Shown here: positions 1 through 64,000 of the stretch, one piece after another
How positions within the stretch are numbered: the stretch's first letter is position 1
Layout of the letters: the number at the start of each line of letters is the position of its first letter
From: Indolivaga macrotermitis
Lineage (GTDB): Bacteria > Bacteroidota > Bacteroidia > Bacteroidales > Dysgonomonadaceae
Direction: 5' to 3'
Assembly: GCF_900128985.1 (NCBI RefSeq)
Contig: NZ_FQUC01000001.1
Span: 496,001 to 560,000, forward strand
Length of the DNA stretch: 64,000 nt
Program-made: the position numbers and the translations under genes
The notes under the pieces: model-generated
What the model saw: only the letters and a program-made list of their open reading frames with translations
The model's database searches: none
Told to the model about the DNA's origin: nothing

Positions 1-51
1 TAATAATTAAATATCTAGAGTTGATCAGATCATAACTATATTATAAACTGT

Positions 52-1203
52 TTAAAAAACAATCTGTAATTGAGCCTGTACTACATTGCTGTTTTCTGCT
101 CCCCATTTGTTCGAATAGTCAGAATAAGTGTAGTTTAACTGGAACCTGCATTGAGGAAAGAAGTAGTAATTTAGTCCTAATGTGTAGTCCATAACTTCAC
201 TATTGATATTTTTGTCTTTGTTAAAGTAATCCACTTTACCTACAGCATTAAATTTTTTAGGAATAAGGTAATACATAAGAGATCCGTATACTCCTTCGCG
301 GTCTATACCTCCATCATTTGCTTTAAACCATTCTGCACGGGCAGTTAGACGGTCGGTTTGATAGTCAGAGCTTATTCCCCAACGGTTTCTTACATGGTCT
401 GAAGTTGTTATTCCTCCGTCATTAGAATAAGTTGCCTGCCCGAAATAACCTCCGGCTCCAACTCTAAGTCCTTTTATAGGCTGTACAGTCAATGTACCTG
501 CAAAGTCTTTTGTGTTATTCTGTTCACGAGTAGTTATACCCGATCCCTGAAATACTCCCATCGAGTATTGTAGCAGGTCATGGTTGCCTGTAGGGAATAA
601 AGAACCCGATGCCTGGATACCGATATCGCGGCCTCCATTATTTTTGTTATTCTGAAGTTTCATAACATCATCACTCATACTAACCAAACTCGATATAGTA
701 CGAGAATATACGACGGTTTCGAGATTAGTAAGGCTTATCTGGTTTTCGAAAGAAAACGGAACCTTGAATTGCCCTGCCCGGATATTAAATGCTTTAGTCG
801 GCGTCCAATCAAGATAAAGTTCGTGTAAAAGAGGGTCTACCAACTCAGCCATAACAAAGTAGCCGATTGTGTTGGTAAGCTGTCCGCCCATATTCAGGAA
901 TACGACACGTGGCTCAAAGTCATGTTTTACATTAGATACATCACTGTATTTGTATAAAAGCATTCCATATCCTCCAAATTTCATATAAGGTGTATTAAAA
1001 GCATCCCTTACTTTATCAACCTTCTGTGTAAATGAAGCAGGCTGACTCTGTTTATTATCCTCCTGAGCAATCTGATCAGCTTCCTGTTGCGTGAGGATTT
1101 GCTTATCTACCAATTTCTTTAGTAAAGCACTGTCATCGCTCTTTTGTCCGAAGGCGCACAAGAACGATAAAAGCATAGTTCCTGATAGTAAAAGTTTCTT
1201 CAT
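52..1203 (-). CDS. Outer-membrane porin, phosphate-selective O/P type
   Basis: This 383-residue protein looks like a beta-barrel porin of the phosphate-selective porin O and P family, probably forming an outer-membrane channel for anions or phosphate-like solutes. It starts with a signal peptide of about 19 residues (MKKLLLSGTMLLSFLCAFGQ). A short polar stretch at residues 22-60 may form a coiled coil or trimerisation segment. The rest alternates aromatic and polar residues as barrel strands do, including a LYLDWTPTKAFNIRAGQFKVP-type strand-turn typical of the family, and it ends in a hydrophobic C-terminal strand with a final Phe (QLQIVF). It is a lone gene with about 250 bases to its upstream neighbour cdsA. 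The family call is fairly secure; the transported solute is not visible from sequence. Confidence 0.8.
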   Translation of the reverse strand: MKKLLLSGTMLLSFLCAFGQKSDDSALLKKLVDKQILTQQEADQIAQEDNKQSQPASFTQKVDKVRDAFNTPYMKFGGYGMLLYKYSDVSNVKHDFEPRVVFLNMGGQLTNTIGYFVMAELVDPLLHELYLDWTPTKAFNIRAGQFKVPFSFENQISLTNLETVVYSRTISSLVSMSDDVMKLQNNKNNGGRDIGIQASGSLFPTGNHDLLQYSMGVFQGSGITTREQNNTKDFAGTLTVQPIKGLRVGAGGYFGQATYSNDGGITTSDHVRNRWGISSDYQTDRLTARAEWFKANDGGIDREGVYGSLMYYLIPKKFNAVGKVDYFNKDKNINSEVMDYTLGLNYYFFPQCRFQLNYTYSDYSNKWGAENSNVVQAQLQIVF

Positions 1204-1455
1204 GGTCAGAATATTTTTATGGAAAATAGTTGTTTTGAGATTAGTTACAAGAGAGAAAGCTGCTTAATTTGTCTTTAAGTTTTTGATTTATAATAAGTGT
1301 TATCTTACGAATGATTACCTAATTGTTTGTACTTATTGCCTGCATTAGACGTGCTAATTTAGTAAAAAAATGCAAAAAAATAAATATATTCATGAAAATA
1401 TATTCACATAGAGGCTTTTTAAGCTATAGGAAGGGGCGATGAATTTTCTAGAAAC

Positions 1456-2307
1456 TTAAGGATTAATGAAGAATGAAACGACTTCGAGATAGATAAAAAG
1501 TGCAGGTATTGAAAATATCACACTATCTATCCGGTCTAAGATACCCCCATGTCCGGGGAGAACACTACCGGAATCTTTTACATTTAAAGTCCGTTTTATC
1601 AGCGATTCGATGAGGTCTCCAAGCGTACCGACAGATATCATTACAATAGCGAATCCTATCCATGCCCACAAAGGTAGCTGTGCATAAAATTGAGCATATA
1701 CTACAGCAGCACCGATAGAAAAGATAGCACCACCGATAAATCCTTCCCATGATTTCTTTGGAGAAATACGTTCAAATAGCCGATGTTTACCGAATAATGA
1801 TCCGGCAAGATAAGCAAATGAGTCGTTTACCCAAATAAACACGAATAGCGCAAGTAAAAATGCATGGTGATACTCGTTATTAACCATATCATATTTGAAT
1901 GCCAGATAATTGAGTAAAGATAAAGGGATAGCTATATATATCTGGCCTAAAACAGCATAAGCTAAAGATAGGATAGGGTTGGGATGTTTCAAATATAATT
2001 CTGAGATAAAGAGTATTAACAGATACAGGGCATAAGGAGCCAATAAAATCAAGGATTGATTAGTACAGGAGAAAAAGAAATAAGAGCTGATAAACAGGCA
2101 CAATCCTCCGATTGTATTTAACACCTTACTCAAAGGTACCTTGCCCACCTTACTCAGTAATCCGTAAAATTCATAGAGCGCATAAGCTGTGAGGATTGAG
2201 AATACGATCAGAAAAGAATATTGATTGAATAGGATACCTCCAACAAGGAGCCCAATAAATATTAGTCCTGTAAATATGCGGGTTCCGAGATTTTTTAGAT
2301 TAAGCAC
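1456..2307 (-). CDS. cdsA: Phosphatidate cytidylyltransferase
   Basis: CdsA makes CDP-diacylglycerol from phosphatidic acid and CTP at the inner membrane, the branch point for phospholipid synthesis. The 283-residue protein is almost entirely hydrophobic, with about eight predicted membrane segments. Near the C-terminus (about residues 232-262) it carries the family signature, seen here as LIKRTLNVKD followed by HGGILDRID, which includes the metal- and substrate-binding Asp residues. Length is normal for the family. It is the last gene of a minus-strand group rsfS-ftsH-cdsA, an order common in Bacteroidota. A hairpin between ftsH and cdsA (2370-2400) suggests that cdsA is at least partly transcribed separately from ftsH. 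Confidence 0.95.
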   Translation of the reverse strand: MLNLKNLGTRIFTGLIFIGLLVGGILFNQYSFLIVFSILTAYALYEFYGLLSKVGKVPLSKVLNTIGGLCLFISSYFFFSCTNQSLILLAPYALYLLILFISELYLKHPNPILSLAYAVLGQIYIAIPLSLLNYLAFKYDMVNNEYHHAFLLALFVFIWVNDSFAYLAGSLFGKHRLFERISPKKSWEGFIGGAIFSIGAAVVYAQFYAQLPLWAWIGFAIVMISVGTLGDLIESLIKRTLNVKDSGSVLPGHGGILDRIDSVIFSIPALFIYLEVVSFFINP

Positions 2308-2369
2308 TATTGAGTCTTTTTTTACAAGATTATATAACCGTTGTACTGTTGATTGTGCAAATATAATGA

Positions 2370-2400
2370 AAAAGGTATAGTTTACTGAACTATACCTTTT
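2370..2400 (-). terminator. Rho-independent terminator downstream of ftsH
   Basis: A perfect 13-bp inverted repeat (2370-2382 with 2388-2400, five-base loop) lies 25 bases after the ftsH stop codon. Read on the minus strand, its right arm ends in a T-run (ACCTTTTTCATT). Confidence 0.8.
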
Positions 2401-2424
2401 ATCATTATAATAATTTTAGAGAAT

Positions 2425-4488
2425 TTACTCTTTTATCTCGGGTTTATCTTCTGATGGAGTAGTGGGAGCAGAAATAGCACTTTCGTCTGTAGCTACTATT
2501 TGTCCTTCGTTATTCGACTCCTCTTCTTTTTCCTCCAATTTACTCAACTCCTGTTGGTGTTCCGCTTCTTTCAGTATTTCTTCTGAACGCGAAATCCATT
2601 GGCGTCGACCAAATATTGTTTTCAGGTCATCCGAGAAAATAACTTCTTTCTCCAAAAGGAGATCGGCAAGCTTATTATGTCCTTCCGAATGTTGGCGCAA
2701 CAATTCTTTCGCCCTCTCATACTGTGAGTTGATCATCTCTTGTACTTCTTTGTCTATCACAAGGGCTGTCTCTTCACTGTATGGTTTGCTGAATCCGTAA
2801 CTTTGTCCTGACGAATCATAGAAACATAAGTTAGGGATTTTAGGGCTCATACCCATGTAAGATATCATAGCGTATGCCTGTTTCGTAACACGTTCCAGGT
2901 CATTCATTGCTCCGGATGATATTTGTCCTATAAATACCTCTTCAGCAGCACGGCCGCCAAGTAGGGCACACAGTTCATCCAACATTTGTTCTTTTGTTGT
3001 GATCTGTCTTTCTTCTGGTAGATACCAAGCCGCCCCTAAGGCTTTTCCACGTGGTACAATTGTAACCTTTACTAATGGATCGGCATGTTCGAGAAACCAG
3101 CTTAAAGTAGCATGTCCTGCTTCGTGAATGGCGATTGTTTTGCGCTCATTCAGAGTCGTTACCTTACTCTTTTTTTCAAGTCCGCCTACAATACGGTCAA
3201 TTGCACTTGTAAAGTCACTTTCGGTAACTACTTTTTTGTGATTACGGGCAGCTATTAATGCAGCCTCGTTACACACATTGGCAATATCCGCTCCAGAGAA
3301 TCCGGGAGTTTGGCGGGCAAGAAACTCTATGTCTACAGTATCATCTATCTTGATAGGGCGAAGATGTACTTTAAATATCTGTTTACGGTCATTTAAATCC
3401 GGTAGATCTACATATATCTGACGGTCGAAACGGCCTGCGCGTAACAAAGCTTTATCCAATATATCAGCACGGTTTGTAGCGGCTAATACGATAACTCCAC
3501 TATTAGTTCCGAAACCATCCATTTCGGTTAGTAACTGATTCAATGTATTTTCCCGCTCGTCATTTGAGCCCATATTCGGGTTCTTTCCACGTGCACGCCC
3601 AATTGCATCTATTTCGTCGATGAATATGATACATGGAGCTTTTTCTTTAGCCTGCTTGAACAGGTCTCTTACACGTGAAGCCCCAACTCCGACAAACATT
3701 TCAACAAAGTCTGAACCCGACATTGAGAAGAACGGAACATCTGCTTCTCCTGCAACAGCTTTGGCTAATAAGGTTTTACCTGTTCCCGGAGGTCCTACAA
3801 GAAGGGCTCCTTTAGGAATCTTAGCCCCTATTTCGGTGTAACGGGATGCGTTGCGTAAAAATTCCACCATTTCTTCCAGCTCTTCTTTTGCTTCGGCAAG
3901 TCCGGCTACATCTTTGAAAGTTATTTTAGCATCAGAGCCTTTATCATATAATTGGGCTTTCGATTTTCCAACACTGAATACTCCGCCACCGCCTCCGGAG
4001 CCTCCTCCTGACATACGGCGCATAATGTAAATCCAGATACCGATAAGTAAGATAAACGGTAGGAATCCGATTAATATATCAGTGAAATCCGATCCTGTTT
4101 CGTAACTTACATCTATCTTGTATTTGTTGTTAGCGATAACTTTATCGTAAAAATCAGAAAACTTATCGGCGGAAGGTATGCTCACGATAATAGAAGGATC
4201 ACTACCTATTTTAGCAGGATCTTCGTTAAACACGTGTTGTACCGAATCTTTTCGGATATATGCCTGAAGTGAATTTTTCTTGTTGAACACGACGATGCGC
4301 TCCACACAATTTTCTTCGGTGTACTTTTGGAAGTCAGACCAGCCAACCTCTTTCACCATGGCATTCTGTGAAAAGAAATATATCCCGATAATAGATGCTA
4401 GCAGGATAATATATATCCAGTAGCTGGAAATTGGTATTTTGGGGCCTTTACCTTTAGGTAATGGATTATTATTGTTTTTATTTTCCAT
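2425..4488 (-). CDS. ftsH: ATP-dependent zinc metalloprotease FtsH
   Basis: FtsH is the membrane-anchored AAA+ protease that degrades misfolded and regulatory membrane proteins. The 687-residue protein has a membrane segment at about residues 22-41, an extracytoplasmic domain, a second membrane segment at about 137-157, and a Gly-rich linker. The AAA domain follows, with Walker A GPPGTGKT near residue 231, Walker B IIFIDEID near 288, and an arginine-finger region. The zinc protease motif HEAGH lies near residue 454, with the third zinc ligand in the [12 protein letters not shown] segment. The C-terminal 40 residues form an acidic tail of low complexity. All catalytic residues are present. It is downstream of rsfS (99 bases apart) and upstream of cdsA. 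Confidence 0.98.
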
Positions 4489-4587
4489 ATAAATTAAAGA
4501 AGGAACATCTTTTGTTCTTGAATTAAATTAATGTTATGGTTCCGCTTATTCATAACATTTCATTTATTTGATTGTTCAGCCCAAATT

Positions 4588-4947
4588 TTAATCTATGTCT
4601 GGTATTTGTTCTAGTTTGGCATCAGCCCATAGATGTTCCAAGTCATAGAATTCGCGGAGTTCGGGAATGAATATATGAACAATTACTGTGCCATAGTCTA
4701 TTCCGATCCATCTGGATTCGCGTAAACCATCGATAGAAATGGGTTTTTCTTTTGTTTTCTTTTTTATATTGTCTACTACTTCGTCAGCAATGGCTGATAC
4801 CTGAATTGGAGTGTTTCCTTCACAGATAACAAAATATTTACATATTGCTCCCGGTAATTCGGACAAATCGACAGTGACAATACTTTTCGCTTTTCTATCC
4901 TGACACGCAGCGATTATATGATTTACAAGATTTTTTTCTTCGTTCAT
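4588..4947 (-). CDS. rsfS: Ribosome silencing factor RsfS
   Basis: RsfS (DUF143 family) binds ribosomal protein uL14 and blocks joining of the ribosomal subunits when nutrients are short. The 119-residue length is typical. Family features visible are the segment KYFVICEGNTPIQVSAIAD, the motif ESRWIGIDYGTVIVHIF, and the closing segment REFYDLEHLWADA. It is first in a minus-strand group with ftsH and cdsA. A Bacteroidota -7 box (5065-5072) lies about 120 bases upstream. Confidence 0.95.
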   Translation of the reverse strand: MNEEKNLVNHIIAACQDRKAKSIVTVDLSELPGAICKYFVICEGNTPIQVSAIADEVVDNIKKKTKEKPISIDGLRESRWIGIDYGTVIVHIFIPELREFYDLEHLWADAKLEQIPDID

Positions 4948-5064
4948 TCTTTTTACAAATCTATTTTATCTAAGTTCTTTATTGACGCAAGAATACCTTT
5001 AACATTTCTGCAAATTGTTGTAATTGTTAGAACAACCATTGGTACAGAGGTTTTGACTGACTTG

Positions 5065-5072
5065 CAAAGATA
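5065..5072 (-). promoter_or_regulatory. Putative -7 box for rsfS-ftsH
   Basis: The minus strand reads TATCTTTG, matching the Bacteroidota -7 consensus TAnnTTTG. No good TTTG -33 box was found at the usual 19-21 base spacing, so this is tentative. Confidence 0.4.
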
Positions 5073-5160
5073 ATTGTTTTTTATTTTATAGGCGCTATAA
5101 ATACCGATAGTACAGTTTTATTAAGGATAAAAAGTATCAATTAATTTGATTCTTTAACTA

Positions 5161-5194
5161 AAAAAGAGAACAGAATACCGTCTGTTCTCTTTTT
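5161..5194 (-). terminator. Terminator after the S1/P1 nuclease gene
   Basis: A 14-bp perfect inverted repeat (5161-5174 with 5181-5194, six-base loop) lies 20 bases after the stop codon of the nuclease gene. The T-rich arm is at the 3' end on either strand. Confidence 0.8.
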
Positions 5195-5213
5195 GCTATA
5201 GCTTTTATTCTGT

Positions 5214-6005
5214 TTATTTGAAAACCTGATCTAATATGGCTGCAAGACGCAAACCTGCTTTTTGCAACTGAAGCTCCATCGCTGTCTTGTATTTGTAGCT
5301 ATAATCGAAGGATAGGCGGTCTTCGTTATTAACGCCGGCATACACTTCATTGGCAAGAGTATGAGACTCGTAAAGCCAATCTTCGAGAGTACCTGCTTGT
5401 AACTCTTTTTTCTTCTCTTTCGGGATAATATTCAGAATATGTGAGTATTCAGTATAGCTGTACTTTTCGAAATCGATGAGTTTAGAGTCCCAAACCGAGT
5501 GCAGATTACTTTTGTCACTGAACCAAAGCACCGAAATACGGTTTCCGCCCAAGTCTTCTTCACAACCAACGTGCATGGGCTGGTGTGCATCTCCTATCAA
5601 GTGGATTAGAAAGATCAGTGCTACTCTTTTCTGTTCAGGTGAAGAAACATTATCTGCGATAGTTCGTTCCAATTTAGGGATTTCGCTATAAATGTTTTCT
5701 TGTTTTACGCTCTGAATATAAGCAATGAAATCTTCTTTCGATTGGTTTCTCGGAGCATTTACGTAATGCCAGATAAATGTATTATCCCACTGACCGGTTT
5801 TGTCCGACTTGATAAAATCAGGCCAATTAGCCCAATATGCCATCGGGAGGTTATCGAGTAACCGTGCTATTTTCTTCTGAGTTCCCGATTTGATATTCTG
5901 TTCAGCTATATCTGCTACAACCCTATGACCGGTTGTGCCCCATGCCAGAAGTTCGCCCGGAATCAGTATACAAATAAGAAGGCTTAAATAAAATATTTTT
6001 TTCAT
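5214..6005 (-). CDS. Secreted S1/P1-type zinc nuclease
   Basis: This 263-residue exported protein belongs to the S1/P1 nuclease family (fold shared with phospholipase C), which cleaves single-stranded nucleic acids and removes 3' phosphates using three zinc ions. The signal peptide should be cut just before W22, which matters because the N-terminal Trp of the mature enzyme is itself a zinc ligand in this family. The other expected ligands are visible: H27 in WGTTGHR, H80, the HLIGDAHQPMH cluster (H135, D139, H145) and HSVWD (H169, D173). The set looks complete, so the enzyme is probably active in periplasmic or external nucleic-acid scavenging. It follows murF by 22 bases and likely shares its transcript, although no functional link is evident. 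Confidence 0.93.
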   Translation of the reverse strand: MKKIFYLSLLICILIPGELLAWGTTGHRVVADIAEQNIKSGTQKKIARLLDNLPMAYWANWPDFIKSDKTGQWDNTFIWHYVNAPRNQSKEDFIAYIQSVKQENIYSEIPKLERTIADNVSSPEQKRVALIFLIHLIGDAHQPMHVGCEEDLGGNRISVLWFSDKSNLHSVWDSKLIDFEKYSYTEYSHILNIIPKEKKKELQAGTLEDWLYESHTLANEVYAGVNNEDRLSFDYSYKYKTAMELQLQKAGLRLAAILDQVFK

Positions 6006-6027
6006 TAGTAATACTATTTGTTTTTCA

Positions 6028-7317
6028 TTACAACAAATCTACACATTTTTCCAGTTGGATACCCCTCGATCCTTTAATTAAAATGTTCTTATCAACCAAC
6101 GGTTTTTCTTTCAGATAGGATAGGAATGTCTCCAGATCTTTAAATTTAGGCAGATCGGTATGAGTCCTATTGAAATTCTCCCCGATAAAGAAAGCATCTT
6201 TGATTCCGTTTGATGTAACCAGATCTACAATGGTTTGATGTTCCATTGCTGCATCCGGACCTAATTCGCGCATATCTCCCAAAATCACGGCTTTGTTCGG
6301 GATTGCCAACTTTACAAAGTTCTGCAAAGCAGCATTCATGCTTGTCGGGTTTGCATTGTAAGCATCGATAACAAGCGTGTTTTTTGCTGTCTTTTTTAAC
6401 TGGGAACGATTATTTGTTGGGATATAATCAGTGATGGCTTCATTTATTTTCACTTTTTTTACTCCAAAATACTTTCCTATGGTTACAGCAGCTAATACAT
6501 TTGATAAATTATATTCGCCAATGAGATGAGTCCGAACCAGGTGGTCGTCTTTCGAGAATTGCCAGATAAAACTCATGTAAGGATCATTCGATACAACTTT
6601 TCCTCTGACAAATAAGCCTTCTCCCTGTCCGTATTGGATTGTAGTGAGCCCATCGGATAATCCAACCAGTAATTCATTATTAGCGTCAATGAATATTTTA
6701 CCGTCTTTACGGGTTCTGATATAGTCGTATAGCTCCGATTTTGTTTTTATGATATTTTCGTATGATCCGAAACCTTCGATATGAGCATGTCCGATATTGG
6801 TTATTAAGCCGAATGTGGGATCAGCAATTTCAGCAAGAACTTTGATTTCACCAACATGACTGGCTCCCATCTCTATTACGGCAATTTCGTGCTTTTTGCT
6901 CATCTTGAGGAGTGTAAGCGGCACTCCTATATGATTGTTGAGGTTACCTTGAGTCGATAGTACATCAAATTCTTTTGCCAAAACAGCAGTTATCAGTTCT
7001 TTAGATGTAGTTTTCCCGTTACTCCCTGTAATTGCTATTACCGGAATCGTAAATTTAGACCGGTGCAAATGTGCCAGATCTTGTAATGTTTTTAATGTGT
7101 CATCAACCAATAATATGTTTTTGGATTTATCTGCAAATTTCGCCTCGTCTACTATGGCATAACTGCAACCTAGCTCAATCGCTTTGGCTGCATATTCGTT
7201 TCCATTGAAATTGGCGCCTTTTAAAGCAAAAAAAATCGAGTCTTTAGGGCAGTTGCGGGTATCGGTAGTTATTGTGGGATGTTGCTTAAATATTTCGTAT
7301 AAGCGTTCTATTTCCAT
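6028..7317 (-). CDS. murF: UDP-MurNAc-tripeptide--D-Ala-D-Ala ligase MurF
   Basis: MurF adds D-Ala-D-Ala to the UDP-MurNAc tripeptide, the last cytoplasmic step of peptidoglycan precursor synthesis. The 429-residue protein has the three Mur-ligase domains: an N-terminal substrate domain (about 1-90), a central ATPase domain with P-loop GSNGKTT at 98-104, and a C-terminal domain containing VIDAYNANPTSM and ILGDMRELG. Length is usual. It is followed after 22 bases by the nuclease gene. It is isolated from other mur genes, which is common for murF in Bacteroidota. Confidence 0.97.
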   Translation of the reverse strand: MEIERLYEIFKQHPTITTDTRNCPKDSIFFALKGANFNGNEYAAKAIELGCSYAIVDEAKFADKSKNILLVDDTLKTLQDLAHLHRSKFTIPVIAITGSNGKTTSKELITAVLAKEFDVLSTQGNLNNHIGVPLTLLKMSKKHEIAVIEMGASHVGEIKVLAEIADPTFGLITNIGHAHIEGFGSYENIIKTKSELYDYIRTRKDGKIFIDANNELLVGLSDGLTTIQYGQGEGLFVRGKVVSNDPYMSFIWQFSKDDHLVRTHLIGEYNLSNVLAAVTIGKYFGVKKVKINEAITDYIPTNNRSQLKKTAKNTLVIDAYNANPTSMNAALQNFVKLAIPNKAVILGDMRELGPDAAMEHQTIVDLVTSNGIKDAFFIGENFNRTHTDLPKFKDLETFLSYLKEKPLVDKNILIKGSRGIQLEKCVDLL

Positions 7318-7510
7318 TGTGGTATTTAATTATTGATATGTGTATACAAAATAAATACTTTTATCTTTCATTTTGAAGTTTCTCTGGTACTAACTTTCGC
7401 TAGAATTATTAAAATAAACTAAGATTCTGGATTCTTGATTGTTATTTGAATCTGCTTTGTAAGTTGTTATTTGTGAGTATATTTTGATATTAATCTGCTT
7501 TTCTAGAATA

Positions 7511-7542
7511 AAAAAACCAGGATAAACAATTGTCTATCCTGG
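7511..7542 (-). terminator. Terminator after the greA-HIT pair
   Basis: The inverted repeat CCAGGATA (7517-7524) pairs with TATCCTGG (7535-7542), followed on the minus strand by a run of seven Ts (TTTTTTTATTC). It lies about 20 bases after the HIT gene. Confidence 0.85.
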
Positions 7543-7563
7543 CAGATTCTTACGAATATCCTT

Positions 7564-7965
7564 TTATAATTTAGCGAACTCTGTCGCAATAGCATCTGCT
7601 ATTCTTTCAAATTCTTCTTTCTCCAGTGATAATCCCGGATTGGAAAGGTTCATGTCCGATTCTTTATTGATCGGGATCAAATGTATGTGAGCATGTGGTA
7701 CTTCTAATCCAACAACCATAACACCTACTCTTTGGCATGGTATTGCATTTGATATAGCTTTGGCTACTTTTTTACTGTAAACCATCATCTCTGCTAATAA
7801 TTCGTCACTTAAGTCGAAAATATAATCTGTTTCTTCCTTTGGAACTACTAATACGTGGCCTTTGGCCATAGGATCAATGTCCAGAAATGCAAAGAATTTA
7901 TCGCTTTCAGCTATTTTGTAAGATGGAAGATCACCTTTTACTATTTTAGAAAAAATGCTCGACAT
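7564..7965 (-). CDS. HIT family nucleotide-binding protein
   Basis: This 133-residue protein is a histidine-triad (Hint/PKCI branch) nucleotide-binding hydrolase, a family that hydrolyses adenosine phosphoramidates and related adducts. The catalytic triad motif HAHIHLIP is at residues 91-98, and the N-terminal IFSKIVKGDLPSYKI segment is typical of the family. Exact substrate cannot be read from sequence. It starts 13 bases after greA on the same strand and shares its terminator, so the two are almost certainly co-transcribed. Confidence 0.93.
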   Translation of the reverse strand: MSSIFSKIVKGDLPSYKIAESDKFFAFLDIDPMAKGHVLVVPKEETDYIFDLSDELLAEMMVYSKKVAKAISNAIPCQRVGVMVVGLEVPHAHIHLIPINKESDMNLSNPGLSLEKEEFERIADAIATEFAKL

Positions 7966-7978
7966 TTTTATTATATTT

Positions 7979-8449
7979 TTAGATGGAGATATCTACAACT
8001 TCAAATGATACAATTCCGTTCGGAACTTTTATTTCGGCTACTTCACCGACTTTTTTACCTAATAATCCTTGTGCAATAGGAGTGTTTACAGCTATTTTAT
8101 TCTCTTTGAGATTAGCCTCACTCTCAGCAACCAGAGTATAGGTCATCTGCTGGTTGTTTTTAGTATTCTTGATAGTAACTTTATTTAGAATTTGCACAGA
8201 ATCAGTACCGATAGAATTCTTATCTATCAGGCGTGCACTCGCAAATAAATTTTTTAATTGAGCAATCTTAGCTTCAAGAATGCCTTGAGCTTCTTTTGCT
8301 GCATCGTATTCAGCATTTTCAGATAGGTCGCCTTTGTCGCGGGCTTCGGCTATCTGTTTTGAGATCTTAGGTCTCTCTACTGTTTCCAAGAGGTTGATTT
8401 CTTCTTTCAACTTCTCGTAACCTTCTTCGGTCATATAAGCAACAGCCAT
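7979..8449 (-). CDS. greA: Transcription elongation factor GreA
   Basis: GreA enters the secondary channel of RNA polymerase and stimulates cleavage of the backtracked transcript. The 156-residue protein has an N-terminal coiled coil (about residues 8-75), with the acidic tip region DKGDLSENAEYDAAKEAQ that carries the catalytic Asp/Glu pair, then a C-terminal FKBP-like domain (IAQGLLGKKVGEVAEI). Length is standard. A strong promoter and an immediately following hairpin lie upstream (see 8491-8581), so its expression may be controlled by premature termination. Confidence 0.97.
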   Translation of the reverse strand: MAVAYMTEEGYEKLKEEINLLETVERPKISKQIAEARDKGDLSENAEYDAAKEAQGILEAKIAQLKNLFASARLIDKNSIGTDSVQILNKVTIKNTKNNQQMTYTLVAESEANLKENKIAVNTPIAQGLLGKKVGEVAEIKVPNGIVSFEVVDISI

Positions 8450-8490
8450 AGCAAAATGTTAATTATAAATTATTACTCTTATTTTGTGAC

Positions 8491-8540
8491 AAAAAGAAAA
8501 AGAATCCTCGCCGAATAGACGAGAACTCCTTTTCTTTTTA
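8491..8540 (-). terminator. Hairpin ahead of greA: terminator and possible leader attenuator
   Basis: The arms at 8491-8510 and 8521-8540 pair with a few mismatches. On the minus strand the 3' arm is U-rich (CTTTTTCTTTTT). It can end transcription of the lipoprotein gene at 8597-9757. A well-formed greA promoter lies just upstream (8550-8581), so the greA transcript should also begin right at this hairpin. Confidence 0.7.
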
Positions 8541-8549
8541 TGTCTGATA

Positions 8550-8581
8550 CAAATATATAATTAATTTTTCGAGAAAGCAAA
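8550..8581 (-). promoter_or_regulatory. Bacteroidota-type promoter for greA-HIT
   Basis: On the minus strand, TTTG (8578-8581), 20 bases, then TATATTTG (8550-8557): a full match to the Bacteroidota sigma-ABfr consensus. Predicted transcription start is near 8543-8546. Confidence 0.75.
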
Positions 8582-8596
8582 ACCGAAATGGGCTAT

Positions 8597-9757
8597 TTAT
8601 AATATTTTTTGTATTTCGGTTTCAATATTATCATTTGGTAATAAACGTTTTACAATATCTCCGTCTTTATTTAACAAAAAGATAGTCGGTAATGCCTGTA
8701 CATTATATCTGGCGATAAGTTCGGAATTAACCGACTTAGCCTCGTGAACAGCAATCCAAGGTATATTGATCGCTGCATTTTTCCATAAGTGGGTATCAGA
8801 ATCAAAAGATACCTGATAGATTTCCAGATTGGGTTTATATTTATTATACAGTCTGTTTAGTTCCATGTTATGGCGGGGAGAATTCTCATCCTGATATACT
8901 GTAAAATCAAGTAATACAGCTTTCCCTTTCAAAGATGCGAGGTTTATATTTTTAGCGTTTACATCCGGTAGCTCTATTTTATAATATTCGGCAGTATTTG
9001 CTTCGTGTATATTATCGAAGTCAATATCCAGATTTTGCTCACTTTGTTTACGTATTTTCATGGCAGCCAAAGTATAGTCGTGTAACTGTTTGGCACGGGG
9101 AGAATCTTTATACTCCATATCCCAGGCAGTTGCTACAGCTGCAAAAATCTTATAGTCTGTACGGTCATATGGGTCAAAAAACAGATATCCGCTTACTTTT
9201 TGGAAAAGTGCAAAATACGCAGCCGGACTTTTCAGGTTAGTGAAGATGATCTTTTTAGCGGTTTCTTTATAGCTGTCTGCAATGGACTTAACTTCTGTAA
9301 TGTATTCCTGCTCATTAACAGCCTTAGAATCGAATCTCTTACGTAATTCAACCAATTCATGGTTTGCTTTATATTGAGCCAGAGCAACATCTTTTAATAG
9401 TGAATTGGCTTCCGAACCCTCGACAGTATAATCGGTCGCAAATCTTTTTTGAGATGCGTTTACAGTTACGTTTTCAGTAGAGTCTATAGCTATGTTTATA
9501 ACTTGCCCGTTAAGCCTGAGTACATAGAACTCGGGATAAGAAGTGGTCGGTTGTGAAAATTTGAAATCCCCTTTGGTGTCTCCTAGTTTAACCGAATCAA
9601 GAAGGGTAATCTTATCCAGTTCTCTTTTTTCGAGATACAGAACAGCAGTGTCTGCATCGGCTACTTTTCCTTGTATTACGAATTGAGGTCCTTTGTTGGA
9701 ACATGCTACAGCCGTTAAGATAATAAGGGCTACTGTTAAATACCGAAACATCTTCAT
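8597..9757 (-). CDS. DUF4369/thioredoxin-fold lipoprotein lacking CXXC
   Basis: This is a predicted lipoprotein of about 386 residues with a TlpA-like layout. It has a lipobox ending in VAC after MKMFRYLTVALIILTA, an N-terminal DUF4369-type beta domain (about 25-110), a helical middle, and a C-terminal thioredoxin-like domain (about 255-385). That domain keeps VLLDFTVY and the cis-Pro strand ALPTIFLLN. Relatives normally have a CXXC redox motif just after the DF strand, but here that place reads QDENSPRH and the lipobox Cys is the only cysteine in the protein. It is therefore unlikely to be a thiol oxidoreductase. The start was placed at the Met near 9757; an in-frame TTG about 30 bases upstream falls inside a -7 promoter box and would precede the signal peptide awkwardly. 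Confidence 0.8.
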   Translation of the reverse strand: MKMFRYLTVALIILTAVACSNKGPQFVIQGKVADADTAVLYLEKRELDKITLLDSVKLGDTKGDFKFSQPTTSYPEFYVLRLNGQVINIAIDSTENVTVNASQKRFATDYTVEGSEANSLLKDVALAQYKANHELVELRKRFDSKAVNEQEYITEVKSIADSYKETAKKIIFTNLKSPAAYFALFQKVSGYLFFDPYDRTDYKIFAAVATAWDMEYKDSPRAKQLHDYTLAAMKIRKQSEQNLDIDFDNIHEANTAEYYKIELPDVNAKNINLASLKGKAVLLDFTVYQDENSPRHNMELNRLYNKYKPNLEIYQVSFDSDTHLWKNAAINIPWIAVHEAKSVNSELIARYNVQALPTIFLLNKDGDIVKRLLPNDNIETEIQKIL

Positions 9758-9784
9758 ATTAGTATATAATAAATTATTATGCTG

Positions 9785-9792
9785 CAAATATA
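9785..9792 (-). promoter_or_regulatory. Putative -7 box for the thioredoxin-fold lipoprotein
   Basis: The minus strand reads TATATTTG, about 28 bases ahead of the chosen start. No clear -33 box. Confidence 0.4.
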
Positions 9793-9803
9793 TATAAATA
9801 ATA

Positions 9804-9833
9804 CGAATCGGTATTTATGAAAATACCGATTCG
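9804..9833 (-). terminator. Terminator after the export operon
   Basis: A perfect 13-bp stem (9804-9816 with 9821-9833) with a four-base loop lies 30 bases past the tolC-like stop codon, followed by an AT-rich stretch on the minus strand. Confidence 0.75.
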
Positions 9834-9862
9834 CATCATGTTTTATGTATGAGTTTATATAT

Positions 9863-11197
9863 TTAAATCTCGATTTGTTTTCCTTGGTAGAAATCCAGAA
9901 TCTTACTTCTGAAAACAAACTCATATTTAGCTTGTATTTGTTCAGACTTACTACTAATCAGTTTGGTTTGAGCTTCGCTGTATTCGAAAACGCTGGTTTT
10001 TCCTATCTGATAGCGTTCTTCGGCATATTTGAAAGACTCTAGAGCTGCATCATAAGCCTTCTCGGTAGACACATACTTTGCCTGAGCCGATACGGCGTTT
10101 TGATACGCCTGCTGAATTTCTTTATAAAGAGCGAGCTTTACATTATCAAGGTTCAGTTCCTGATTCATAATATCAAGACGGGCTTGCCGTACCTGATTCC
10201 GTACCTGAAAGCGGTTGAAGATAGGTATTGACAGGCTAAATCCCAGATACTCGCTTCCGTTGTTGTTGAACTGATCTTTGAAACTAACATTGTTGGCATT
10301 GTATATTCTCTGAAATGCAGTACTGTATCCCATATTGAAATTGAGAGTAGGCCAATAACCCGACTGCGCTACTTTTAGGTTTTTCTTACTGCTTTCGACA
10401 TTGTATACAGCTTCTTTTACATGTGGTTTGACATCCAATGCTCTTTGATATACTTCATTAGGGTGCATTAATCCGGCTAATACGTTGTCGGTCAATTGTA
10501 CACCGTCTACATCAGGAGCCTCTATGTCAAATCCTTCAGCCGATTGCAAGTTTAATGCTTGTGCCAAATTAAGAAGGCTGTTCTTTAAGTCATTGTCAGA
10601 TGTTGTGACATTGAGCTGGTCTTTTGCTAATTGAGCCTTGATGTCATATAACTGTGCAAGTGCAACTTTGCCATTCTCAACAAGGATACGGGTTCTTTCT
10701 TCCTGCTTTAGAGTTAATAATACCTGCTCCTGATAGACTTTCAGTATTTCTTTTTTGAAAAGGACGTCCAGGAAATAGGAGGTGATCTGCAGTTCCATAT
10801 TATCCTTAGCTTTTTCTAATCCTTCGGTTGCTGCCAGTAAACTGAATTCTTTGGCCTTTATATCATTCGAGATCTTAAAACCAGTGAACAGAGGTGTGGA
10901 TGATGATATACCTAATGAAGTATTAGCCATATTGGTATCAATATATCCGTTCGTAGAACTGGATATGGCACGCCCAAAGTTAAAAGTATGGCTGGCACTG
11001 GCATTCAAATCGGGCAAGCGACTGCTTTTACTTGTATTCAGGTCTATTTCTGCACTTTTGACCTGCAGTTCCTGTTGCTTGATCTCTATGTTATTATTAA
11101 CTGCATAATCGATACATTGTCTTAGTGACCATGTGGTTTGACCACTCATACCGATTGCACTGAAAAGCAGGCAGGCAGCTATAAAATATTTTTTCAT
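9863..11197 (-). CDS. TolC-like outer-membrane efflux protein
   Basis: This is a 444-residue outer-membrane factor of the TolC family, the exit duct of a tripartite exporter. It has a signal peptide (MKKYFIAACLLFSAIGMSG), then WSLRQCIDYAVNNNIEIKQQ, the usual start of the first helical repeat, and two OEP repeats (about 25-215 and 230-435) rich in long heptad helices. The start was placed at 11197 because it begins a clean signal peptide. A Met two codons upstream (11203) is also possible; the longest open frame would begin inside the previous gene's stop codon. It is the last gene of a five-gene operon with an HlyD-type adaptor, two MacB-like permeases and an ABC ATPase, so it is probably the dedicated outer-membrane partner. 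Confidence 0.92.
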   Translation of the reverse strand: MKKYFIAACLLFSAIGMSGQTTWSLRQCIDYAVNNNIEIKQQELQVKSAEIDLNTSKSSRLPDLNASASHTFNFGRAISSSTNGYIDTNMANTSLGISSSTPLFTGFKISNDIKAKEFSLLAATEGLEKAKDNMELQITSYFLDVLFKKEILKVYQEQVLLTLKQEERTRILVENGKVALAQLYDIKAQLAKDQLNVTTSDNDLKNSLLNLAQALNLQSAEGFDIEAPDVDGVQLTDNVLAGLMHPNEVYQRALDVKPHVKEAVYNVESSKKNLKVAQSGYWPTLNFNMGYSTAFQRIYNANNVSFKDQFNNNGSEYLGFSLSIPIFNRFQVRNQVRQARLDIMNQELNLDNVKLALYKEIQQAYQNAVSAQAKYVSTEKAYDAALESFKYAEERYQIGKTSVFEYSEAQTKLISSKSEQIQAKYEFVFRSKILDFYQGKQIEI

Positions 11198-11220
11198 AAT
11201 CATTGTTTTGTCAGAAAACA

Positions 11221-12384
11221 TTATTTCTTATTCTCTTCTTCCGATCCGGCTTCCGGCTTGTCGCTGGCTTCATTGCCTCTGATCTTATCGCCTTTCACTA
11301 AACCTGATTTCACTTCGATGTTGATACCATCAGATAATCCGAGCTTAACATGTTTCTTCTCGAACACTTGTTTAGGAGTTTCCTCTTTCAGAGTATAGAC
11401 AAAGGCAGAGTCGTTGCTGAAAGAAACACAGCTTTCGGGGATTGTTAGCACCTGATTTGCTTTAGAGAAGATAATCTGAGCATTGGCACTGTATCCCGCA
11501 CGGATATCGATAGAATCTGTGATCTGTGCGGCAGCTTTTATTTCAAACAATATTGCTCCGTTTTCTTCTACTCCCTGAGGCGCAACATATTCCAGCAGGG
11601 CATCGAATTTTTTGCCTTCAATAGCCCCGATTGATAGTTTAATAGGCATACCGACACGTACACGTCCTACTTCTGTTTCATCTACTTTTCCAATAAATAT
11701 CATATCGCTCATGTTAGCCACAGTAGCAATAGTTGTTCCTTCATTGAAGTTATTGGCCTGAATAACCGAGTTACCGACCTTGATAGGTACATCCAGTATC
11801 ATACCGTCGATAGTAGAACGTATCTGTGTATTACTATACTGTGCGGTAACTTTAGATACTCCTGTTTTGATGATATCCAGATTGTTTTTTGCATTTTCAG
11901 TATCTTCCTGAGCTTTTTTGTAAGAAGCTTCCGATTGATCCATCTCTTCTTTAGCTATCACACCTTTAGCATACAACTGCTTCTGACGCTCATATTCTGT
12001 TTTCGACAGATTGAGATTAATCTTGGATACATTCAGTTGAGATTCGGCCGCACTTAATGATGATGACTCCGGCACAACCTGAATTTTAGCGATTACTTCT
12101 CCTGCTTTAACGAAATCCCCGGCTTCTTTCAGAACTTCGGTTACAATTCCCGAAATCTGAGGTTTGATGAGTACTTCATCGCGTGGCGATACTTTTCCTG
12201 TAGCTACTGTAGAACTTTCGATGTCGCCATCTTTAACTTCTACAATTTCATATATAACTTCTTTCGGCTGACTTTTTTGCCATAGGAAGAAGAAAAATCC
12301 TATGAAAATAGCAGCAAGCAATACTAGTCCGATAGTTTTGAAAACCTTCTTGACAACGCTTTTCTTTTTATGTCCTTCGCTCAT
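11221..12384 (-). CDS. Periplasmic adaptor (membrane fusion protein), MacA/HlyD type
   Basis: This 387-residue membrane fusion protein links an inner-membrane ABC transporter to a TolC-like duct. A single N-terminal membrane anchor spans about residues 16-31. It is followed by a split lipoyl domain (GKVSPRDEVLIKPQISGIV and later TIDGMILDVPIKVGNSV), a long coiled-coil hairpin (about 115-175) and beta-barrel domains. The C-terminal end is rich in Glu and Lys. It sits 56 bases after a MacB-like permease and directly before the tolC-like gene, consistent with a MacAB-TolC-like machine. The exported substrate is not evident. Confidence 0.92.
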   Translation of the reverse strand: MSEGHKKKSVVKKVFKTIGLVLLAAIFIGFFFFLWQKSQPKEVIYEIVEVKDGDIESSTVATGKVSPRDEVLIKPQISGIVTEVLKEAGDFVKAGEVIAKIQVVPESSSLSAAESQLNVSKINLNLSKTEYERQKQLYAKGVIAKEEMDQSEASYKKAQEDTENAKNNLDIIKTGVSKVTAQYSNTQIRSTIDGMILDVPIKVGNSVIQANNFNEGTTIATVANMSDMIFIGKVDETEVGRVRVGMPIKLSIGAIEGKKFDALLEYVAPQGVEENGAILFEIKAAAQITDSIDIRAGYSANAQIIFSKANQVLTIPESCVSFSNDSAFVYTLKEETPKQVFEKKHVKLGLSDGINIEVKSGLVKGDKIRGNEASDKPEAGSEEENKK

Positions 12385-12440
12385 ATTATGTATATATTTG
12401 TTTATTTTCTATTTTATTTTTATCTAAACTATTGTAACTT

Positions 12441-13697
12441 TTATTCTTCACGGATAGCATCTATCGCTTTTATACTCATTGCCCGCATAGCAGGGATAAA
12501 TCCGGCAAGGAGGCCTGAGAAGACCAGTATAGACATAGATATCATTGCTGTACCGAATGATACGAACGGAGGGATAAACACCATGCCATCGTCGGGTGCA
12601 CCTTGCATACCCATACTGATCATTTCAAGTATTATCGCTCCCAAGAACAGCCCTCCGAATCCTGCGATGAACGTCAGTACAAAACTTTCGCTGATAACTT
12701 GGGTGAGTATGGCTATCGGTTTGGCTCCCAGAGCCCTCCGGACTCCTATTTCGCGGGTACGTTCGCGTACTGTAACCAACATAATGTTGCTGACCCCGAT
12801 AATCCCCGAAAGTAGGGTGCCTATACCCACAAACCAGATAAGCCAGCGTATGCCCAAGAATAGATTTTGGAAAGTCTTGAATTCCTGTTCCATATTGAAA
12901 CTACGGGATGCTTTATCGTCATTCGGTGCTATACTATGATTTTTCTTGATAACGTCCTTAATTTGTTTCTCTATTAAGGTGACGGGGACGTCTGGCTTAG
13001 CTGTGGCCGCCATAAAATAGATTGTATCTCCTCTGTTGAATGCTTTTTGCATGGTGCTGAAAGGCAGATAAACAGATGTTAGTGCGTCGCCACCTACCTG
13101 AGCTTGTGAATTGGGGCGTATAACTCCCACTACCTGAAAATAAATACCATTTACCCGGATATATTCGCCTACAGGATTTTTATCCTTGTCAAAAAGATTC
13201 TGGGCAACAGTACGCCCGAGTAAGGCTACTTTACTTTGATTCTGGATATCCAGATCATTAAAGAGTCGTCCATGGAGCACTGTCTGTGTCTGGATATTAA
13301 AGTGTCCCGGATAAACCCCGGTCACCTGAGCTCCTGTTGACTTTCTGCCCCAAACTACATTTTTGGATGAACTTTCACCGAATAGCATAGGCGAAATTTC
13401 TTCTACACCTTTTACCTGAGATTTGATTGTCTCAATGTCCCGGTTGTTCATTACCCATCGGCGCCCCTTTCTGAAACCTTTGTAAGGTTCGCTGGTGGCA
13501 TTGGTCCAGAAGAAGCAAGAGTTAGTTGCGAATCCTTTGACACTTTTCATAACGCCGCCTTCGAAAGCATTACCTATACCGACTAAAAGTACAAGCATAA
13601 AGATGCCCCAGAATACTCCGAATCCCGTCATTATACTTCTGACTTTATTCGCGGTAATGGTGTTCCATATTTCCTGCCATTTATCTAAATCGAACAT
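12441..13697 (-). CDS. MacB-like ABC transporter permease (second)
   Basis: This 418-residue permease has the MacB layout without a fused ATPase: one N-terminal membrane helix (about 17-42), a large periplasmic domain (about 45-275), and three C-terminal helices of the FtsX fold. The coupling region VRERTREIGVRRALGAKP at about 310-327 contacts the ATPase. It is paralogous to the permease encoded just upstream; together they probably form a heterodimer. MacB family members act as mechanotransmitters that push periplasmic substrates to TolC rather than carrying them across the membrane. Confidence 0.92.
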   Translation of the reverse strand: MFDLDKWQEIWNTITANKVRSIMTGFGVFWGIFMLVLLVGIGNAFEGGVMKSVKGFATNSCFFWTNATSEPYKGFRKGRRWVMNNRDIETIKSQVKGVEEISPMLFGESSSKNVVWGRKSTGAQVTGVYPGHFNIQTQTVLHGRLFNDLDIQNQSKVALLGRTVAQNLFDKDKNPVGEYIRVNGIYFQVVGVIRPNSQAQVGGDALTSVYLPFSTMQKAFNRGDTIYFMAATAKPDVPVTLIEKQIKDVIKKNHSIAPNDDKASRSFNMEQEFKTFQNLFLGIRWLIWFVGIGTLLSGIIGVSNIMLVTVRERTREIGVRRALGAKPIAILTQVISESFVLTFIAGFGGLFLGAIILEMISMGMQGAPDDGMVFIPPFVSFGTAMISMSILVFSGLLAGFIPAMRAMSIKAIDAIREE

Positions 13698-13729
13698 AAA
13701 CTTCTAATCTATTTCTTTAATTATAAAAT

Positions 13730-14989
13730 TTATTCAGCTCTCATTGCTTCTATCGGACTGATCTTTATCGCTTTTATGGCAGGGATACTACCGGCTATCA
13801 CTCCTGCCACGATAAGTATACCGGTAGATATAATTACCACAGCCAGATTAACGCTTGGATCTTTAAATACAGTGGGGCCTTCTCCTGAAGCTCCGGAGGC
13901 TGCACTTTGCATACCATAATTGATCATTTCCATAAGTCCGACTCCAAACATCATTCCTACATACCCGAATAGGGTAGTGATGACTATTGATTCCAGCAAT
14001 ACCAGATTCAATACCGATATAGGACTTGCTCCGATAGCCTTTCGGATACCAAATTCGCGGGTGCGTTCGCGTACGGTTATCAGCATAATATTACCGATAC
14101 CTACAACTCCCGATATAAGCGAGCATATCCCGATGATCCATATTACCAAAGTGATACCGTTTAATATGCTTTCTGTTTGAGCTACATCTTCTGCCGTATT
14201 CCATATCGAGATAGCCGATTCGTCCTTGGGATCAAACTTATGCAATGCCCCCATTTTTTCTCTGAATGCTTCTATAAAAGCTTCATTTTGTTCTACTGTA
14301 GTCAGCCCTTTTACTGTAAAATCGAGCCTGTCTGTACCGTAGTTTTTTCGATAGATGGTTTGTGCCGTAGAGAAAGGAATGTACGATGGTGTACTTGTCC
14401 GGCCGGTATTATCTTTAAATATTCCTATTACCAGATAAGAAACGTCTTTTGCTGTGACAAATTTACCCATTGGGTCGCTACCGGGGAACAGTATATCTGC
14501 CATTTCGGTATTGATTACAATCACTTTTCTCCGTTTTATGATATCCACTTCATTGATAAAGCGTCCTTTGCCGGTTGTCATATCTATGTTGTTGATATAG
14601 GCAGCATCAGGGTGTACTCCCAACAGATTCCATGATCCGTAGTTCGTGCCGTAGGATATGATGGAATTGCTGTGTATACGTCCTGAAACGTGGTCTACTC
14701 CGGGTATTTTGTTCCTTAGCATATCAAGGTCTTCATCGTCAAATTTGACAACCCTGTCTAATGGTAACCCTTCGAATGGAATAGACGTAGAGCCTGGCCA
14801 TACACTGACGGCATTTTTTGCCCTGTTTGAAAAATTAGAGGTAATACCATTCTTCAATCCGTTACCTGCGCCAAGCAAGGCTATCAGGATAAAAATACCC
14901 CAGGCGATGGAAAAACCGGTGAGGAATGTCCGTAGCTTGTTCTTCTTGATGGTAGAACCTATCTCTCGTAATGCGTCGAAGTCTAACAT
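13730..14989 (-). CDS. MacB-like ABC transporter permease (first)
   Basis: This 419-residue permease is a paralog of its downstream neighbour, with the same N-terminal helix, periplasmic domain and C-terminal three-helix FtsX domain. Its coupling segment reads VRERTREFGIRKAIGASP. The C-terminal region contains a Gly/Ser-rich loop (SAASGASGEGP) in the position where the paralog has a shorter GAPDDG segment. It starts 4 bases after the ATPase gene and is followed 32 bases later by the second permease, so the transporter core is ATPase plus two distinct permeases. Confidence 0.92.
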   Translation of the reverse strand: MLDFDALREIGSTIKKNKLRTFLTGFSIAWGIFILIALLGAGNGLKNGITSNFSNRAKNAVSVWPGSTSIPFEGLPLDRVVKFDDEDLDMLRNKIPGVDHVSGRIHSNSIISYGTNYGSWNLLGVHPDAAYINNIDMTTGKGRFINEVDIIKRRKVIVINTEMADILFPGSDPMGKFVTAKDVSYLVIGIFKDNTGRTSTPSYIPFSTAQTIYRKNYGTDRLDFTVKGLTTVEQNEAFIEAFREKMGALHKFDPKDESAISIWNTAEDVAQTESILNGITLVIWIIGICSLISGVVGIGNIMLITVRERTREFGIRKAIGASPISVLNLVLLESIVITTLFGYVGMMFGVGLMEMINYGMQSAASGASGEGPTVFKDPSVNLAVVIISTGILIVAGVIAGSIPAIKAIKISPIEAMRAE

Positions 14990-14993
14990 AGGA

Positions 14994-15671
14994 TTATTTT
15001 CTTACTTCTATAGAACCTATAATTCCGTCCTTTATATGGATTACTTTGTCGGTAGCATCGGCTACGGCCTGTTCGTGGGTTACAATAATCATTGTGATTC
15101 CGTCTATTTCATTAACCTGACGAAGTATTCCCATCACTTCTTTCGACGTTTTACTGTCTAATGCTCCTGTAGGTTCGTCGGCAAGAATGATCTGTGGCTG
15201 GGCTATCAAAGCCCGGGCAATGGCAACACGCTGTTTTTGTCCTCCTGACAATTCGTTGGGTAAATGCTCAGCGTGGCTGGCTAATCCCATTTTATCAAGA
15301 TATTCCATCGCTATAATATTACGCTTTTTACGGCTTACACCCTGATAATATAAGGGTAATGCAACATTCTCCATCGCATTTTTGAAGGTTATCAGGTTGA
15401 ATGACTGAAATATAAATCCGATCTTCTTGTTGCGTAATTCAGCGGCTTTGGTTTCACTCAAGTCACGGATCAGTACATTATCCAAATAATATTCGCCGGT
15501 ATCGTATGTGTCGAGTATACCTAAGATATTAAGCAATGTAGATTTTCCGGATCCGGACGAACCCATTATTGACAAAAATTCGCCTTTGTCTATTTGGAGA
15601 TTTATTCCCTTCAATACATGAAGGGGTGAACCTCCATAGTACGTTTTGTTTAGATTATTAATTGTTATCAC
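14994..15671 (-). CDS. ABC transporter ATPase, MacB/LolD type
   Basis: This 225-residue ATPase powers the permease pair encoded right after it. It has Walker A GSSGSGKST at 37-45, Q-loop near residue 89, signature LSGGQKQRVAIARAL from 141, Walker B IILADEP at 161-167 and the switch His in VTHEQ. All nucleotide-binding residues are intact. It is the first gene of the operon ATPase-permease-permease-adaptor-TolC. Its stand-alone form, rather than fusion to the permease as in E. coli MacB, is common in Bacteroidota. Confidence 0.95.
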   Translation of the reverse strand: MITINNLNKTYYGGSPLHVLKGINLQIDKGEFLSIMGSSGSGKSTLLNILGILDTYDTGEYYLDNVLIRDLSETKAAELRNKKIGFIFQSFNLITFKNAMENVALPLYYQGVSRKKRNIIAMEYLDKMGLASHAEHLPNELSGGQKQRVAIARALIAQPQIILADEPTGALDSKTSKEVMGILRQVNEIDGITMIIVTHEQAVADATDKVIHIKDGIIGSIEVRK

Positions 15672-15921
15672 ATTGTCTAAATTATAGTTGTGGGCAACTG
15701 TTACAGATCAGAAGTTTATATGTATGTCTTTATTTATTGAAAATAGTCACAAGAATACAAATATTTCTTTGATTTTTTTCTCTTTTTGTCAATTAAGGTA
15801 GATAAAATGCACATGCTCCCGGAGGTTGGACTTTTTTTACCCAATCAAAAGAGTTGGTTTAATAAGTAAGACCGATTAAATAATGAAAGGTTACAAGTTA
15901 TCATAAAACAGTTCTGATATT

Positions 15922-16206
15922 TTATTTTCCGATGTATTCGCGTAAAACTTTTACATAGGAGTCGAATGCCTCGATTCCCTTCTTTGTGATTTTACACATT
16001 GTCCGGGGTCTTTTACCATCGATAAATTTATTGACATTGATGTATCCGGCTTCACTTAGTTTGTCGATTTGCACACTTAGATTTCCTGCCGAAGCATTCG
16101 TCTTTTCGCGGATAAAAACAAAATCAGCCTCTTCTACAGAGATAAGCAGTGACATGATTGCCAAACGTAACTGTGAATGCAATAGAGGGTCTAATTCTTT
16201 AAACAT
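15922..16206 (-). CDS. Winged-helix transcriptional regulator
   Basis: This small DNA-binding protein (94 residues from the chosen start) has a winged-helix fold. LDPLLHSQLRLAIMSLL is followed by a recognition-helix region (NASAGNLSVQIDKLSEAGYI) and a wing with RPRTMCKITKKGIEAF. It resembles the short MarR/ArsR-like regulators (HTH_34-type) often paired with small membrane proteins. The start ATG at 16204-16206 overlaps the last 8 bases of the preceding membrane-protein gene, indicating translational coupling. A longer frame to 16248 would extend 14 codons inside that gene and is less likely. Confidence 0.85.
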   Translation of the reverse strand: MFKELDPLLHSQLRLAIMSLLISVEEADFVFIREKTNASAGNLSVQIDKLSEAGYINVNKFIDGKRPRTMCKITKKGIEAFDSYVKVLREYIGK

Positions 16207-16816
16207 CTTTTTCTGCTTTACGGTTAAGTGCGTGTCCGGGAACAGCAAAACCTGCTATCATGCATATTGCCAGAATCACAAATTGACCGGTTTGGTGTAT
16301 GATAGGGTAGAGGATTATACACAAGATAGCTCCTATCCAGAATAATCCCGATCCGTAGTAGAAAGGTCTAAACCCCATAATTACACCTGTAATATATTGT
16401 CCGGAACCAAGCATTATTAAAATAACAGGAGTGATAAGTACGGCGAATAACCATGTGTCGAAAACAAAGAATGAACTAAAAATAACAGTTAATAAAGCTA
16501 TATTTGATAGTAGGAACGCTATCCATGTTTTCGACATTATTTTGTCTACTTGAGTTTTAACTAAAGCTCGCCTGTCTTTCTTTTTGTTTATGATGAGGCT
16601 AACGATGGTCATAGGGATACTTAATAACCATATCCATGCCGCATATTGAGGCTGTTCTAGTGTGTATACTAAAAGAATATTCAATAATGCTATTATAGCC
16701 ACGCAATAGCCGCATATGATCATGACGTTTCCAGCACCTTTCTGGGTGTTGTTTCTGGTTTGGGCTATCATTTCATCTATAAGTTTGATGCGTTCTTCGC
16801 TGGTTAAATTGTTCAT
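16199..16816 (-). CDS. Multi-pass membrane protein of unknown function
   Basis: This 205-residue protein was not recognised. It starts with a polar, charged segment of about 28 residues (LTSEERIKLIDEMIAQTRNN), followed by about six hydrophobic helices arranged in pairs. There is a basic loop (NKKKDRRALVKTQ) after the second helix and a short charged tail. It has its own good promoter (16848-16879) and overlaps the winged-helix regulator gene downstream, so the pair is one transcription unit. The arrangement suggests that the regulator controls, or responds to, the membrane protein, as in other small regulator/membrane-protein pairs; that is inference only. Confidence 0.75.
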   Translation of the reverse strand: MNNLTSEERIKLIDEMIAQTRNNTQKGAGNVMIICGYCVAIIALLNILLVYTLEQPQYAAWIWLLSIPMTIVSLIINKKKDRRALVKTQVDKIMSKTWIAFLLSNIALLTVIFSSFFVFDTWLFAVLITPVILIMLGSGQYITGVIMGFRPFYYGSGLFWIGAILCIILYPIIHQTGQFVILAICMIAGFAVPGHALNRKAEKDV

Positions 16817-16847
16817 AGTTTACGGTTTTAGTTTAAAGAGTATGCTG

Positions 16848-16879
16848 CAAATGTAAACTAGTTTATTTTATAAACCAAA
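16848..16879 (-). promoter_or_regulatory. Bacteroidota-type promoter for the membrane protein/regulator pair
   Basis: On the minus strand, TTTG (16876-16879), 20 bases, then TACATTTG (16848-16855): a full consensus match about 30 bases ahead of the start. The surrounding DNA contains several TTTATAAA-like palindromes that could be regulator sites. Confidence 0.7.
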
Positions 16880-16921
16880 TTATTTTATAAATATATTTGC
16901 GAATAATTTGTTGTATCTATT

Positions 16922-17314
16922 TTATAAACCTAAAATGATAAGTATAAAACTAATAAGGAATATAACCCATTGCCCTTGTTCGATGTAGTTCGTCGGTTTT
17001 GCTTTTGATACATACAAAGTCAGTAGCCAGAATAGGAGATATCCGGCATAAAGCAAGGAGATAAAAAGGGCGAGATGAAAGTTATAAGGGATTACGTTAA
17101 TACCCATAAGGAAAATGCAAACAGAGGTCAGTAATAAATCTACACTCACCATTTGAAATGTACCACGTCCCATAAGCCAGAAACCGAAAGTCTTGTTGTT
17201 GTCCTGATCGTTCTTTTTCGGATTTAGCATACGGTAATTCTTGTCGCCTGCAATCATATGGATAAGCAGGCAGATAAGTAGAAATGATCCAGCTGAGATA
17301 AACCAGTAATTCAT
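16922..17314 (-). CDS. Small four-helix membrane protein of unknown function
   Basis: This 130-residue protein was not recognised. It has an N-terminal hydrophobic helix (residues 4-21), a cytoplasmic-looking charged loop (GDKNYRMLNPKKNDQDNNK), then about three further helices, the last ending at the C-terminus (VIFLISFILIILGL). It starts 12 bases after the TetR-family gene and is almost certainly co-transcribed with it, so it is probably the target controlled by that repressor. Confidence 0.7.
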   Translation of the reverse strand: MNYWFISAGSFLLICLLIHMIAGDKNYRMLNPKKNDQDNNKTFGFWLMGRGTFQMVSVDLLLTSVCIFLMGINVIPYNFHLALFISLLYAGYLLFWLLTLYVSKAKPTNYIEQGQWVIFLISFILIILGL

Positions 17315-17326
17315 GATTTTTATGTT

Positions 17327-17854
17327 TTAGTTTTTGTTAGAGAATAAGAGATAGAGGTGGTTGAATTCCTCTTTGGTAATGTCGGGGCGCAATTGCTGGA
17401 CTCCTATCAGAGTACTGTATTCGATTAAGGCGTAATCCTGAGCATCCTTTTCGTCCATTCCTGTCTGTATGTTTAATTGGGTCAGATATTCCATGCGCAT
17501 ATTGTCCACTAATTGGACGTGTAGCCTTACAGTGTTATTTGAAAAACCCCATGCGCGGATTACCTGTTCGGCTTTTTGAGATATCGCAGATGTCAGTTCA
17601 TTTAGCTTAATGTGTTTTTCATCCAGTTCAGTAAAGGTTTCTGTGGTTTCTATTAAAGCAATAGTGTTTTCTTTTAGCCAATACTCCATCAATGATTTAA
17701 TATATTCGTCGATGCTTCTATAATGATGGTAAAAAGAGCCTTTTGTAATACTGAGTGATTTACACATATTCTCAATAGTTATTTTAGAATAACCTTCAGT
17801 TGCTAATACCCTCAATCCTTCTTCAAGCCAATCTGTTTTAGTCACTTTCTTCAT
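17327..17854 (-). CDS. TetR/AcrR family transcriptional regulator
   Basis: This 175-residue repressor has the usual N-terminal TetR DNA-binding domain (about 1-55): YSKITIENMCKSLSITKGSF followed by YHHYRSIDEY. The C-terminal ligand domain is variable and has no recognised ligand. A near-perfect palindrome just upstream of its own start (17890-17907), overlapping the expected promoter, strongly suggests autorepression. Its operon partner is the four-helix membrane protein 12 bases downstream. Confidence 0.92.
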   Translation of the reverse strand: MKKVTKTDWLEEGLRVLATEGYSKITIENMCKSLSITKGSFYHHYRSIDEYIKSLMEYWLKENTIALIETTETFTELDEKHIKLNELTSAISQKAEQVIRAWGFSNNTVRLHVQLVDNMRMEYLTQLNIQTGMDEKDAQDYALIEYSTLIGVQQLRPDITKEEFNHLYLLFSNKN

Positions 17855-17889
17855 TCTGTTGCTCGCGTCTTTATTATTATTAAAATAAA

Positions 17890-17907
17890 ACCATACCGTA
17901 TGGTATG
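17890..17907. promoter_or_regulatory. Palindromic operator for the TetR-type repressor
   Basis: ACCATAC-C-GTATGGT (17890-17904) is a perfect 7-1-7 palindrome. An overlapping CATACC-GTAT-GGTATG (17892-17907) is a 6-4-6 palindrome. It lies 36 bases before the TetR start, directly downstream of a TATATTTA box (minus strand, 17908-17915) resembling the -7 element, so a bound repressor would cover the transcription start. Confidence 0.7.
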
Positions 17908-17992
17908 TAAATATATGACATAATAATAAATTAAAAAAGAGTCAAAAGAATTCTATTAAGTAAATTCCGTTTTTTTCGTCCGATTTTCGCAT

Positions 17993-18000
17993 TATCTTTG
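17993..18000 (+). promoter_or_regulatory. Putative -7 box for the amidophosphoribosyltransferase gene
   Basis: TATCTTTG matches TAnnTTTG, 73 bases before the start codon. The -33 region is T-rich but has no exact TTTG at the standard distance. Confidence 0.45.
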
Positions 18001-18073
18001 TAATAACTTTTTGGCAAAGAAATAAATGTACGGAAAGAAAATCATCAACATTCTCCCAATTAAGTAAACTGCA

Positions 18074-19972
18074 ATGACAGAAGCTTTAAAGCATGAATGC
18101 GGGATCGCTATGATCCGACTACTAAAACCACTGGAATATTATCAGGAAAAATATGGTACCTGGCGCTATGGGCTGAACAAACTCTATCTGCTTATGGAAA
18201 AACAACATAACCGTGGGCAGGAAGGTGCCGGATTGGCTGTTGTAAAGCTAGATGCTACTCCCGGTAACGAGTTTATATTCAGGGAAAGAGCTACAGGCTC
18301 GAGTGCTATATCCGAAATATTTGGCAATGTAGCGAGTAATTATGAAAAGGTTCCGACCGAAAAATTAGATGATCCGGCTTATGCAAAAAATTATTTGCCA
18401 TTTGCCGGTGAACTTTTTTTAGGGCATCTCAGGTATAGTACTACCGGCAAAAGCGGTATATCATACGTGCATCCTTTCATGCGCCGTAATAATTGGGCTT
18501 CGCGAAATCTGGCATTAGCAGGGAATTTCAATATGACCAACGTGGATGAAATTTTTGCCGATTTGGTAAAGGAAGGGCAGCATCCACGCGACTATGCCGA
18601 TACATTTGTATTGTTGGAGTCGCTAGGCCATCACCTCGATCGTGAAGTACAATATCAGTTTGATAAATATGGTAAAGATTCGGGCGTAAAGGGCAAGGAA
18701 TTAAATGATGTGATTGAAGAAAATCTCGATATACCTTTTATGCTTCGCCGTGCCAGCGAAAACTGGGATGGAGGATTCGTTATAGGTGGGTTGATCGGTT
18801 GCGGAGACTCGTTTGTATTCCGAGATCCTTGGGGTATTCGTCCTGCATTTTATTATATGGATGACGAGATTGTAGTTGTAGCCTCCGAACGTCCTGTGAT
18901 ACAGACCACCCTAAATCTGGATGTGGCACAGATAAGTGAACTTCCTGCGGGGCAGGCTATTGTTGTGAAAAAGGATGGTACAGTACAGTTTCCCCAGATA
19001 ATAGAGAAGAAAGAAGCATATGCACCGTGTTCGTTCGAGCGTATTTACTTTTCGCGGGGTTCGGATGCAGATATTTACAGAGAGCGGAAAGAATTGGGTA
19101 CGCTTTTGTTGCCGGATATTCTGAAATCAATAGATTCCGACCTTAGGAATACGGTGTTTTCGTTTGTGCCGAATACCGCTGAAGTAGCCTTTTATGGAAT
19201 GACTCAAGGGCTCGAAAACTATATGCAGCAAGTGCGTTTCCGCAAGATCAGGGAGAAAGGCGAGAATATCTCAGACGAAGACCTTACCCGTATTCTCGCT
19301 ATGAAGGTACGTACCGAAAAAGTGACTATTAAAGATATAAAATTACGTACTTTTATATCGGAAGATAAAGGACGGGACGACCTTGCGGCACACGTTTATG
19401 ATGTAACATACGATTCTATCCGTCCATATGAAGATAATCTGGTGGTGATAGATGATAGTATAGTGCGTGGGACGACTTTGAAACAGAGTATTATAAAAAT
19501 GTTGGATCGTTTACATCCGAAAAAAATAGTTGTTGTATCATCTTCTCCCCAAATACGCTACCCGGACTGCTATGGTATAGATATGTCGAGAATGAGCGAA
19601 TTCGCTGCATTCAGGGCTGCTGTCGAATTGTTAAAAGATAGGGGATTGGAATATATAATAGATGAGGTATATCAAAAATCGCTTGCGCAACGTAATAAAC
19701 CGAAAGAAGAAGTGGTGAATTATGTGAAGGAGATTTACGCCCCATTTACTGACGAGGAGATATCCGCTAAAATGGCTCAGATGCTTACTCCTGCAGGAAC
19801 AGAAGCTAAAGTCGAAATCGTATTCCAGAGTATAGAGAACCTGCATAAAGCTTGTCCCGAAAACAACGGAGACTGGTATTTTTCGGGAAATTACCCGACA
19901 CCGGGAGGAAACCGGATGGTAAATACGGCTTTTCTGAATTATGTAGAAGGAGTAGACAAAAGATCGTATTGA
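18074..19972 (+). CDS. purF: Amidophosphoribosyltransferase (PurF-like)
   Basis: This 632-residue enzyme has the PurF layout and should catalyse the first committed step of purine synthesis, making phosphoribosylamine from PRPP and glutamine. Cys9 in HECGIAMI is the expected N-terminal nucleophile of a class II glutamine amidotransferase, so a short propeptide must be removed; QHNRGQEGAGLAVV follows around residues 44-57. The phosphoribosyltransferase domain has the PRPP loop VVIDDSIVRGTT at 457-468. It is longer than classical PurF of about 470-510 residues, with extra sequence inside the glutaminase half (about 200-230) and a longer C-terminal region. No other purine gene is adjacent. A PurF-related paralog with another role cannot be excluded. 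Confidence 0.85.
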   Translation: MTEALKHECGIAMIRLLKPLEYYQEKYGTWRYGLNKLYLLMEKQHNRGQEGAGLAVVKLDATPGNEFIFRERATGSSAISEIFGNVASNYEKVPTEKLDDPAYAKNYLPFAGELFLGHLRYSTTGKSGISYVHPFMRRNNWASRNLALAGNFNMTNVDEIFADLVKEGQHPRDYADTFVLLESLGHHLDREVQYQFDKYGKDSGVKGKELNDVIEENLDIPFMLRRASENWDGGFVIGGLIGCGDSFVFRDPWGIRPAFYYMDDEIVVVASERPVIQTTLNLDVAQISELPAGQAIVVKKDGTVQFPQIIEKKEAYAPCSFERIYFSRGSDADIYRERKELGTLLLPDILKSIDSDLRNTVFSFVPNTAEVAFYGMTQGLENYMQQVRFRKIREKGENISDEDLTRILAMKVRTEKVTIKDIKLRTFISEDKGRDDLAAHVYDVTYDSIRPYEDNLVVIDDSIVRGTTLKQSIIKMLDRLHPKKIVVVSSSPQIRYPDCYGIDMSRMSEFAAFRAAVELLKDRGLEYIIDEVYQKSLAQRNKPKEEVVNYVKEIYAPFTDEEISAKMAQMLTPAGTEAKVEIVFQSIENLHKACPENNGDWYFSGNYPTPGGNRMVNTAFLNYVEGVDKRSY

Positions 19973-20014
19973 ACATTTAATATTTTGAATAACTCTTATC
20001 AACAAAAAAATAAT

Positions 20015-20022
20015 TATCTTTG
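20015..20022 (+). promoter_or_regulatory. Putative -7 box for aroQ
   Basis: TATCTTTG matches TAnnTTTG, 50 bases before the aroQ start. A TTTG lies upstream at 19984-19987, but the spacing (27 bases) is longer than usual. Confidence 0.4.
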
Positions 20023-20071
20023 TATGTGAATTTTTTAAAATTCTCCTGCATTACTAAAACGCTGTTATTTC

Positions 20072-20497
20072 ATGAAGATATTAGTTCTTAATGGTCCAAA
20101 TCTCAATCTATTGGGTAAGCGTGAGCCATCTGTATACGGTAATACTTCGTTCGAAGATTATTACTCGGAGTTGGTCGTTGCTTATAAGGATCGTTGCGAA
20201 TTATCCTATTTTCAGTCTAACCACGAAGGTGCATTGATTGATAAGCTCCATGAAGTTGGCTTCGAATACAACGGGGTTGTGTTAAATGCCGGGGCATATA
20301 CACATACATCTATAGCATTGCATGACGCTATCAAATCGATAACTACACCGGTAATAGAAGTACATATTTCTAATATACATACCCGTGAAGAATTCCGGCA
20401 TAAGTCGATGATAGCTCCGGCTTGTAAGGGGGCAGTTGTTGGTTTGGGTTTGGAATCGTATCGCTTGGCTATCGAATTTTTTGTGAATGAAAAATAA
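20072..20497 (+). CDS. aroQ: 3-dehydroquinate dehydratase, type II
   Basis: AroQ dehydrates 3-dehydroquinate in the shikimate pathway. The 141-residue protein is standard for the dodecameric type II enzyme. GPNLNLLGKREPSVYG holds the catalytic Tyr22 and Arg17, NAGAYTHTSIALHDA binds substrate, and EVHISN holds the catalytic His98. It is followed after 28 bases by pyk, with which it may be co-transcribed; the two enzymes share only the phosphoenolpyruvate link of central metabolism. Confidence 0.96.
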   Translation: MKILVLNGPNLNLLGKREPSVYGNTSFEDYYSELVVAYKDRCELSYFQSNHEGALIDKLHEVGFEYNGVVLNAGAYTHTSIALHDAIKSITTPVIEVHISNIHTREEFRHKSMIAPACKGAVVGLGLESYRLAIEFFVNEK

Positions 20498-20525
20498 ATA
20501 CTTAATATAATTAAAAACTAGTCTT

Positions 20526-21992
20526 ATGTTTAAGAAAACGAAAATTGTTGCAACAATTTCAGACATGCGTTGTGATGTTGATTTCATCAAATCGCTTTAT
20601 GCTGAAGGAATCAATGTTGTGAGAATGAACTCTGCACACATGACCGAAGAAGGTTTCGTGCAAGTAATCAATAATGTACGCGCAGTGTCTCCTACTATAG
20701 GTATCATGATGGATACTAAAGGTCCGGAAATTCGTACAACTGCTACTGAAAGCGGAGAGAAAATTGTTGTAAAAACAGGAGATAAACTGAAAGTAATCGG
20801 CGATATTAATGTAAAGTCGACTCCTGAACAAGTTTCTGTTTCATACCCAAGTATCGTTAAAGACGTTCCTGTAGGTAACGTACTTCTTATCGATGATGGT
20901 GAAACTGCATTGAAAGTTATTGAAAAAACAAATGACTATCTGATCGTAGAAGTACAAAATGACGGAACAATCGGTAGCCGTAAGAGCGTGAATATACCGG
21001 GAGTAAGCATTCAATTGCCTTCTATCACAGAAAAAGATAAAAAATGTATTGATATCGCAATTAAATACGGCGCTGACTTTATCGCTCACTCATTTGTGAG
21101 ACATAAAGGAGACGTTTTGGATGTTCAAAAAATATTGGATGCTCAAAACAGCAATATCAAGATTATCGCTAAGATCGAAAATCAGGAAGGTGTTGATAAT
21201 ATCGACGAAATCTACGAACATGCTTATGGTGTGATGGTAGCTCGTGGAGACTTAGGTATCGAAGTTCCTCAGGAAAATATTCCCGGAATCCAACGTCTGC
21301 TTATCCGTAAAGCAATCGAATATAAAAAACCGGTTATCGTTGCTACACAAATGTTGCACACTATGATCGAAAATCCACGCCCAACACGTGCTGAAGTAGC
21401 CGATATCGCTAACGCTGTATATTACGGAACGGATGCTGTGATGTTGAGTGGTGAAACTGCTTACGGTAAATATCCGGTAGAAGCTGTCCGCACTATGGCT
21501 CAGGTAGCCCGTGCTGCTGAAATTTCTAAACTGGAAGAGAAAGATATTCCTGTACCTTTCAGCGATTCGGAATACGACAGAACTTCATTCCTTGCAAAAC
21601 AAGCCGTTAAATCTTGTAGCCGTTTAGGCGTTAAAGCTATTATCACAGATAGTGTTACAGGACGTACTGCCCGTACTTTGGCTGCTTTCCGTAGCAAAAG
21701 CCCGGTTCACGCATTCTGTAGTAATGTAGAAACTGCTCGCCAGTTATCTGTTTGTTATGGTGTAAATGCACATTACCAGGAAGATACCGGTTATACAACT
21801 AACAAGCATAAAGAATATTTCCTGAAAGCTATGAAAAAATTAGCTGAAGCGAAAGAATTACATGCTGATGACTATGTAACTTATTTGAGCGGTTCGTTTA
21901 CTGATGGAAAGGGTGGTACTTCATTCCTTGAAATAGAAAAAGTAGGAAGCGTTTTGGAGGCTGGTGACAAATATTTCGTACCAGTTGAATAA
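20526..21992 (+). CDS. pyk: Pyruvate kinase
   Basis: Pyruvate kinase makes pyruvate and ATP from phosphoenolpyruvate. The 488-residue protein has MDTKGPEIR in the first barrel strands, a B-domain inserted at about 70-165, the active-site segment MVARGDLGIEVP with catalytic neighbours, and VIVATQMLHTMIENPRPTRAE. The C-terminal regulatory domain covers about 350-488. Codon use is visibly smoother than in its neighbours, as expected for a highly expressed gene. A strong terminator follows at 22024-22060. Confidence 0.97.
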   Translation: MFKKTKIVATISDMRCDVDFIKSLYAEGINVVRMNSAHMTEEGFVQVINNVRAVSPTIGIMMDTKGPEIRTTATESGEKIVVKTGDKLKVIGDINVKSTPEQVSVSYPSIVKDVPVGNVLLIDDGETALKVIEKTNDYLIVEVQNDGTIGSRKSVNIPGVSIQLPSITEKDKKCIDIAIKYGADFIAHSFVRHKGDVLDVQKILDAQNSNIKIIAKIENQEGVDNIDEIYEHAYGVMVARGDLGIEVPQENIPGIQRLLIRKAIEYKKPVIVATQMLHTMIENPRPTRAEVADIANAVYYGTDAVMLSGETAYGKYPVEAVRTMAQVARAAEISKLEEKDIPVPFSDSEYDRTSFLAKQAVKSCSRLGVKAIITDSVTGRTARTLAAFRSKSPVHAFCSNVETARQLSVCYGVNAHYQEDTGYTTNKHKEYFLKAMKKLAEAKELHADDYVTYLSGSFTDGKGGTSFLEIEKVGSVLEAGDKYFVPVE

Positions 21993-22023
21993 GTAGAATT
22001 CTTTAGGAAATCTATATATTTAC

Positions 22024-22060
22024 GAAGTGGTAATGATTCTACATTACCACTTCTTTTTTT
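22024..22060 (+). terminator. Terminator after pyk
   Basis: A perfect 12-bp stem (22024-22035 with 22042-22053), six-base loop, followed directly by seven Ts. Confidence 0.9.
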
Positions 22061-22083
22061 GTTAAGTTTTAAATGAAATAATT

Positions 22084-22716
22084 ATGACTGACGCTATAGA
22101 GGAATATATATTATCCCATATAGACGACGAAGGAGATTTGCTAAGGAATCTGAATAGAGATGCGCATGTCAATCTATTGCGTCCCCGTATGTTGTCAGGA
22201 CATTTACAGGGGCGGTTACTGAAAATGTTTTGCCGGATGGTTCAACCGAAGCGGATTCTGGAGATTGGCACATATACCGGCTACGCAACACTATGTTTGG
22301 CAGAGGGAGCGGACGATGATGCCGAAATACATACATTAGAGGTAAATGACGAGTTGGAAGATTTTATAATGAAGCATTTACATAAATCGAAACTCGAAGA
22401 CAAAATACACTTACATGTAGGTGATGCCCTCGATATAATTCCAACTCTGAATGGGGTGTTCGATCTTGTGTTTATTGATGCCAATAAGAGGCACTATTGT
22501 CAATACTACGATCTTATATTTGACAAAGTAAAATCAGGAGGGCTTATTATTGCAGATAATACATTGTGGGACGGAAAGGTTTTGGAAATACCGCATCATA
22601 CCGATAAGCAAACGATAGGTATACAGGAGTTTAATGATAAGATAGCAAAAGACGATAGAGTAGAAAAGGTGATCTTGCCAATCAGGGATGGACTTACTCT
22701 TATCTGGAAAAAGTAA
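22084..22716 (+). CDS. SAM-dependent O-methyltransferase
   Basis: This 210-residue protein is a class I methyltransferase of the catechol/caffeoyl-CoA O-methyltransferase type. The SAM-binding motif I is ILEIGTYTGYATLCLA at about residues 59-74. The acidic strand HTLEVNDE follows, and DLVFIDANKRHY and IIADNTLWDGKV hold the metal-binding Asp and Asn residues. Its natural substrate is unknown. It lies between the pyk terminator and the rbfA promoter, so it may form its own unit. Confidence 0.9.
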   Translation: MTDAIEEYILSHIDDEGDLLRNLNRDAHVNLLRPRMLSGHLQGRLLKMFCRMVQPKRILEIGTYTGYATLCLAEGADDDAEIHTLEVNDELEDFIMKHLHKSKLEDKIHLHVGDALDIIPTLNGVFDLVFIDANKRHYCQYYDLIFDKVKSGGLIIADNTLWDGKVLEIPHHTDKQTIGIQEFNDKIAKDDRVEKVILPIRDGLTLIWKK

Positions 22717-22737
22717 GGATACTCTAGAAATTGATTG

Positions 22738-22745
22738 TATCTTTG
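22738..22745 (+). promoter_or_regulatory. Putative -7 box for rbfA
   Basis: TATCTTTG matches TAnnTTTG, 59 bases before the rbfA start; no clear -33 box. Confidence 0.4.
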
Positions 22746-22803
22746 TCCTTCAGACTCGTAGTTATTGGCTGCGATAAATCATATACAATATACATATATT
22801 TAA

Positions 22804-23163
22804 ATGGAAACAACAAGACAACAAAAGATAAACCGTTTGATTCAGAAAGAACTCGGGGAAGTATTCCTTCTGCAAACAAAAGGAATGCCGGGTATATTGG
22901 TGTCGGTCAGTGCAGTAAGGATCAGTCCCGACTTGAGCGTAGCGAAAGCATATCTGAGTATTTTCCCTTCGAATAAAGGAGCTGAATTATTGGAAAATAT
23001 CAAGGCAAATGTCAAGGCTATTCGTTTCGATATTGGTCAACGCTTAGGAAAGCAATTGCGTATTATACCCGAATTGGTCTTTTATCTGGATGATTCATTG
23101 GATTATCTTGAGAACATCGACCGTCTTCTCAATACAGATAACAAGCAGGAAGACAAGGAGTGA
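22804..23163 (+). CDS. rbfA: Ribosome-binding factor A
   Basis: RbfA binds the 30S subunit and helps mature the 5' end of 16S rRNA. The 119-residue protein has the family's KH-like fold, with TTRQQKINRLIQKELGEVFL at the start, VSVSAVRISPDLSVAKAYLSIFP in the middle and ELVFYLDDSLDYLENIDRLL near the end. The next gene starts inside its stop codon (GTGA), so the two are translationally coupled. Confidence 0.95.
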   Translation: METTRQQKINRLIQKELGEVFLLQTKGMPGILVSVSAVRISPDLSVAKAYLSIFPSNKGAELLENIKANVKAIRFDIGQRLGKQLRIIPELVFYLDDSLDYLENIDRLLNTDNKQEDKE

Positions 23164-24389
23164 ATCTTTCATTTTACATAGCCCGAAGATATCTATTCTC
23201 TAAAAAGTCGCACAATGCGATCAATGTCATATCGATGGTATCGGTATGTGGTATTGCTATTGCGACTATGGCTATAGTGTGCACACTCTCCATCTTTAAT
23301 GGTTTTACAAAACTGGTTTCCGACTCATTCAGTGTGATGGATCCTGACCTGCAAATTACAGTGGCTAAGGGAAAGGCCTTTGATCCCGGAACTAAAGTGT
23401 TTGACGAAGTCAGAGGACTGCCTGAGATTGATATTATATCTGAGACCGTAGAGGATAATGCGTTAGTAAAATACGGCGACCGGCAAACCCCGGTACAGAT
23501 AAAAGGAGTGTCAAAACACTTCCGGGACATGGTAAACACAGAAAGGCTGGTTACGTATGGTGAGTTCAGCCTACGCGAGGGCGATGTCGACTTTTGTGTC
23601 GCTGGTGTAGGTGTTGCTGCAAATCTCGGATTGAGAATCGATAATATCTCCCCGATAGAAATATACTCGCCAAAGCGTGATGTAAAAGTTCAACTAGCAA
23701 ATCCTTCCAGTGCTTTTACTACAGCTTATACATATCCCGCCGGAATTTTCACACTCAATCAGGTTAAGTATGATGAGAATGTTATTCTGGTGTCATTAGA
23801 ACTGGCACGTGAATTATTCAGATATTCCAGCGAGGTATCGTCTTTAGATATCAAACTGAAAAACAATGAGAACACGAATGAAGCCAAAACGAAAATACAA
23901 AAATTACTGGGAGATGATTATCTGGTGAAAGACCGGTTCGAGCAGCAAGCTGATTCTTTCCGGATGGTAAATGTAGAGAAGTGGGTAACATTCCTTATTC
24001 TGGCTTTTATACTCGTTATTGCTGTATTTAATGTCGTCGGGTCACTTTCGATGCTTATACTGGATAAGAGTGCTGATATTGATATCCTTCGACATATGGG
24101 GGCAAATAATGCCCTGATCACGCGTATCTTCAAGATTGAAGGATGGCTTATATCTATGACCGGGGCTGTTTCCGGAATAATTATAGGCTTGGTTTTATGT
24201 CTGATTCAACAACATTTTGGTATCCTGAAACTTGGACAAGATGCCGACGCATTTGTAATAAACGCCTATCCGGTACAGGTAATGGTATCAGATATTCTTT
24301 TTGTTTTTATTACGGTAACAGTTATAGGAGGGCTGATAGTTCTTTATCCTGTTAATAACCTGAAAAAACGGCTTAATCGAAAAGTTTAA
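23160..24389 (+). CDS. LolC/LolE-type ABC permease (FtsX family)
   Basis: This 409-residue inner-membrane permease resembles LolC/LolE, which extract lipoproteins for delivery to the outer membrane. It begins with FYIARRYLFSKKSHNAINVIS, typical of the family. One N-terminal helix (about 22-48) precedes a periplasmic domain (about 50-265) and three C-terminal helices with the coupling segment DIDILRHMGA. The GTG start at 23160 overlaps the rbfA stop. No LolD ATPase gene is adjacent; the ATPase must come from elsewhere. As only one permease is present, it may act as a homodimer, as proposed for single LolF-type permeases. Confidence 0.88.
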   Translation: MNLSFYIARRYLFSKKSHNAINVISMVSVCGIAIATMAIVCTLSIFNGFTKLVSDSFSVMDPDLQITVAKGKAFDPGTKVFDEVRGLPEIDIISETVEDNALVKYGDRQTPVQIKGVSKHFRDMVNTERLVTYGEFSLREGDVDFCVAGVGVAANLGLRIDNISPIEIYSPKRDVKVQLANPSSAFTTAYTYPAGIFTLNQVKYDENVILVSLELARELFRYSSEVSSLDIKLKNNENTNEAKTKIQKLLGDDYLVKDRFEQQADSFRMVNVEKWVTFLILAFILVIAVFNVVGSLSMLILDKSADIDILRHMGANNALITRIFKIEGWLISMTGAVSGIIIGLVLCLIQQHFGILKLGQDADAFVINAYPVQVMVSDILFVFITVTVIGGLIVLYPVNNLKKRLNRKV

Positions 24390-24490
24390 CTTGTGTTATG
24401 TACACATTTGATGCCGTTGTTTTTAAAGGGTTTTGCAAAATAGAGACAACAATTGATATTACATTTTGTTTACTTTGTTGTTAAAAATAG

Positions 24491-24521
24491 TTTACATTTT
24501 TATTTTTTTGACTTATCTTTG
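24491..24521 (+). promoter_or_regulatory. Promoter for the phosphate uptake pair
   Basis: TATCTTTG (24514-24521) matches the -7 box, and TTTA (24491-24494) lies exactly 19 bases upstream as a one-mismatch -33 box. The start codon of the DUF47 gene follows 47 bases later. Confidence 0.6.
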
Positions 24522-24568
24522 TCTAGTACGAAAAAGACACGTATCTACCATTATAGGATTCTACATAT

Positions 24569-25216
24569 ATGAAGAATAATTTTTTCGACCGATTTGTTCC
24601 TAAAGAGAACAAATTCTTCCCTCTACTAAGCCAAATGGCTGATGTGATTTTATCAGCATCCGAATTGATTATCGCTTGTGTTCAAGCTAAAAATCATGCA
24701 GAAGCAGTAGAGCTTTATAAAAAAGTAAAAGATCAGGAACGCAGAGGCGATAAACTACAAGCCAAGATCTTTGAAGAGTTGAACAACACATTTATTACTC
24801 CATTCGACAGAGAAGATATCAATGCATTGTCAAGCAGAATGGACGATGTTGTAGATCATATCAACAGCTGTGCAAAAAGGATTATGCTGTATAGCCCGAA
24901 AGTGATGCCCGAAAGCGCGAGGCTTCTTGCTCAATTGGTACGTGAGTCGGGAGAGTGTCTGACCAAGGCAATAGATGAGTTGGATGTACTGAAAAAGACT
25001 CCGGCTAGAGTAACTGAATATTGTGAAAAATTGCATGAGATAGAATCTAAAGCGGATGATGTGTATGAGCATTTTCTGATAGACTTGTTCGAAAATGAAA
25101 AAGACGCTATCGAAGTTATCAAGCTGAAAGATATTTTACACGAGCTAGAGAAGGCGACTGATACACAGGAAGCGGTGGGTAAGATAATCAAAACTATCAT
25201 CATCAAATATTCATAA
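24569..25216 (+). CDS. DUF47/PhoU-like phosphate transport accessory protein
   Basis: This 215-residue helical protein belongs to the DUF47 (PhoU-like, TIGR00153) family, usually encoded beside PiT phosphate transporters and thought to control their activity. The start FFDRFVPKENKFFPLLSQMA is typical of the family, followed by two repeated three-helix bundles with conserved acidic residues (ERRGDKLQ and EIESKADDVYEHF) expected to bind metal ions. It is 12 bases upstream of the PiT gene, forming a clear two-gene operon. Confidence 0.93.
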   Translation: MKNNFFDRFVPKENKFFPLLSQMADVILSASELIIACVQAKNHAEAVELYKKVKDQERRGDKLQAKIFEELNNTFITPFDREDINALSSRMDDVVDHINSCAKRIMLYSPKVMPESARLLAQLVRESGECLTKAIDELDVLKKTPARVTEYCEKLHEIESKADDVYEHFLIDLFENEKDAIEVIKLKDILHELEKATDTQEAVGKIIKTIIIKYS

Positions 25217-25228
25217 AAAAGCTATTCG

Positions 25229-26260
25229 ATGACATTACTGATAATTATAATAATCCTCGCTCTTATATTCGATTTTATCAACGGTTTTCATGATGCGGCT
25301 AATTCAGTGGCAACGGTGGTTTCGACAAAAGTATTAACGCCCCGTCAGGCTGTGTTATGGGCTGCATTTTTTAATTTTGTAGCACTTTTCATCGCAAAAT
25401 ATCTGATCGGACAGTTCGGTATTGCCGATACGGTTGCTAAGACCGTAGAGCCCGAATTCATAACATCACATGTTGTGATAGCCGGACTTATAGCCGCAAT
25501 TGCATGGAATCTTATTACCTGGTGGTTTGGTATCCCGTCGTCGTCGTCTCACACTCTTATCGGAGGATTTGCCGGTGCCGGTATTGCCGGATACGGATTC
25601 GAGTCGGTGCATCTGGGTACTGTCGGTGTTATCATCATATTCATATTTATAGCTCCGCTTATAGGTATTGTCGGTGGTAATATAATCACTTTGATTACTT
25701 TACATCTGGCAAGGAAGATTAAGCCGGGAAAAGCCGATAAATGGTTCAAACGCTTACAACTAGTGTCGTCAGCTATGTTGAGTATCGGCCATGGATTGAA
25801 CGACTCTCAAAAAGTTATGGGTATTATAGCTGTTGCTCTTATTGCAGCATCAAAAGCCGATCCTAACATTCATGAATTTTTCTATATGACAGATATCAAT
25901 AAGGATATGCATATCTGGGTGCCTGTTGCCTGTTTTACAGCTATCGCTGTTGGTACAATGGCAGGAGGATTCAAGATTATGAAGACCATGGGAAATAAGA
26001 TCACTAAAATTACTCCGCTCGAGGGTTTTTGTTCTCAGGTTGCGGGTGCTACTACTCTCTTTATTACCGAAAAATTACATGTGCCGGTAAGTACAACACA
26101 CGTAATAACCGGTAGCATTATTGGCGTTGGTTCTGTAAAACGTTTGGCAGCAGTGCGATGGGGAGTAACCAAAGATCTTTTGTTGGCATGGATTATAACA
26201 ATTCCTATCAGTGCAGTTATGGCAGGTATTATATATTGGATATTAGGTTTCTTTATCTAA
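25229..26260 (+). CDS. Inorganic phosphate transporter, PiT family
   Basis: This 343-residue membrane protein is a low-affinity phosphate/cation symporter. It carries both inverted-repeat signatures of the family, DFINGFHDAANSVATVV near the N-terminus and SIGHGLNDSQKVMGII in the middle, plus PVSTTHVITGSIIGVG. About ten hydrophobic helices are visible. It pairs with the DUF47 regulator 12 bases upstream and is closed by a terminator at 26298-26328. Confidence 0.95.
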   Translation: MTLLIIIIILALIFDFINGFHDAANSVATVVSTKVLTPRQAVLWAAFFNFVALFIAKYLIGQFGIADTVAKTVEPEFITSHVVIAGLIAAIAWNLITWWFGIPSSSSHTLIGGFAGAGIAGYGFESVHLGTVGVIIIFIFIAPLIGIVGGNIITLITLHLARKIKPGKADKWFKRLQLVSSAMLSIGHGLNDSQKVMGIIAVALIAASKADPNIHEFFYMTDINKDMHIWVPVACFTAIAVGTMAGGFKIMKTMGNKITKITPLEGFCSQVAGATTLFITEKLHVPVSTTHVITGSIIGVGSVKRLAAVRWGVTKDLLLAWIITIPISAVMAGIIYWILGFFI

Positions 26261-26297
26261 ATTTTTTCAGAGGTAAGTAACTTTAAAATATACTAGG

Positions 26298-26328
26298 GTG
26301 AGAAGATTGAATATCTTCTCACTTTTTA
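26298..26328 (+). terminator. Terminator after the PiT gene
   Basis: A 10-bp perfect stem GTGAGAAGAT / ATCTTCTCAC (26298-26307, 26313-26322), five-base loop, then a T-run. Confidence 0.85.
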
Positions 26329-26416
26329 TTTTGTGTACCTCTATGGCTTGTTTTGTATGGAACGTAATACCCCGGTGTTTTACTATCACATATTATTATC
26401 CTCACTTAAAGAAATA

Positions 26417-26451
26417 AAAACGGGTTCAATTAAATCAATTGAACCCGTTTT
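26417..26451 (-). terminator. Terminator of the surface-protein cluster
   Basis: A perfect 15-bp stem (26417-26431 with 26437-26451), five-base loop, flanked by A/T-runs on both sides and therefore usable in both directions. It lies 46 bases past the stop of the last large paralog. Confidence 0.85.
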
Positions 26452-26496
26452 ATATATAATGATACTATTTACTAGTTGTTCATTCTATTGTTTGTT

Positions 26497-29400
26497 TTAA
26501 TCATCGGCACGAGGTGCTCCCGGACTTTTCAGATCAGGATTGACAAGGAATGTACATGCTCTGACGTTGGTATGATAATACAAATAGAATGTACCACACG
26601 TGGCATCTGTAACTGCGAGTCGCAAATACCTGCGTGAAGGGTTTGCTATTGTGCTGGTGAACATATAAGTGGTAGAGGTTGACCTAAATGTAGGATTTGT
26701 TTCTCCGGTCAGATTAACCCATGTTCCGGTACCGGCAGTGTTGTTATTGTATGCCCATTGGTATGTGAAGACTCCGCTACCACCGGTGGCAGCTTGTCCG
26801 ACAATAATCGCCTGATAGGGACAGAAAGTTGCTTCCTGCATTACTCCATCCAGATCGGCAACACTTACAGGATCATATACCGATATATATATACTGTCTT
26901 TTACTGTTATACCACACGAAATACTATTTATTTCAACTTTATACCATCCTTCGTTCACTTTGGTTGCATTAGGTACCACAGGATTTTTTTCGTTAGAGGT
27001 GAATCCGTTCGGACCTGTCCAAGAATAAGTTGCATTTGTAACTGTAAATCCATTGACGGTGATGGGTGATCCGTAACATACAGGTGTTACCCCATAGGCT
27101 AAAGCTGTTCTGTCTAGAGAAACAAGTGTAACCTGCTGATTAAAAGAGTTACCGCAACTGTCGGTCATACGTACGGTATAGGTCTCATTCGCTATACCAA
27201 AGTTTCCGAGGTCGATTGCACTGCTCGAGGTCATTGGCGGAGTCAATTGAGTTGTATTCGTCGCATCATATACAGTATAAGTATATGGAGTAACACCGTT
27301 CGTTGCTTGTAAGGTAAGATATCCGGTCTGACCGGAAGGACACGAATATGCACTTGTTTTATCTGTATCCAAAGCCATCGGAGCAGGATTGTAAACGATC
27401 GTATCCAACTTTATCGCACAAGCACTGATGCTGTTTGTTGTCATTACTCCCAGAATATAAGTTCCTGGAATATTAAGTAAGAAGTAGTCGTTACTAGTAC
27501 TAGCTATAACTTTAGACCCGGCACCACTTCCCGATGGTACTGACGTCATACGATAATACACGGTAGCAAGAGGATTACCATTGTTGGAAATACCTCCTGT
27601 TGGATAGAGTTGCATACCCATACAGTCCTGTGTTGTGGTATAGCCTATATTATCCCCCGTATAACCTCCTACTATATTTGCTGTTGCGGTATAAGTTTGA
27701 CCACAATGGATAACAGTAGCTGTATATTCACCGGGTGGAAGATTGGTTTCAGGAAAAGTATAGTAATAACCAGTACTGCCGCTGGTTGAATTTGTAGTGA
27801 AAGTGTAGGTTTGACTTGTATATCCATCAGGCCCTGTGACTGTAATTGTTGAGCCGGCTTTATAGGCTTTGTACGAGTTCCCTGCTGATACTCTTAATTG
27901 ACCTCTGTTATCGTAGCAGGTAGAAGTACTGCTTTTAGTCAAGGTAAAGCTATCAGCAATATAAGTTGCCCGTGGTAGATTGAAGGACGTAGTAATAGTA
28001 TAATTGTCCCAATTAGGATAAACGAAAGTAAATGTATATGTTACATCATATTGTAGGCCATCAATTGTTTTGGAGCTTGTAGTTGTCAATGTATCGAGTT
28101 TAAATACAACACCAAATTCATCGGTTACCGTTACATAGCAGGGTAAAGCCGATTCACCTTCACATGGGGTACCTGCATTTGTATAATAAGTTCTTTTATA
28201 GGAATCACAATTATTGTATTCGGGATAAGTACTAATAGTATTAAATGTGACTGATGGTTTTGTTGACGACGGTGTACCTCCAACCATCGAATAATTGTTC
28301 TGGATAACAAATCCTGAAGCATCGGTAATTCTCAGATATTGGTCATCTCCAGGATTACATGCCCAAGTAAAATTTGTATCAGTATATAAATAATTATCAT
28401 TGTAATATACTTGTGACCCGTCTGACTTATTAGTGACTTCGATTGTCAGAGGATAGCAGAACATATTATAGTAAGGGTAGCTGGTTTTCGAATAAGTAAG
28501 ATTATAAGTTCGGACACCGGTACAGATATTAGTACTGTAGGTCATAGATGTCTGATACGGGTTATAAGTATTGAAGGATGTAATGGCTGTTGGACAACTT
28601 TTTACCCTGGTATAAACAGTTAAAGAATTTGCGGTATAAAAATCCGATACACTATTCGGGCTCAGATCAAACAAGTCTCTGTATGTTGAACTTGATCCGC
28701 TAAAGTATCTCACTTGGAACCAGTTTTCATCTTTGGGCGTTTCCCCTACAGGTGCTATCCCATATTCAAATAATCCGTCATAGTAATACCTGTACCAGTC
28801 GGGATAGGTAGTGGATGAATAACTATAATATGGTTGATAATAGAACTTCGAGCATTCGGTACCATCTCCGTATGGGTAAAAATACCTCTGATTAGATCCC
28901 GGAGGAACAGTAGTAATTTCATCGATTATAAATGACGCTGTGGCAGTATAGCAGCCGTCGTTGGTGGCAACTGTATATGTTCCGGAAGGCCAGGTACCGT
29001 CGAGCGTATAGCGCCATCCGGCAGTGGCCGATCCACTGGTTGCTCTAGTCGCACTTACTGTTTGCGGAACAGTAACTCCCGAGGGGGCGGATGTAATGGT
29101 AAAGGTTGGCGTAGTGGTTTGATTTCCGTTTTCCATGAATACAACGATAAGCCCAGTGCTGCAATTTGCGTACGAATTACGTGAGGTCGGTACAGACGCG
29201 CTACTGGTCGCTGCCGTGGCAACAAAAGACAACCGGGGTTCTACATAATCACCGGTGACTACTACATTATTTATAGTACGTACAATAGGCTCTCCGGATA
29301 TGCTGCCACAGTAACCGGCAGCCTCCAGATTATAAGTACCCGGAGGCAGGTCGTTAAACACATTAGTACTCACAGGCCCTATGGAAAGGCTCCCTGTTAC

Positions 29401-29592
29401 AGACTTTAGTGAGTATTGCTGGCTTACCAGATTCTCTGCAGAAGCCCCCGAAAATGTAATCGTAATACTACCGTTGCTCTGGCAGGTGGAAGGTGTAACT
29501 GTCGATGTCGCAATAACATCGCTACAATCCTGTGAATATACAGCCATAGTTGTAAAGCAGACTATATATATAAATGCCAATAATTTCTTCAT
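26497..29592 (-). CDS. Large Cys/Tyr-rich secreted repeat protein, paralog 1 (D1)
   Basis: Function unknown. This 1031-residue protein has a signal peptide ending in AVYSQ (residue 21), so it is exported. After it comes an SprB-repeat-like module (CQSNGSITITFSGAS ... LPPGTYNLEAAGYCG, about 22-110). A second Ig-like module spans about 115-225, and a strikingly Tyr-rich part with DWYRYYYDGLFEYGIAP covers about 230-320. Further beta modules follow, then another SprB-like module (CPSGQTGYLTLQATNG, about 755-830) and an Ig-like module (PVCYGSPITVNGFTV, about 845-920). The C-terminal block ends in FLVNPDLKSPGAPRADD. About two dozen Cys residues, mostly spaced as module-closing pairs, suggest disulfides. 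No type 9 secretion sorting domain or membrane anchor is visible at the C-terminus. It is the last of three tandem paralogs; several DNA blocks are almost identical to D3. Confidence 0.85.
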   Translation of the reverse strand: MKKLLAFIYIVCFTTMAVYSQDCSDVIATSTVTPSTCQSNGSITITFSGASAENLVSQQYSLKSVTGSLSIGPVSTNVFNDLPPGTYNLEAAGYCGSISGEPIVRTINNVVVTGDYVEPRLSFVATAATSSASVPTSRNSYANCSTGLIVVFMENGNQTTTPTFTITSAPSGVTVPQTVSATRATSGSATAGWRYTLDGTWPSGTYTVATNDGCYTATASFIIDEITTVPPGSNQRYFYPYGDGTECSKFYYQPYYSYSSTTYPDWYRYYYDGLFEYGIAPVGETPKDENWFQVRYFSGSSSTYRDLFDLSPNSVSDFYTANSLTVYTRVKSCPTAITSFNTYNPYQTSMTYSTNICTGVRTYNLTYSKTSYPYYNMFCYPLTIEVTNKSDGSQVYYNDNYLYTDTNFTWACNPGDDQYLRITDASGFVIQNNYSMVGGTPSSTKPSVTFNTISTYPEYNNCDSYKRTYYTNAGTPCEGESALPCYVTVTDEFGVVFKLDTLTTTSSKTIDGLQYDVTYTFTFVYPNWDNYTITTSFNLPRATYIADSFTLTKSSTSTCYDNRGQLRVSAGNSYKAYKAGSTITVTGPDGYTSQTYTFTTNSTSGSTGYYYTFPETNLPPGEYTATVIHCGQTYTATANIVGGYTGDNIGYTTTQDCMGMQLYPTGGISNNGNPLATVYYRMTSVPSGSGAGSKVIASTSNDYFLLNIPGTYILGVMTTNSISACAIKLDTIVYNPAPMALDTDKTSAYSCPSGQTGYLTLQATNGVTPYTYTVYDATNTTQLTPPMTSSSAIDLGNFGIANETYTVRMTDSCGNSFNQQVTLVSLDRTALAYGVTPVCYGSPITVNGFTVTNATYSWTGPNGFTSNEKNPVVPNATKVNEGWYKVEINSISCGITVKDSIYISVYDPVSVADLDGVMQEATFCPYQAIIVGQAATGGSGVFTYQWAYNNNTAGTGTWVNLTGETNPTFRSTSTTYMFTSTIANPSRRYLRLAVTDATCGTFYLYYHTNVRACTFLVNPDLKSPGAPRADD

Positions 29593-29633
29593 CTTACTTT
29601 GAATGTAATCTATTTTATCCGATCTGTTTTATT

Positions 29634-32600
29634 TTAATCTTCAGTTTTCGGTCCACCCGGATTTTTCAAATCAGGATTGACTAGGAACGTACATGCTCTA
29701 ACATTAGTATGGTAATACAAATAGAATGTGCCACAGGTTGCATCCGTTACCATAAGACGGAGGTATCTGCGTGAAGGGCTTGCTGCTGTACTTGTAAACA
29801 TATAAGTAGTAGAAGTTGTTTTAAAAGTCGGATTTGTTTCTCCACTCAGGTTAGACCATGTTCCGGTACCGGCAGCATTGGTATTATATGCCCATTGGTA
29901 TGTGAAACTTCCACTACCCCCGGTGGCAGCCTGTCCGGCAATAATAGCCTGATAGGGGCAAAAGGTTACTTCCTGCATTACTCCATCCAGATCGGCAATA
30001 TTTATAGGATCATATACCGATATGTATATACTGTCTTTTACTGTTATGCCGCACGATGTACTGGCTATCTCAACCTTATACCATCCTTCATTGACTTCAG
30101 TTGCATTAGGCACCACAGGGTTCTTTTGGTCAGAGGTGAATCCGTTCGGCCCTGTCCATGTATAGTTAGCATTTGTAACTGTAAATCCATTGACGGTGAT
30201 AGGCGAGCCGTAACATACAGGGCTTTGTCCGTAAGCTAGGGCTGTTCTGTCGAGAGAAACGAGGGTTACCTGTTGGTCAAAAGAGTTTCCGCAATTGTCG
30301 GTAATACGAACTGTATAGGTTTCGTTTGCTACACCAAAGTCACCGAGATCAATTGCACTTTCCGAAGTCATAGGTGGGGTTAACTGCGTTGTATTCGATT
30401 CGTCATAAACGGTATAGGTATACGGTGCAACCCCGTTTGTAGCCATAAGTGTCAGATATCCGGTCTGGCCAGAAGGGCAAGAATATGCACTTGTCTTGTC
30501 CCTATCCAGAGCCATTGGTTGCGGATTATACACTATTGTATCTGTCTTTATAGCACATCCTGTAAGACTATTTGTGGTCATCACCCCCAGAATATAGGTT
30601 CCTGCAGTATTAAGTAAGAAATAGTCGCCACTTGTGCTTGATATTACTTTCGAACTGGCGCTACTTCCGGATGGAGCCGACATCATGCGATAATACACGG
30701 TAGCAAGAGGATTACCATTGTTGGAAATACCACCGGAAGGATAGAGCTGAGTACCCATACAATCCTTAGTTGTTGTATAAGTTGGTTTATCAGCGGTATA
30801 TCCACCTATTATATTTGCCGTTGTCGTATAAGTTTGCCCACAAAATAGAACAGTAGCTGTATATTCACCCGGAGGAAGGTCGGTTTCAGCGAAATCCCTG
30901 TAATATCCGGTACTGGTAGTGACTGTATTTGAAGTATAGGTATAGGTCTGGCTTGTATATCCATCAGGACCTGTAATTGTTATTACTGTACCTGCTTTGT
31001 AACATTTATTCGAATTTCCGGTAGAGACTCTTAACGTTCCGGCATTTTCCTTACATGCGGAGATTCCGGATTTTGTAAGTGTAAAGCTGTCGGCGATATA
31101 GGTCGCCCGCACCAAATTAGAAGTTGTAGTAAGAGTGTAATTATCCCAATTAGGATAAACCGCAGTGAACGTATATAATACCCCGTACTGTAAGTTATCT
31201 ATTATTTTAGTTGCAGTGCTGGTCAATGTATCCTGGAGGACAACCGTACCCACATTGTCGGTTACTGTTACATAGCAAGGAAAAGCAGATTCATCATCAC
31301 ATGGAGTACCGGAGCCTGTATAATAACTCCTTTTGTAAGAATCACAATTATTGTATTCAGGATAAGAACTTACAGTGTTGAGATAAAATGTCGGTTTTGA
31401 AGACGATGGAGTTCCACCGACCATTGAATAATTTGTCTGTATTTTATATCCGGAAGCGTCGGTTACATTCAGGTATTGATCATCTCCGGGGGCACAATCC
31501 CATGTGAAATTAGCATCTGTATAAACATAGTTGTCGTTATTGTATACCACTGATCCGTCTGACTTGTTGGTTATGGTTATAGTCAGCGGATAACAAAAAG
31601 TATGATAGTAACCATAGGAACTCTTTATATAATTTGGTCTGTAGGTTCTGACTCCTGTACAAGTATTTTGTGTATAAGTCATGGCCGTACTGTTCTGATT
31701 ATAAGTGTTGTAGGATGCCATTGAAGTGGGGCAACCCTTTACTCTGGTGTAGACTGTTAAAGAATTGGATGTATAAAAGTCCGATACTTTATTATTACTG
31801 ATATCAAATACATCCTGATAAGTTGCGCTCGATCCATTAAAATATCTGATCTGAAACCAGTTTTCATCTTTGGGCATTTGCCCTACGGGTGCTATTCCAT
31901 ATTCAAACATCCCGTCTGAATAATACCGGTACCAGTCCGGATAAGCAGCCATAGTATAATAATAGTATGGTTGGTAAACAAATTTAGAGCAATCAGTACC
32001 GTCTCCGTATGTTAGAAAACTTGATGCACTTGAACTTCCCGGAGGTACTGTTGTGAGTTCTTCGATGACGAAGGTTGCAGCAGCAGAGTAACAACCATCG
32101 TTGGCAACTACGGTATATGTGCCTGCCGGCCAGGTTTCGTCGAGCATATAACGCCATCCGGCTGTAGCCGATCCGCTGGTTCCTTTAGTCGCACCTACTG
32201 TTTGTGGTACTGTTACACCATTGGGGGCGGATGTGACAGTAAAGGTAGGCATATCAGCCTGATTACCATTTTCTAGTAATACCACTATTAGGCCGGTATT
32301 ACAACCTGTGTATGACTTACGGGATGTCGGAACAGTTGTTGAAGGTGTTGGTCCCGGGGCAACAAAAGATAACCGGGGTTCTTCGTAAGACCCGGTAACT
32401 ACTACACCATTGATGGTGCGCACAATTGGTTCACCGGATATGCTGCCACAGTAACCGGCAGCCTCCAGGTTATAAGTTCCCGGAGGCAGGTTAGAAAATA
32501 CATTGGTACTGACAGGGCCTATAGAGAGACTTCCTGTTGTCGACTTCAGCGAGTATTGCTGGCTTACCAGATTTCCAGCTGAAGCTCCTGAAAATGTAAT

Positions 32601-32732
32601 CGTAATAGAACCGTTGCTTTGGCAGGTTGAGGCTGTAACTGTAGCTGTAGCAGTAACATCGCTACAATCCTGAGAATATACAGCCATCGTTGCAAAGCAG
32701 ACTATATATATAAATATCAAAAATTTCTTCAT
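29634..32732 (-). CDS. Large Cys/Tyr-rich secreted repeat protein, paralog 2 (D2)
   Basis: Function unknown. The 1032-residue protein has the same layout as D1 and D3: signal peptide (MKKFLIFIYIVCFATMAVYS), SprB-like and Ig-like modules, Tyr-rich middle and the conserved C-terminal block ending FLVNPDLKNPGGPKTED. It is the most divergent of the three in the Tyr-rich middle (for example PVGQMPKDENWFQIRYFNGSS against PVGETPKDENWFQVRYFSGSS in D1 and D3). It is closer to D1 in the first module and in the block near residues 670-720, and closer to D3 in the block near 590-640. It lies 41 bases upstream of D1 and 46 bases downstream of D3 on one strand, so all three are probably co-transcribed. Confidence 0.85.
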   Translation of the reverse strand: MKKFLIFIYIVCFATMAVYSQDCSDVTATATVTASTCQSNGSITITFSGASAGNLVSQQYSLKSTTGSLSIGPVSTNVFSNLPPGTYNLEAAGYCGSISGEPIVRTINGVVVTGSYEEPRLSFVAPGPTPSTTVPTSRKSYTGCNTGLIVVLLENGNQADMPTFTVTSAPNGVTVPQTVGATKGTSGSATAGWRYMLDETWPAGTYTVVANDGCYSAAATFVIEELTTVPPGSSSASSFLTYGDGTDCSKFVYQPYYYYTMAAYPDWYRYYSDGMFEYGIAPVGQMPKDENWFQIRYFNGSSATYQDVFDISNNKVSDFYTSNSLTVYTRVKGCPTSMASYNTYNQNSTAMTYTQNTCTGVRTYRPNYIKSSYGYYHTFCYPLTITITNKSDGSVVYNNDNYVYTDANFTWDCAPGDDQYLNVTDASGYKIQTNYSMVGGTPSSSKPTFYLNTVSSYPEYNNCDSYKRSYYTGSGTPCDDESAFPCYVTVTDNVGTVVLQDTLTSTATKIIDNLQYGVLYTFTAVYPNWDNYTLTTTSNLVRATYIADSFTLTKSGISACKENAGTLRVSTGNSNKCYKAGTVITITGPDGYTSQTYTYTSNTVTTSTGYYRDFAETDLPPGEYTATVLFCGQTYTTTANIIGGYTADKPTYTTTKDCMGTQLYPSGGISNNGNPLATVYYRMMSAPSGSSASSKVISSTSGDYFLLNTAGTYILGVMTTNSLTGCAIKTDTIVYNPQPMALDRDKTSAYSCPSGQTGYLTLMATNGVAPYTYTVYDESNTTQLTPPMTSESAIDLGDFGVANETYTVRITDNCGNSFDQQVTLVSLDRTALAYGQSPVCYGSPITVNGFTVTNANYTWTGPNGFTSDQKNPVVPNATEVNEGWYKVEIASTSCGITVKDSIYISVYDPINIADLDGVMQEVTFCPYQAIIAGQAATGGSGSFTYQWAYNTNAAGTGTWSNLSGETNPTFKTTSTTYMFTSTAASPSRRYLRLMVTDATCGTFYLYYHTNVRACTFLVNPDLKNPGGPKTED

Positions 32733-32778
32733 TTGCTTCGAATATAATATTTATATTATGGATCGGTTCTATCTTATT

Positions 32779-35700
32779 TTAATCTCCGGCTCTCGGTGCT
32801 CCGGGACTCTTGAGATCGGGATTTACAAGGAACGTACAAGCTCTTACGTTGGTATGGTAATACAAATAGAATGTACCACATGTGGCATCTGTAATTGCGA
32901 GCCGCAAATATCTGCGAGAAGGACTTGCTGCTGTACTAGTAAACATATAAGTGGTCGAAGTTGTTCTAAACGTAGGATTTGTTTCTCCGGTCAGATTAAC
33001 CCATGTTCCGGTACCGGCAGTGTTGTTATTGTATGCCCATTGGTATGTAAAGCTTCCGCTACCTCCGGTTGCTGCTTGTCCGGCAATAACCGCCTGATAG
33101 GGGCAAAAGGTTACTTCCTGCATTACTCCGTCCAGATCGGCAACACTTACAGGGTCATATACCGCTATATATATACTGTCTTTTACGGTTATATTACAAG
33201 CGGCACTGTTAATCTCTACTTTATACCATCCTTCGTTCACTTCGGTTGCATTAGGTATCACAGGGTTCTTCTCACTTGAGGTGAATCCATTTGGCCCGGT
33301 CCATTTGTAAGTAGCATTTGTAACTGTAAATCCGTTTATATTGATAGGTCCACCGTAGCATACGGGAGTTCCTCCATATGCCAAAGCCGTCCTGTCGAGA
33401 GAGACAAGGGTAACCTTCTGGGGAAATTCGTTGTCGCACTGGTCTACCATGCGTACTGTATAGGTTTCGTTTGCTACACCAAAGTTACCGAGGTCTATTG
33501 CAGTGCTCGAAGTCATAGGTGGGGTCAGTTGCGTTGTATTCGATTCATCATATACTGTATAAGTATATGGCGGTACTCCGTTTGTCGCCTGTAAAGTAAG
33601 GTATCCGGTTTGTCCTGAAGGACAAGAATATGCACTCGTTTTATCTGGATCCAAAGCCATAGGTTGAGGATTGTATTCTATAGTATCTAATTTAATGGCA
33701 CATCCGGTAAGGCTATTTGAATACATCAGACCCAGAACATAAGTTCCTGCAGCATTAAGAGTAAAATAGTCTCCGCTACCATTGGTTATAACTTTAGAGT
33801 TATCCCCTCCGCTCGGTACAGTAGTCATACGGAAATATGCAGCACTCAAAGGTGTTCCATTGTTGGAAACACTTCCTGAAGGGAAAAGTCTTAGACCTGT
33901 ACAATCCTGTGTCGTAGTATAGCTCAGGCTCTCGCCTACATATCCCGCTGCTATAGTAGCTTTTGTGGTATAGGTTTGCCCACAAAATAGAACAGTAGCT
34001 GTGTATTCACCAGGGGGAAGATAGGTTTCAGCGAAATTTCTATAGTAGCCGGTACTGGTTGAGGTTGTATTCGCTGTATAAGTATAGGTTTGGCTTTCAT
34101 ACCCATCGGGTCCTGTGATTGTTATTACTGTACCTGCTTTGTAACATTTAGACGAACTGTTGGTAGCAACTCTTAATATACCTGTATTATCGCTACAGGT
34201 AGAGGTGCTGGTTTTAGTCAGGATAAAACTGTCGGCAATATAAGTCGCCCGTGGCAGATTTGATGTTGCGGTAGATGTATGGTTACCCATATTTGGATAT
34301 ACCGCAGTAAATGTATATGTTATCCCATACTGTAAGCCATCAACCGTTTTAGAGCTTGTCGTTGTCAATGTGTCCTTTTGAAATACATTACCAAATTCGT
34401 CAGTTATGGTTACATAACATGGAAAGGTCAAATCGGCATCACAATTGTTTGTACTATAGGTCCTTTTGTAAGAATCGCAATTGTTATATTCAGGATAGCT
34501 ACCTACTGAATTAAGGGTTATTCCTATTGCTGTAGTTGTACCCCCAGTCATTGAATAATTATTCTGGATTACCAATCCTGAAGCATCAGTTATGGTCAGG
34601 TACTGGTCATCTCCCGGATTACAAGCCCATGAGAAATTAGTATCAGTATACAAATAATTATCATTGTAATACACAGACGATCCATCCGATTTGTTTGTTA
34701 TTTCGATAGTTAGCGGATAACAGAACATATTATAGTAAGGATAGCTGGTTTTTGAATAAGTAAAACTATAAGTACGGATACCGGAACATGCATTAGTACT
34801 GCTAGTTATAGATCTCTGATACGGGTTATAAGTATCGTAAGATGTAATGGCTGTTGGACAACTTTTTACCCTGGTATAAATAGTTAAAGAATTTGTGGTA
34901 TAAAAATCGGATACACTATTCGGACTCAGATCAAACAAGTCTCTATACGTTGAACTGGATCCACTAAAGTATCTGACCTGGAACCAGTTTTCATCTTTGG
35001 GCGTTTCCCCTACAGGTGCTATCCCATATTCAAATAATCCGTCATAGTAATACCTGTACCAGTCGGGATAGGTAGTGGATGCATAACTATAATATGGTTG
35101 ATAATAGAACTTCGAGCAGTCGGTACCATCTCCGTATGGGTAAAAATATCTCTGATTAGTTCCCGAAGGAACAGTTGTAAGCTCATTAAGTACTAATGAT
35201 GCCGTTGCAGTATAACAACCATCGTTAACAGCTACAGTATATGCTCCTGCCGGCCATGTGCCGTCGAGCGTATAACGCCATCCTGCAGTAGCCGATCCAC
35301 TGGTTGCTCTGGTCACATTCACAGTTTGCGGAACAGTAACGCCCGAGGGGGCAGATGTGATGGTAAAGGTTGGCGTAGTGGTTTGATTTCCGTTCTCCAT
35401 AAATACAACGATAAGCCCTGTACTGCAATTTACATACGAATTACGCGAGGTAGGTATTGATGCAGTACTGGTGGCAGTAGGAGCTACAAATGACAGCATA
35501 GGTTCTTTATAATCACCTGTAATCGTTACATTGTTGACTGTACGTACAATGGGCTCGCCACTTAAACTACCACAGTAGCCTGCTGCCTCGACGTAATAGC
35601 TACCCGGAGGCAGGTCGTTAAACACATTAGTGCTGACAGGCCCTCTAGCTATGCTTCCTGTAATAGATTTTATCGAGTATTGTTTGCTTACGAGATTCTC

Positions 35701-35856
35701 AGCCGACGTTCCTCCAAGGGTAACTGTAATCGAACCGTTACTCTGGCAGGTCGAAGGTGAGGGTGTCGCTGTGATAGTGACATCGCTACAATCCTGTGAA
35801 TATACAGCCATACTTGTCAGGCAGACCATATATATAAGTGTCAATAATTTTTTCAT
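32779..35856 (-). CDS. Large Cys/Tyr-rich secreted repeat protein, paralog 3 (D3)
   Basis: Function unknown. The protein is 1025 residues from the Met at 35856, chosen because it begins the signal peptide MKKLLTLIYMVCLTSMAVYS; a Met four codons upstream (35868) is less likely. The modules follow the order seen in D1 and D2. Its N-terminal module (DCSDVTITATPSPSTCQSNG) differs from the others and is the one most like the decayed fragment just upstream. In the Tyr-rich middle it is nearly identical to D1 at the DNA level (34980-35081 matches 28716-28817 base for base). Missing residues in the module after about 440 make it slightly shorter. It ends in FLVNPDLKSPGAPRAGD. Confidence 0.85.
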   Translation of the reverse strand: MKKLLTLIYMVCLTSMAVYSQDCSDVTITATPSPSTCQSNGSITVTLGGTSAENLVSKQYSIKSITGSIARGPVSTNVFNDLPPGSYYVEAAGYCGSLSGEPIVRTVNNVTITGDYKEPMLSFVAPTATSTASIPTSRNSYVNCSTGLIVVFMENGNQTTTPTFTITSAPSGVTVPQTVNVTRATSGSATAGWRYTLDGTWPAGAYTVAVNDGCYTATASLVLNELTTVPSGTNQRYFYPYGDGTDCSKFYYQPYYSYASTTYPDWYRYYYDGLFEYGIAPVGETPKDENWFQVRYFSGSSSTYRDLFDLSPNSVSDFYTTNSLTIYTRVKSCPTAITSYDTYNPYQRSITSSTNACSGIRTYSFTYSKTSYPYYNMFCYPLTIEITNKSDGSSVYYNDNYLYTDTNFSWACNPGDDQYLTITDASGLVIQNNYSMTGGTTTAIGITLNSVGSYPEYNNCDSYKRTYSTNNCDADLTFPCYVTITDEFGNVFQKDTLTTTSSKTVDGLQYGITYTFTAVYPNMGNHTSTATSNLPRATYIADSFILTKTSTSTCSDNTGILRVATNSSSKCYKAGTVITITGPDGYESQTYTYTANTTSTSTGYYRNFAETYLPPGEYTATVLFCGQTYTTKATIAAGYVGESLSYTTTQDCTGLRLFPSGSVSNNGTPLSAAYFRMTTVPSGGDNSKVITNGSGDYFTLNAAGTYVLGLMYSNSLTGCAIKLDTIEYNPQPMALDPDKTSAYSCPSGQTGYLTLQATNGVPPYTYTVYDESNTTQLTPPMTSSTAIDLGNFGVANETYTVRMVDQCDNEFPQKVTLVSLDRTALAYGGTPVCYGGPININGFTVTNATYKWTGPNGFTSSEKNPVIPNATEVNEGWYKVEINSAACNITVKDSIYIAVYDPVSVADLDGVMQEVTFCPYQAVIAGQAATGGSGSFTYQWAYNNNTAGTGTWVNLTGETNPTFRTTSTTYMFTSTAASPSRRYLRLAITDATCGTFYLYYHTNVRACTFLVNPDLKSPGAPRAGD

Positions 35857-35882
35857 TATGTCGTTCAAGATAATATTTATAC

Positions 35883-36109
35883 TATAGTGACAGGTTCTAT
35901 TGTTATGCTTCCTGTAATAGATTTAGTGAGTGTTGTTTGCTTGTCGGGTTCTGAACCGAAGCCCCTCCAAGAGTAGCTGTGATACAGCTATTACTCTGAA
36001 AGGTAGAAGAGAAGGATATAGCAGTGATAGTTACATCACTACAATCCCGGATATAAACAACCGAAATGAAGAGTATAATCCCCAAAAACAGATAAAATAA
36101 TTTTTTCAT
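35883..36109 (-). pseudogene. Decayed 5' fragment of a fourth large paralog
   Basis: A reading frame of 68 codons starts like the large paralogs (signal-like MKKLFYLFLGIILFISVVYI, then RDCSDVTITAISFSSTFQSN). It is most similar to D3. After KQHSL a one-base deletion shifts the frame and gives an early stop; in the next frame the homology continues (KSITGSI followed by EPV) for about a dozen codons to about 35883, where the copy is cut off just before D3. The two Cys positions expected in the first module are damaged (STFQSN instead of STCQSN). It is best read as a dead remnant, though a short peptide could still be made. Confidence 0.8.
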
Positions 36110-36125
36110 AATTAGCTTCCTATTT

Positions 36126-36614
36126 TCAAGGTCTTATGTAGATCATTTCACATTTTCCTGCGAGTGTTTGTCCCGGATATTTGGAAGATCCGTAAACAAT
36201 ATTATCAAAAGTTATGGTCAATTGGTTACCCGATTCTTTAATGGTGTAGTCAAATAGTTGAATGCTATTGCCGGATTCTGTAGATTCGGTGGTTTCTTTC
36301 TTATTTGATTGAGGTTCAGCCAATGTTAATACATTCTCCGAATTCACATTGTACTTATTATCATCACCTAAAATTTGGACTGTGGTAATTTTACCGTCGG
36401 TTAACTCCAGCGATTTGAAAACCGGAAGAACAGGGAAGTCCCAGTCTGAGGTCATAATCTGCACAGAGTCGTTAAGGGTCTTGACAAAAAGCTGAGACTT
36501 AGAGTCATTATTGTGTACAGTCAGCACCACTCTGTCTATACGAAGAGAATCTTGCGAATATACGGCTGTAGTTGCTATACAAACTACATATATAAATATC
36601 AGTAATTTTTTCAT
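36126..36614 (-). CDS. Secreted protein of unknown function sharing the large paralogs' signal peptide
   Basis: This 162-residue protein was not recognised. Its first 22 residues (MKKLLIFIYVVCIATTAVYS, then QD) are almost the same as the signal peptide of D2, and the DNA there is also about 80 percent alike. The mature part is unrelated: it has no Cys-rich modules, begins SLRIDRVVLTVHNNDSKSQ, carries a polar linker (SNKKETTESTESGNS) and ends GQTLAGKCEMIYIRP. Its start overlaps the stop of the preceding gene by 4 bases (ATGA), so it is translationally coupled to the VGI-type protein B. It is probably part of the same exported system as the large paralogs. Confidence 0.75.
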   Translation of the reverse strand: MKKLLIFIYVVCIATTAVYSQDSLRIDRVVLTVHNNDSKSQLFVKTLNDSVQIMTSDWDFPVLPVFKSLELTDGKITTVQILGDDNKYNVNSENVLTLAEPQSNKKETTESTESGNSIQLFDYTIKESGNQLTITFDNIVYGSSKYPGQTLAGKCEMIYIRP

Positions 36615-37312
36615 TTTTCTTTGAACATTATATTCATAAATGTTTTTTCGGATGTAGTGTAATTTGCAACTACACTATAGCTTAATACTCCTGCTGCCGA
36701 AACAGAGACAGATGTATAAACCAAGGGGTCGTAATAAAGGACAAAGTAGTCCATATCTGCAGATGTTGCAGCAACAGTCAGAGCAGCTGCTGTAGCACTC
36801 TTAACTTTTGGAGTACCATACTGCGATTTATAGATATCAAACAATTTAACAGTGAAGACGCCAGCTGAATAAGTGTAATTTGTAGCATCGGGCAATGCAT
36901 CTTCTTCGATTGGAAGAACTACCGAAGGCATATAAAACTGGAGTTTTTTAGTTCCGGTGATAGGTATCCATAAACCCGAATTAGCTCCTGCTCCGTTATC
37001 TGCAGTAGCTTTGTAATAGTAATATCCGATTGTTGTTAGATTTATAGTCTTGCCTGCAGGGGCTGTTGCAGCTGCTGTAACATATACAACGGCACCATCT
37101 TGTGCAGCCGCATATTGTGCATTCTTGCTAGCCAGTTGATCTCCTGTCAACCGGGGAGCGATTAAACCTTCGGCTGTTGTAGCACCTGTATTTGAAGCTA
37201 CAACATCGAGCGTGGCCACAGGGCTGTCGGTATTTACTCCTACCTGAGCAAACATAACGCTGTTTACGCACATAAAAGAGATTAGGGATAAGTATAGTTT
37301 TAATTTTTTCAT
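36611..37312 (-). CDS. VGI-type secreted protein B
   Basis: Function unknown. This 233-residue exported protein has a signal peptide ending in MFAQ, then VGVNTDSPVATLDVVAS and GLIAPRLTGDQL. This VGI(N/G)..P.ATLDV start is frequent in Bacteroidota surface and tail-fibre-like proteins. A middle part contains IGYYYYKA and GLWIPI, and the C-terminal half is a separate domain with a YTYSAGVFTVKLFDIYKSQYG segment, ending in TTSEKTFMNIMFKEK. It is a full-length paralog of the upstream gene (37339-38028), from which it is separated by 26 bases, and overlaps the next gene by 4 bases. No Cys occurs in the mature part, in contrast to the large paralogs. Confidence 0.75.
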   Translation of the reverse strand: MKKLKLYLSLISFMCVNSVMFAQVGVNTDSPVATLDVVASNTGATTAEGLIAPRLTGDQLASKNAQYAAAQDGAVVYVTAAATAPAGKTINLTTIGYYYYKATADNGAGANSGLWIPITGTKKLQFYMPSVVLPIEEDALPDATNYTYSAGVFTVKLFDIYKSQYGTPKVKSATAAALTVAATSADMDYFVLYYDPLVYTSVSVSAAGVLSYSVVANYTTSEKTFMNIMFKEK

Positions 37313-37338
37313 TTTCAGATGTATTTTAATTGATTATT

Positions 37339-38028
37339 TTATTTTTCCCTGAGCATTATATTCATAAATGTTTTTTCAGATGGTGTATATCCGCTTACCA
37401 GATAATACGTCATCACTCCGGCTGTAGTTACAGAGACCGAAGTATATACAGTTGTGTCATAATAGAGTATAAAGTAATAGTAGTCAGTTGCAGTATTACT
37501 TCCCGTTTGCAGAGAAGCTATGGAGTTACTGGATGCTTTAGGATTACCCAGTTGCTCCTTGAAGAGACCGAATAGGTTAACCGTAAACCTGTTGGTTGCA
37601 GGAGCAGTATAATATGTATTATCGGGTAATGAATACATATCCGTTGGTAAAAGAAGCGTTGGAACGTAAAATTGTTCTTTCGTTTCGTCGGCAAATGCTA
37701 TCCATAAGCCAGCTCCACTTTCGGCTGTAGCATCATAAAAGTAGTATCCGATACTTTTTATGTTTTTCGTTTTTCCGGTAGTGGCCGACGCCACTTCGGT
37801 AACGTAAACCATAGTTCCGTTTTGAGCAGTTCCATATTGAGCATTTTTAGCAGTCAATTGATTTCCTGTTAACCGGGGGGCGATAAAACCTTCTGCAGTC
37901 GAGGCATCAGTAGCAATGGCTGCTACATCCAATGTGGCAGAAGAAGTGGTCTTACCTATTCCTACCTGGCTGAATGCCGTCATAGTAAACAGGGAAAATA
38001 CAATGGAAAAAAATAATTTAACTTTCAT
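37339..38028 (-). CDS. VGI-type secreted protein A
   Basis: Function unknown. This 229-residue exported protein is first in the cluster. It has a signal peptide ending in AFSQ, then VGIGKTTSSATLDVAA and GFIAPRLTGNQL, IGYYFYDA and GLWIAF, and a C-terminal domain ending TPSEKTFMNIMLREK. Overall similarity to protein B runs the full length, and the C-terminal motif SEKTFMNIM is the best conserved part, suggesting a role in assembly or secretion. The mature protein has no Cys. The gene is preceded by about 1.5 kb without a convincing gene; a weak promoter candidate lies at 38408-38438. Confidence 0.75.
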   Translation of the reverse strand: MKVKLFFSIVFSLFTMTAFSQVGIGKTTSSATLDVAAIATDASTAEGFIAPRLTGNQLTAKNAQYGTAQNGTMVYVTEVASATTGKTKNIKSIGYYFYDATAESGAGLWIAFADETKEQFYVPTLLLPTDMYSLPDNTYYTAPATNRFTVNLFGLFKEQLGNPKASSNSIASLQTGSNTATDYYYFILYYDTTVYTSVSVTTAGVMTYYLVSGYTPSEKTFMNIMLREK

Positions 38029-38407
38029 TCCTAATATTCATTTGTGGTTAAACAAAACTGTTTTTTTAATTTCTTGAATTATGTTGTGTTTTATTAACGC
38101 ATTGTTTTTTATCAATACATTATTAACAGAGTTTTTTAACTATTCAATTTATAATTATTTATTATTGGAGATTTTTTTGAAACCTGAAACAGAAGAAAAT
38201 TAACCAAGTAGGCATGATGTATTTTTTATACTTATCATTCTATCTGGGAGCAGTTTCCTGTGTTCGAATCTCAGATATTTGAGTTTACTTCTTAGAATTA
38301 TTAGCACTCTAAAAGAGACTGTAATCTTTAAAATAGAGATCATAGAATTGTTGCGTAAATAACATAATGTGTCGTTCGGACGTTGCTTTCGATCTCCAAA
38401 AGTAAAA

Positions 38408-38438
38408 CAAATTTATCGAATAATGAATAAATTATAAA
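38408..38438 (-). promoter_or_regulatory. Weak promoter candidate for the surface-protein cluster
   Basis: On the minus strand, TTTA (38435-38438), 19 bases, then TAAATTTG (38408-38415). The -7 box fits the consensus and the -33 has one mismatch. It would give a leader of about 370 bases. Confidence 0.35.
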
Positions 38439-39200
38439 CATTTAATAATTAGTTTCTTATCTTTTTTTTATAAAATCGTGTTGTAGAGCGCGGTTTAGCG
38501 CTCTATTCCCGACTTTTTACAGTTAAAATTTAACTTGTATATTCATGCTATATACCCTGTTTTTGTTAAAAAATCACTGAAGTTTATCAGTCTAAACCCG
38601 GTTGTACGTATAGGTAGAATAATGCTGGATGTTTCTGTGTTGCGTTTAATATACGCACTTGGTGCTTTGGGCAAGAGTATCCCAAATGATAAAGGAATTT
38701 TTGTTTTCATTGTCGTTTCGTTTTGAATTGTTGTTCTCAGAGTTTGTACCCTGCTTGTTGTTATTGAAAGGATGTTTACGTTCTGATTTATGTTTGGGTT
38801 TTACTTCAAAGCACATAAAGTCTGCGCAGAGGTTAAAATGTTTGTTTTCTCTAAAGTTCGAAGTTCTCGGTATATTGCGGATTTCCTGTGATTTTAAAGA
38901 ATTTTGTATCTTGAAATTTATGGAGCAAGAAGGCTGTCTTGTTCGTAATATTTGCACAAAAAGATGCAGCAAAGTGCATCCGCTGCACCCTGCTGCATAA
39001 GGTAGTTGACTTATGTGTAAACTGTTATAAGATGTAGTACTCAAACGACAACAAAACAACAATGATCCTACCCGACACAGTTTACCCGGCCAACATACTA
39101 TTTGAAATTGGATATATATGACAAGCCAAACGAAGACATAAATAAAAGCCCCGTCATTTTGACACAATAGATTTTTTCGCTTAGTTAACGCATCAGGTGC

Positions 39201-39243
<43 letters not shown>

Positions 39244-39545
39244 ATATTTCAGCATAAACAGGCAAGTTTAAATTGTTAAAATTTAAGCTGTTGTTGAATA
39301 TTTTATATGTGAAAATATTTGTCATCCGGAGATTGTCGTGAGTTGTTTTGTGTCGCAAATATAAGAAATGTTTTCAATTGAACAAAAAATGAGTTCTAAA
39401 CGTATATAGTATATCATAATTATAAAATGAATCCTATCTGAATTATTCTCAACCTGAATATTTGATAATAAGATGATTGGCGTATAATTATGAAATAAAT
39501 AATAAGGGTGGGGGATGTCTTTAGATACATTCCTTTATTTATAGC

Positions 39546-39553
39546 TATCTTTG
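39546..39553 (+). promoter_or_regulatory. Putative -7 box for uvrB
   Basis: TATCTTTG matches TAnnTTTG, 32 bases ahead of the start. A TTTA 22 bases upstream (39520-39523) is a possible weak -33 box. Confidence 0.45.
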
Positions 39554-39585
39554 GAGTATATATTATCATGTAGTATTAGATTATT

Positions 39586-41628
39586 ATGGATTTTCAAATA
39601 ACATCGGCTTATAAACCGACGGGAGATCAGCCTACTGCGATTAAAGCATTGGTGGATGGTCTGAATAACCATGTTCCGTTTCAGACCCTATTGGGGGTAA
39701 CGGGATCGGGCAAGACGTTTACTGCGGCTAATGTTATCAATCAGGTAAATAAGCCTACTTTGGTGTTGAGTCACAATAAAACATTGGCAGCCCAGCTTTA
39801 TAGCGAGTTTAAAGGTTTTTTTCCGGATAATGCGGTTGAATATTTCGTTTCGTATTACGACTATTATCAGCCCGAAGCATATATTCCCTCTACTAATACT
39901 TATATAGAAAAAGACTTGTCAATTAATGACGAAATAGAAAAGTTACGTTTAGCAGCTACCTCGTCGTTATTGTCAGGACGGAAAGACGTAATTGTAGTCT
40001 CTTCAGTTTCTTGTCTTTATGGTATGGGAAATCCTGAGGACTTTAAGAGTAATACAATACTTGTATCTAAGAATAAAAAGCTCGGCAGAGACAATTTCTT
40101 ACGCGCTCTGGTCGATTGTCTATATTCACGTAATGAAGTTGATTTCGAGCACGGGAATTTCAGGGTAAAAGGTGATACGGTAGACATATATCTGGCATAT
40201 GCCGAAATTATTATCCGGGTGATGTTTTGGGATGAAGAGATAGAATCGATTGAAAGTATCGATCCTCAAAGCGGAGTTAAAATTGAATCGTTCGAAGAAT
40301 ACCGTATTTATCCGGCTAACCTTTTCGTTACGACCAAAGACAGGATACACCGTGCGATTTCCGAGATAGAAATAGATCTGGGTCGTCAGGTCGATTTTTT
40401 TCAGTCGATAGGAAAGCCATTAGAAGCTAAAAGGCTTTATGAACGTGTGAGTTATGATCTTGAAATGATACGGGAAGTAGGGCACTGTTCCGGTATCGAA
40501 AACTATTCGAGATACTTTGATAACCGTCCGCCGGGAACAAGGCCTTTCTGTTTGCTGGATTTCTTCCCCGACGATTTCCTGATTGTAATAGATGAAAGCC
40601 ATGTAACAATACCTCAGATCAGGGCGATGTACGGAGGAGACCATTCCCGAAAGGAAAATCTGGTGGAATATGGTTTTCGTCTTCCGGCTGCTATTGATAA
40701 CCGTCCTCTAAAGTTTGAAGAATTCGAGGCTATGGCTAAGCAGGTTATATATGTGAGTGCAACTCCTGCCGACTATGAGCTGATTCAGTCTGAAGGGGTT
40801 GTTGTAGAGCAATTGATCCGTCCGACGGGGCTTCTCGATCCGCCGATAGATGTTCGCCCAAGCTTAAATCAGATAGACGACCTGATGGAGGAAATACAAA
40901 TCAGGGTCGAAAAGGATGAGCGTACACTGGTAACAACCCTTACCAAGCGTATGGCGGAAGAGTTAACAGCTTATCTGTCTAACAATGGTATAAGATGTAA
41001 CTATATACACTCGGATGTGGAAACATTAGACCGGGTTCAGATCATGGACGACCTCCGAAACGGGCTGTTCGATGTACTTATCGGGGTCAACCTTTTACGC
41101 GAAGGGTTGGATTTACCGGAGGTTTCTCTCGTTGCCATACTGGATGCTGATAAAGAAGGTTTTTTGCGTTCCCACCGGTCTTTGACACAAACAGTGGGGC
41201 GTGCTGCGCGTAACGTGAACGGTAGAGTGATCTTTTATGCAGATAAGATGACCGACAGTATGCAACTGACTATAAATGAGACTAACCGCCGGCGCGAAAT
41301 TCAGTTGGCTTATAATGCTGAGCATGGTATTACACCACAGCAGATAAAGAAAGCCAGAGGGTCGGCACTCACCTTAAATCGTGGTGTTGACGGAGAGTCA
41401 AAAGCATATGTAGAGCCGGAACGTATATCTATAGCTGCTGATTCGAAAGCTGAATATGCTTACCAGAGTATAGATGATTTGAAGGAGGCTATTGTGAAGA
41501 TGAAAAAAATGATGTCGGAGGCTGCCAAGAAACTGGAATTTCTACAAGCTGCCCAATATAGGGATGAATTAATAAAACTCGAAGATACTCTCTACGAGAG
41601 GACAAAGAAAAAAGGCAGATTGATCTAA
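39586..41628 (+). CDS. uvrB: Excinuclease ABC subunit B
   Basis: UvrB is the DNA-damage verification helicase of nucleotide excision repair. The 680-residue protein has Walker A GVTGSGKT at 37-44, the beta-hairpin YYDYYQPEAYIP (about 91-102) that inserts between DNA strands, and DEXX-box DESH. Helicase motifs V and VI (NLLREGLDLPEVSL and QTVGRAARN) follow, and a C-terminal UVR domain (LEFLQAAQYRDELIKLE) that contacts UvrC. All motifs are intact and the length is normal. It ends inside a bidirectional terminator. Confidence 0.98.
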   Translation: MDFQITSAYKPTGDQPTAIKALVDGLNNHVPFQTLLGVTGSGKTFTAANVINQVNKPTLVLSHNKTLAAQLYSEFKGFFPDNAVEYFVSYYDYYQPEAYIPSTNTYIEKDLSINDEIEKLRLAATSSLLSGRKDVIVVSSVSCLYGMGNPEDFKSNTILVSKNKKLGRDNFLRALVDCLYSRNEVDFEHGNFRVKGDTVDIYLAYAEIIIRVMFWDEEIESIESIDPQSGVKIESFEEYRIYPANLFVTTKDRIHRAISEIEIDLGRQVDFFQSIGKPLEAKRLYERVSYDLEMIREVGHCSGIENYSRYFDNRPPGTRPFCLLDFFPDDFLIVIDESHVTIPQIRAMYGGDHSRKENLVEYGFRLPAAIDNRPLKFEEFEAMAKQVIYVSATPADYELIQSEGVVVEQLIRPTGLLDPPIDVRPSLNQIDDLMEEIQIRVEKDERTLVTTLTKRMAEELTAYLSNNGIRCNYIHSDVETLDRVQIMDDLRNGLFDVLIGVNLLREGLDLPEVSLVAILDADKEGFLRSHRSLTQTVGRAARNVNGRVIFYADKMTDSMQLTINETNRRREIQLAYNAEHGITPQQIKKARGSALTLNRGVDGESKAYVEPERISIAADSKAEYAYQSIDDLKEAIVKMKKMMSEAAKKLEFLQAAQYRDELIKLEDTLYERTKKKGRLI

Positions 41629-41640
41629 TCTGCCTTTTTT
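41608..41640. terminator. Bidirectional terminator overlapping the uvrB stop
   Basis: A core stem GGCAGATT / AATCTGCC (41614-41621, 41627-41634), five-base loop, extended by A/T pairs on both sides. It includes the uvrB stop codon and serves the convergent HMA gene as well. Confidence 0.85.
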
Positions 41641-41658
41641 ATCTATTTCTCTTGCTAA

Positions 41659-41985
41659 TTACTTCTTAGCATTCTCTACCTTATTATGTACTGTTGCAGT
41701 ATAGCCTAGTTTTTCAATTGCTTCCTGAAGCTTTCCTACATTGGTTTTGGCCGGGTTATAGACAATCATTACAGTTTTAGCCGGAAGATCTACGTTCATA
41801 TCAGAAACTCCTTTCTCGAAGGCAATATTCTTCTCTATTTTTTTCTGGCAGTTCTGGCAGGTCATAGATACGTCAAAGGTCACCTCCTCTTTGTTACTCT
41901 TTTTTTCTTTATTGCTTTGTGCCTGTACATTGATGCTTACTGCGGTAAAGCATGCGATTAAGAATAAAAATATTTTAGTTTTCAT
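41659..41985 (-). CDS. Exported heavy-metal-associated (HMA) domain protein
   Basis: This 108-residue exported protein binds a soft metal ion, probably copper. It has a signal peptide (MKTKIFLFLIACFTAVS ... VQAQ), a Lys-rich linker, then an HMA domain with the metal site MTCQNC (Cys43 and Cys46), where both cysteines are present. The start was placed at 41985; a Met two codons earlier is possible. It is the last gene of a minus-strand operon with a TonB receptor (25 bases upstream) and a Cys/His-rich exported protein, which fits a periplasmic metal carrier. Confidence 0.88.
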   Translation of the reverse strand: MKTKIFLFLIACFTAVSINVQAQSNKEKKSNKEEVTFDVSMTCQNCQKKIEKNIAFEKGVSDMNVDLPAKTVMIVYNPAKTNVGKLQEAIEKLGYTATVHNKVENAKK

Positions 41986-42010
41986 ATACATAAAGGTTTT
42001 ATATTGGTTT

Positions 42011-44221
42011 TTATAATTTACTTATATTATATCTGAATCCGACATAAAATTTACGACCTTGTGTAGGCCCCCATACCATAGTCGCATCAAAATCAGAACC
42101 ATAAGGGTTGTCTGCTGAGATGATTGGGTTCTTCTGCGTAAAATCAGTCAGATTCTCTCCTCCTAAATAAACACTCCAATTTCGGAAATATTTTGTAATC
42201 TGAGCATTCATTACAACAAATGATTTGAAGTTTTTGTTCCAAAGTGGATTTTCGGCATCAGGAGTAGGCATCCTGCCGCTACCGTTAAATTGAGTAGTGA
42301 AGTCGAACTGCCATTTTTTTAGAGGCGTTTCGTACGATGCTGTAACCAATGCTTTGTAACGGCTGGTAAGTGGCTTACGCATTTCCTTTCCATCATAATT
42401 GACACGCGAATCCATCCAGCGATAAGAAGCAAGCAGGTTGAATCCTCTGAATAGCGGGTACGAGGCTTCTACTTGTAATACATGCGCATTCGATTTACCG
42501 TTCAGGTTATAGATGTTAATAGCGTGAGGGTTTTCCATATCTACAATAACTTGTCTTGAAAAATCGGTGTAGAACCATTCGCCGGATAAGGTTAGCTCTT
42601 CATTATTCAACGGAATGTGGAATGTTGTACTTACACCATAATTCCATCCGCTTTCCTGCTTCAGGTTCTCGGCTATGTTAATCGCCCGGCTACTGGCAAG
42701 CATGTAGCTGTTTTCGGATAAGGCGAATACCGAACGGTATCCTTTTCCGGCAGATAACCTGACTTGTGCCCAAGGTGTAACATCATATTTTACATGTAGG
42801 CGGGGTGTAACAAACCAATCGTAAAGGGAACTGTGGTCGGCTCTCAATCCGGCAAGTACAGAAAGTTTATCATTCAGGTTGAAAGTATACTGTGCATAAG
42901 CACCTGTTACAGTCTCTTTATCGGGTTGGTTTCCCATCGTTAACTGGGGGATATCTATTGTCTCGGAATACTTATCCCAGTTATAGCTAAGGCCTGTACT
43001 CAATTTGTGCATAGGCGAAAAATCGCGTTCGTACATAAGCGATGCATACAAGTTGGTTTCATACAGGTTATATAAGCTCGAAGCATATTTCGATTTCTGA
43101 TCGTGGTAGGATCCCGAAACGATAAGAGCTACACTCTCATTTCTCTCCGGATTCAATATATATCCGTTTTTAGAGAAAATCTCTCCGCGGTTAGTGTAAT
43201 TTGTTATGCGGTAAGGGTCGTACATGTTATCGTTCTTCATCGTATGTGAAGTTTGTCCGCTGATCCGTTCGTCGTTGATAAACTTTATTCCAGACTGGGA
43301 GATAAACTTGTCGGTCTGATAGTGCCAGCGATTCATCAGGTTTATCTGATGTTTCTGGGGCATATCCAGAAAACCGTCTTTATTATCATCATGGCCTTTC
43401 TTCTCGTTCGAATAATGGGCAAATATACCTGTCGATAATTTATCATTTATCTTAATAGCTCCATCGGCATTGCCTTCTACTCTGCTGGCATCACTCATAA
43501 ATAGATTGAGGCTCAAAGGATCGGCTGTTGTCGGTTTCTTATACTCTACATTAACCTGCCCAGATATTGATTCATAGCCGTTTTTTACCGAAGCGGCGCC
43601 TTTAGATATTTGGATACTCTCCATCCACGGGCCCGGAATATAATCCAACCCATATAGCTTTGCAGCACCTCTGAAATTAGGATAGTTCTCGGTCAGCATT
43701 TGTATATAGTTTCCTGATATACCCAGTAGCTGTATTTGCTTCGCTCCTGTAACCGCATCGCTGTATGATACGTCTACCGAAGGGTTTGTAGTGAAGCTCT
43801 CCGCCAGATTACAACAAGCCGCACGGGTAAGTTCTTTGGCCGATAGCTTTTCTGTATTTAAAAGTTCGGTACGCGATGATATTCGTCCTGCAACAGATTT
43901 TGTTACAACGACTTCGCCTAACTCGGTGTTTTCGGACAACGTGATTTTTTGTTCGCCCTTAAAATCATTTATATGGGTAACCTTTTCAGTAAAACCGATG
44001 TATGAAACGACCAGCATATGGTCTTTGTGAGGTGTGCCATTGATTTCGAAGTAACCATCTTCGTTGGATGTAACTCCGCTTTTGGCATTTTCCCAACGTA
44101 CCTGAGCTCCAATAATAGGAGAATTGTCAGATGCATAAATATAGCCTTTTAGCTTTTCGGCATGCGCAGTCAGCGCAAATAAGAATAATAATAAAAATAT
44201 AGTGGGTTTAAATGTTTTCAT
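42011..44221 (-). CDS. TonB-dependent receptor, probably for copper or another metal
   Basis: This 736-residue outer-membrane receptor has a signal peptide (MKTFKPTIFLLLFLFALTAHA), then a carboxypeptidase-regulatory-like domain (LKGYIYASDNSPIIGAQV, about 23-105). A plug domain follows (about 115-230, with NYIQMLTENYPNFRGAAKLY), then a 22-strand-type barrel ending in KFYVGFRYNISKL. There is no SusD-like partner, so glycan uptake is unlikely. Its operon neighbours, an HMA protein and a Cys/His-rich exported protein, point to metal uptake or handling. The start was placed at 44221, where a clean signal peptide begins; the open frame extends 17 codons further upstream without signal-peptide character. 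Confidence 0.9.
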   Translation of the reverse strand: MKTFKPTIFLLLFLFALTAHAEKLKGYIYASDNSPIIGAQVRWENAKSGVTSNEDGYFEINGTPHKDHMLVVSYIGFTEKVTHINDFKGEQKITLSENTELGEVVVTKSVAGRISSRTELLNTEKLSAKELTRAACCNLAESFTTNPSVDVSYSDAVTGAKQIQLLGISGNYIQMLTENYPNFRGAAKLYGLDYIPGPWMESIQISKGAASVKNGYESISGQVNVEYKKPTTADPLSLNLFMSDASRVEGNADGAIKINDKLSTGIFAHYSNEKKGHDDNKDGFLDMPQKHQINLMNRWHYQTDKFISQSGIKFINDERISGQTSHTMKNDNMYDPYRITNYTNRGEIFSKNGYILNPERNESVALIVSGSYHDQKSKYASSLYNLYETNLYASLMYERDFSPMHKLSTGLSYNWDKYSETIDIPQLTMGNQPDKETVTGAYAQYTFNLNDKLSVLAGLRADHSSLYDWFVTPRLHVKYDVTPWAQVRLSAGKGYRSVFALSENSYMLASSRAINIAENLKQESGWNYGVSTTFHIPLNNEELTLSGEWFYTDFSRQVIVDMENPHAINIYNLNGKSNAHVLQVEASYPLFRGFNLLASYRWMDSRVNYDGKEMRKPLTSRYKALVTASYETPLKKWQFDFTTQFNGSGRMPTPDAENPLWNKNFKSFVVMNAQITKYFRNWSVYLGGENLTDFTQKNPIISADNPYGSDFDATMVWGPTQGRKFYVGFRYNISKL

Positions 44222-44310
44222 TGTGAACATTAATTTGATAAAACCTAGATACATAAATAATATCCTACACAAAAATATCGTGTAGAAAAACAGTTGAATC
44301 CGGGTTTAAA

Positions 44311-44760
44311 TCAAATTATAAGAATTCGTATCAGGGATAAGTAATCCCGGGGTGGAATAGGTATATGTTCTTTAACATCAGGCTGTATGTGGTTTTCTGC
44401 AACTGATGATAAAAATGTAAATCCGTAATGCAAAGGTGTTGCCGACCATACAAGAAGACCAGATAGATCGGGCTTATATATAGCATTGTAAATATCTATC
44501 GATATACGCTCGATACTGCAAGAATTCTCAGAATGGCTGGGGCATTCACTGCTTTCCATGCCTTTAGAACTGCAACAAGAGTCTGCTTTAGGAGCGCTTT
44601 CCATATGGTGGCTGTTGCACTCATCGCCGGATGATGCGATAGACAAAACAGTATCGGTACAACCGGAACAACACAGGTTGACAATAGTAACTCCGGCTCC
44701 AACAAAGAAGATTGTTGCAGCCATAAACAGCACTACTATATGTTTTAATATCTGTTTCAT
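44311..44760 (-). CDS. Cys/His-rich exported protein of a metal-handling operon
   Basis: This 149-residue protein has an N-terminal hydrophobic segment (residues 8-28, signal or anchor) and a Cys/His-rich middle. Motifs include NLCCSGC, CNSHHMES, DSCCSSKGMESSECPSH and NSCS, able to bind metal. The tail is EHIPIPPRDYLSLIRILII. It resembles the small HYC_CC_PP-type exported proteins that Bacteroidota often encode upstream of copper-related TonB receptors; that assignment is from memory and moderately sure. It is the first gene of the operon, under a full-consensus promoter at 44778-44808. Confidence 0.7.
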   Translation of the reverse strand: MKQILKHIVVLFMAATIFFVGAGVTIVNLCCSGCTDTVLSIASSGDECNSHHMESAPKADSCCSSKGMESSECPSHSENSCSIERISIDIYNAIYKPDLSGLLVWSATPLHYGFTFLSSVAENHIQPDVKEHIPIPPRDYLSLIRILII

Positions 44761-44777
44761 CTAAATATCCAAGAATG

Positions 44778-44808
44778 CAAATATATATACGATCTGGTTA
44801 TTGGCAAA
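44778..44808 (-). promoter_or_regulatory. Bacteroidota-type promoter for the metal operon
   Basis: On the minus strand, TTTG (44805-44808), 19 bases, then TATATTTG (44778-44785), a full consensus match. The start codon follows about 18 bases downstream, giving a very short leader. Confidence 0.75.
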
Positions 44809-45015
44809 ATAAACGTTCATAAGAGATGTTATTTTTTTTGATATTTGGTAAATTAAATGCTAATGTAAGCCCTGTTTTTTAATAAAAAGATTAAATTTAA
44901 CAGCTGAATGAAATAAAAGGAGCTGGTCCGGATAGTTTAAAATAAATTATTTTAACATTGTCCGGAAACTAAGGAATGCAAAAAATAACACAACCCACAA
45001 TATAATTTTTTTGAT

Positions 45016-45582
45016 ATGAAGGTTTTTAATGAATATTTGAATCTGGCGGGGATTTCTACAATCAGGGAACTGTTTTTAGAAAAAGGAGAAGTGCATCAGT
45101 GTCAAAAAAATAATTACTTTATACGTCAGGGGCAGTATCAGAAAACAGCCGGCTTTATTAAGTCCGGAGGGTTTCGTTATCTGTGCTACTCGACAACCGG
45201 AAAAGAGCAAATTGTAGGGTATAGTTTTGAAAATGACTTTGTTGTTAATTACGGGGCTTTTCAGACACAGACTTTATCGGTTACCGATGCACAAGCCATT
45301 CGCAATAGCGTGGTTTATGTATTAACATTTGAAGAAATTCAGGATTTTTTTATAAATCAGGACACAACAAATCTGAGGGCAAGAGTGGCCGAGACGTTTC
45401 TTGCGGATATTTACAATAGAATGCTAAGCCTTTACTGCGACCAACCGGAAGAACGTTATCTGAAACTATTAGAACGCTATCCTCAGATTGTAAATGAGGT
45501 GTCCCTTAGGGAAATAGCTTCCTTTATCAAAATGACGCCCGAAACTTTAAGCCGGATTCGAAGAAAAATAGCATTATTTTGA
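45016..45582 (+). CDS. Crp/Fnr family transcriptional regulator
   Basis: This 188-residue regulator has an N-terminal cyclic-nucleotide-like beta-roll (about 20-110) and a C-terminal helix-turn-helix (VSLREIASFIKMTPETLSRI). It lacks the four Cys of FNR-type iron-sulfur sensors in their usual N-terminal places and the canonical cAMP-binding Arg/Glu pattern is not evident, so its signal is unknown. It is divergent from the metal operon 255 bases away and is a candidate regulator for it. Confidence 0.9.
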   Translation: MKVFNEYLNLAGISTIRELFLEKGEVHQCQKNNYFIRQGQYQKTAGFIKSGGFRYLCYSTTGKEQIVGYSFENDFVVNYGAFQTQTLSVTDAQAIRNSVVYVLTFEEIQDFFINQDTTNLRARVAETFLADIYNRMLSLYCDQPEERYLKLLERYPQIVNEVSLREIASFIKMTPETLSRIRRKIALF

Positions 45583-46131
45583 AATGCTTGATTTAAATCA
45601 ATGTTTTTTAAATTCTATGTTTCTATATTTGCTATTGTAAGAGTTAAATATTTATAGATAGAACAACGTTTAATAAACAAGTATTTTATCAATTCAATAT
45701 CATATTTTACATAGTTTTTGTTAAAACAGAATGTAAAAAGCTATGTAACTGTATTAAAAATGCAGGATTTAGGTTGAGTTCGCAGAACTTACCTGATTAT
45801 TTCGGGGTCTTTTAGCTGAGATCTGTGGTAGATATTTTAAATACTGAACACTTAAAAACAATATGAACAACTTAAATGAATCATTTTTCTTAATATATAA
45901 AGAATCATCAACAACACTCTATTCTGTTGAATAAACAGGCATTTCTTAACGCAATGTAGAATTATTACTACTTTGGATTTGAAGGCTACCCCAGTGGGGT
46001 GGCCTTCGCTGCTTTTGAGGGGAATCCCGAAGGCATGATGTGGCGGTGGTTATTTGTGAAGTGAATTTCCCCTAAGAAATAAATAACCGATTTATTGAGC
46101 CTATGATTTATTATAGGTGTCTTTTTCTTTT
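45583..46131. other. Intergenic region with a strong GC-rich hairpin
   Basis: About 550 bases between the Crp/Fnr-type gene and the convergent CCA-adding enzyme gene. At 45981-46007 an unusually stable hairpin (GAAGGC stem base, ACCCC/GGGGT upper stem, loop AGT, 12 pairs including one G-T) is followed on the plus strand by GCTGCTTTT, so it may be a terminator. A 23-codon frame at 45863-45934 has nothing to support it. The remainder is AT-rich with no recognised signal. Confidence 0.55.
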
Positions 46132-47562
46132 TTATTTTACCGGACTGAGCCCGATAGTGGCAGCTTTTTTTACCAGATATTGATAAGCAGCCTCGTATTC
46201 ATTGGGTATGATTCCGTCTAGAATGGCGTCTTTGATCGAAGATTTCAGGCGTCCCACTTCAGCACCGGGTGCTAATCCGAATATATCCATAATTTCTTGC
46301 CCGTCTATCGGTGGCTGAAAGTTCCGTACATGGTCTTTTTCTTCGATGTCCTTCATCTTTTGACGGACAATCTGAAAGTTTTTCAAAAAACGGCGTACTT
46401 TGTCCTGATTTTTAGATGTGATGTCAGCTTCACAAAGTATCATCAGGTCTTCGATATTGTCTCCGGCTTCGAATAGTAACCTGCGGACAGCCGAGTCGGT
46501 CACTTCATCTTCGACTAAAGTAACAGGTCGCATATGTAACCCGACCAGTTTCTGAACGTATTTCATTTTTTCATTAAGAGGTAACTTCATCCGGCGGAAT
46601 ATCCCCGGAATCATTTTCTCCCCGATAAAATTGTGATTATGGAAAGTCCACCCCAGACGATTGTCCCACCGTTTGGTGGCAGGTTTAGCAATATCATGTA
46701 ATATGGCAGCCCAACGCAACCAAAGGTTGTCGGTTTTGAGAGAGATGTTGTCCAGCACCGATAATGTATGGTAGAAGTTGTCTTTATGTCCTACACCATC
46801 TTTTGTTTCGGCACCTTTAAGGGCAACCAGTTCGGGGAAGATCAATTCGAGCAGGCCGGTTTTGTCCAGTAACAGGAAGCCTACGGAAGGTTTGGGAGAG
46901 AGTACTATCTTATTCAACTCGTCTATAATACGTTCTTTCGAGACTATTTCGATACGGTCTTTGTTGCGGCTGATTGCGTCGAAGGTTTCAGGTTCGATAT
47001 CAAAACCCAGCTGGCTCGAAAAGCGTATTCCACGCATCATCCTCAATGGGTCGTCACTGAATGTAATATCGGGATCGAGTGGGGTGCGTATGATACAGTT
47101 TTCAAGATCTTCCAGTCCTCCGAATGGATCAAGCAGTTCGCCGTAGCGGTTTTTATTTAAACAGATGGCTAAAGCGTTGATGGTAAAATCGCGCCTGTTC
47201 TGATCGTCTTCCAGCGTTCCGTCTTCGACAAATGGCTTACGGGAGCCCCGTTCGTACGATTCGCGACGGGCACCAACAAATTCAACTTCGAGGTCTTTGT
47301 ATTTGATCTGGGCTGTTCCAAAATTCTGGAACACCGATAGTTTTACGCCTTTGCCTATTTTATTGGCTACGGCTTTTGCCAGATCTATACCTTTGCCGAC
47401 AGTAACTACATCGATGTCTTTCGATGGACGATATAAAAATATATCCCTTACATATCCACCTATTGCATAACATTCAAGATTCATCTCGTCGGCGGCAGAA
47501 CTGATGATATCGAATATTTTACCCGAAAAATGTTTTTGTATTTTGTCTTCGTCTAAACGCAT
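46132..47562 (-). CDS. CCA-adding tRNA nucleotidyltransferase / poly(A) polymerase family, with HD domain
   Basis: This 476-residue enzyme belongs to the class II tRNA nucleotidyltransferase/poly(A) polymerase family and most likely adds or repairs the CCA end of tRNA. The head domain has GGYVRD (35-40) and the metal-binding pair KDIDVV (D49, D51), then RRDFTINALA. A neck and body follow, and an HD phosphohydrolase domain with LHDIAKP around residue 287. All catalytic motifs are intact. Whether it makes CCA or only part of it cannot be told from motifs alone. Confidence 0.93.
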   Translation of the reverse strand: MRLDEDKIQKHFSGKIFDIISSAADEMNLECYAIGGYVRDIFLYRPSKDIDVVTVGKGIDLAKAVANKIGKGVKLSVFQNFGTAQIKYKDLEVEFVGARRESYERGSRKPFVEDGTLEDDQNRRDFTINALAICLNKNRYGELLDPFGGLEDLENCIIRTPLDPDITFSDDPLRMMRGIRFSSQLGFDIEPETFDAISRNKDRIEIVSKERIIDELNKIVLSPKPSVGFLLLDKTGLLELIFPELVALKGAETKDGVGHKDNFYHTLSVLDNISLKTDNLWLRWAAILHDIAKPATKRWDNRLGWTFHNHNFIGEKMIPGIFRRMKLPLNEKMKYVQKLVGLHMRPVTLVEDEVTDSAVRRLLFEAGDNIEDLMILCEADITSKNQDKVRRFLKNFQIVRQKMKDIEEKDHVRNFQPPIDGQEIMDIFGLAPGAEVGRLKSSIKDAILDGIIPNEYEAAYQYLVKKAATIGLSPVK

Positions 47563-47600
47563 TATTTCTATTCTCTTAGGCTTACAACCTTAAATTCGCA

Positions 47601-47650
47601 CAAAAATACAATAATCCGACTTAGAAAGCTGTAAAATAATGCTATTTTTG
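47601..47650. promoter_or_regulatory. Divergent -7 boxes for the nucleotidyltransferase and lipoprotein genes
   Basis: The minus strand reads TATTTTTG at 47601-47608 (39 bases ahead of the nucleotidyltransferase start). The plus strand reads TATTTTTG at 47643-47650 (16 bases ahead of the lipoprotein start). Both fit TAnnTTTG; neither has a clear -33 box. Confidence 0.4.
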
Positions 47651-47666
47651 TGAAAACAGATTTTGT

Positions 47667-48524
47667 ATGATGAAGAAATATATATACTTATTAGCGGTTA
47701 TAGGAGCTTTTTTTACCCTGAATTCTTGTCAGGAGAAAAAAAATGAAGAAGCGATCAAATATCTGGATAGTATAAAGGCTTTGTATCAACAGAGCGCTTA
47801 TCCTGAGGCTTTGAGCAGGATAGATAGTATACAGATACTATTTCCGAAAGCTTTTCCCGAGATAAAGGAAGGTCTGGCTCTTAAACAGGAAGTGCGTAAG
47901 GCGTATGATGCCCGGCAGATAGTTGATTGTGACTCATTGATGACTGTATACCAACCCCGGATAGATTCTGTGAAGAAACTCTTCGTTTATCAGAAAGATA
48001 AGGAGGATACAAAGGGTACTTTTATTCCTAAAGCAGTATCGGGTGGTGTTTTGACTGCCACCATGCTCCGTGCGGGAGTCGAGGAGGAAGGTCCTATGTA
48101 TATCGAAAGTGTGTACCTCGGAGGGCAATTGCATAATGCTATCCAGGCAAAAATAAAGGATGGTAGCTTAGCCGAAACGAAGCCTATCGACGATGAGGGG
48201 TTGAATTTCAGATTCTCCCATATGGGAAAGCAATACGAAGTGATAAAAGCCACTAAGTTTCATGACAATGGATTGGCTGATTTTATCTTTAATAATGCAT
48301 CGCAGCCTATCACTATTACTCTAAAGGGAAAAAATACTACTTCTTTTGCTTTGTCGAATGTCCAGAAGAAAGCGATAACCGACTCTTATAATTTGTCTAA
48401 ATTATTGCTGTTGCAAGATAGCCTGATGTCGGCAAAAGACAAAGCCTCATTGAGGATTAAGTATGTGGATGAGCAAAAACAAAAAAACGAAACACTGAAA
48501 CTGGAACAGCAAAAAGCGAAGTGA
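47667..48524 (+). CDS. Lipoprotein of unknown function
   Basis: This 285-residue protein was not recognised as a named family. It has a lipoprotein signal (MMKKYIYLLAVIGAFFTLNSC). Two helices with DSIKALYQQSAYPEALSRID (a TPR-like hairpin, about 33-75) follow, then a helix to about residue 105. A beta-rich domain at about 115-225 (GPMYIESVYLGGQLHNAI) is followed by a C-terminal charged coiled-coil tail rich in Lys and Gln. A Met one codon downstream is an equally possible start. It is a single gene, divergent from the nucleotidyltransferase gene and convergent with miaA, 2 bases away. Confidence 0.75.
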   Translation: MMKKYIYLLAVIGAFFTLNSCQEKKNEEAIKYLDSIKALYQQSAYPEALSRIDSIQILFPKAFPEIKEGLALKQEVRKAYDARQIVDCDSLMTVYQPRIDSVKKLFVYQKDKEDTKGTFIPKAVSGGVLTATMLRAGVEEEGPMYIESVYLGGQLHNAIQAKIKDGSLAETKPIDDEGLNFRFSHMGKQYEVIKATKFHDNGLADFIFNNASQPITITLKGKNTTSFALSNVQKKAITDSYNLSKLLLLQDSLMSAKDKASLRIKYVDEQKQKNETLKLEQQKAK

Positions 48525-48526
48525 AA

Positions 48527-49441
48527 TTATTCCAAAAGTTCTTTCACTAGGGTAACTTTATCGGTATCGGGTAACGTGCCGTCAATCCAGTGGATGTGAA
48601 GCCCCCGTTTTTCCATACCCCTGAACCATGTCATTTGCCGCTTGGCAAACTGGTGGATCGCAATTTCCAGTTGTGAGAACATTTCCTGATAACTCAATTC
48701 CTTGAGAATGTATTGGGTGACAAATTTGTATTCAAGCCCGTAATACAATAAGTCTTCGGGCGAAATTCCCCGATCGAGTAAAGCTTGTACTTCATCTATC
48801 ATCCCTTCTTTAAGCCGGATTTTCAAACGGCTGGATATTCGCTGGCGTCTGATTTCACGGTCGATATCGACACCCAGAATGAGACTTTTGATAGGAGGGT
48901 ATTCATTACTATCCGTTTCATTCTCTTTTTTATATTCTTCTATTTCTATTGCGCGGATCGCACGCTGCGCCGTGTCTACATCCGTGTTGTTGTGTAACGT
49001 TTTGTATGCGGCAAGTAATGCAGTGAGTTCCTCAAGGCTCTTGTTTTCGAGTTTTTTTCTGAGGTTTTTGTTTTCCGGTACATTTATCAGATTATAACCT
49101 TTCAAAACCGATTCTATATACAGACCCGATCCTCCGCAAAGTACCGGGAGTTTGCCTTCCGACCGGATGGCTGTGTATGCTTCGTGGAAATCGTGCTGAT
49201 ACTCGTATATATTGTATTTGTATCCGGCATCTTTGATGTCTATCAAATGGTACTTGATAGGAATTCCGTTTACGACATAGTCGCCCAGGTCTTTGCCTGT
49301 ACCGATATCCATCCCTTTGTATACCTGTCGTGAGTCTCCACTGATTATCTCTGTGTCGAGAGTATAAGCCAACCGGCAGGCAAAGGATGTTTTACCTGAT
49401 GCTGTCGGACCTATAATAGTTATTAAATCGTATTTGCTCAT
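48527..49441 (-). CDS. miaA: tRNA dimethylallyltransferase
   Basis: MiaA adds a dimethylallyl group to A37 of tRNAs that read codons beginning with U. The 304-residue protein has the P-loop GPTASGKT (11-18), SGDSRQVYKGMDIGTGK with the catalytic Asp, and the Zn-free core with LCGGSGLYIESVLKG. The closing segment is QFAKRQMTWFRG. All motifs are intact. A TACCTTTG -7 box on the minus strand (49449-49456) sits only a few bases before the start, so the message may have almost no leader. Confidence 0.95.
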   Translation of the reverse strand: MSKYDLITIIGPTASGKTSFACRLAYTLDTEIISGDSRQVYKGMDIGTGKDLGDYVVNGIPIKYHLIDIKDAGYKYNIYEYQHDFHEAYTAIRSEGKLPVLCGGSGLYIESVLKGYNLINVPENKNLRKKLENKSLEELTALLAAYKTLHNNTDVDTAQRAIRAIEIEEYKKENETDSNEYPPIKSLILGVDIDREIRRQRISSRLKIRLKEGMIDEVQALLDRGISPEDLLYYGLEYKFVTQYILKELSYQEMFSQLEIAIHQFAKRQMTWFRGMEKRGLHIHWIDGTLPDTDKVTLVKELLE

Positions 49442-49781
49442 ACTTATGCAAAGGTATCGATTTTTTGCAGTATAAATTTATCTATTAAAAAGAATCAGTA
49501 ATTGAAAAAGGTTCTTTTGTTTTTTGCTATTTATTAACGCGCCTAAAGGTTTGTTCTTCATTTTACCTTGATGCAAAACGAAGCAAAAGATCAAGACTGC
49601 GCCTTCAAGCCCGACCCGTTACGTATTCGAAAGCGAAGACAAATTCTGATTGCGCACAGTAAATATTAAAAAGAATCTTTTTCAATTATTGATCTATATT
49701 ACTAATAAACAGAGCAAACAGCTACTTGATATATTTAAAAATGAATAGGAAAAATAAAAATATTGAAAATGATGTGTATTC

Positions 49782-49852
49782 TGTCACTTTTGTCACTTTA
49801 GAGAGGTTAACTGTGCGATTTTCAGTGATGTAGCAAGGTGACAAAGGTGACA
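49782..49852. repeat. Inverted repeat TGTCACTTTTGTCAC / GTGACAAAGGTGACA
   Basis: The 15-base arms (49782-49796 and 49838-49852) are complementary with one mismatch and are separated by 41 bases. Each arm itself is a direct repeat of TGTCAC. A further TGTCACTTT occurs at about 49890. It lies 110-210 bases ahead of typA. Confidence 0.8.
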
Positions 49853-49963
49853 CTTGGTTATACAGGCATGTTACGGAATTGTTACCTAGTGTCACTTTAA
49901 TTTATAAGATTGATTTAATGATACTAATTGATGCAGATAGAAAAGATTTTCAATTATTTATTG

Positions 49964-49971
49964 TATCTTTG
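49964..49971 (+). promoter_or_regulatory. Putative -7 box for typA
   Basis: TATCTTTG matches TAnnTTTG and lies 18 bases before the ATG at 49990. It falls inside the longer open frame that reaches back to 49879, which argues for the downstream start. Confidence 0.5.
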
Positions 49972-49989
49972 CACCCTCAAAATTTAGGT

Positions 49990-51789
49990 ATGCAGAATAT
50001 TAGAAATATTGCGATCATTGCGCACGTCGATCATGGTAAGACTACAACGGTAGACAAACTATTACTGGCCGGACAACTATTCCGTGAGAATCAGGAGGCC
50101 GGAGAATTAATTCTTGATAATAACGACCTGGAGCGGGAAAGAGGGATCACTATTCTTTCGAAAAACGTTTCGATCAATTATAAAGGAACTAAAATCAATA
50201 TTATAGATACTCCGGGGCACGCCGATTTCGGAGGAGAAGTAGAACGTGTATTGAATATGGCCGATGGCTGTCTTTTGTTAGTGGATGCTTTCGAAGGGCC
50301 TATGCCACAAACACGCTTTGTGCTTCAAAAGGCTATCGAGATAGGTTTGAAGCCGATAGTTGTAATTAATAAGGTAGATAAGCCGAATTGCCGTCCGGAA
50401 GAAGTACATGAAATGGTATTCGACCTGATGTTTTCTCTTGATGCTACCGAAGAACAACTCGATTTTCCAACAATCTATGGTTCTGCTAAAAACGGATGGA
50501 TGTCGACTGACTGGAAAACTCCTGCCACCGATTTTACAGCTCTGTTAGATGCAATTGTAGAGTATATACCTGCTCCTGAAATATTGGAGGGAACACCCCA
50601 GATGCTAATTACTTCACTCGACTTTTCGAAGTACGTAGGACGTATAGCTGTAGGCCGTGTACACAGAGGTGAACTGAGGGAAGGTATGGATGTGTCGCTT
50701 TGTAAACGTGACGGATCTATAGCCAAATCCAAGATAAAAGAGCTTCACGTATTTGAAGGCTTAGGAAGAGCTAAAGTACAATCGGTACAATGCGGCGATA
50801 TTTGTGCATTGATTGGGATAGACGGTTTCGAAATCGGGGATACTATTGCCGATTCGTTAAACCCTGAACCTCTTGACCCGATTGATATTGATGAACCGAC
50901 TATGTCGATGTTGTTCACAATCAATAACTCGCCATTCTTCGGTAAGGAAGGAAAGTTTGTTACTTCTCGCCATATTTATGACCGCTTAGTAAAGGAACTG
51001 GATAAGAACCTTGCTCTTAGGGTCGAAACGACTGAGAGTGCCGACTCATGGATCGTTTACGGACGTGGTATTCTTCACTTGTCGGTACTGATCGAGACTA
51101 TGCGTCGCGAAGGGTATGAGTTGCAGGTAGGGCAACCGAAGGTAATCATCAAAGAGATAGATGGTGTGAAATGCGAGCCTATCGAGCAGTTGTCTATCAA
51201 TCTTCCTGATGAATATGCGAGTAAGATTATCGACCTTGTGACACGCCGGAAAGGGGAGCTTGTAATGATGGAATCTAAGAATGAACGTACATTCCTTGAA
51301 TTCAATATTCCGTCGAGAGGTATCATCGGTATCAATAATGCAGCATTGACATTATCGGCCGGTGAAGCTATTATATCTCACCGTTTTATTGAATTCCAAC
51401 CATGGAAAGGTGATATTGACAAGCGTCAGAACGGTTCTATTATAGCAAGTGAGTCGGGTAACGCATTTGCATATGCAATAGATAAGCTTCAGGACAGAGG
51501 GCGTTTCTTTGTAGAGCCTCAGACCGATATATATATGGGACAGATTGTAGGAGAACATTCGAAAGAAGGTGACCTTGTAGTAAATCTTACCAAATCCAAG
51601 AAGTTGACAAACGTTCGTGCTTCGGGTACGGATGATAAGGCTTCTTTAGCGCCTGCTGTTATATTCAGTCTCGAAGAGGCTTTGGAGTATATCAAAGAAG
51701 ACGAATATGTTGAGGTTACACCCGGTGCTATCCGTCTGCGTAAGATATATCTGGACGAGAATGACCGTAAGCGTTTCGCTAAGAAGTAA
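49990..51789 (+). CDS. typA: Ribosome-associated GTPase TypA/BipA
   Basis: TypA is a translational GTPase related to EF-G that helps 50S assembly and stress adaptation. The 599-residue protein has G1 [10 protein letters not shown] (11-20), the effector segment [22 protein letters not shown], and NKVDKP. EF-G-like domains II, III and V and the BipA-specific C-terminal domain ([21 protein letters not shown]) follow. The ATG at 49990 was chosen because it begins the conserved [16 protein letters not shown] start and follows a -7 box. The 37 extra codons upstream have no family similarity. Confidence 0.96.
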
Positions 51790-51808
51790 TCTTAATCTCT
51801 ATATAAAG

Positions 51809-51840
51809 TTAAAGGCTGTTCTGAAGAGAACAGCCTTTAA
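51809..51840. terminator. Bidirectional terminator between typA and sufB
   Basis: A perfect 12-bp stem AAAGGCTGTTCT / AGAACAGCCTTT (51811-51822, 51827-51838), loop GAAG, extended by T-A pairs. It lies between the convergent typA and sufB. Confidence 0.85.
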
Positions 51841-51868
51841 TATTTAAAGCCAGAATGGTAGCGGGCGA

Positions 51869-53317
51869 TTAACCTACACTACCTTCCAGACTAATCTGTA
51901 ATAACTTCTGAGCTTCTACTGCAAATTCCATAGGGAGCTTTTGCATCACCTCTTTAGCATATCCGTTTACAATCAGCCCTACGGCATCTTCGGTAGATAT
52001 ACCACGCTGGTTACAATAGAATACCTGATCTTCGCTGATCTTTGAAGTGGTAGCTTCGTGTTCGATGATAGCAGTTTCGTTACCTATATCTGAATAAGGA
52101 AAAGTATGTGCGCCGCATTTATCACCCAACAATAAGCTGTCGCATTGCGAGTGGTTACGGGCGTTCTCCGCTTTAGGGGAAACCTTAACCAATCCACGAT
52201 AAGAGTTCTGGCTGAATCCGGCCGATATACCTTTCGATACGATACGGCTTCTGGTATTCTTACCTAAATGTATCATTTTGGTACCGGTATCTGCTTGCTG
52301 GTAGTTATTGGTTACTGCAACAGAGTAGAATTCACCCACGGAGTTGTCTCCTGCGAGAATACACGAAGGGTATTTCCATGTAATAGCAGAGCCGGTCTCA
52401 ACCTGAGTCCATGATATTTTAGAGCCATTACCTTTACATAATCCACGTTTAGTAACGAAGTTATAGATACCTCCTTTTCCGGTCTTGTCTCCCGGGTACC
52501 AGTTTTGTACAGTCGAGTATTTCACTTCTGCACGGTCTAAAGCAACTATCTCAACTATTGCAGCATGCAACTGGTTCTCGTCGCGCATAGGTGCTGTACA
52601 TCCTTCGAGATAGCTTACATACGAATCGTCGTCGGCAACAAGCAGTGTCCGTTCGAACTGTCCTGTGTTAGCGGCATTGATACGGAAGTATGTCGAAAGT
52701 TCCATCGGGCATCTCACTCCTTTCGGTATATAGGCGAACGAACCGTCGCTGAATACAGCCGAGTTAAGTGCCCCGAAGTAGTTATCCCTGTATGGAACAA
52801 CTGAGCCCAAGTACTTGCGTACTAATTCGGGATGTTCTTGTACGGCTTCACTGAATGAGCAGAATATGATGCCTTTTTCAGCTAATGTTTCTTTAAAAGT
52901 TGTCTTTACGGAAACACTATCCACAACTGCATCAACAGCCATACCTACTAACTGTTTTTGTTCCTGTAAAGGAATACCCAGTTTGTCGAACGTCTTTAGT
53001 AGTTCGGGGTCAACCTCGTCGAGGCTTTCAGGTGCTATCTTTTGTTTGGGGGCTGAGTAATATATCACATCCTGATAGTCAATTTCCGGAATGTCAAGGT
53101 GTGCCCATTCCGGCATCTTCATTGTCAGCCAATGTCTGTAAGCATTTAGTCTGAATTCGAGAAGCCATTCCGGTTCATTCTTCTTCGATGAGATTAGTCT
53201 GATAACGTCTTCGTTCAGACCTTTACCAATCGATTCAGCCTCTATTTCGGTAACGAATCCGTATTTGTATTCACCGGACGTTACTTCATCTAAAATTTTA
53301 TCTTGATCTTCTTGCAT
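51869..53317 (-). CDS. sufB: Fe-S cluster assembly scaffold SufB
   Basis: SufB is the scaffold of the SufBCD complex that builds iron-sulfur clusters. The 482-residue protein has the usual N-terminal segment, [17 protein letters not shown], the long right-handed beta-helix core, and a C-terminal region with [19 protein letters not shown] and [13 protein letters not shown], which supply the cluster-binding Cys. Length and motifs are standard. Unusually, no sufC, sufD or sufS is adjacent: the next genes are typA (convergent) and ftsX (divergent). Confidence 0.96.
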
Positions 53318-53770
53318 TTATCTGTAAACTTTATAGTACTGGAAATATTTGAGTGCAAATATAAATAAACCTTATAACTTAAGCCAATCAATAAATCTTA
53401 TAGCTGTTAGTTATCGCTTATTTCTTTTACAAAGATAACCTTAAAAAATAGTTGGGTCTTAAATATTACACAATTATTTTGCTCTGTTCTCACTTGGTTT
53501 TTACTAATTATCAATAAAAACTATATTCTCGGAGCTGCACATTAAAACAAAGAGAGTCTTCTATTTGTTCACCTATAGAGTTTTTACCAAAAAAGAGAAG
53601 AAGTAAGGGAAAAGTCATCTACTTCTCTTTATTTTGGCTGTTTTTTATAATTAAAATAGAAATAATGCTGTAAAAGAGCATTATATTTTGTTTCTTTGCA
53701 CCAATTTAGGGCGTATTGTGTAGAATCGGTTTTTACTAATACATTTAACTAAAAAGAAGAGTATTTAAAG
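53318..53770. other. Intergenic region between sufB and ftsX
   Basis: About 450 bases with no gene. It contains the sufB promoter candidate (53356-53388), an imperfect AGAGAAG / CTTCTCT hairpin at about 53591-53632 and a TTTCTTTG stretch at 53691-53698 that could be a one-mismatch -7 box for ftsX. Confidence 0.5.
53356..53388 (-). promoter_or_regulatory. Promoter candidate for sufB
   Basis: On the minus strand, ATTG (53385-53388), 21 bases, then TATATTTG (53356-53363). The -7 box is a full match and the -33 box has one mismatch. The start codon is 38 bases downstream. Confidence 0.55.
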
Positions 53771-54649
53771 ATGTCACAAAATAGACAATATCGATCATCA
53801 TCTTTGTTTGGATCGGGCGTTACTACCACCGTCAGTATCACTTTGGTACTGTTCTTATTAGGCCTCACCATATTTGTAGCAGTGATGGGACGTGAGATAT
53901 CTTCTTTTATTAAAGAGAATTTAAGCATTACAATAGAATTGTCGGCCGGAACATCGGAAGATGCAGCTGCAAAACTACAAAAAGAACTAAGTGATAGCCC
54001 GTATGTAAGAACGGTGACATTCATCAGCAAAGAACAAATAAAGCAGGATTTGGTAGAAGAATTAGGAGGCGATCCGGAAGAAATATTTGGCTATACTCCT
54101 GCTTCGAACTATTTCGATGTAAACCTGAAAGCTGAATATGCAAATGTTGATAGTATCAAAGTTGTCGAAAAATCTCTAAAAGGTCAGAAGATTGTCAAAA
54201 GTTTCCTTTATAGTGAGGATACTATGAATATGATCAATTCTAATCTTTCAAAGATAGGTACCAGTTTGCTCTTTTTGGCTTTGATACTAATGATCATATC
54301 ATTTACCCTGATCCGGAATACTATACGGTTGAATATTTATGCGAAGAGATTCCTTATCAATACTATGCAATTGGTCGGAGCTACAGACGGATTCATCCGG
54401 CGTCCGTTTATCCTCAAGACAATCGGATATGGTGTTATAGCCGCCATAATAGCTAATATTGCAATAACCGCACTAATTTACAGCCTGACAAAGGAATTCC
54501 CCGAGATAATAAGCATTGTCTCTGTCGAATATCTCGTAATCTTATATATAATTGTGTTATTACTTGGTATTTTGCTTCCGGGAATAGCTACGGCGTCTGC
54601 TGTAAACAGATACTTACGAATGAATACTAATAATCTTTATCATATCTAA
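53771..54649 (+). CDS. ftsX: Cell division protein FtsX
   Basis: FtsX is the membrane partner of the FtsE ATPase and activates cell-wall hydrolases at the division site. The 292-residue protein has a short cytoplasmic start, a membrane helix at about 21-44, and a periplasmic domain (about 45-165) with SDSPYVRTVTFISKEQ. Three C-terminal helices carry the coupling region FLINTMQLVGATDGFIRRPF. FtsE is not next to it. It leads an operon with DUF3098, uppP, truB and queA, all on the plus strand with spacings from 63 bases to overlapping. Confidence 0.95.
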   Translation: MSQNRQYRSSSLFGSGVTTTVSITLVLFLLGLTIFVAVMGREISSFIKENLSITIELSAGTSEDAAAKLQKELSDSPYVRTVTFISKEQIKQDLVEELGGDPEEIFGYTPASNYFDVNLKAEYANVDSIKVVEKSLKGQKIVKSFLYSEDTMNMINSNLSKIGTSLLFLALILMIISFTLIRNTIRLNIYAKRFLINTMQLVGATDGFIRRPFILKTIGYGVIAAIIANIAITALIYSLTKEFPEIISIVSVEYLVILYIIVLLLGILLPGIATASAVNRYLRMNTNNLYHI

Positions 54650-54654
54650 CATTC

Positions 54655-54903
54655 ATGGACAAGAAAGATTTTGCATTAGGAAAAATAAACTACATTATTT
54701 GTGGCGCGGCATTTTTGCTCGTAATAATAGGCTTCTTTCTAATGACCGGGCCGGCTACCACTATCGAAGGTGGATTTGAGGCGGACATATTTAGTACTCG
54801 GCGCATTGTTGTTGCGCCAATGACTTGCTTTGTCGGGTTCTTATTGATGATAGTAGGAATATTGTATAAGGCAAAAAGTTCAGACGAGACGTCTGTTAAG
54901 TGA
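54655..54903 (+). CDS. DUF3098 small membrane protein
   Basis: This 82-residue protein belongs to the DUF3098 family, which is restricted to Bacteroidota and almost always lies between ftsX and uppP. It has two membrane helices (about 12-32 and 56-76) joined by a loop with EGGFEADIFSTRRIVVAP. Function is unknown; its fixed place next to division and wall genes suggests a link to the envelope. It starts 5 bases after ftsX. Confidence 0.92.
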   Translation: MDKKDFALGKINYIICGAAFLLVIIGFFLMTGPATTIEGGFEADIFSTRRIVVAPMTCFVGFLLMIVGILYKAKSSDETSVK

Positions 54904-54966
54904 TAAACGCACTCTTTGTTTAGTAAAATAACACTTCGTTAAAACATATACACACATATTATAAGA

Positions 54967-55824
54967 ATGGATATATTAGAGACGATTATTATCGCCATTG
55001 TTGAAGGTTTGACCGAGTTTTTACCCGTGTCATCAACCGGTCATATGATTATAGCACAACATCTGTTAGGTGTTGAGAGTACCGATTTTGTAAAAGCTTT
55101 TACTGTTATAATACAGTTTGGTGCCATATTGTCAGTTATTGTATTGTATTGGAAGCGCTTTTTTCAATCGTGGACTTTTTACCTCAAGCTATTAGCCGGA
55201 TTTATTCCAGCTGCTGTACTAGGACTGTTGTTCAGTGATAAAATAGATGACCTGCTGGAGAGTATAACAGTAGTATCCATTATGCTTGTGCTGGGAGGTA
55301 TTCTGATGCTGTTCGTTGATAAGTGGTTTAACTCGCCCAATGCCAAAGAAGAAGTTACTTATAAGAATGCTTTTGTTATTGGTTTCTTCCAATGTATAGC
55401 AATGATTCCCGGAGTGTCCCGTTCAATGTCTACAATTGTCGGTGGTATGACACAAGGATTGAGTAGAAGGGCAGCCGCCGAATTTTCGTTTTTCCTGGCA
55501 GTACCGACAATGGCTGCTGCTACCGGATATAAACTATTGAAATTGATTCTTGAGCCTGAAGGATTGACTATATTGCAAGATAATGCTATGACGCTTGTTA
55601 TAGGAAATATTGTTGCTTTTATAGTTGCAATGCTGGCAATCAAATTCTTTATAGAATACGTGTCTAAATACGGCTTCAAGTTGTTCGGCTGGTATAGAAT
55701 TATTGTCGGAGGTATATTATTAGCTTTGCTTTTCTCAGGGAAAATGGAAGTCGATACTAAGATTGATAAATATATACTAGGATACGTTCATAATACATCT
55801 GTCGAAGACGAGAATCAAAATTGA
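54967..55824 (+). CDS. uppP: Undecaprenyl-diphosphatase UppP
   Basis: UppP (BacA) recycles the lipid carrier undecaprenyl diphosphate to its monophosphate form for peptidoglycan and polysaccharide synthesis. The 285-residue membrane protein has both family signatures: [17 protein letters not shown] near the start, and [18 protein letters not shown] with [14 protein letters not shown] in the middle. About eight membrane helices are visible. It is 63 bases after DUF3098, and its stop is 5 bases before the chosen truB start. Confidence 0.96.
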
Positions 55825-55829
55825 GTTGC

Positions 55830-56534
55830 ATGGATTTTATTTCGGGGGAAATATTATACGTAGATAAACCCCTACATTGGACATCTTTCGATTTGGTACG
55901 GAAATTGCGGTATAAGCTTTGCCGTGGACTGAAAGTGAAAAAACTGAAAGTTGGTCATGCCGGAACATTAGATCCTTTGGCTACAGGTGTAATGATTATT
56001 TGTACGGGCAGGAAAACCAAACAGATAGAAAGCTTTCAGCTTCAGACGAAAGAATATATTGCGACGATCCGTCTGGGAGCAACAACTCCGTCTTTTGATC
56101 TTGAAACAGATATAGATTTTACATATCCGACCGATCATATATCAGAGGAGCTGGTAAAAGAAACATTAAACTCTTTTATCGGGCGGATAGAGCAGGTTCC
56201 ACCGGCGTATTCGGCTTGTAAGGTAAATGGAGAAAGGGCTTATAATCTGGCTCGTAACGGAGAAGATGTCGAACTAAAGCCTAAAATACTTGTTATAGAC
56301 GAGATAGAGCTGTTGGAGTACGACCCTCAATCGATAAAGATAAGAGTCGTATGCAGCAAAGGTACTTATATAAGGGCATTGGCTCGCGATATCGGTACGG
56401 CGCTGAATTCGGGAGGACATCTGACCGGGCTGATTCGTACAAGGGTGGGTGATATAACCCTCGATCAGTGTTTGAGTGTGGAAGATTTGGATAACCTTAT
56501 CCCGGCATCTCAAGTTAATAATGAAAAAGAGTGA
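55830..56534 (+). CDS. truB: tRNA pseudouridine-55 synthase TruB
   Basis: TruB makes pseudouridine 55 in the T-loop of tRNAs. The protein is 234 residues from the ATG at 55830. GHAGTLDPLATG (about 42-53) holds the catalytic Asp48; VPPAYSACKVNGERAY and CSKGTYIRALARDIG are the other core motifs. The C-terminal PUA-like extension is short, as in other Bacteroidota. A TTG at 55821 overlapping the uppP stop could also be used, adding three residues. Confidence 0.95.
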   Translation: MDFISGEILYVDKPLHWTSFDLVRKLRYKLCRGLKVKKLKVGHAGTLDPLATGVMIICTGRKTKQIESFQLQTKEYIATIRLGATTPSFDLETDIDFTYPTDHISEELVKETLNSFIGRIEQVPPAYSACKVNGERAYNLARNGEDVELKPKILVIDEIELLEYDPQSIKIRVVCSKGTYIRALARDIGTALNSGGHLTGLIRTRVGDITLDQCLSVEDLDNLIPASQVNNEKE

Positions 56535-56555
56535 ATAATATAATATAGTTAAAAC

Positions 56556-57605
56556 ATGAAACTGTCTCAATTTAGATTCGATTTTCCGGAAGAACTAATT
56601 GCTACTCATCCTGCAAAAAACAGGGATGAGGCTCGTCTTTTGGTTTATAACCGAAAAACCGATAAAGTAGAACATAAGCAGTTCAAAGATATCTTGGAAT
56701 ACTTCAATGATAAGGATGTATTCGTATTTAATGATACCAAAGTATTCCCTGCCCGCCTTTATGGAAATAAAGAAAAGACAGGAGCGAAGATAGAGGTCTT
56801 TTTGCTTCGCGAACTGAATGAAGAATTCCATCTATGGGATGTGCTTGTTGACCCTGCCCGGAAAATCCGTATAGGTAATAAGCTATATTTCGGCGATGAT
56901 GACTCTATGGTAGCTGAGGTGATTGATAATACTACTTCAAGAGGGCGTACATTGCGCTTCTTGTATGATGGGCCCGCTGAAGAGTTCAAAACAGCTTTGT
57001 ATGCATTAGGAGAAACCCCGATTCCCCGATATTTGGGTAGAGAAGAAGAAGCAGATGATAAAACAAGATATCAAACAATATTCGCAAAGAACGAAGGTGC
57101 GGTTGTAGCTCCTGCAGCAGGCCTACACTTTAGTCGCGAATTGATGAAAAGGATGGAAATCAAAGGTATTGATTTCGCCTATATCACGCTGCACTCAGGT
57201 TTGGGTAATTACAGAGAGATCGATGTTGAGGATCTGACTAAACATAAAATGGACTCGGAGCAGATGGAAATTACCGAAGAGGCTGCTAATATAGTGAATC
57301 AGGCAAAAGCCCGTGGCTCTAAGATATGTGCGGTTGGAACATCTGTAATGAGAAGTATCGAAACAATTGTAAGTACAGATAATCAATTAAAATCAAGTAA
57401 GGGGTGGACTAATAAATTTATCTTCCCTCCTTATGAATTTAATATAGCAGACTCGATGGTAACAAATTTACATTTACCACAGTCAACCTTATTGATGATG
57501 ACCGCTGCTTTTGGAGGATATGACCGTGTGATGGAACTTTACGAGGAGGCTGTAAAGGAAAAATATAAATTCGGAACATATGGCGATGCCATGTTGATTT
57601 TGTAA
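56556..57605 (+). CDS. queA: S-adenosylmethionine:tRNA ribosyltransferase-isomerase
   Basis: QueA transfers the ribosyl part of SAM to 7-aminomethyl-deazaguanine in tRNA to make epoxyqueuosine. The 349-residue protein has [20 protein letters not shown] at the start, [26 protein letters not shown] and [12 protein letters not shown], all typical, and ends [12 protein letters not shown]. It is 21 bases after truB, so two tRNA-modification genes close the operon that starts with ftsX. Confidence 0.97.
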
Positions 57606-57621
57606 ATTTCTACATAAGATA

Positions 57622-57667
57622 AAAAGAAGCGGGGTTGTGAAATAATATTCACAACCCCGCTTCTTTT
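57622..57667. terminator. Strong bidirectional terminator between queA and the PBP gene
   Basis: A perfect 19-bp stem (57622-57640 with 57649-57667), eight-base loop, GC-rich in the centre with A/T ends. It closes both the queA operon and the convergent penicillin-binding protein gene. Confidence 0.92.
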
Positions 57668-57690
57668 ATTTTGATTAAGGATTACGCTTC

Positions 57691-60093
57691 TTAATATGAG
57701 TCGAACATATCATCGATACCTCCATTTCCCATCGAATTTTGAATGCTATTTGCGTCCATTAAGGTCTCGTCTATGGACGAACCTGCGCAAGGGCTGAGAT
57801 TACTTGGGCTTTTAGCGAACTGTTCTTCGGCGCTATACCCTAGTCTGGGATCGGCGTATATTTTCTGCATGAACAGCCCATATATAGGCAGGGCCATACT
57901 TGCTCCTTGTCCCTGTGCCGTTCCGTCGAAGTGTATTGACCTGTCTTCGCCACCAACCCATGTTGCTGTAACTAAACTGGGGGTGAATCCCATAAACCAA
58001 CCGTCAGAGTTATTTTGCGTTGTTCCGGTCTTGCCACCCATAGGTGCTTTCAATCCGTACTTGTATCTGATACGGCTACCGGTACCACCATCCATTACAG
58101 CCCGTAGCATGTCGAGCATTTTTACAGCAGTAAGTTCATTAAATACTTCCTGCATACGTGAATCGAATGTCGCTATTGTGTTTCCGTAAGCATCTTCTAT
58201 ACGTGTTACATATAACGGGTTTACCCTGATGCCGTTGTTTGCAAAAGCAGTATAGGCTCCGGCCATTTCACTAACAGATACATCGGGAGTACCCAGCGAA
58301 AGAGCCAATACAGGGTCGATCTTACCTGTAATGCCAAAAGTATGGAGCATTCTTACTAAAGCATATGGCGTTGTTCTGCTCATCATATAAGCAGTAACTA
58401 TATTGTCAGAATTTTGCAGTCCCCATTTGACAGAAACCATTTGACCTAACATACTTGTTCGGGCTCCTCTGGGGCTCCATGGTTTACCCGATTCGGTAAT
58501 GTACGCCCTTTGCTCGTATAAGAGCTGATCGCAGGGAGTCATCCCTTCCTGCATACATAGTGAGTAAAGAAAAGGTTTCACGGTAGAACCTACCTGACGG
58601 CGTCCAATATTGACCATGTCGTATTGGAAATATTTGAAATCTATCCCTCCTACATAGGCTTTGACTTGTCCGTTGTGTGCATCCATAGCCATAAATCCGG
58701 TTCTTAAAAACGATTTGTGGTAGCGGATCGAGTCCCAGGGAGTCATAGTCGTATCTATTTCTCCGCCCCATGAGAAGACTTTCATATCCACAGGCTTTTT
58801 GAATATCGCAAGTATCTCCGATTCGCTTTTCCCGTCTTTTTTCAGACTGCGATATCTATCGGTGACCTTCATTGCTTTATATATAAGGGAATCAACTTGC
58901 TTAGATACAGAAGAAGAGAATGGTGCATACGACCGGCCTTTTTTCTCTTTGTTGAACAATGGCTGTAACTCTTTACTGAAATGTTCCCTGACAGCCTCTT
59001 CCGCATAGGTCTGCATACGTGAATCGACAGTTGTGTAGATTTTTAAACCATCGGTGTATAAACTGTAGGGCTTACCGTCTGATTTAGTATTCTTGTTACA
59101 CCATCCATATAGAGGGTCGTTCTCCCAAGTAGTAGAGTCTACTGCATATTGTTCCATTTGCCAACTGGCATAGTTACTTTTGTCTGGTTTTTTTGCTGTC
59201 ATAACCTTCCTTAGGTACTCTCTAAAGTATGGAGCTAAACCGTCCTTATGATCAACTCTTACGTAGTCAAGTGTAAGGGGCAGTTGAGTCAACGAGTCTA
59301 ATTGGGCCTTGGTTATGTAGTTGGCTTTATACATCTGTTCCAATACGACATTTCTACGGCCTCTGGTTGCTTCAGGCCTTCTTTTCGGATTGAATACCGA
59401 TGGATTTTTACACATACCTATCAGTGTTGCAGCTTCCTCGATAGTCAACTCACTGGGTAGTTTATTGAAATATACCTTCGATGCAGTCTGGATACCTACT
59501 GCATTATTTAAAAAGTCAAACTTGTTGAGATATAAATTTATGATTTCTTCTTTAGTATAGTATCTTTCCAGTTGAACTGCAATAACCCATTCAATAGGTT
59601 TTTGCAGAATACGGTCAAGAAAACTCTCTGCAGGAGGGGAGTATAACTGCTTTGCTAATTGTTGTGAGATTGTACTACCGCCGCCGCCACTTTCTTGCTG
59701 AAAGATCACACGTTTAACAACAGCACGGGATACAGCATAAAAGTCTATTCCCGAGTGGCCGTAAAAACGGGCATCTTCCGTAGCTATCAATGCCTGAACC
59801 AAGTAAGGTGATAGTTGGTCATAATTAGAATATATGCGGTTCTCCTTACTTTGAGAGTAAGTCCCCAGTAATTCGTTGTCGCTGGAATAAACCTGTGAGG
59901 CATATTTATCTATCGGATTTTCTAAATCTTCGATAGGTGGCATATATCCGATTATGCCTGTAGCAATAAGGCCAAATGTTAAGCCTGTTATCCCAATGAT
60001 GGCAGCAAATACAACCCAAAGAAATTTAACTATTTTCTTAGACTTGGGGTTGGTATTATTCTTACTACCTTCTTTTTTCTTTCCTTTGCTCAT
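57691..60093 (-). CDS. Class A penicillin-binding protein (PBP1A-like)
   Basis: This 800-residue bifunctional enzyme polymerises glycan strands and cross-links peptides in the periplasm. It has a Lys-rich cytoplasmic start, a membrane anchor at about 24-46, and a glycosyltransferase family 51 domain with ATEDARFYGHSG (catalytic Glu near 106) and GGGSTISQQLAKQLY. A linker follows, then a transpeptidase domain with SxxK motif STVK near residue 501, SDN and KTGTTQNNSDGW near 685. All catalytic residues are present. The C-terminal 60 residues are Ser/Asn-rich. It is a single gene. Confidence 0.95.
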   Translation of the reverse strand: MSKGKKKEGSKNNTNPKSKKIVKFLWVVFAAIIGITGLTFGLIATGIIGYMPPIEDLENPIDKYASQVYSSDNELLGTYSQSKENRIYSNYDQLSPYLVQALIATEDARFYGHSGIDFYAVSRAVVKRVIFQQESGGGGSTISQQLAKQLYSPPAESFLDRILQKPIEWVIAVQLERYYTKEEIINLYLNKFDFLNNAVGIQTASKVYFNKLPSELTIEEAATLIGMCKNPSVFNPKRRPEATRGRRNVVLEQMYKANYITKAQLDSLTQLPLTLDYVRVDHKDGLAPYFREYLRKVMTAKKPDKSNYASWQMEQYAVDSTTWENDPLYGWCNKNTKSDGKPYSLYTDGLKIYTTVDSRMQTYAEEAVREHFSKELQPLFNKEKKGRSYAPFSSSVSKQVDSLIYKAMKVTDRYRSLKKDGKSESEILAIFKKPVDMKVFSWGGEIDTTMTPWDSIRYHKSFLRTGFMAMDAHNGQVKAYVGGIDFKYFQYDMVNIGRRQVGSTVKPFLYSLCMQEGMTPCDQLLYEQRAYITESGKPWSPRGARTSMLGQMVSVKWGLQNSDNIVTAYMMSRTTPYALVRMLHTFGITGKIDPVLALSLGTPDVSVSEMAGAYTAFANNGIRVNPLYVTRIEDAYGNTIATFDSRMQEVFNELTAVKMLDMLRAVMDGGTGSRIRYKYGLKAPMGGKTGTTQNNSDGWFMGFTPSLVTATWVGGEDRSIHFDGTAQGQGASMALPIYGLFMQKIYADPRLGYSAEEQFAKSPSNLSPCAGSSIDETLMDANSIQNSMGNGGIDDMFDSY

Positions 60094-60543
60094 ATGAATT
60101 AAAAAAGCATGAATAAAAATACAGCTTGTTAGTGATTGCTGTTATTCAACTTGCGAAATTAATCAAAAACGCTCAAATATCGAGTATCATCTATTTAGTT
60201 TTATAAAAGCTTAAGAAAGAGATGATCTGTGGTATCTGTCTTTGGTGTGTTTTTCAGGTGATTAGAGGTGTGTTTATTTCTGTCGGGCAACAAAAAATGC
60301 ACCCGATGTAATGAAATGATTCAGAACATCGGGCGTATTTTGTCATTAAGTCAGTAAGTCTTATTTCTTTTGGTCAAGTATATTATTCTTACAATGCAAA
60401 GATATGTTGGGATTGATGTAATTACAATCGCAATAAATAATGAATTTGCATACTTTTAATCACTATTAATGGTGATAGATGAAAAAAACGACCCTTAATA
60501 GAAAGAGCCGTTTTTTCGGTTATATTATTTTACATACAGTTTT
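60094..60543. other. Intergenic region between the PBP gene and the TonB receptor
   Basis: About 450 bases with no gene. It holds an 8-bp hairpin CCCGATGT / ACATCGGG (60302-60309, 60326-60333), followed a few bases on by TTTTTT on the minus strand. Upstream, a TATCTTTG -7 box on the minus strand (60397-60404) would make this hairpin part of a PBP leader of about 300 bases. The terminator at 60482-60516 follows the receptor gene. Confidence 0.5.
60482..60516 (-). terminator. Terminator after the TonB siderophore-type receptor
   Basis: AAAAAACG (60483-60490) pairs with CGTTTTTT (60509-60516), with a partly paired middle. On the minus strand it ends in seven Ts. It lies 28 bases after the receptor stop codon. 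Confidence 0.7.
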
Positions 60544-62925
60544 TTAGAAAGAATAAGATACTTGAGCTGCAAAATTTCTTGGGTCAATCTGGTTTATGTA
60601 ACCTCCTCTGTAATAGGAATTGTAGCCTAGTGCATCGAATATGTTATTGAAGAATACACGGGTAGTTACATGTCCTATCTTGTATGCCAATTGAGCATTT
60701 ACTGTAGTGTAAGCAGGCATATCAAATGGCTTTACTCCTGGGTTGTAATTGTGGCCATCATATGCATTACTGTATTCATTAACTGGACGTTTCCCTACAT
60801 AATATACACCGACTCCGGCTGATAGCCCTTTGAGAGCACCTCTGTCAACAGCGTAATTAATCCAGCCGTTTGCAGTATGCTTGGGTGCATTCATAGGAGC
60901 AGACCCGTTAACATAAGAGGGGCTTTTTTCGTATCTGGCATGTAGGTAAGAGTATCCCAGCATAACCTGAAGGTTAGGAAGTATACGTCCGTTAAGTTCT
61001 ACTTCGATACCGTCTCTTTTCAAATCCCCGGCCTTGAATACATATCCTGTAGCTGTTGTAGTTCCTTCATAATATTCGGTATTAGTCAGGTTATCAGTGT
61101 AGATATGGAAGTAAGTAAAGTTGAAACGTAGTCTGTTGTCCAACCAGTCTGATTTAATTCCGACTTCGAACTGTTTGGTTCTGGATGGACCTGCTTCGGT
61201 TACACTATCCAGTTTATTAGCGGCCGAACGAAGGCTGGTACTTGTAGTGTATGATGCAAATACGTTGATGTTCTCGATAGGGGAGATCATTACGCCAACC
61301 ATGGGATCCCAGGCGTCACGTACATCGTTTCCGGCAGGGCTCTGAACAGTAGATATCGAACTGTATCTTAAACCAAGTATAGCTTTCAGGTATTTGTTAA
61401 TAGTAAGTACTTCCTGAGCCATAATACCATATGTTGTATATTTACTTTGCACAGGATCGGTAGCACCTGTCAGCTTATAGTCTTTAGGGAGATCGCGCGT
61501 TATGTTACCGGATACCACGTTTATTGTATCTACGGTTATAGATCCCATGTTTGTGGTTGTGGCATCAGCAATTCTGTAATCGAACCCGATTTGGAATGTA
61601 TGTTTTAATGAACCGGTATATACATCCCGTCCGATGAAGTCTAACTGAAAAGTCGAGTTCTTGTCGTCACGTAAGCTTCTGGATAATTTACGTACCTTTT
61701 CTTCGTAGTTAGTTGGGTTCTTAAGGTCGGATAAAGCGCTTGATGTATTATCCACATTATATGATGAATTGAAATATGCCGCTCTAATACTTAAATTCTT
61801 AGTTAGCATCCGGTTGATTCTGGCAGAATAGGTGAGGATTCTGGTGTTATTATTTTCTATATTAAATCCTAGATATTTGCTGTGAGGCATATCGTACAAC
61901 TTCTCCTCGGATATAGGTCCTAAGTTGACAGTACTGCTAACCGGTGTAACATCAGCATTTAGATAATCCATTTCGAGGTTTATGGTAGTTCTGTCATCGG
62001 GTCGCCATTCCAAGGATGGATTGATGTATGCTTTATTTGCAGAAACTACAGGCCTGTAATTGTCAGCACGCTCGTATGCTCCGTTTAGGCGGAATGCAAC
62101 TGTTCTCTTGCTGTCTAATACCGATTGTACATCGAATGTGGGGCGTACCTGCCCCCAGCTACCGACACGTAAGTCTACTTGTCCTGCATTTACGAATTTA
62201 GGAGTTTTAGTCACAACATTAATTACACCGCCGGCATTTCCTAAGTCAGTGATAACCCCCTGAGTGACGGCAGCCGATCCTTTTATCATCTGGATGCTTT
62301 CTACACCTTGCATATCAGCTACACCCGATGCTGTCTGGAATTGAGAGTCGATACGAACTCCGTTTTTTAATACCGGTATGCCACGGAAGCCGCGAGTCGA
62401 CATACTCTCTTTAACACCACCGTATGATCCGAAAAGAGTAACACCGGGAACATTTCTAACTGCATCGGTAATCGTTAATGCACCCTGTTCGGTGATTACT
62501 TTTTCTGAAATAACCGAGATTGTTTGTATCTGCTCACTTGGACGAAGAGGCATACGGGTTATAGCATCCAGTTTCTCGGGTTGCTTATATCGTTCACCAA
62601 ATACTTCGACTTCGGCAAGAGCATTGCTGACTTCCATATCGAAACGCATTCTTTGCATATCAGAACGCTGTTCCAGGTTCTGTGTATTAGGTTTGTAGCC
62701 AATGTAGCTTACTGTTATTTTTCTTGCTGCTCTTGGTAAGCCTTTGAATATAAAAGCTCCGTTATCATCGGTGAGGGCTGATAGATTTGATCCTTCTATC
62801 ACTACTGTTGCAGAAGTTAGAGGATCGCCGTTCTCGTCATATACATATCCTTTTACTTTTTGAGCATAGCTGTATCCTATACAAATAAAGAGAAGAAATA
62901 GAGAGAAAAGAATTTTTCTAGACAT
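60544..62925 (-). CDS. TonB-dependent siderophore-type receptor
   Basis: This 793-residue outer-membrane receptor has a signal peptide ending in YAQ, a carboxypeptidase-regulatory-like domain (VKGYVYDENGDPLTSATVVI, about 23-105), and a plug with SEKVITEQGALTITDAVRNV and MSTRGFRGIPVLKNGVRID (about 125-235). The barrel has strand motifs of ferrichrome/ferric-siderophore receptors (GDLKRDGIEVELNGRI, LQVMLGYSYLHARY) and ends in the canonical QVSYSF. It is alone, with no SusD and no inner-membrane transporter next to it. Iron-siderophore uptake is the family-based guess; the ligand is not visible. Confidence 0.9.
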   Translation of the reverse strand: MSRKILFSLFLLFICIGYSYAQKVKGYVYDENGDPLTSATVVIEGSNLSALTDDNGAFIFKGLPRAARKITVSYIGYKPNTQNLEQRSDMQRMRFDMEVSNALAEVEVFGERYKQPEKLDAITRMPLRPSEQIQTISVISEKVITEQGALTITDAVRNVPGVTLFGSYGGVKESMSTRGFRGIPVLKNGVRIDSQFQTASGVADMQGVESIQMIKGSAAVTQGVITDLGNAGGVINVVTKTPKFVNAGQVDLRVGSWGQVRPTFDVQSVLDSKRTVAFRLNGAYERADNYRPVVSANKAYINPSLEWRPDDRTTINLEMDYLNADVTPVSSTVNLGPISEEKLYDMPHSKYLGFNIENNNTRILTYSARINRMLTKNLSIRAAYFNSSYNVDNTSSALSDLKNPTNYEEKVRKLSRSLRDDKNSTFQLDFIGRDVYTGSLKHTFQIGFDYRIADATTTNMGSITVDTINVVSGNITRDLPKDYKLTGATDPVQSKYTTYGIMAQEVLTINKYLKAILGLRYSSISTVQSPAGNDVRDAWDPMVGVMISPIENINVFASYTTSTSLRSAANKLDSVTEAGPSRTKQFEVGIKSDWLDNRLRFNFTYFHIYTDNLTNTEYYEGTTTATGYVFKAGDLKRDGIEVELNGRILPNLQVMLGYSYLHARYEKSPSYVNGSAPMNAPKHTANGWINYAVDRGALKGLSAGVGVYYVGKRPVNEYSNAYDGHNYNPGVKPFDMPAYTTVNAQLAYKIGHVTTRVFFNNIFDALGYNSYYRGGYINQIDPRNFAAQVSYSF

Positions 62926-62985
62926 GATTTATATTTTAATTAATAGAAATTTTAATTAAGTTTTAAAAACTTTTAGATTCGGTTG

Positions 62986-62993
62986 CAAAGGTA
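62986..62993 (-). promoter_or_regulatory. Putative -7 box for the siderophore-type receptor
   Basis: The minus strand reads TACCTTTG, 60 bases before the start codon. A TTTG lies 26 bases further upstream, longer than the usual spacing. No convincing Fur-type palindrome was seen. Confidence 0.4.
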
Positions 62994-63150
62994 TAGGTTA
63001 TGTCTATACGGGATAATCGCAAAAAATAGGGATATTATACATGGCTAATCACCTATATTAGGTATTTAGTACCTTAAATTCCAGCTTTTGTATACGAATC
63101 AATGTTAGTAAGTTCGGGCTGTAATGTGATATGTTTGTACTGTTTTTAGT

Positions 63151-63158
63151 TATCTTTG
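63151..63158 (+). promoter_or_regulatory. Putative -7 box for the small lipoprotein and glnS
   Basis: TATCTTTG fits TAnnTTTG, 17 bases before the chosen lipoprotein start. It lies inside the longer open frame that begins at 63131, which supports the downstream start. Confidence 0.5.
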
Positions 63159-63175
63159 CAAAAAATAAATATCTG

Positions 63176-63511
63176 ATGCGATTACTTACAATACTATTAT
63201 CAATATCATTAGCTTCGTTCCTGTATGCCTGTTCAGGTCCTTCTATTGAAGAAGATGCACGCTCAGCGGCAGACCTGTCACGCATATCCAACCAGTGTGC
63301 CATTGAGAATGATATGACGGGTGCAGGAAAAGCATATAGTGAGGCTCAGGCAATAATGGAAAAGTATAAGAATCTGGGTAAATTCGAAGAGTTTTACGAA
63401 ATATACAACTCTTACCTGCAGGAGAGCGCCCGGGTAGAAGATGCTAAGCTCGAAGAAGAAGCGGATGCTGCGTTGGCTGAACCAGCAGGAACGACAAACG
63501 AAAAAAAATAA
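63176..63511 (+). CDS. Small lipoprotein of unknown function
   Basis: This 111-residue protein has a lipoprotein signal ending in LYAC (MRLLTILLSISLASFLYAC), followed by helices of highly charged composition (SIEEDARSAADLSRISNQCA, KNLGKFEEFYEIYNSYLQES) and an Ala/Glu-rich tail. It is not a recognised named family. The ATG at 63176 was preferred to the one at 63131 because it directly begins the signal peptide and follows the -7 box. It is 24 bases upstream of glnS and may share its transcript. Confidence 0.78.
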   Translation: MRLLTILLSISLASFLYACSGPSIEEDARSAADLSRISNQCAIENDMTGAGKAYSEAQAIMEKYKNLGKFEEFYEIYNSYLQESARVEDAKLEEEADAALAEPAGTTNEKK

Positions 63512-63535
63512 GAATCCTAAATATTAAAAGAACAA

Positions 63536-64000
63536 ATGTCAGAAATTACGCCAACTGAAGAAAAGAGAAGTCTTAATTTTATCGAAGCGATAGTAGAGAA
63601 AGACTTACAAGAAGGAAAAGACGGAGGTCGTTTACAGACACGTTTTCCTCCCGAACCAAACGGATATTTACATATAGGGCATGCAAAAGCTATATGTATG
63701 AATTTTGGTTTGGCTCAGCAGTATGGCGGGGTTTGTAATTTGCGCTTTGACGATACTAATCCGGTAAAAGAGGATGTGGAGTATGTTGACGCAATACAGG
63801 AAGATATACAATGGCTTGGCTATGATTGGGCGAATGTATATTATGCTTCTGATTATTTTCAACAGCTATGGGATTTTGCTATACTTCTGATAAAAGAAGG
63901 CAAGGCCTATATTGATGAACAGTCGGCGGAAGAGATAGCTAAACAAAAAGGTACACCTACTCAGGCCGGGACCGAGAGTCCATATAGAAACAGGCCTATA
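63536..64000 (+). CDS. glnS: Glutaminyl-tRNA synthetase, 5' part
   Basis: The window ends inside this gene; 155 codons are visible. GlnRS charges tRNA-Gln with glutamine. The visible part has the class I start [30 protein letters not shown] with the HIGH motif at residues 46-49, and [16 protein letters not shown], all characteristic of GlnRS rather than the GluRS branch. The presence of GlnRS means that this organism can charge tRNA-Gln directly. The start ATG at 63536 is the first in frame and matches the family start. Confidence 0.95.

Follow-up and report, generated by a model that had tools for sequence, protein, structure and literature searches.

What do the small and large secreted proteins of this locus do together, and what defines them as a unit? 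The window, i.e. the whole stretch of 64,000 nucleotides analyzed here, harbors a block of genes which the preliminary description had placed on one strand, provided with signal peptides throughout and closed by a strong terminator. The block proved to be real, and all of its elements are located on the minus strand: the small genes S1 (37339–38028) and S2 (36611–37312), formerly A and B, the linker gene C (36126–36614), the remnant of a decayed D gene of which only the start region is left (35918–36109), the large genes D1 (32779–35856, with an ATG start), D2 (29634–32732) and D3 (26497–29592), and a terminator-like hairpin (26417–26451). S1 and S2 are separated by 26 bp, D1 and D2 by 46 bp, and D2 and D3 by 41 bp, whereas S2 and C share 4 bp (ATGA). 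The gap between C and D1 amounts to 269 bp and holds the remnant, which in a search against its own genome showed 53% identity to residues 1–64 of D1. Judged by eye, all six intact genes have a signal-peptide-like start. The hairpin indeed combines a stem of 16 pairs with a T run, but the complete scan revealed 11 such sites as compared to 9.0 in shuffled sequences, so that only its stem length sets it apart. Upstream of S1, a match to TAnnTTTG, which we take to be the -7 promoter element of Bacteroidota, was found at 38397–38404; as the window contains 83 such matches with 68 expected, it was given no weight. No convincing inverted-repeat pair indicative of an invertible promoter was found 5' of S1.

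S1, which has syntenic counterparts at two other loci (L074, L075), and S2 both consist of a VGI-type N-terminal module and a C-terminal domain of about 105 amino acids, here named S-CTD (37339–37671 in S1, ending with SEKTFMNIMLREK; 36611–36937 in S2, ending with SEKTFMNIMFKEK; both minus strand). As described before, both proteins share the motif SEKTFMNIM and contain no cysteine after residue 22. Many further proteins encoded by these genomes have the N-terminal module of about 100 amino acids, but most of them, unlike S, do not carry an S-CTD. The S-CTD matched no Pfam or NCBIfam family; S1 and S2 gave no Pfam match at E-values up to 1, hence no FimA/Mfa-type (type V) pilus domain. An AlphaFold2 model of S2 showed the S-CTD mostly as strands with low to moderate confidence (mean pLDDT of the whole model 47.8). 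A phage origin of S was rejected, as none of 24 candidate stretches from viral contigs was a relative and PHROGs yielded weak matches of unknown function for S1 and none for S2.

The large proteins are rich in cysteine and tyrosine, as had been noticed (24–25 Cys after residue 22 and 88–92 Tyr in D1–D3). They are tandem duplicates with mosaic identity, D2 and D3 being 73% and 81% identical to D1, and dN/dS values of 0.13–0.16 indicate that they are under purifying selection. Their supposed construction from SprB/Ig-like modules was borne out with regard to an Ig/FnIII-like chain, but SprB repeats (PF13573) stayed under the Pfam cut-off, with a best score of 17.3 versus 28 bits. SprB matches were obtained for 10 of 13 members of the D family at E-values up to 0.1 (best 2e-10), and some relatives scored higher than the D proteins of the window. 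The D1 structure model was of low confidence (mean pLDDT 39.5); a Foldseek search with it returned mostly fibronectin and Ig chains, fragments of GhpA being ranked 10th and 29th, from which we conclude nothing beyond a predicted chain of beta-sandwich modules. GhpA (grappling hook protein A) of Aureispira sp. CCB-QB1, which is exported by the type IX secretion system (T9SS) and forms a heptameric hook on the surface, resembles D by its repeated Ig-like modules (profile E-value 8.9e-170 over 19 stretches; 4.4e-50 over 11 stretches with D1 alone). However, the similarity is confined to these modules, and GhpA comprises 5898 amino acids as compared to about 1030 in D.

The preliminary description had assumed that small and large proteins act together, with A and B tied to D. 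The gene unit itself is well supported: S is located upstream of D in all 11 D operons found, and of the six genomes of the genus four carry the order S-C-D, in 10 operons altogether, showing that the parts are inherited together. D as the defining partner, however, had to be abandoned, because homologs of A and B regularly occur without it. Among 115 S-CTD sequences in 61 related genomes, 14 lie upstream of D, 80 are accompanied by a beta-propeller/PKD protein of about 500 amino acids, 8 by other large proteins, and 13 lack an intact partner. In 94 of the 115 cases, a propeller protein or D was encoded on the same strand at no more than 1.5 kb, the distance taken as nearness, and at least 43 S-CTD genes lie 9–191 bp upstream of a propeller gene. 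Up to 12 candidates per genome were scored in one search and up to 25 in another, so their counts are lower bounds; a scan of genome contigs gave at least one genome of the same genus among the matches listed. Since the S-CTD is mostly found without D, the idea of a D-specific system gives way to that of S combined with a large protein, L, of variable fold and conserved tail. Likewise, the block does not stand alone: this genome contains 15 S-CTD clusters, of which 12 include a propeller protein or D and one includes a different large protein. Exceptions are S without L (L092, L257, L265, L269) and L without S (L273, L274).

Most L proteins, whatever their fold, end with the pattern Cys...N-[P/R/K]-x-[I/M/V]. 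It is found in D1 (32779–32841, the CTFLVNPDLKS region), D2 (29634–29696) and D3 (26497–26559), all on the minus strand, which places these proteins, like S1 and S2 with their C-terminal S-CTD behind a signal-peptide-like start, in the proposed S–L module. Directly downstream of S, 43 distinct genes with 250 or more codons were examined; the tail was present with cysteine in 31 and without it in three, a count which is not blind because the pattern was defined after many such proteins had been viewed. Among 230 other open reading frames the tail occurred in eight, all of which are L genes by other evidence; D1–D3 were counted among these controls, as the 269-bp gap left by the remnant exceeds the distance limit. 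At 87 control loci with Ig/SprB-like proteins and no S-CTD match, only 1 of 412 complete open reading frames had the tail (1 of 67 that were D-like).

Furthermore, the S-CTD sequences were arranged in a tree and labeled by partner. Partner labels changed 11 times as compared to a mean of 29.6 after shuffling, and none of 200 shuffles gave so low a value, although labels are partly noisy and near-copies favor clustering. The S proteins of the window belong to a branch of 21 sequences (support 99) with 14 D partners, four other L and three unlabelled. By this tree, S-CTD subfamilies track the type of partner, and the conserved ends of S and L seem to evolve as matched pairs. Linker C, a protein without known relative and with a single cysteine near its C-terminal end, was found between S and D in 10 of 11 D operons by position, in nine of these also by sequence search. 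It may be an accessory particular to D-type modules; C as a diverged S-CTD was rejected (hhalign probability 0.1).

Known T9SS surface proteins carry type A or type B, more rarely type C, C-terminal domains. Neither S, D nor the propeller-type L matched the sorting models for type B (TIGR04131) or type A (TIGR04183), and this genome has 12 type A matches elsewhere, versus 28 S-CTD sequences. Like these domains, the S-CTD is C-terminal, about 100 amino acids long, rich in beta structure and attached to many different bodies. In contrast to them, it matches no family, and its profile does not resemble those of type A or B (type C was covered by the NCBIfam scan alone); as a diverged type A or B domain it was rejected with hhalign probabilities of 0.1 and 0.2 against 5 and 6 reference sequences. 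SprA was present in all 24 S-CTD genomes tested and in 49 of 61 relatives, and being common anyway its presence proves little. A further link to the T9SS is given by one group of loci, in which PorP/SprF genes lie near S in 8 of 9 cases.

From the pairing, the conserved ends and the subfamilies we infer a family of two-part secreted modules of which the block would be one member: a small fibre-like S and a large L, which may be an Ig-chain D, a beta-propeller/PKD or another protein and which ends in the short tail. S and L would be co-exported, T9SS-linked surface partners matched by their C-termini, a reading to which we give about even chances. S-CTD and tail would then be matched ends for docking and/or sorting, specific for the partner, by which one L is placed on the S that belongs to it on the surface of the cell, while the variable body of L might bind targets; multiplication and diversification of L, as in the three D genes here, could provide a set of surface binders. 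Tentatively, and with the balance somewhat against it, both ends may be the halves of a T9SS-linked sorting-and-assembly code used from Dysgonomonas to flavobacteria, in which a matching end would put any body on a surface fibre and a single genome would have about a dozen pairs, each specific for its partner. A single gut-type bacterium has about a dozen S–L copies, of which the block is one. A large set of secreted proteins without the known T9SS signals bears two other conserved ends that form a matched pair. The two-part module is apparently undescribed, no such module being mentioned in the titles and abstract openings of the literature found. If the ends form a docking or sorting code, this would explain the construction of much of the Dysgonomonas surface, give unannotated proteins a name and offer a short display tag for Bacteroidia.

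The strongest competitor, which we nevertheless regard as unlikely, sees in S-CTD and L tail two new sorting signals of T9SS type that are independent of each other; S and L would share an operon because of co-regulation and make no contact. As would be expected of a sorting domain, the S-CTD terminates very different bodies, from about 190 to 3505–3539 amino acids (L283, L284), and the tail is found on L proteins of unrelated folds; in one group, 8 of 9 S-CTD loci lie near T9SS type B and/or PorP/SprF genes. This leaves unexplained, however, why subfamilies track the partner type and why hardly any Ig-like protein without an S neighbor carries the tail; moreover, a tail of 15–20 residues is far below the length of T9SS signals, about 100 amino acids or more according to PMC12618676.

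Less probable still, S would be a carrier or periplasmic chaperone dedicated to L, comparable to PorP/SprF for type B adhesins and absent from the final surface structure. S usually directly precedes its own L, and 5 of 6 Dysgonomonas genomes encode a single PorP/SprF-family protein, so that L would need another helper. On the other hand, S is by sequence no beta-barrel, the two giant proteins ending in an S-CTD are improbable chaperones, and where C and D were lost, orphan S genes have been retained (L092, L265). That these are independent surface proteins without common function, which stay next to each other owing to local duplication and lateral spread, would agree with the mosaic tandem copies of D and with the orphan S and L genes; it is very improbable, given that S is paired with unrelated L folds across families and forms partner-specific subfamilies.

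SprB–SprF, a type B adhesin with its PorP/SprF carrier, likewise combines a large modular surface protein, a C-terminal signal and an adjoining dedicated partner gene, but a non-standard gliding operon of this sprCDBF-like type, to which the weak SprB similarity of D, the T9SS and the S-typeB-PorP gene order of some flavobacterial loci might point, was rejected as scarcely credible, because TIGR04131 is missing from S, D and propeller-type L, S is no PorP/SprF barrel, the block has no PorP/SprF gene (the only family member of this genome lies on another contig, C26), and the S-CTD was looked for and absent in Flavobacterium denitrificans DSM 15936, presumably close to F. johnsoniae and used as its stand-in.

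Additionally, PHROGs and Pfam matches of the 3505-amino-acid protein at L283 were judged to be low-complexity. At the flavobacterial loci L286, L287 and L306, the gene after S encodes a T9SS type B protein that lacks the L tail. The S-CTD was found in at least 12 other genomes of a sample of 395 genomes from the phylum and in Flavobacterium soli.

On the minus strand of the window, a gene block runs in the order S1, S2, C, D remnant, D1, D2, D3, with S1 and S2 encoding small VGI-type proteins (S), C a linker protein and D1 to D3 modular Ig-like paralogs of about 1030 residues. A terminator-like hairpin of 16 pairs ends the block, confirming the one-strand arrangement closed by a terminator that the preliminary description had claimed. 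Two plus-strand genes flank it, one for a PitA-type transporter (up to 26260) and one of uvrB type (39586 onwards). The block is an operon of a widespread, apparently undescribed module formed by S and a large partner (L), which can be D, a beta-propeller protein or another large protein; the pairing of S with L and a short conserved C-terminal end of L (the tail) are well supported. An AG repeat of about 20 dinucleotides (39203-39242), a possible slippage site, was noted roughly 1.2 kb from S1 in the interval that separates S1 from the uvrB-type gene.

A search with D revealed 13 near-full-length D genes in 5 of 61 genomes, arranged in 11 operons; 8 further genomes gave weaker, partial matches. 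Co-occurrence of S1, S2, C and D, considered in the preliminary description, holds when viewed from D, with S upstream in all 11 D operons and C positioned between S and D in 10, but not when viewed from S, as only 14 of 115 matches to the C-terminal domain of S (S-CTD, about 105 residues) are located upstream of D. Nine of the 10 positional cases of C were also found by sequence search, which detected no C in genome G023. At the equivalent position of the chromosome, two other genomes retain S1-S2-C-D with only one D (L074, L075), so the three D genes arose by expansion within the window's lineage. Pairwise dS of D1 to D3 was 0.79-1.23, dN/dS was 0.13-0.16, and identity varied along their length; these values point to old duplicates maintained by selection, with some exchange among them.

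The 115 S-CTD matches were obtained by profile search in 11 of 61 genomes, and partners were assigned from the matches for propeller proteins and D. Among the propeller matches listed, 43 S-CTD matches lie 9-191 bp upstream of a propeller gene, 37 lie downstream of one (≤1.1 kb), and 21 have neither propeller nor D nearby. These 21 include 8 with another large protein downstream (L260-L264, L266-L268), one with an L remnant (L090) and 12 without any partner, namely three at contig ends (L258, L259, L272), three degenerate or fragmentary (two in L270, one in L271) and six genuine exceptions (two S each in L257 and L269, L092, L265). Since L092 occupies the position of S-C-D in L078 and L079, and L265 has one flank in common with the S-C-D of L080, both loci have apparently lost C and D and retained S. 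In the window's genome, the 28 S-CTD matches group into 15 clusters; propeller proteins accompany 10 of these, D two and another L one (L260), and the remaining two are remnants.

Some arrangements were unusual. In G023, S-CTD ends a 643-residue body adjacent to a propeller protein (L276). A contig of the window's genome (L272, G000:C38:4000-8667) ends in a 30-residue S-CTD fragment beside an ORF of at least 1220 residues that runs off the end of the stretch and, judged by eye, begins like Cas9. Furthermore, in two genomes of the genus, three tandem VGI-type proteins of about 405 residues without S-CTD adjoin S-propeller modules (L086, 5987-9730; L087, 2700-6548).

An S-CTD tree was built from 67 sequences and 108 columns (2 of 69 omitted for length); many forks are unresolved and 8 rows had no partner label. 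Partner labels changed 11 times as compared to a shuffled mean of 29.6, and 0 of 200 shuffles were as low; this clustering is inflated by near-copies, and labels are partly noisy, L257 and L259, for example, having taken theirs from unrelated neighbours. All 14 D-type rows fell into one 21-row branch (support 99), together with 4 rows of other L and 3 unlabelled rows.

D, propeller and other L proteins are alike at their C-terminal ends, without overall similarity. The tail was expressed as Cys, 1-9 residues, a small or hydrophobic residue, N, [PRKHNSG], any residue and [IVLMTQ] within the last 45 residues; among 43 distinct genes of ≥250 residues directly downstream of S, 31 matched this expression, composed after many of the matching proteins had been inspected, and 3 matched without Cys. 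The other nine are three T9SS type B proteins (TIGR04131; L286, L287, L306), L282, cut off by the stretch end, the near miss L267, three unrelated neighbours (L091, L257, L259) and L275, a propeller gene of the window's genome whose product is altered at the C-terminus and has no tail. Other ORFs showed the tail in 8 of 230 cases, all L genes by separate evidence (the three D genes of the window, L086, L090, L281, and the propeller genes of L273 and L274, which lack an S). As a control independent of writing the expression, 87 loci with Ig/SprB-like proteins (L094-L180) were used, in which S-CTD gave no match; the single tail match among their 412 complete ORFs was in one of the 67 D-like proteins, apparently by chance inside a type B-like end. 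In L283 (2-703) and L284 (1-297), the gene upstream of the 3505- and 3539-residue S proteins has a tail-like end, suggesting that L may also stand upstream of S.

In an even sample of the phylum, S-CTD was found in at least 13 of 395 genomes, the window's included, with up to 12 candidates scored per genome; the other carriers among them belong to groups f30 (4 genomes) and f31 (8 genomes), all of one class. S-CTD is present in 2 of 14 named genomes, Dysgonomonas sp. HGC4, a member of the window's genus, and Flavobacterium soli; F. denitrificans and the eleven others lack it. A tail-bearing L adjoins S in 8 of 15 loci inspected from f30, f31 and F. soli (L277-L281, L285, L288, L289), the tail of L288 being without Cys. 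S-CTD ends bodies of about 190 to 3539 residues in these groups. A PorP/SprF gene (TIGR03519 above cut-off) is located near S in 8 of 9 f31 and F. soli loci, the exception being L285, and 7 of these 8 also contain a type B gene (6 above cut-off, L288 below). The TIGR03519 scan covered these nine loci; on reading the six f30 loci, no PorP/SprF-like ORF was noticed.

Structure prediction gave, with low confidence, a chain of beta-sandwich modules for D. GhpA is the sole strong relative of D with known structure; because the repeated modules are what matches, this likeness informs on the build of D and not on a hook. The Aureispira hook protein is described as heptameric and secreted by T9SS (PMC11205867). 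We infer a binding or adhesive role for L, and hypothesize that S and L make contact, are exported by T9SS and function in adhesion.

The T9SS component SprA is encoded by all 11 relatives that carry S-CTD and by all 13 further S-CTD genomes. It is also present in 38 of 50 relatives without S-CTD; therefore, its presence is permissive only for T9SS export of S and L. Type A proteins occur in the genus (12 matches in the window's genome), and 5 of its 6 genomes have one PorP/SprF-family gene each. Type A and B signals are reported to comprise about 100 to 235 residues (PMC12618676), type A domains to be seven-stranded sandwiches (PMC10994853), and type B cargo to be retained by its own carrier (PMC12635249); a type C signal is also described (PMC10202324). 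T9SS sorting models matched neither S nor L, and comparison of S-CTD with small type A and type B alignments revealed no profile similarity. In a related genus, locus L083 (G017:C49) contains triplets of 1570-residue Ig-rich and 550-residue proteins with type A-like C-termini, i.e. putative D-like modules bearing another kind of ending.
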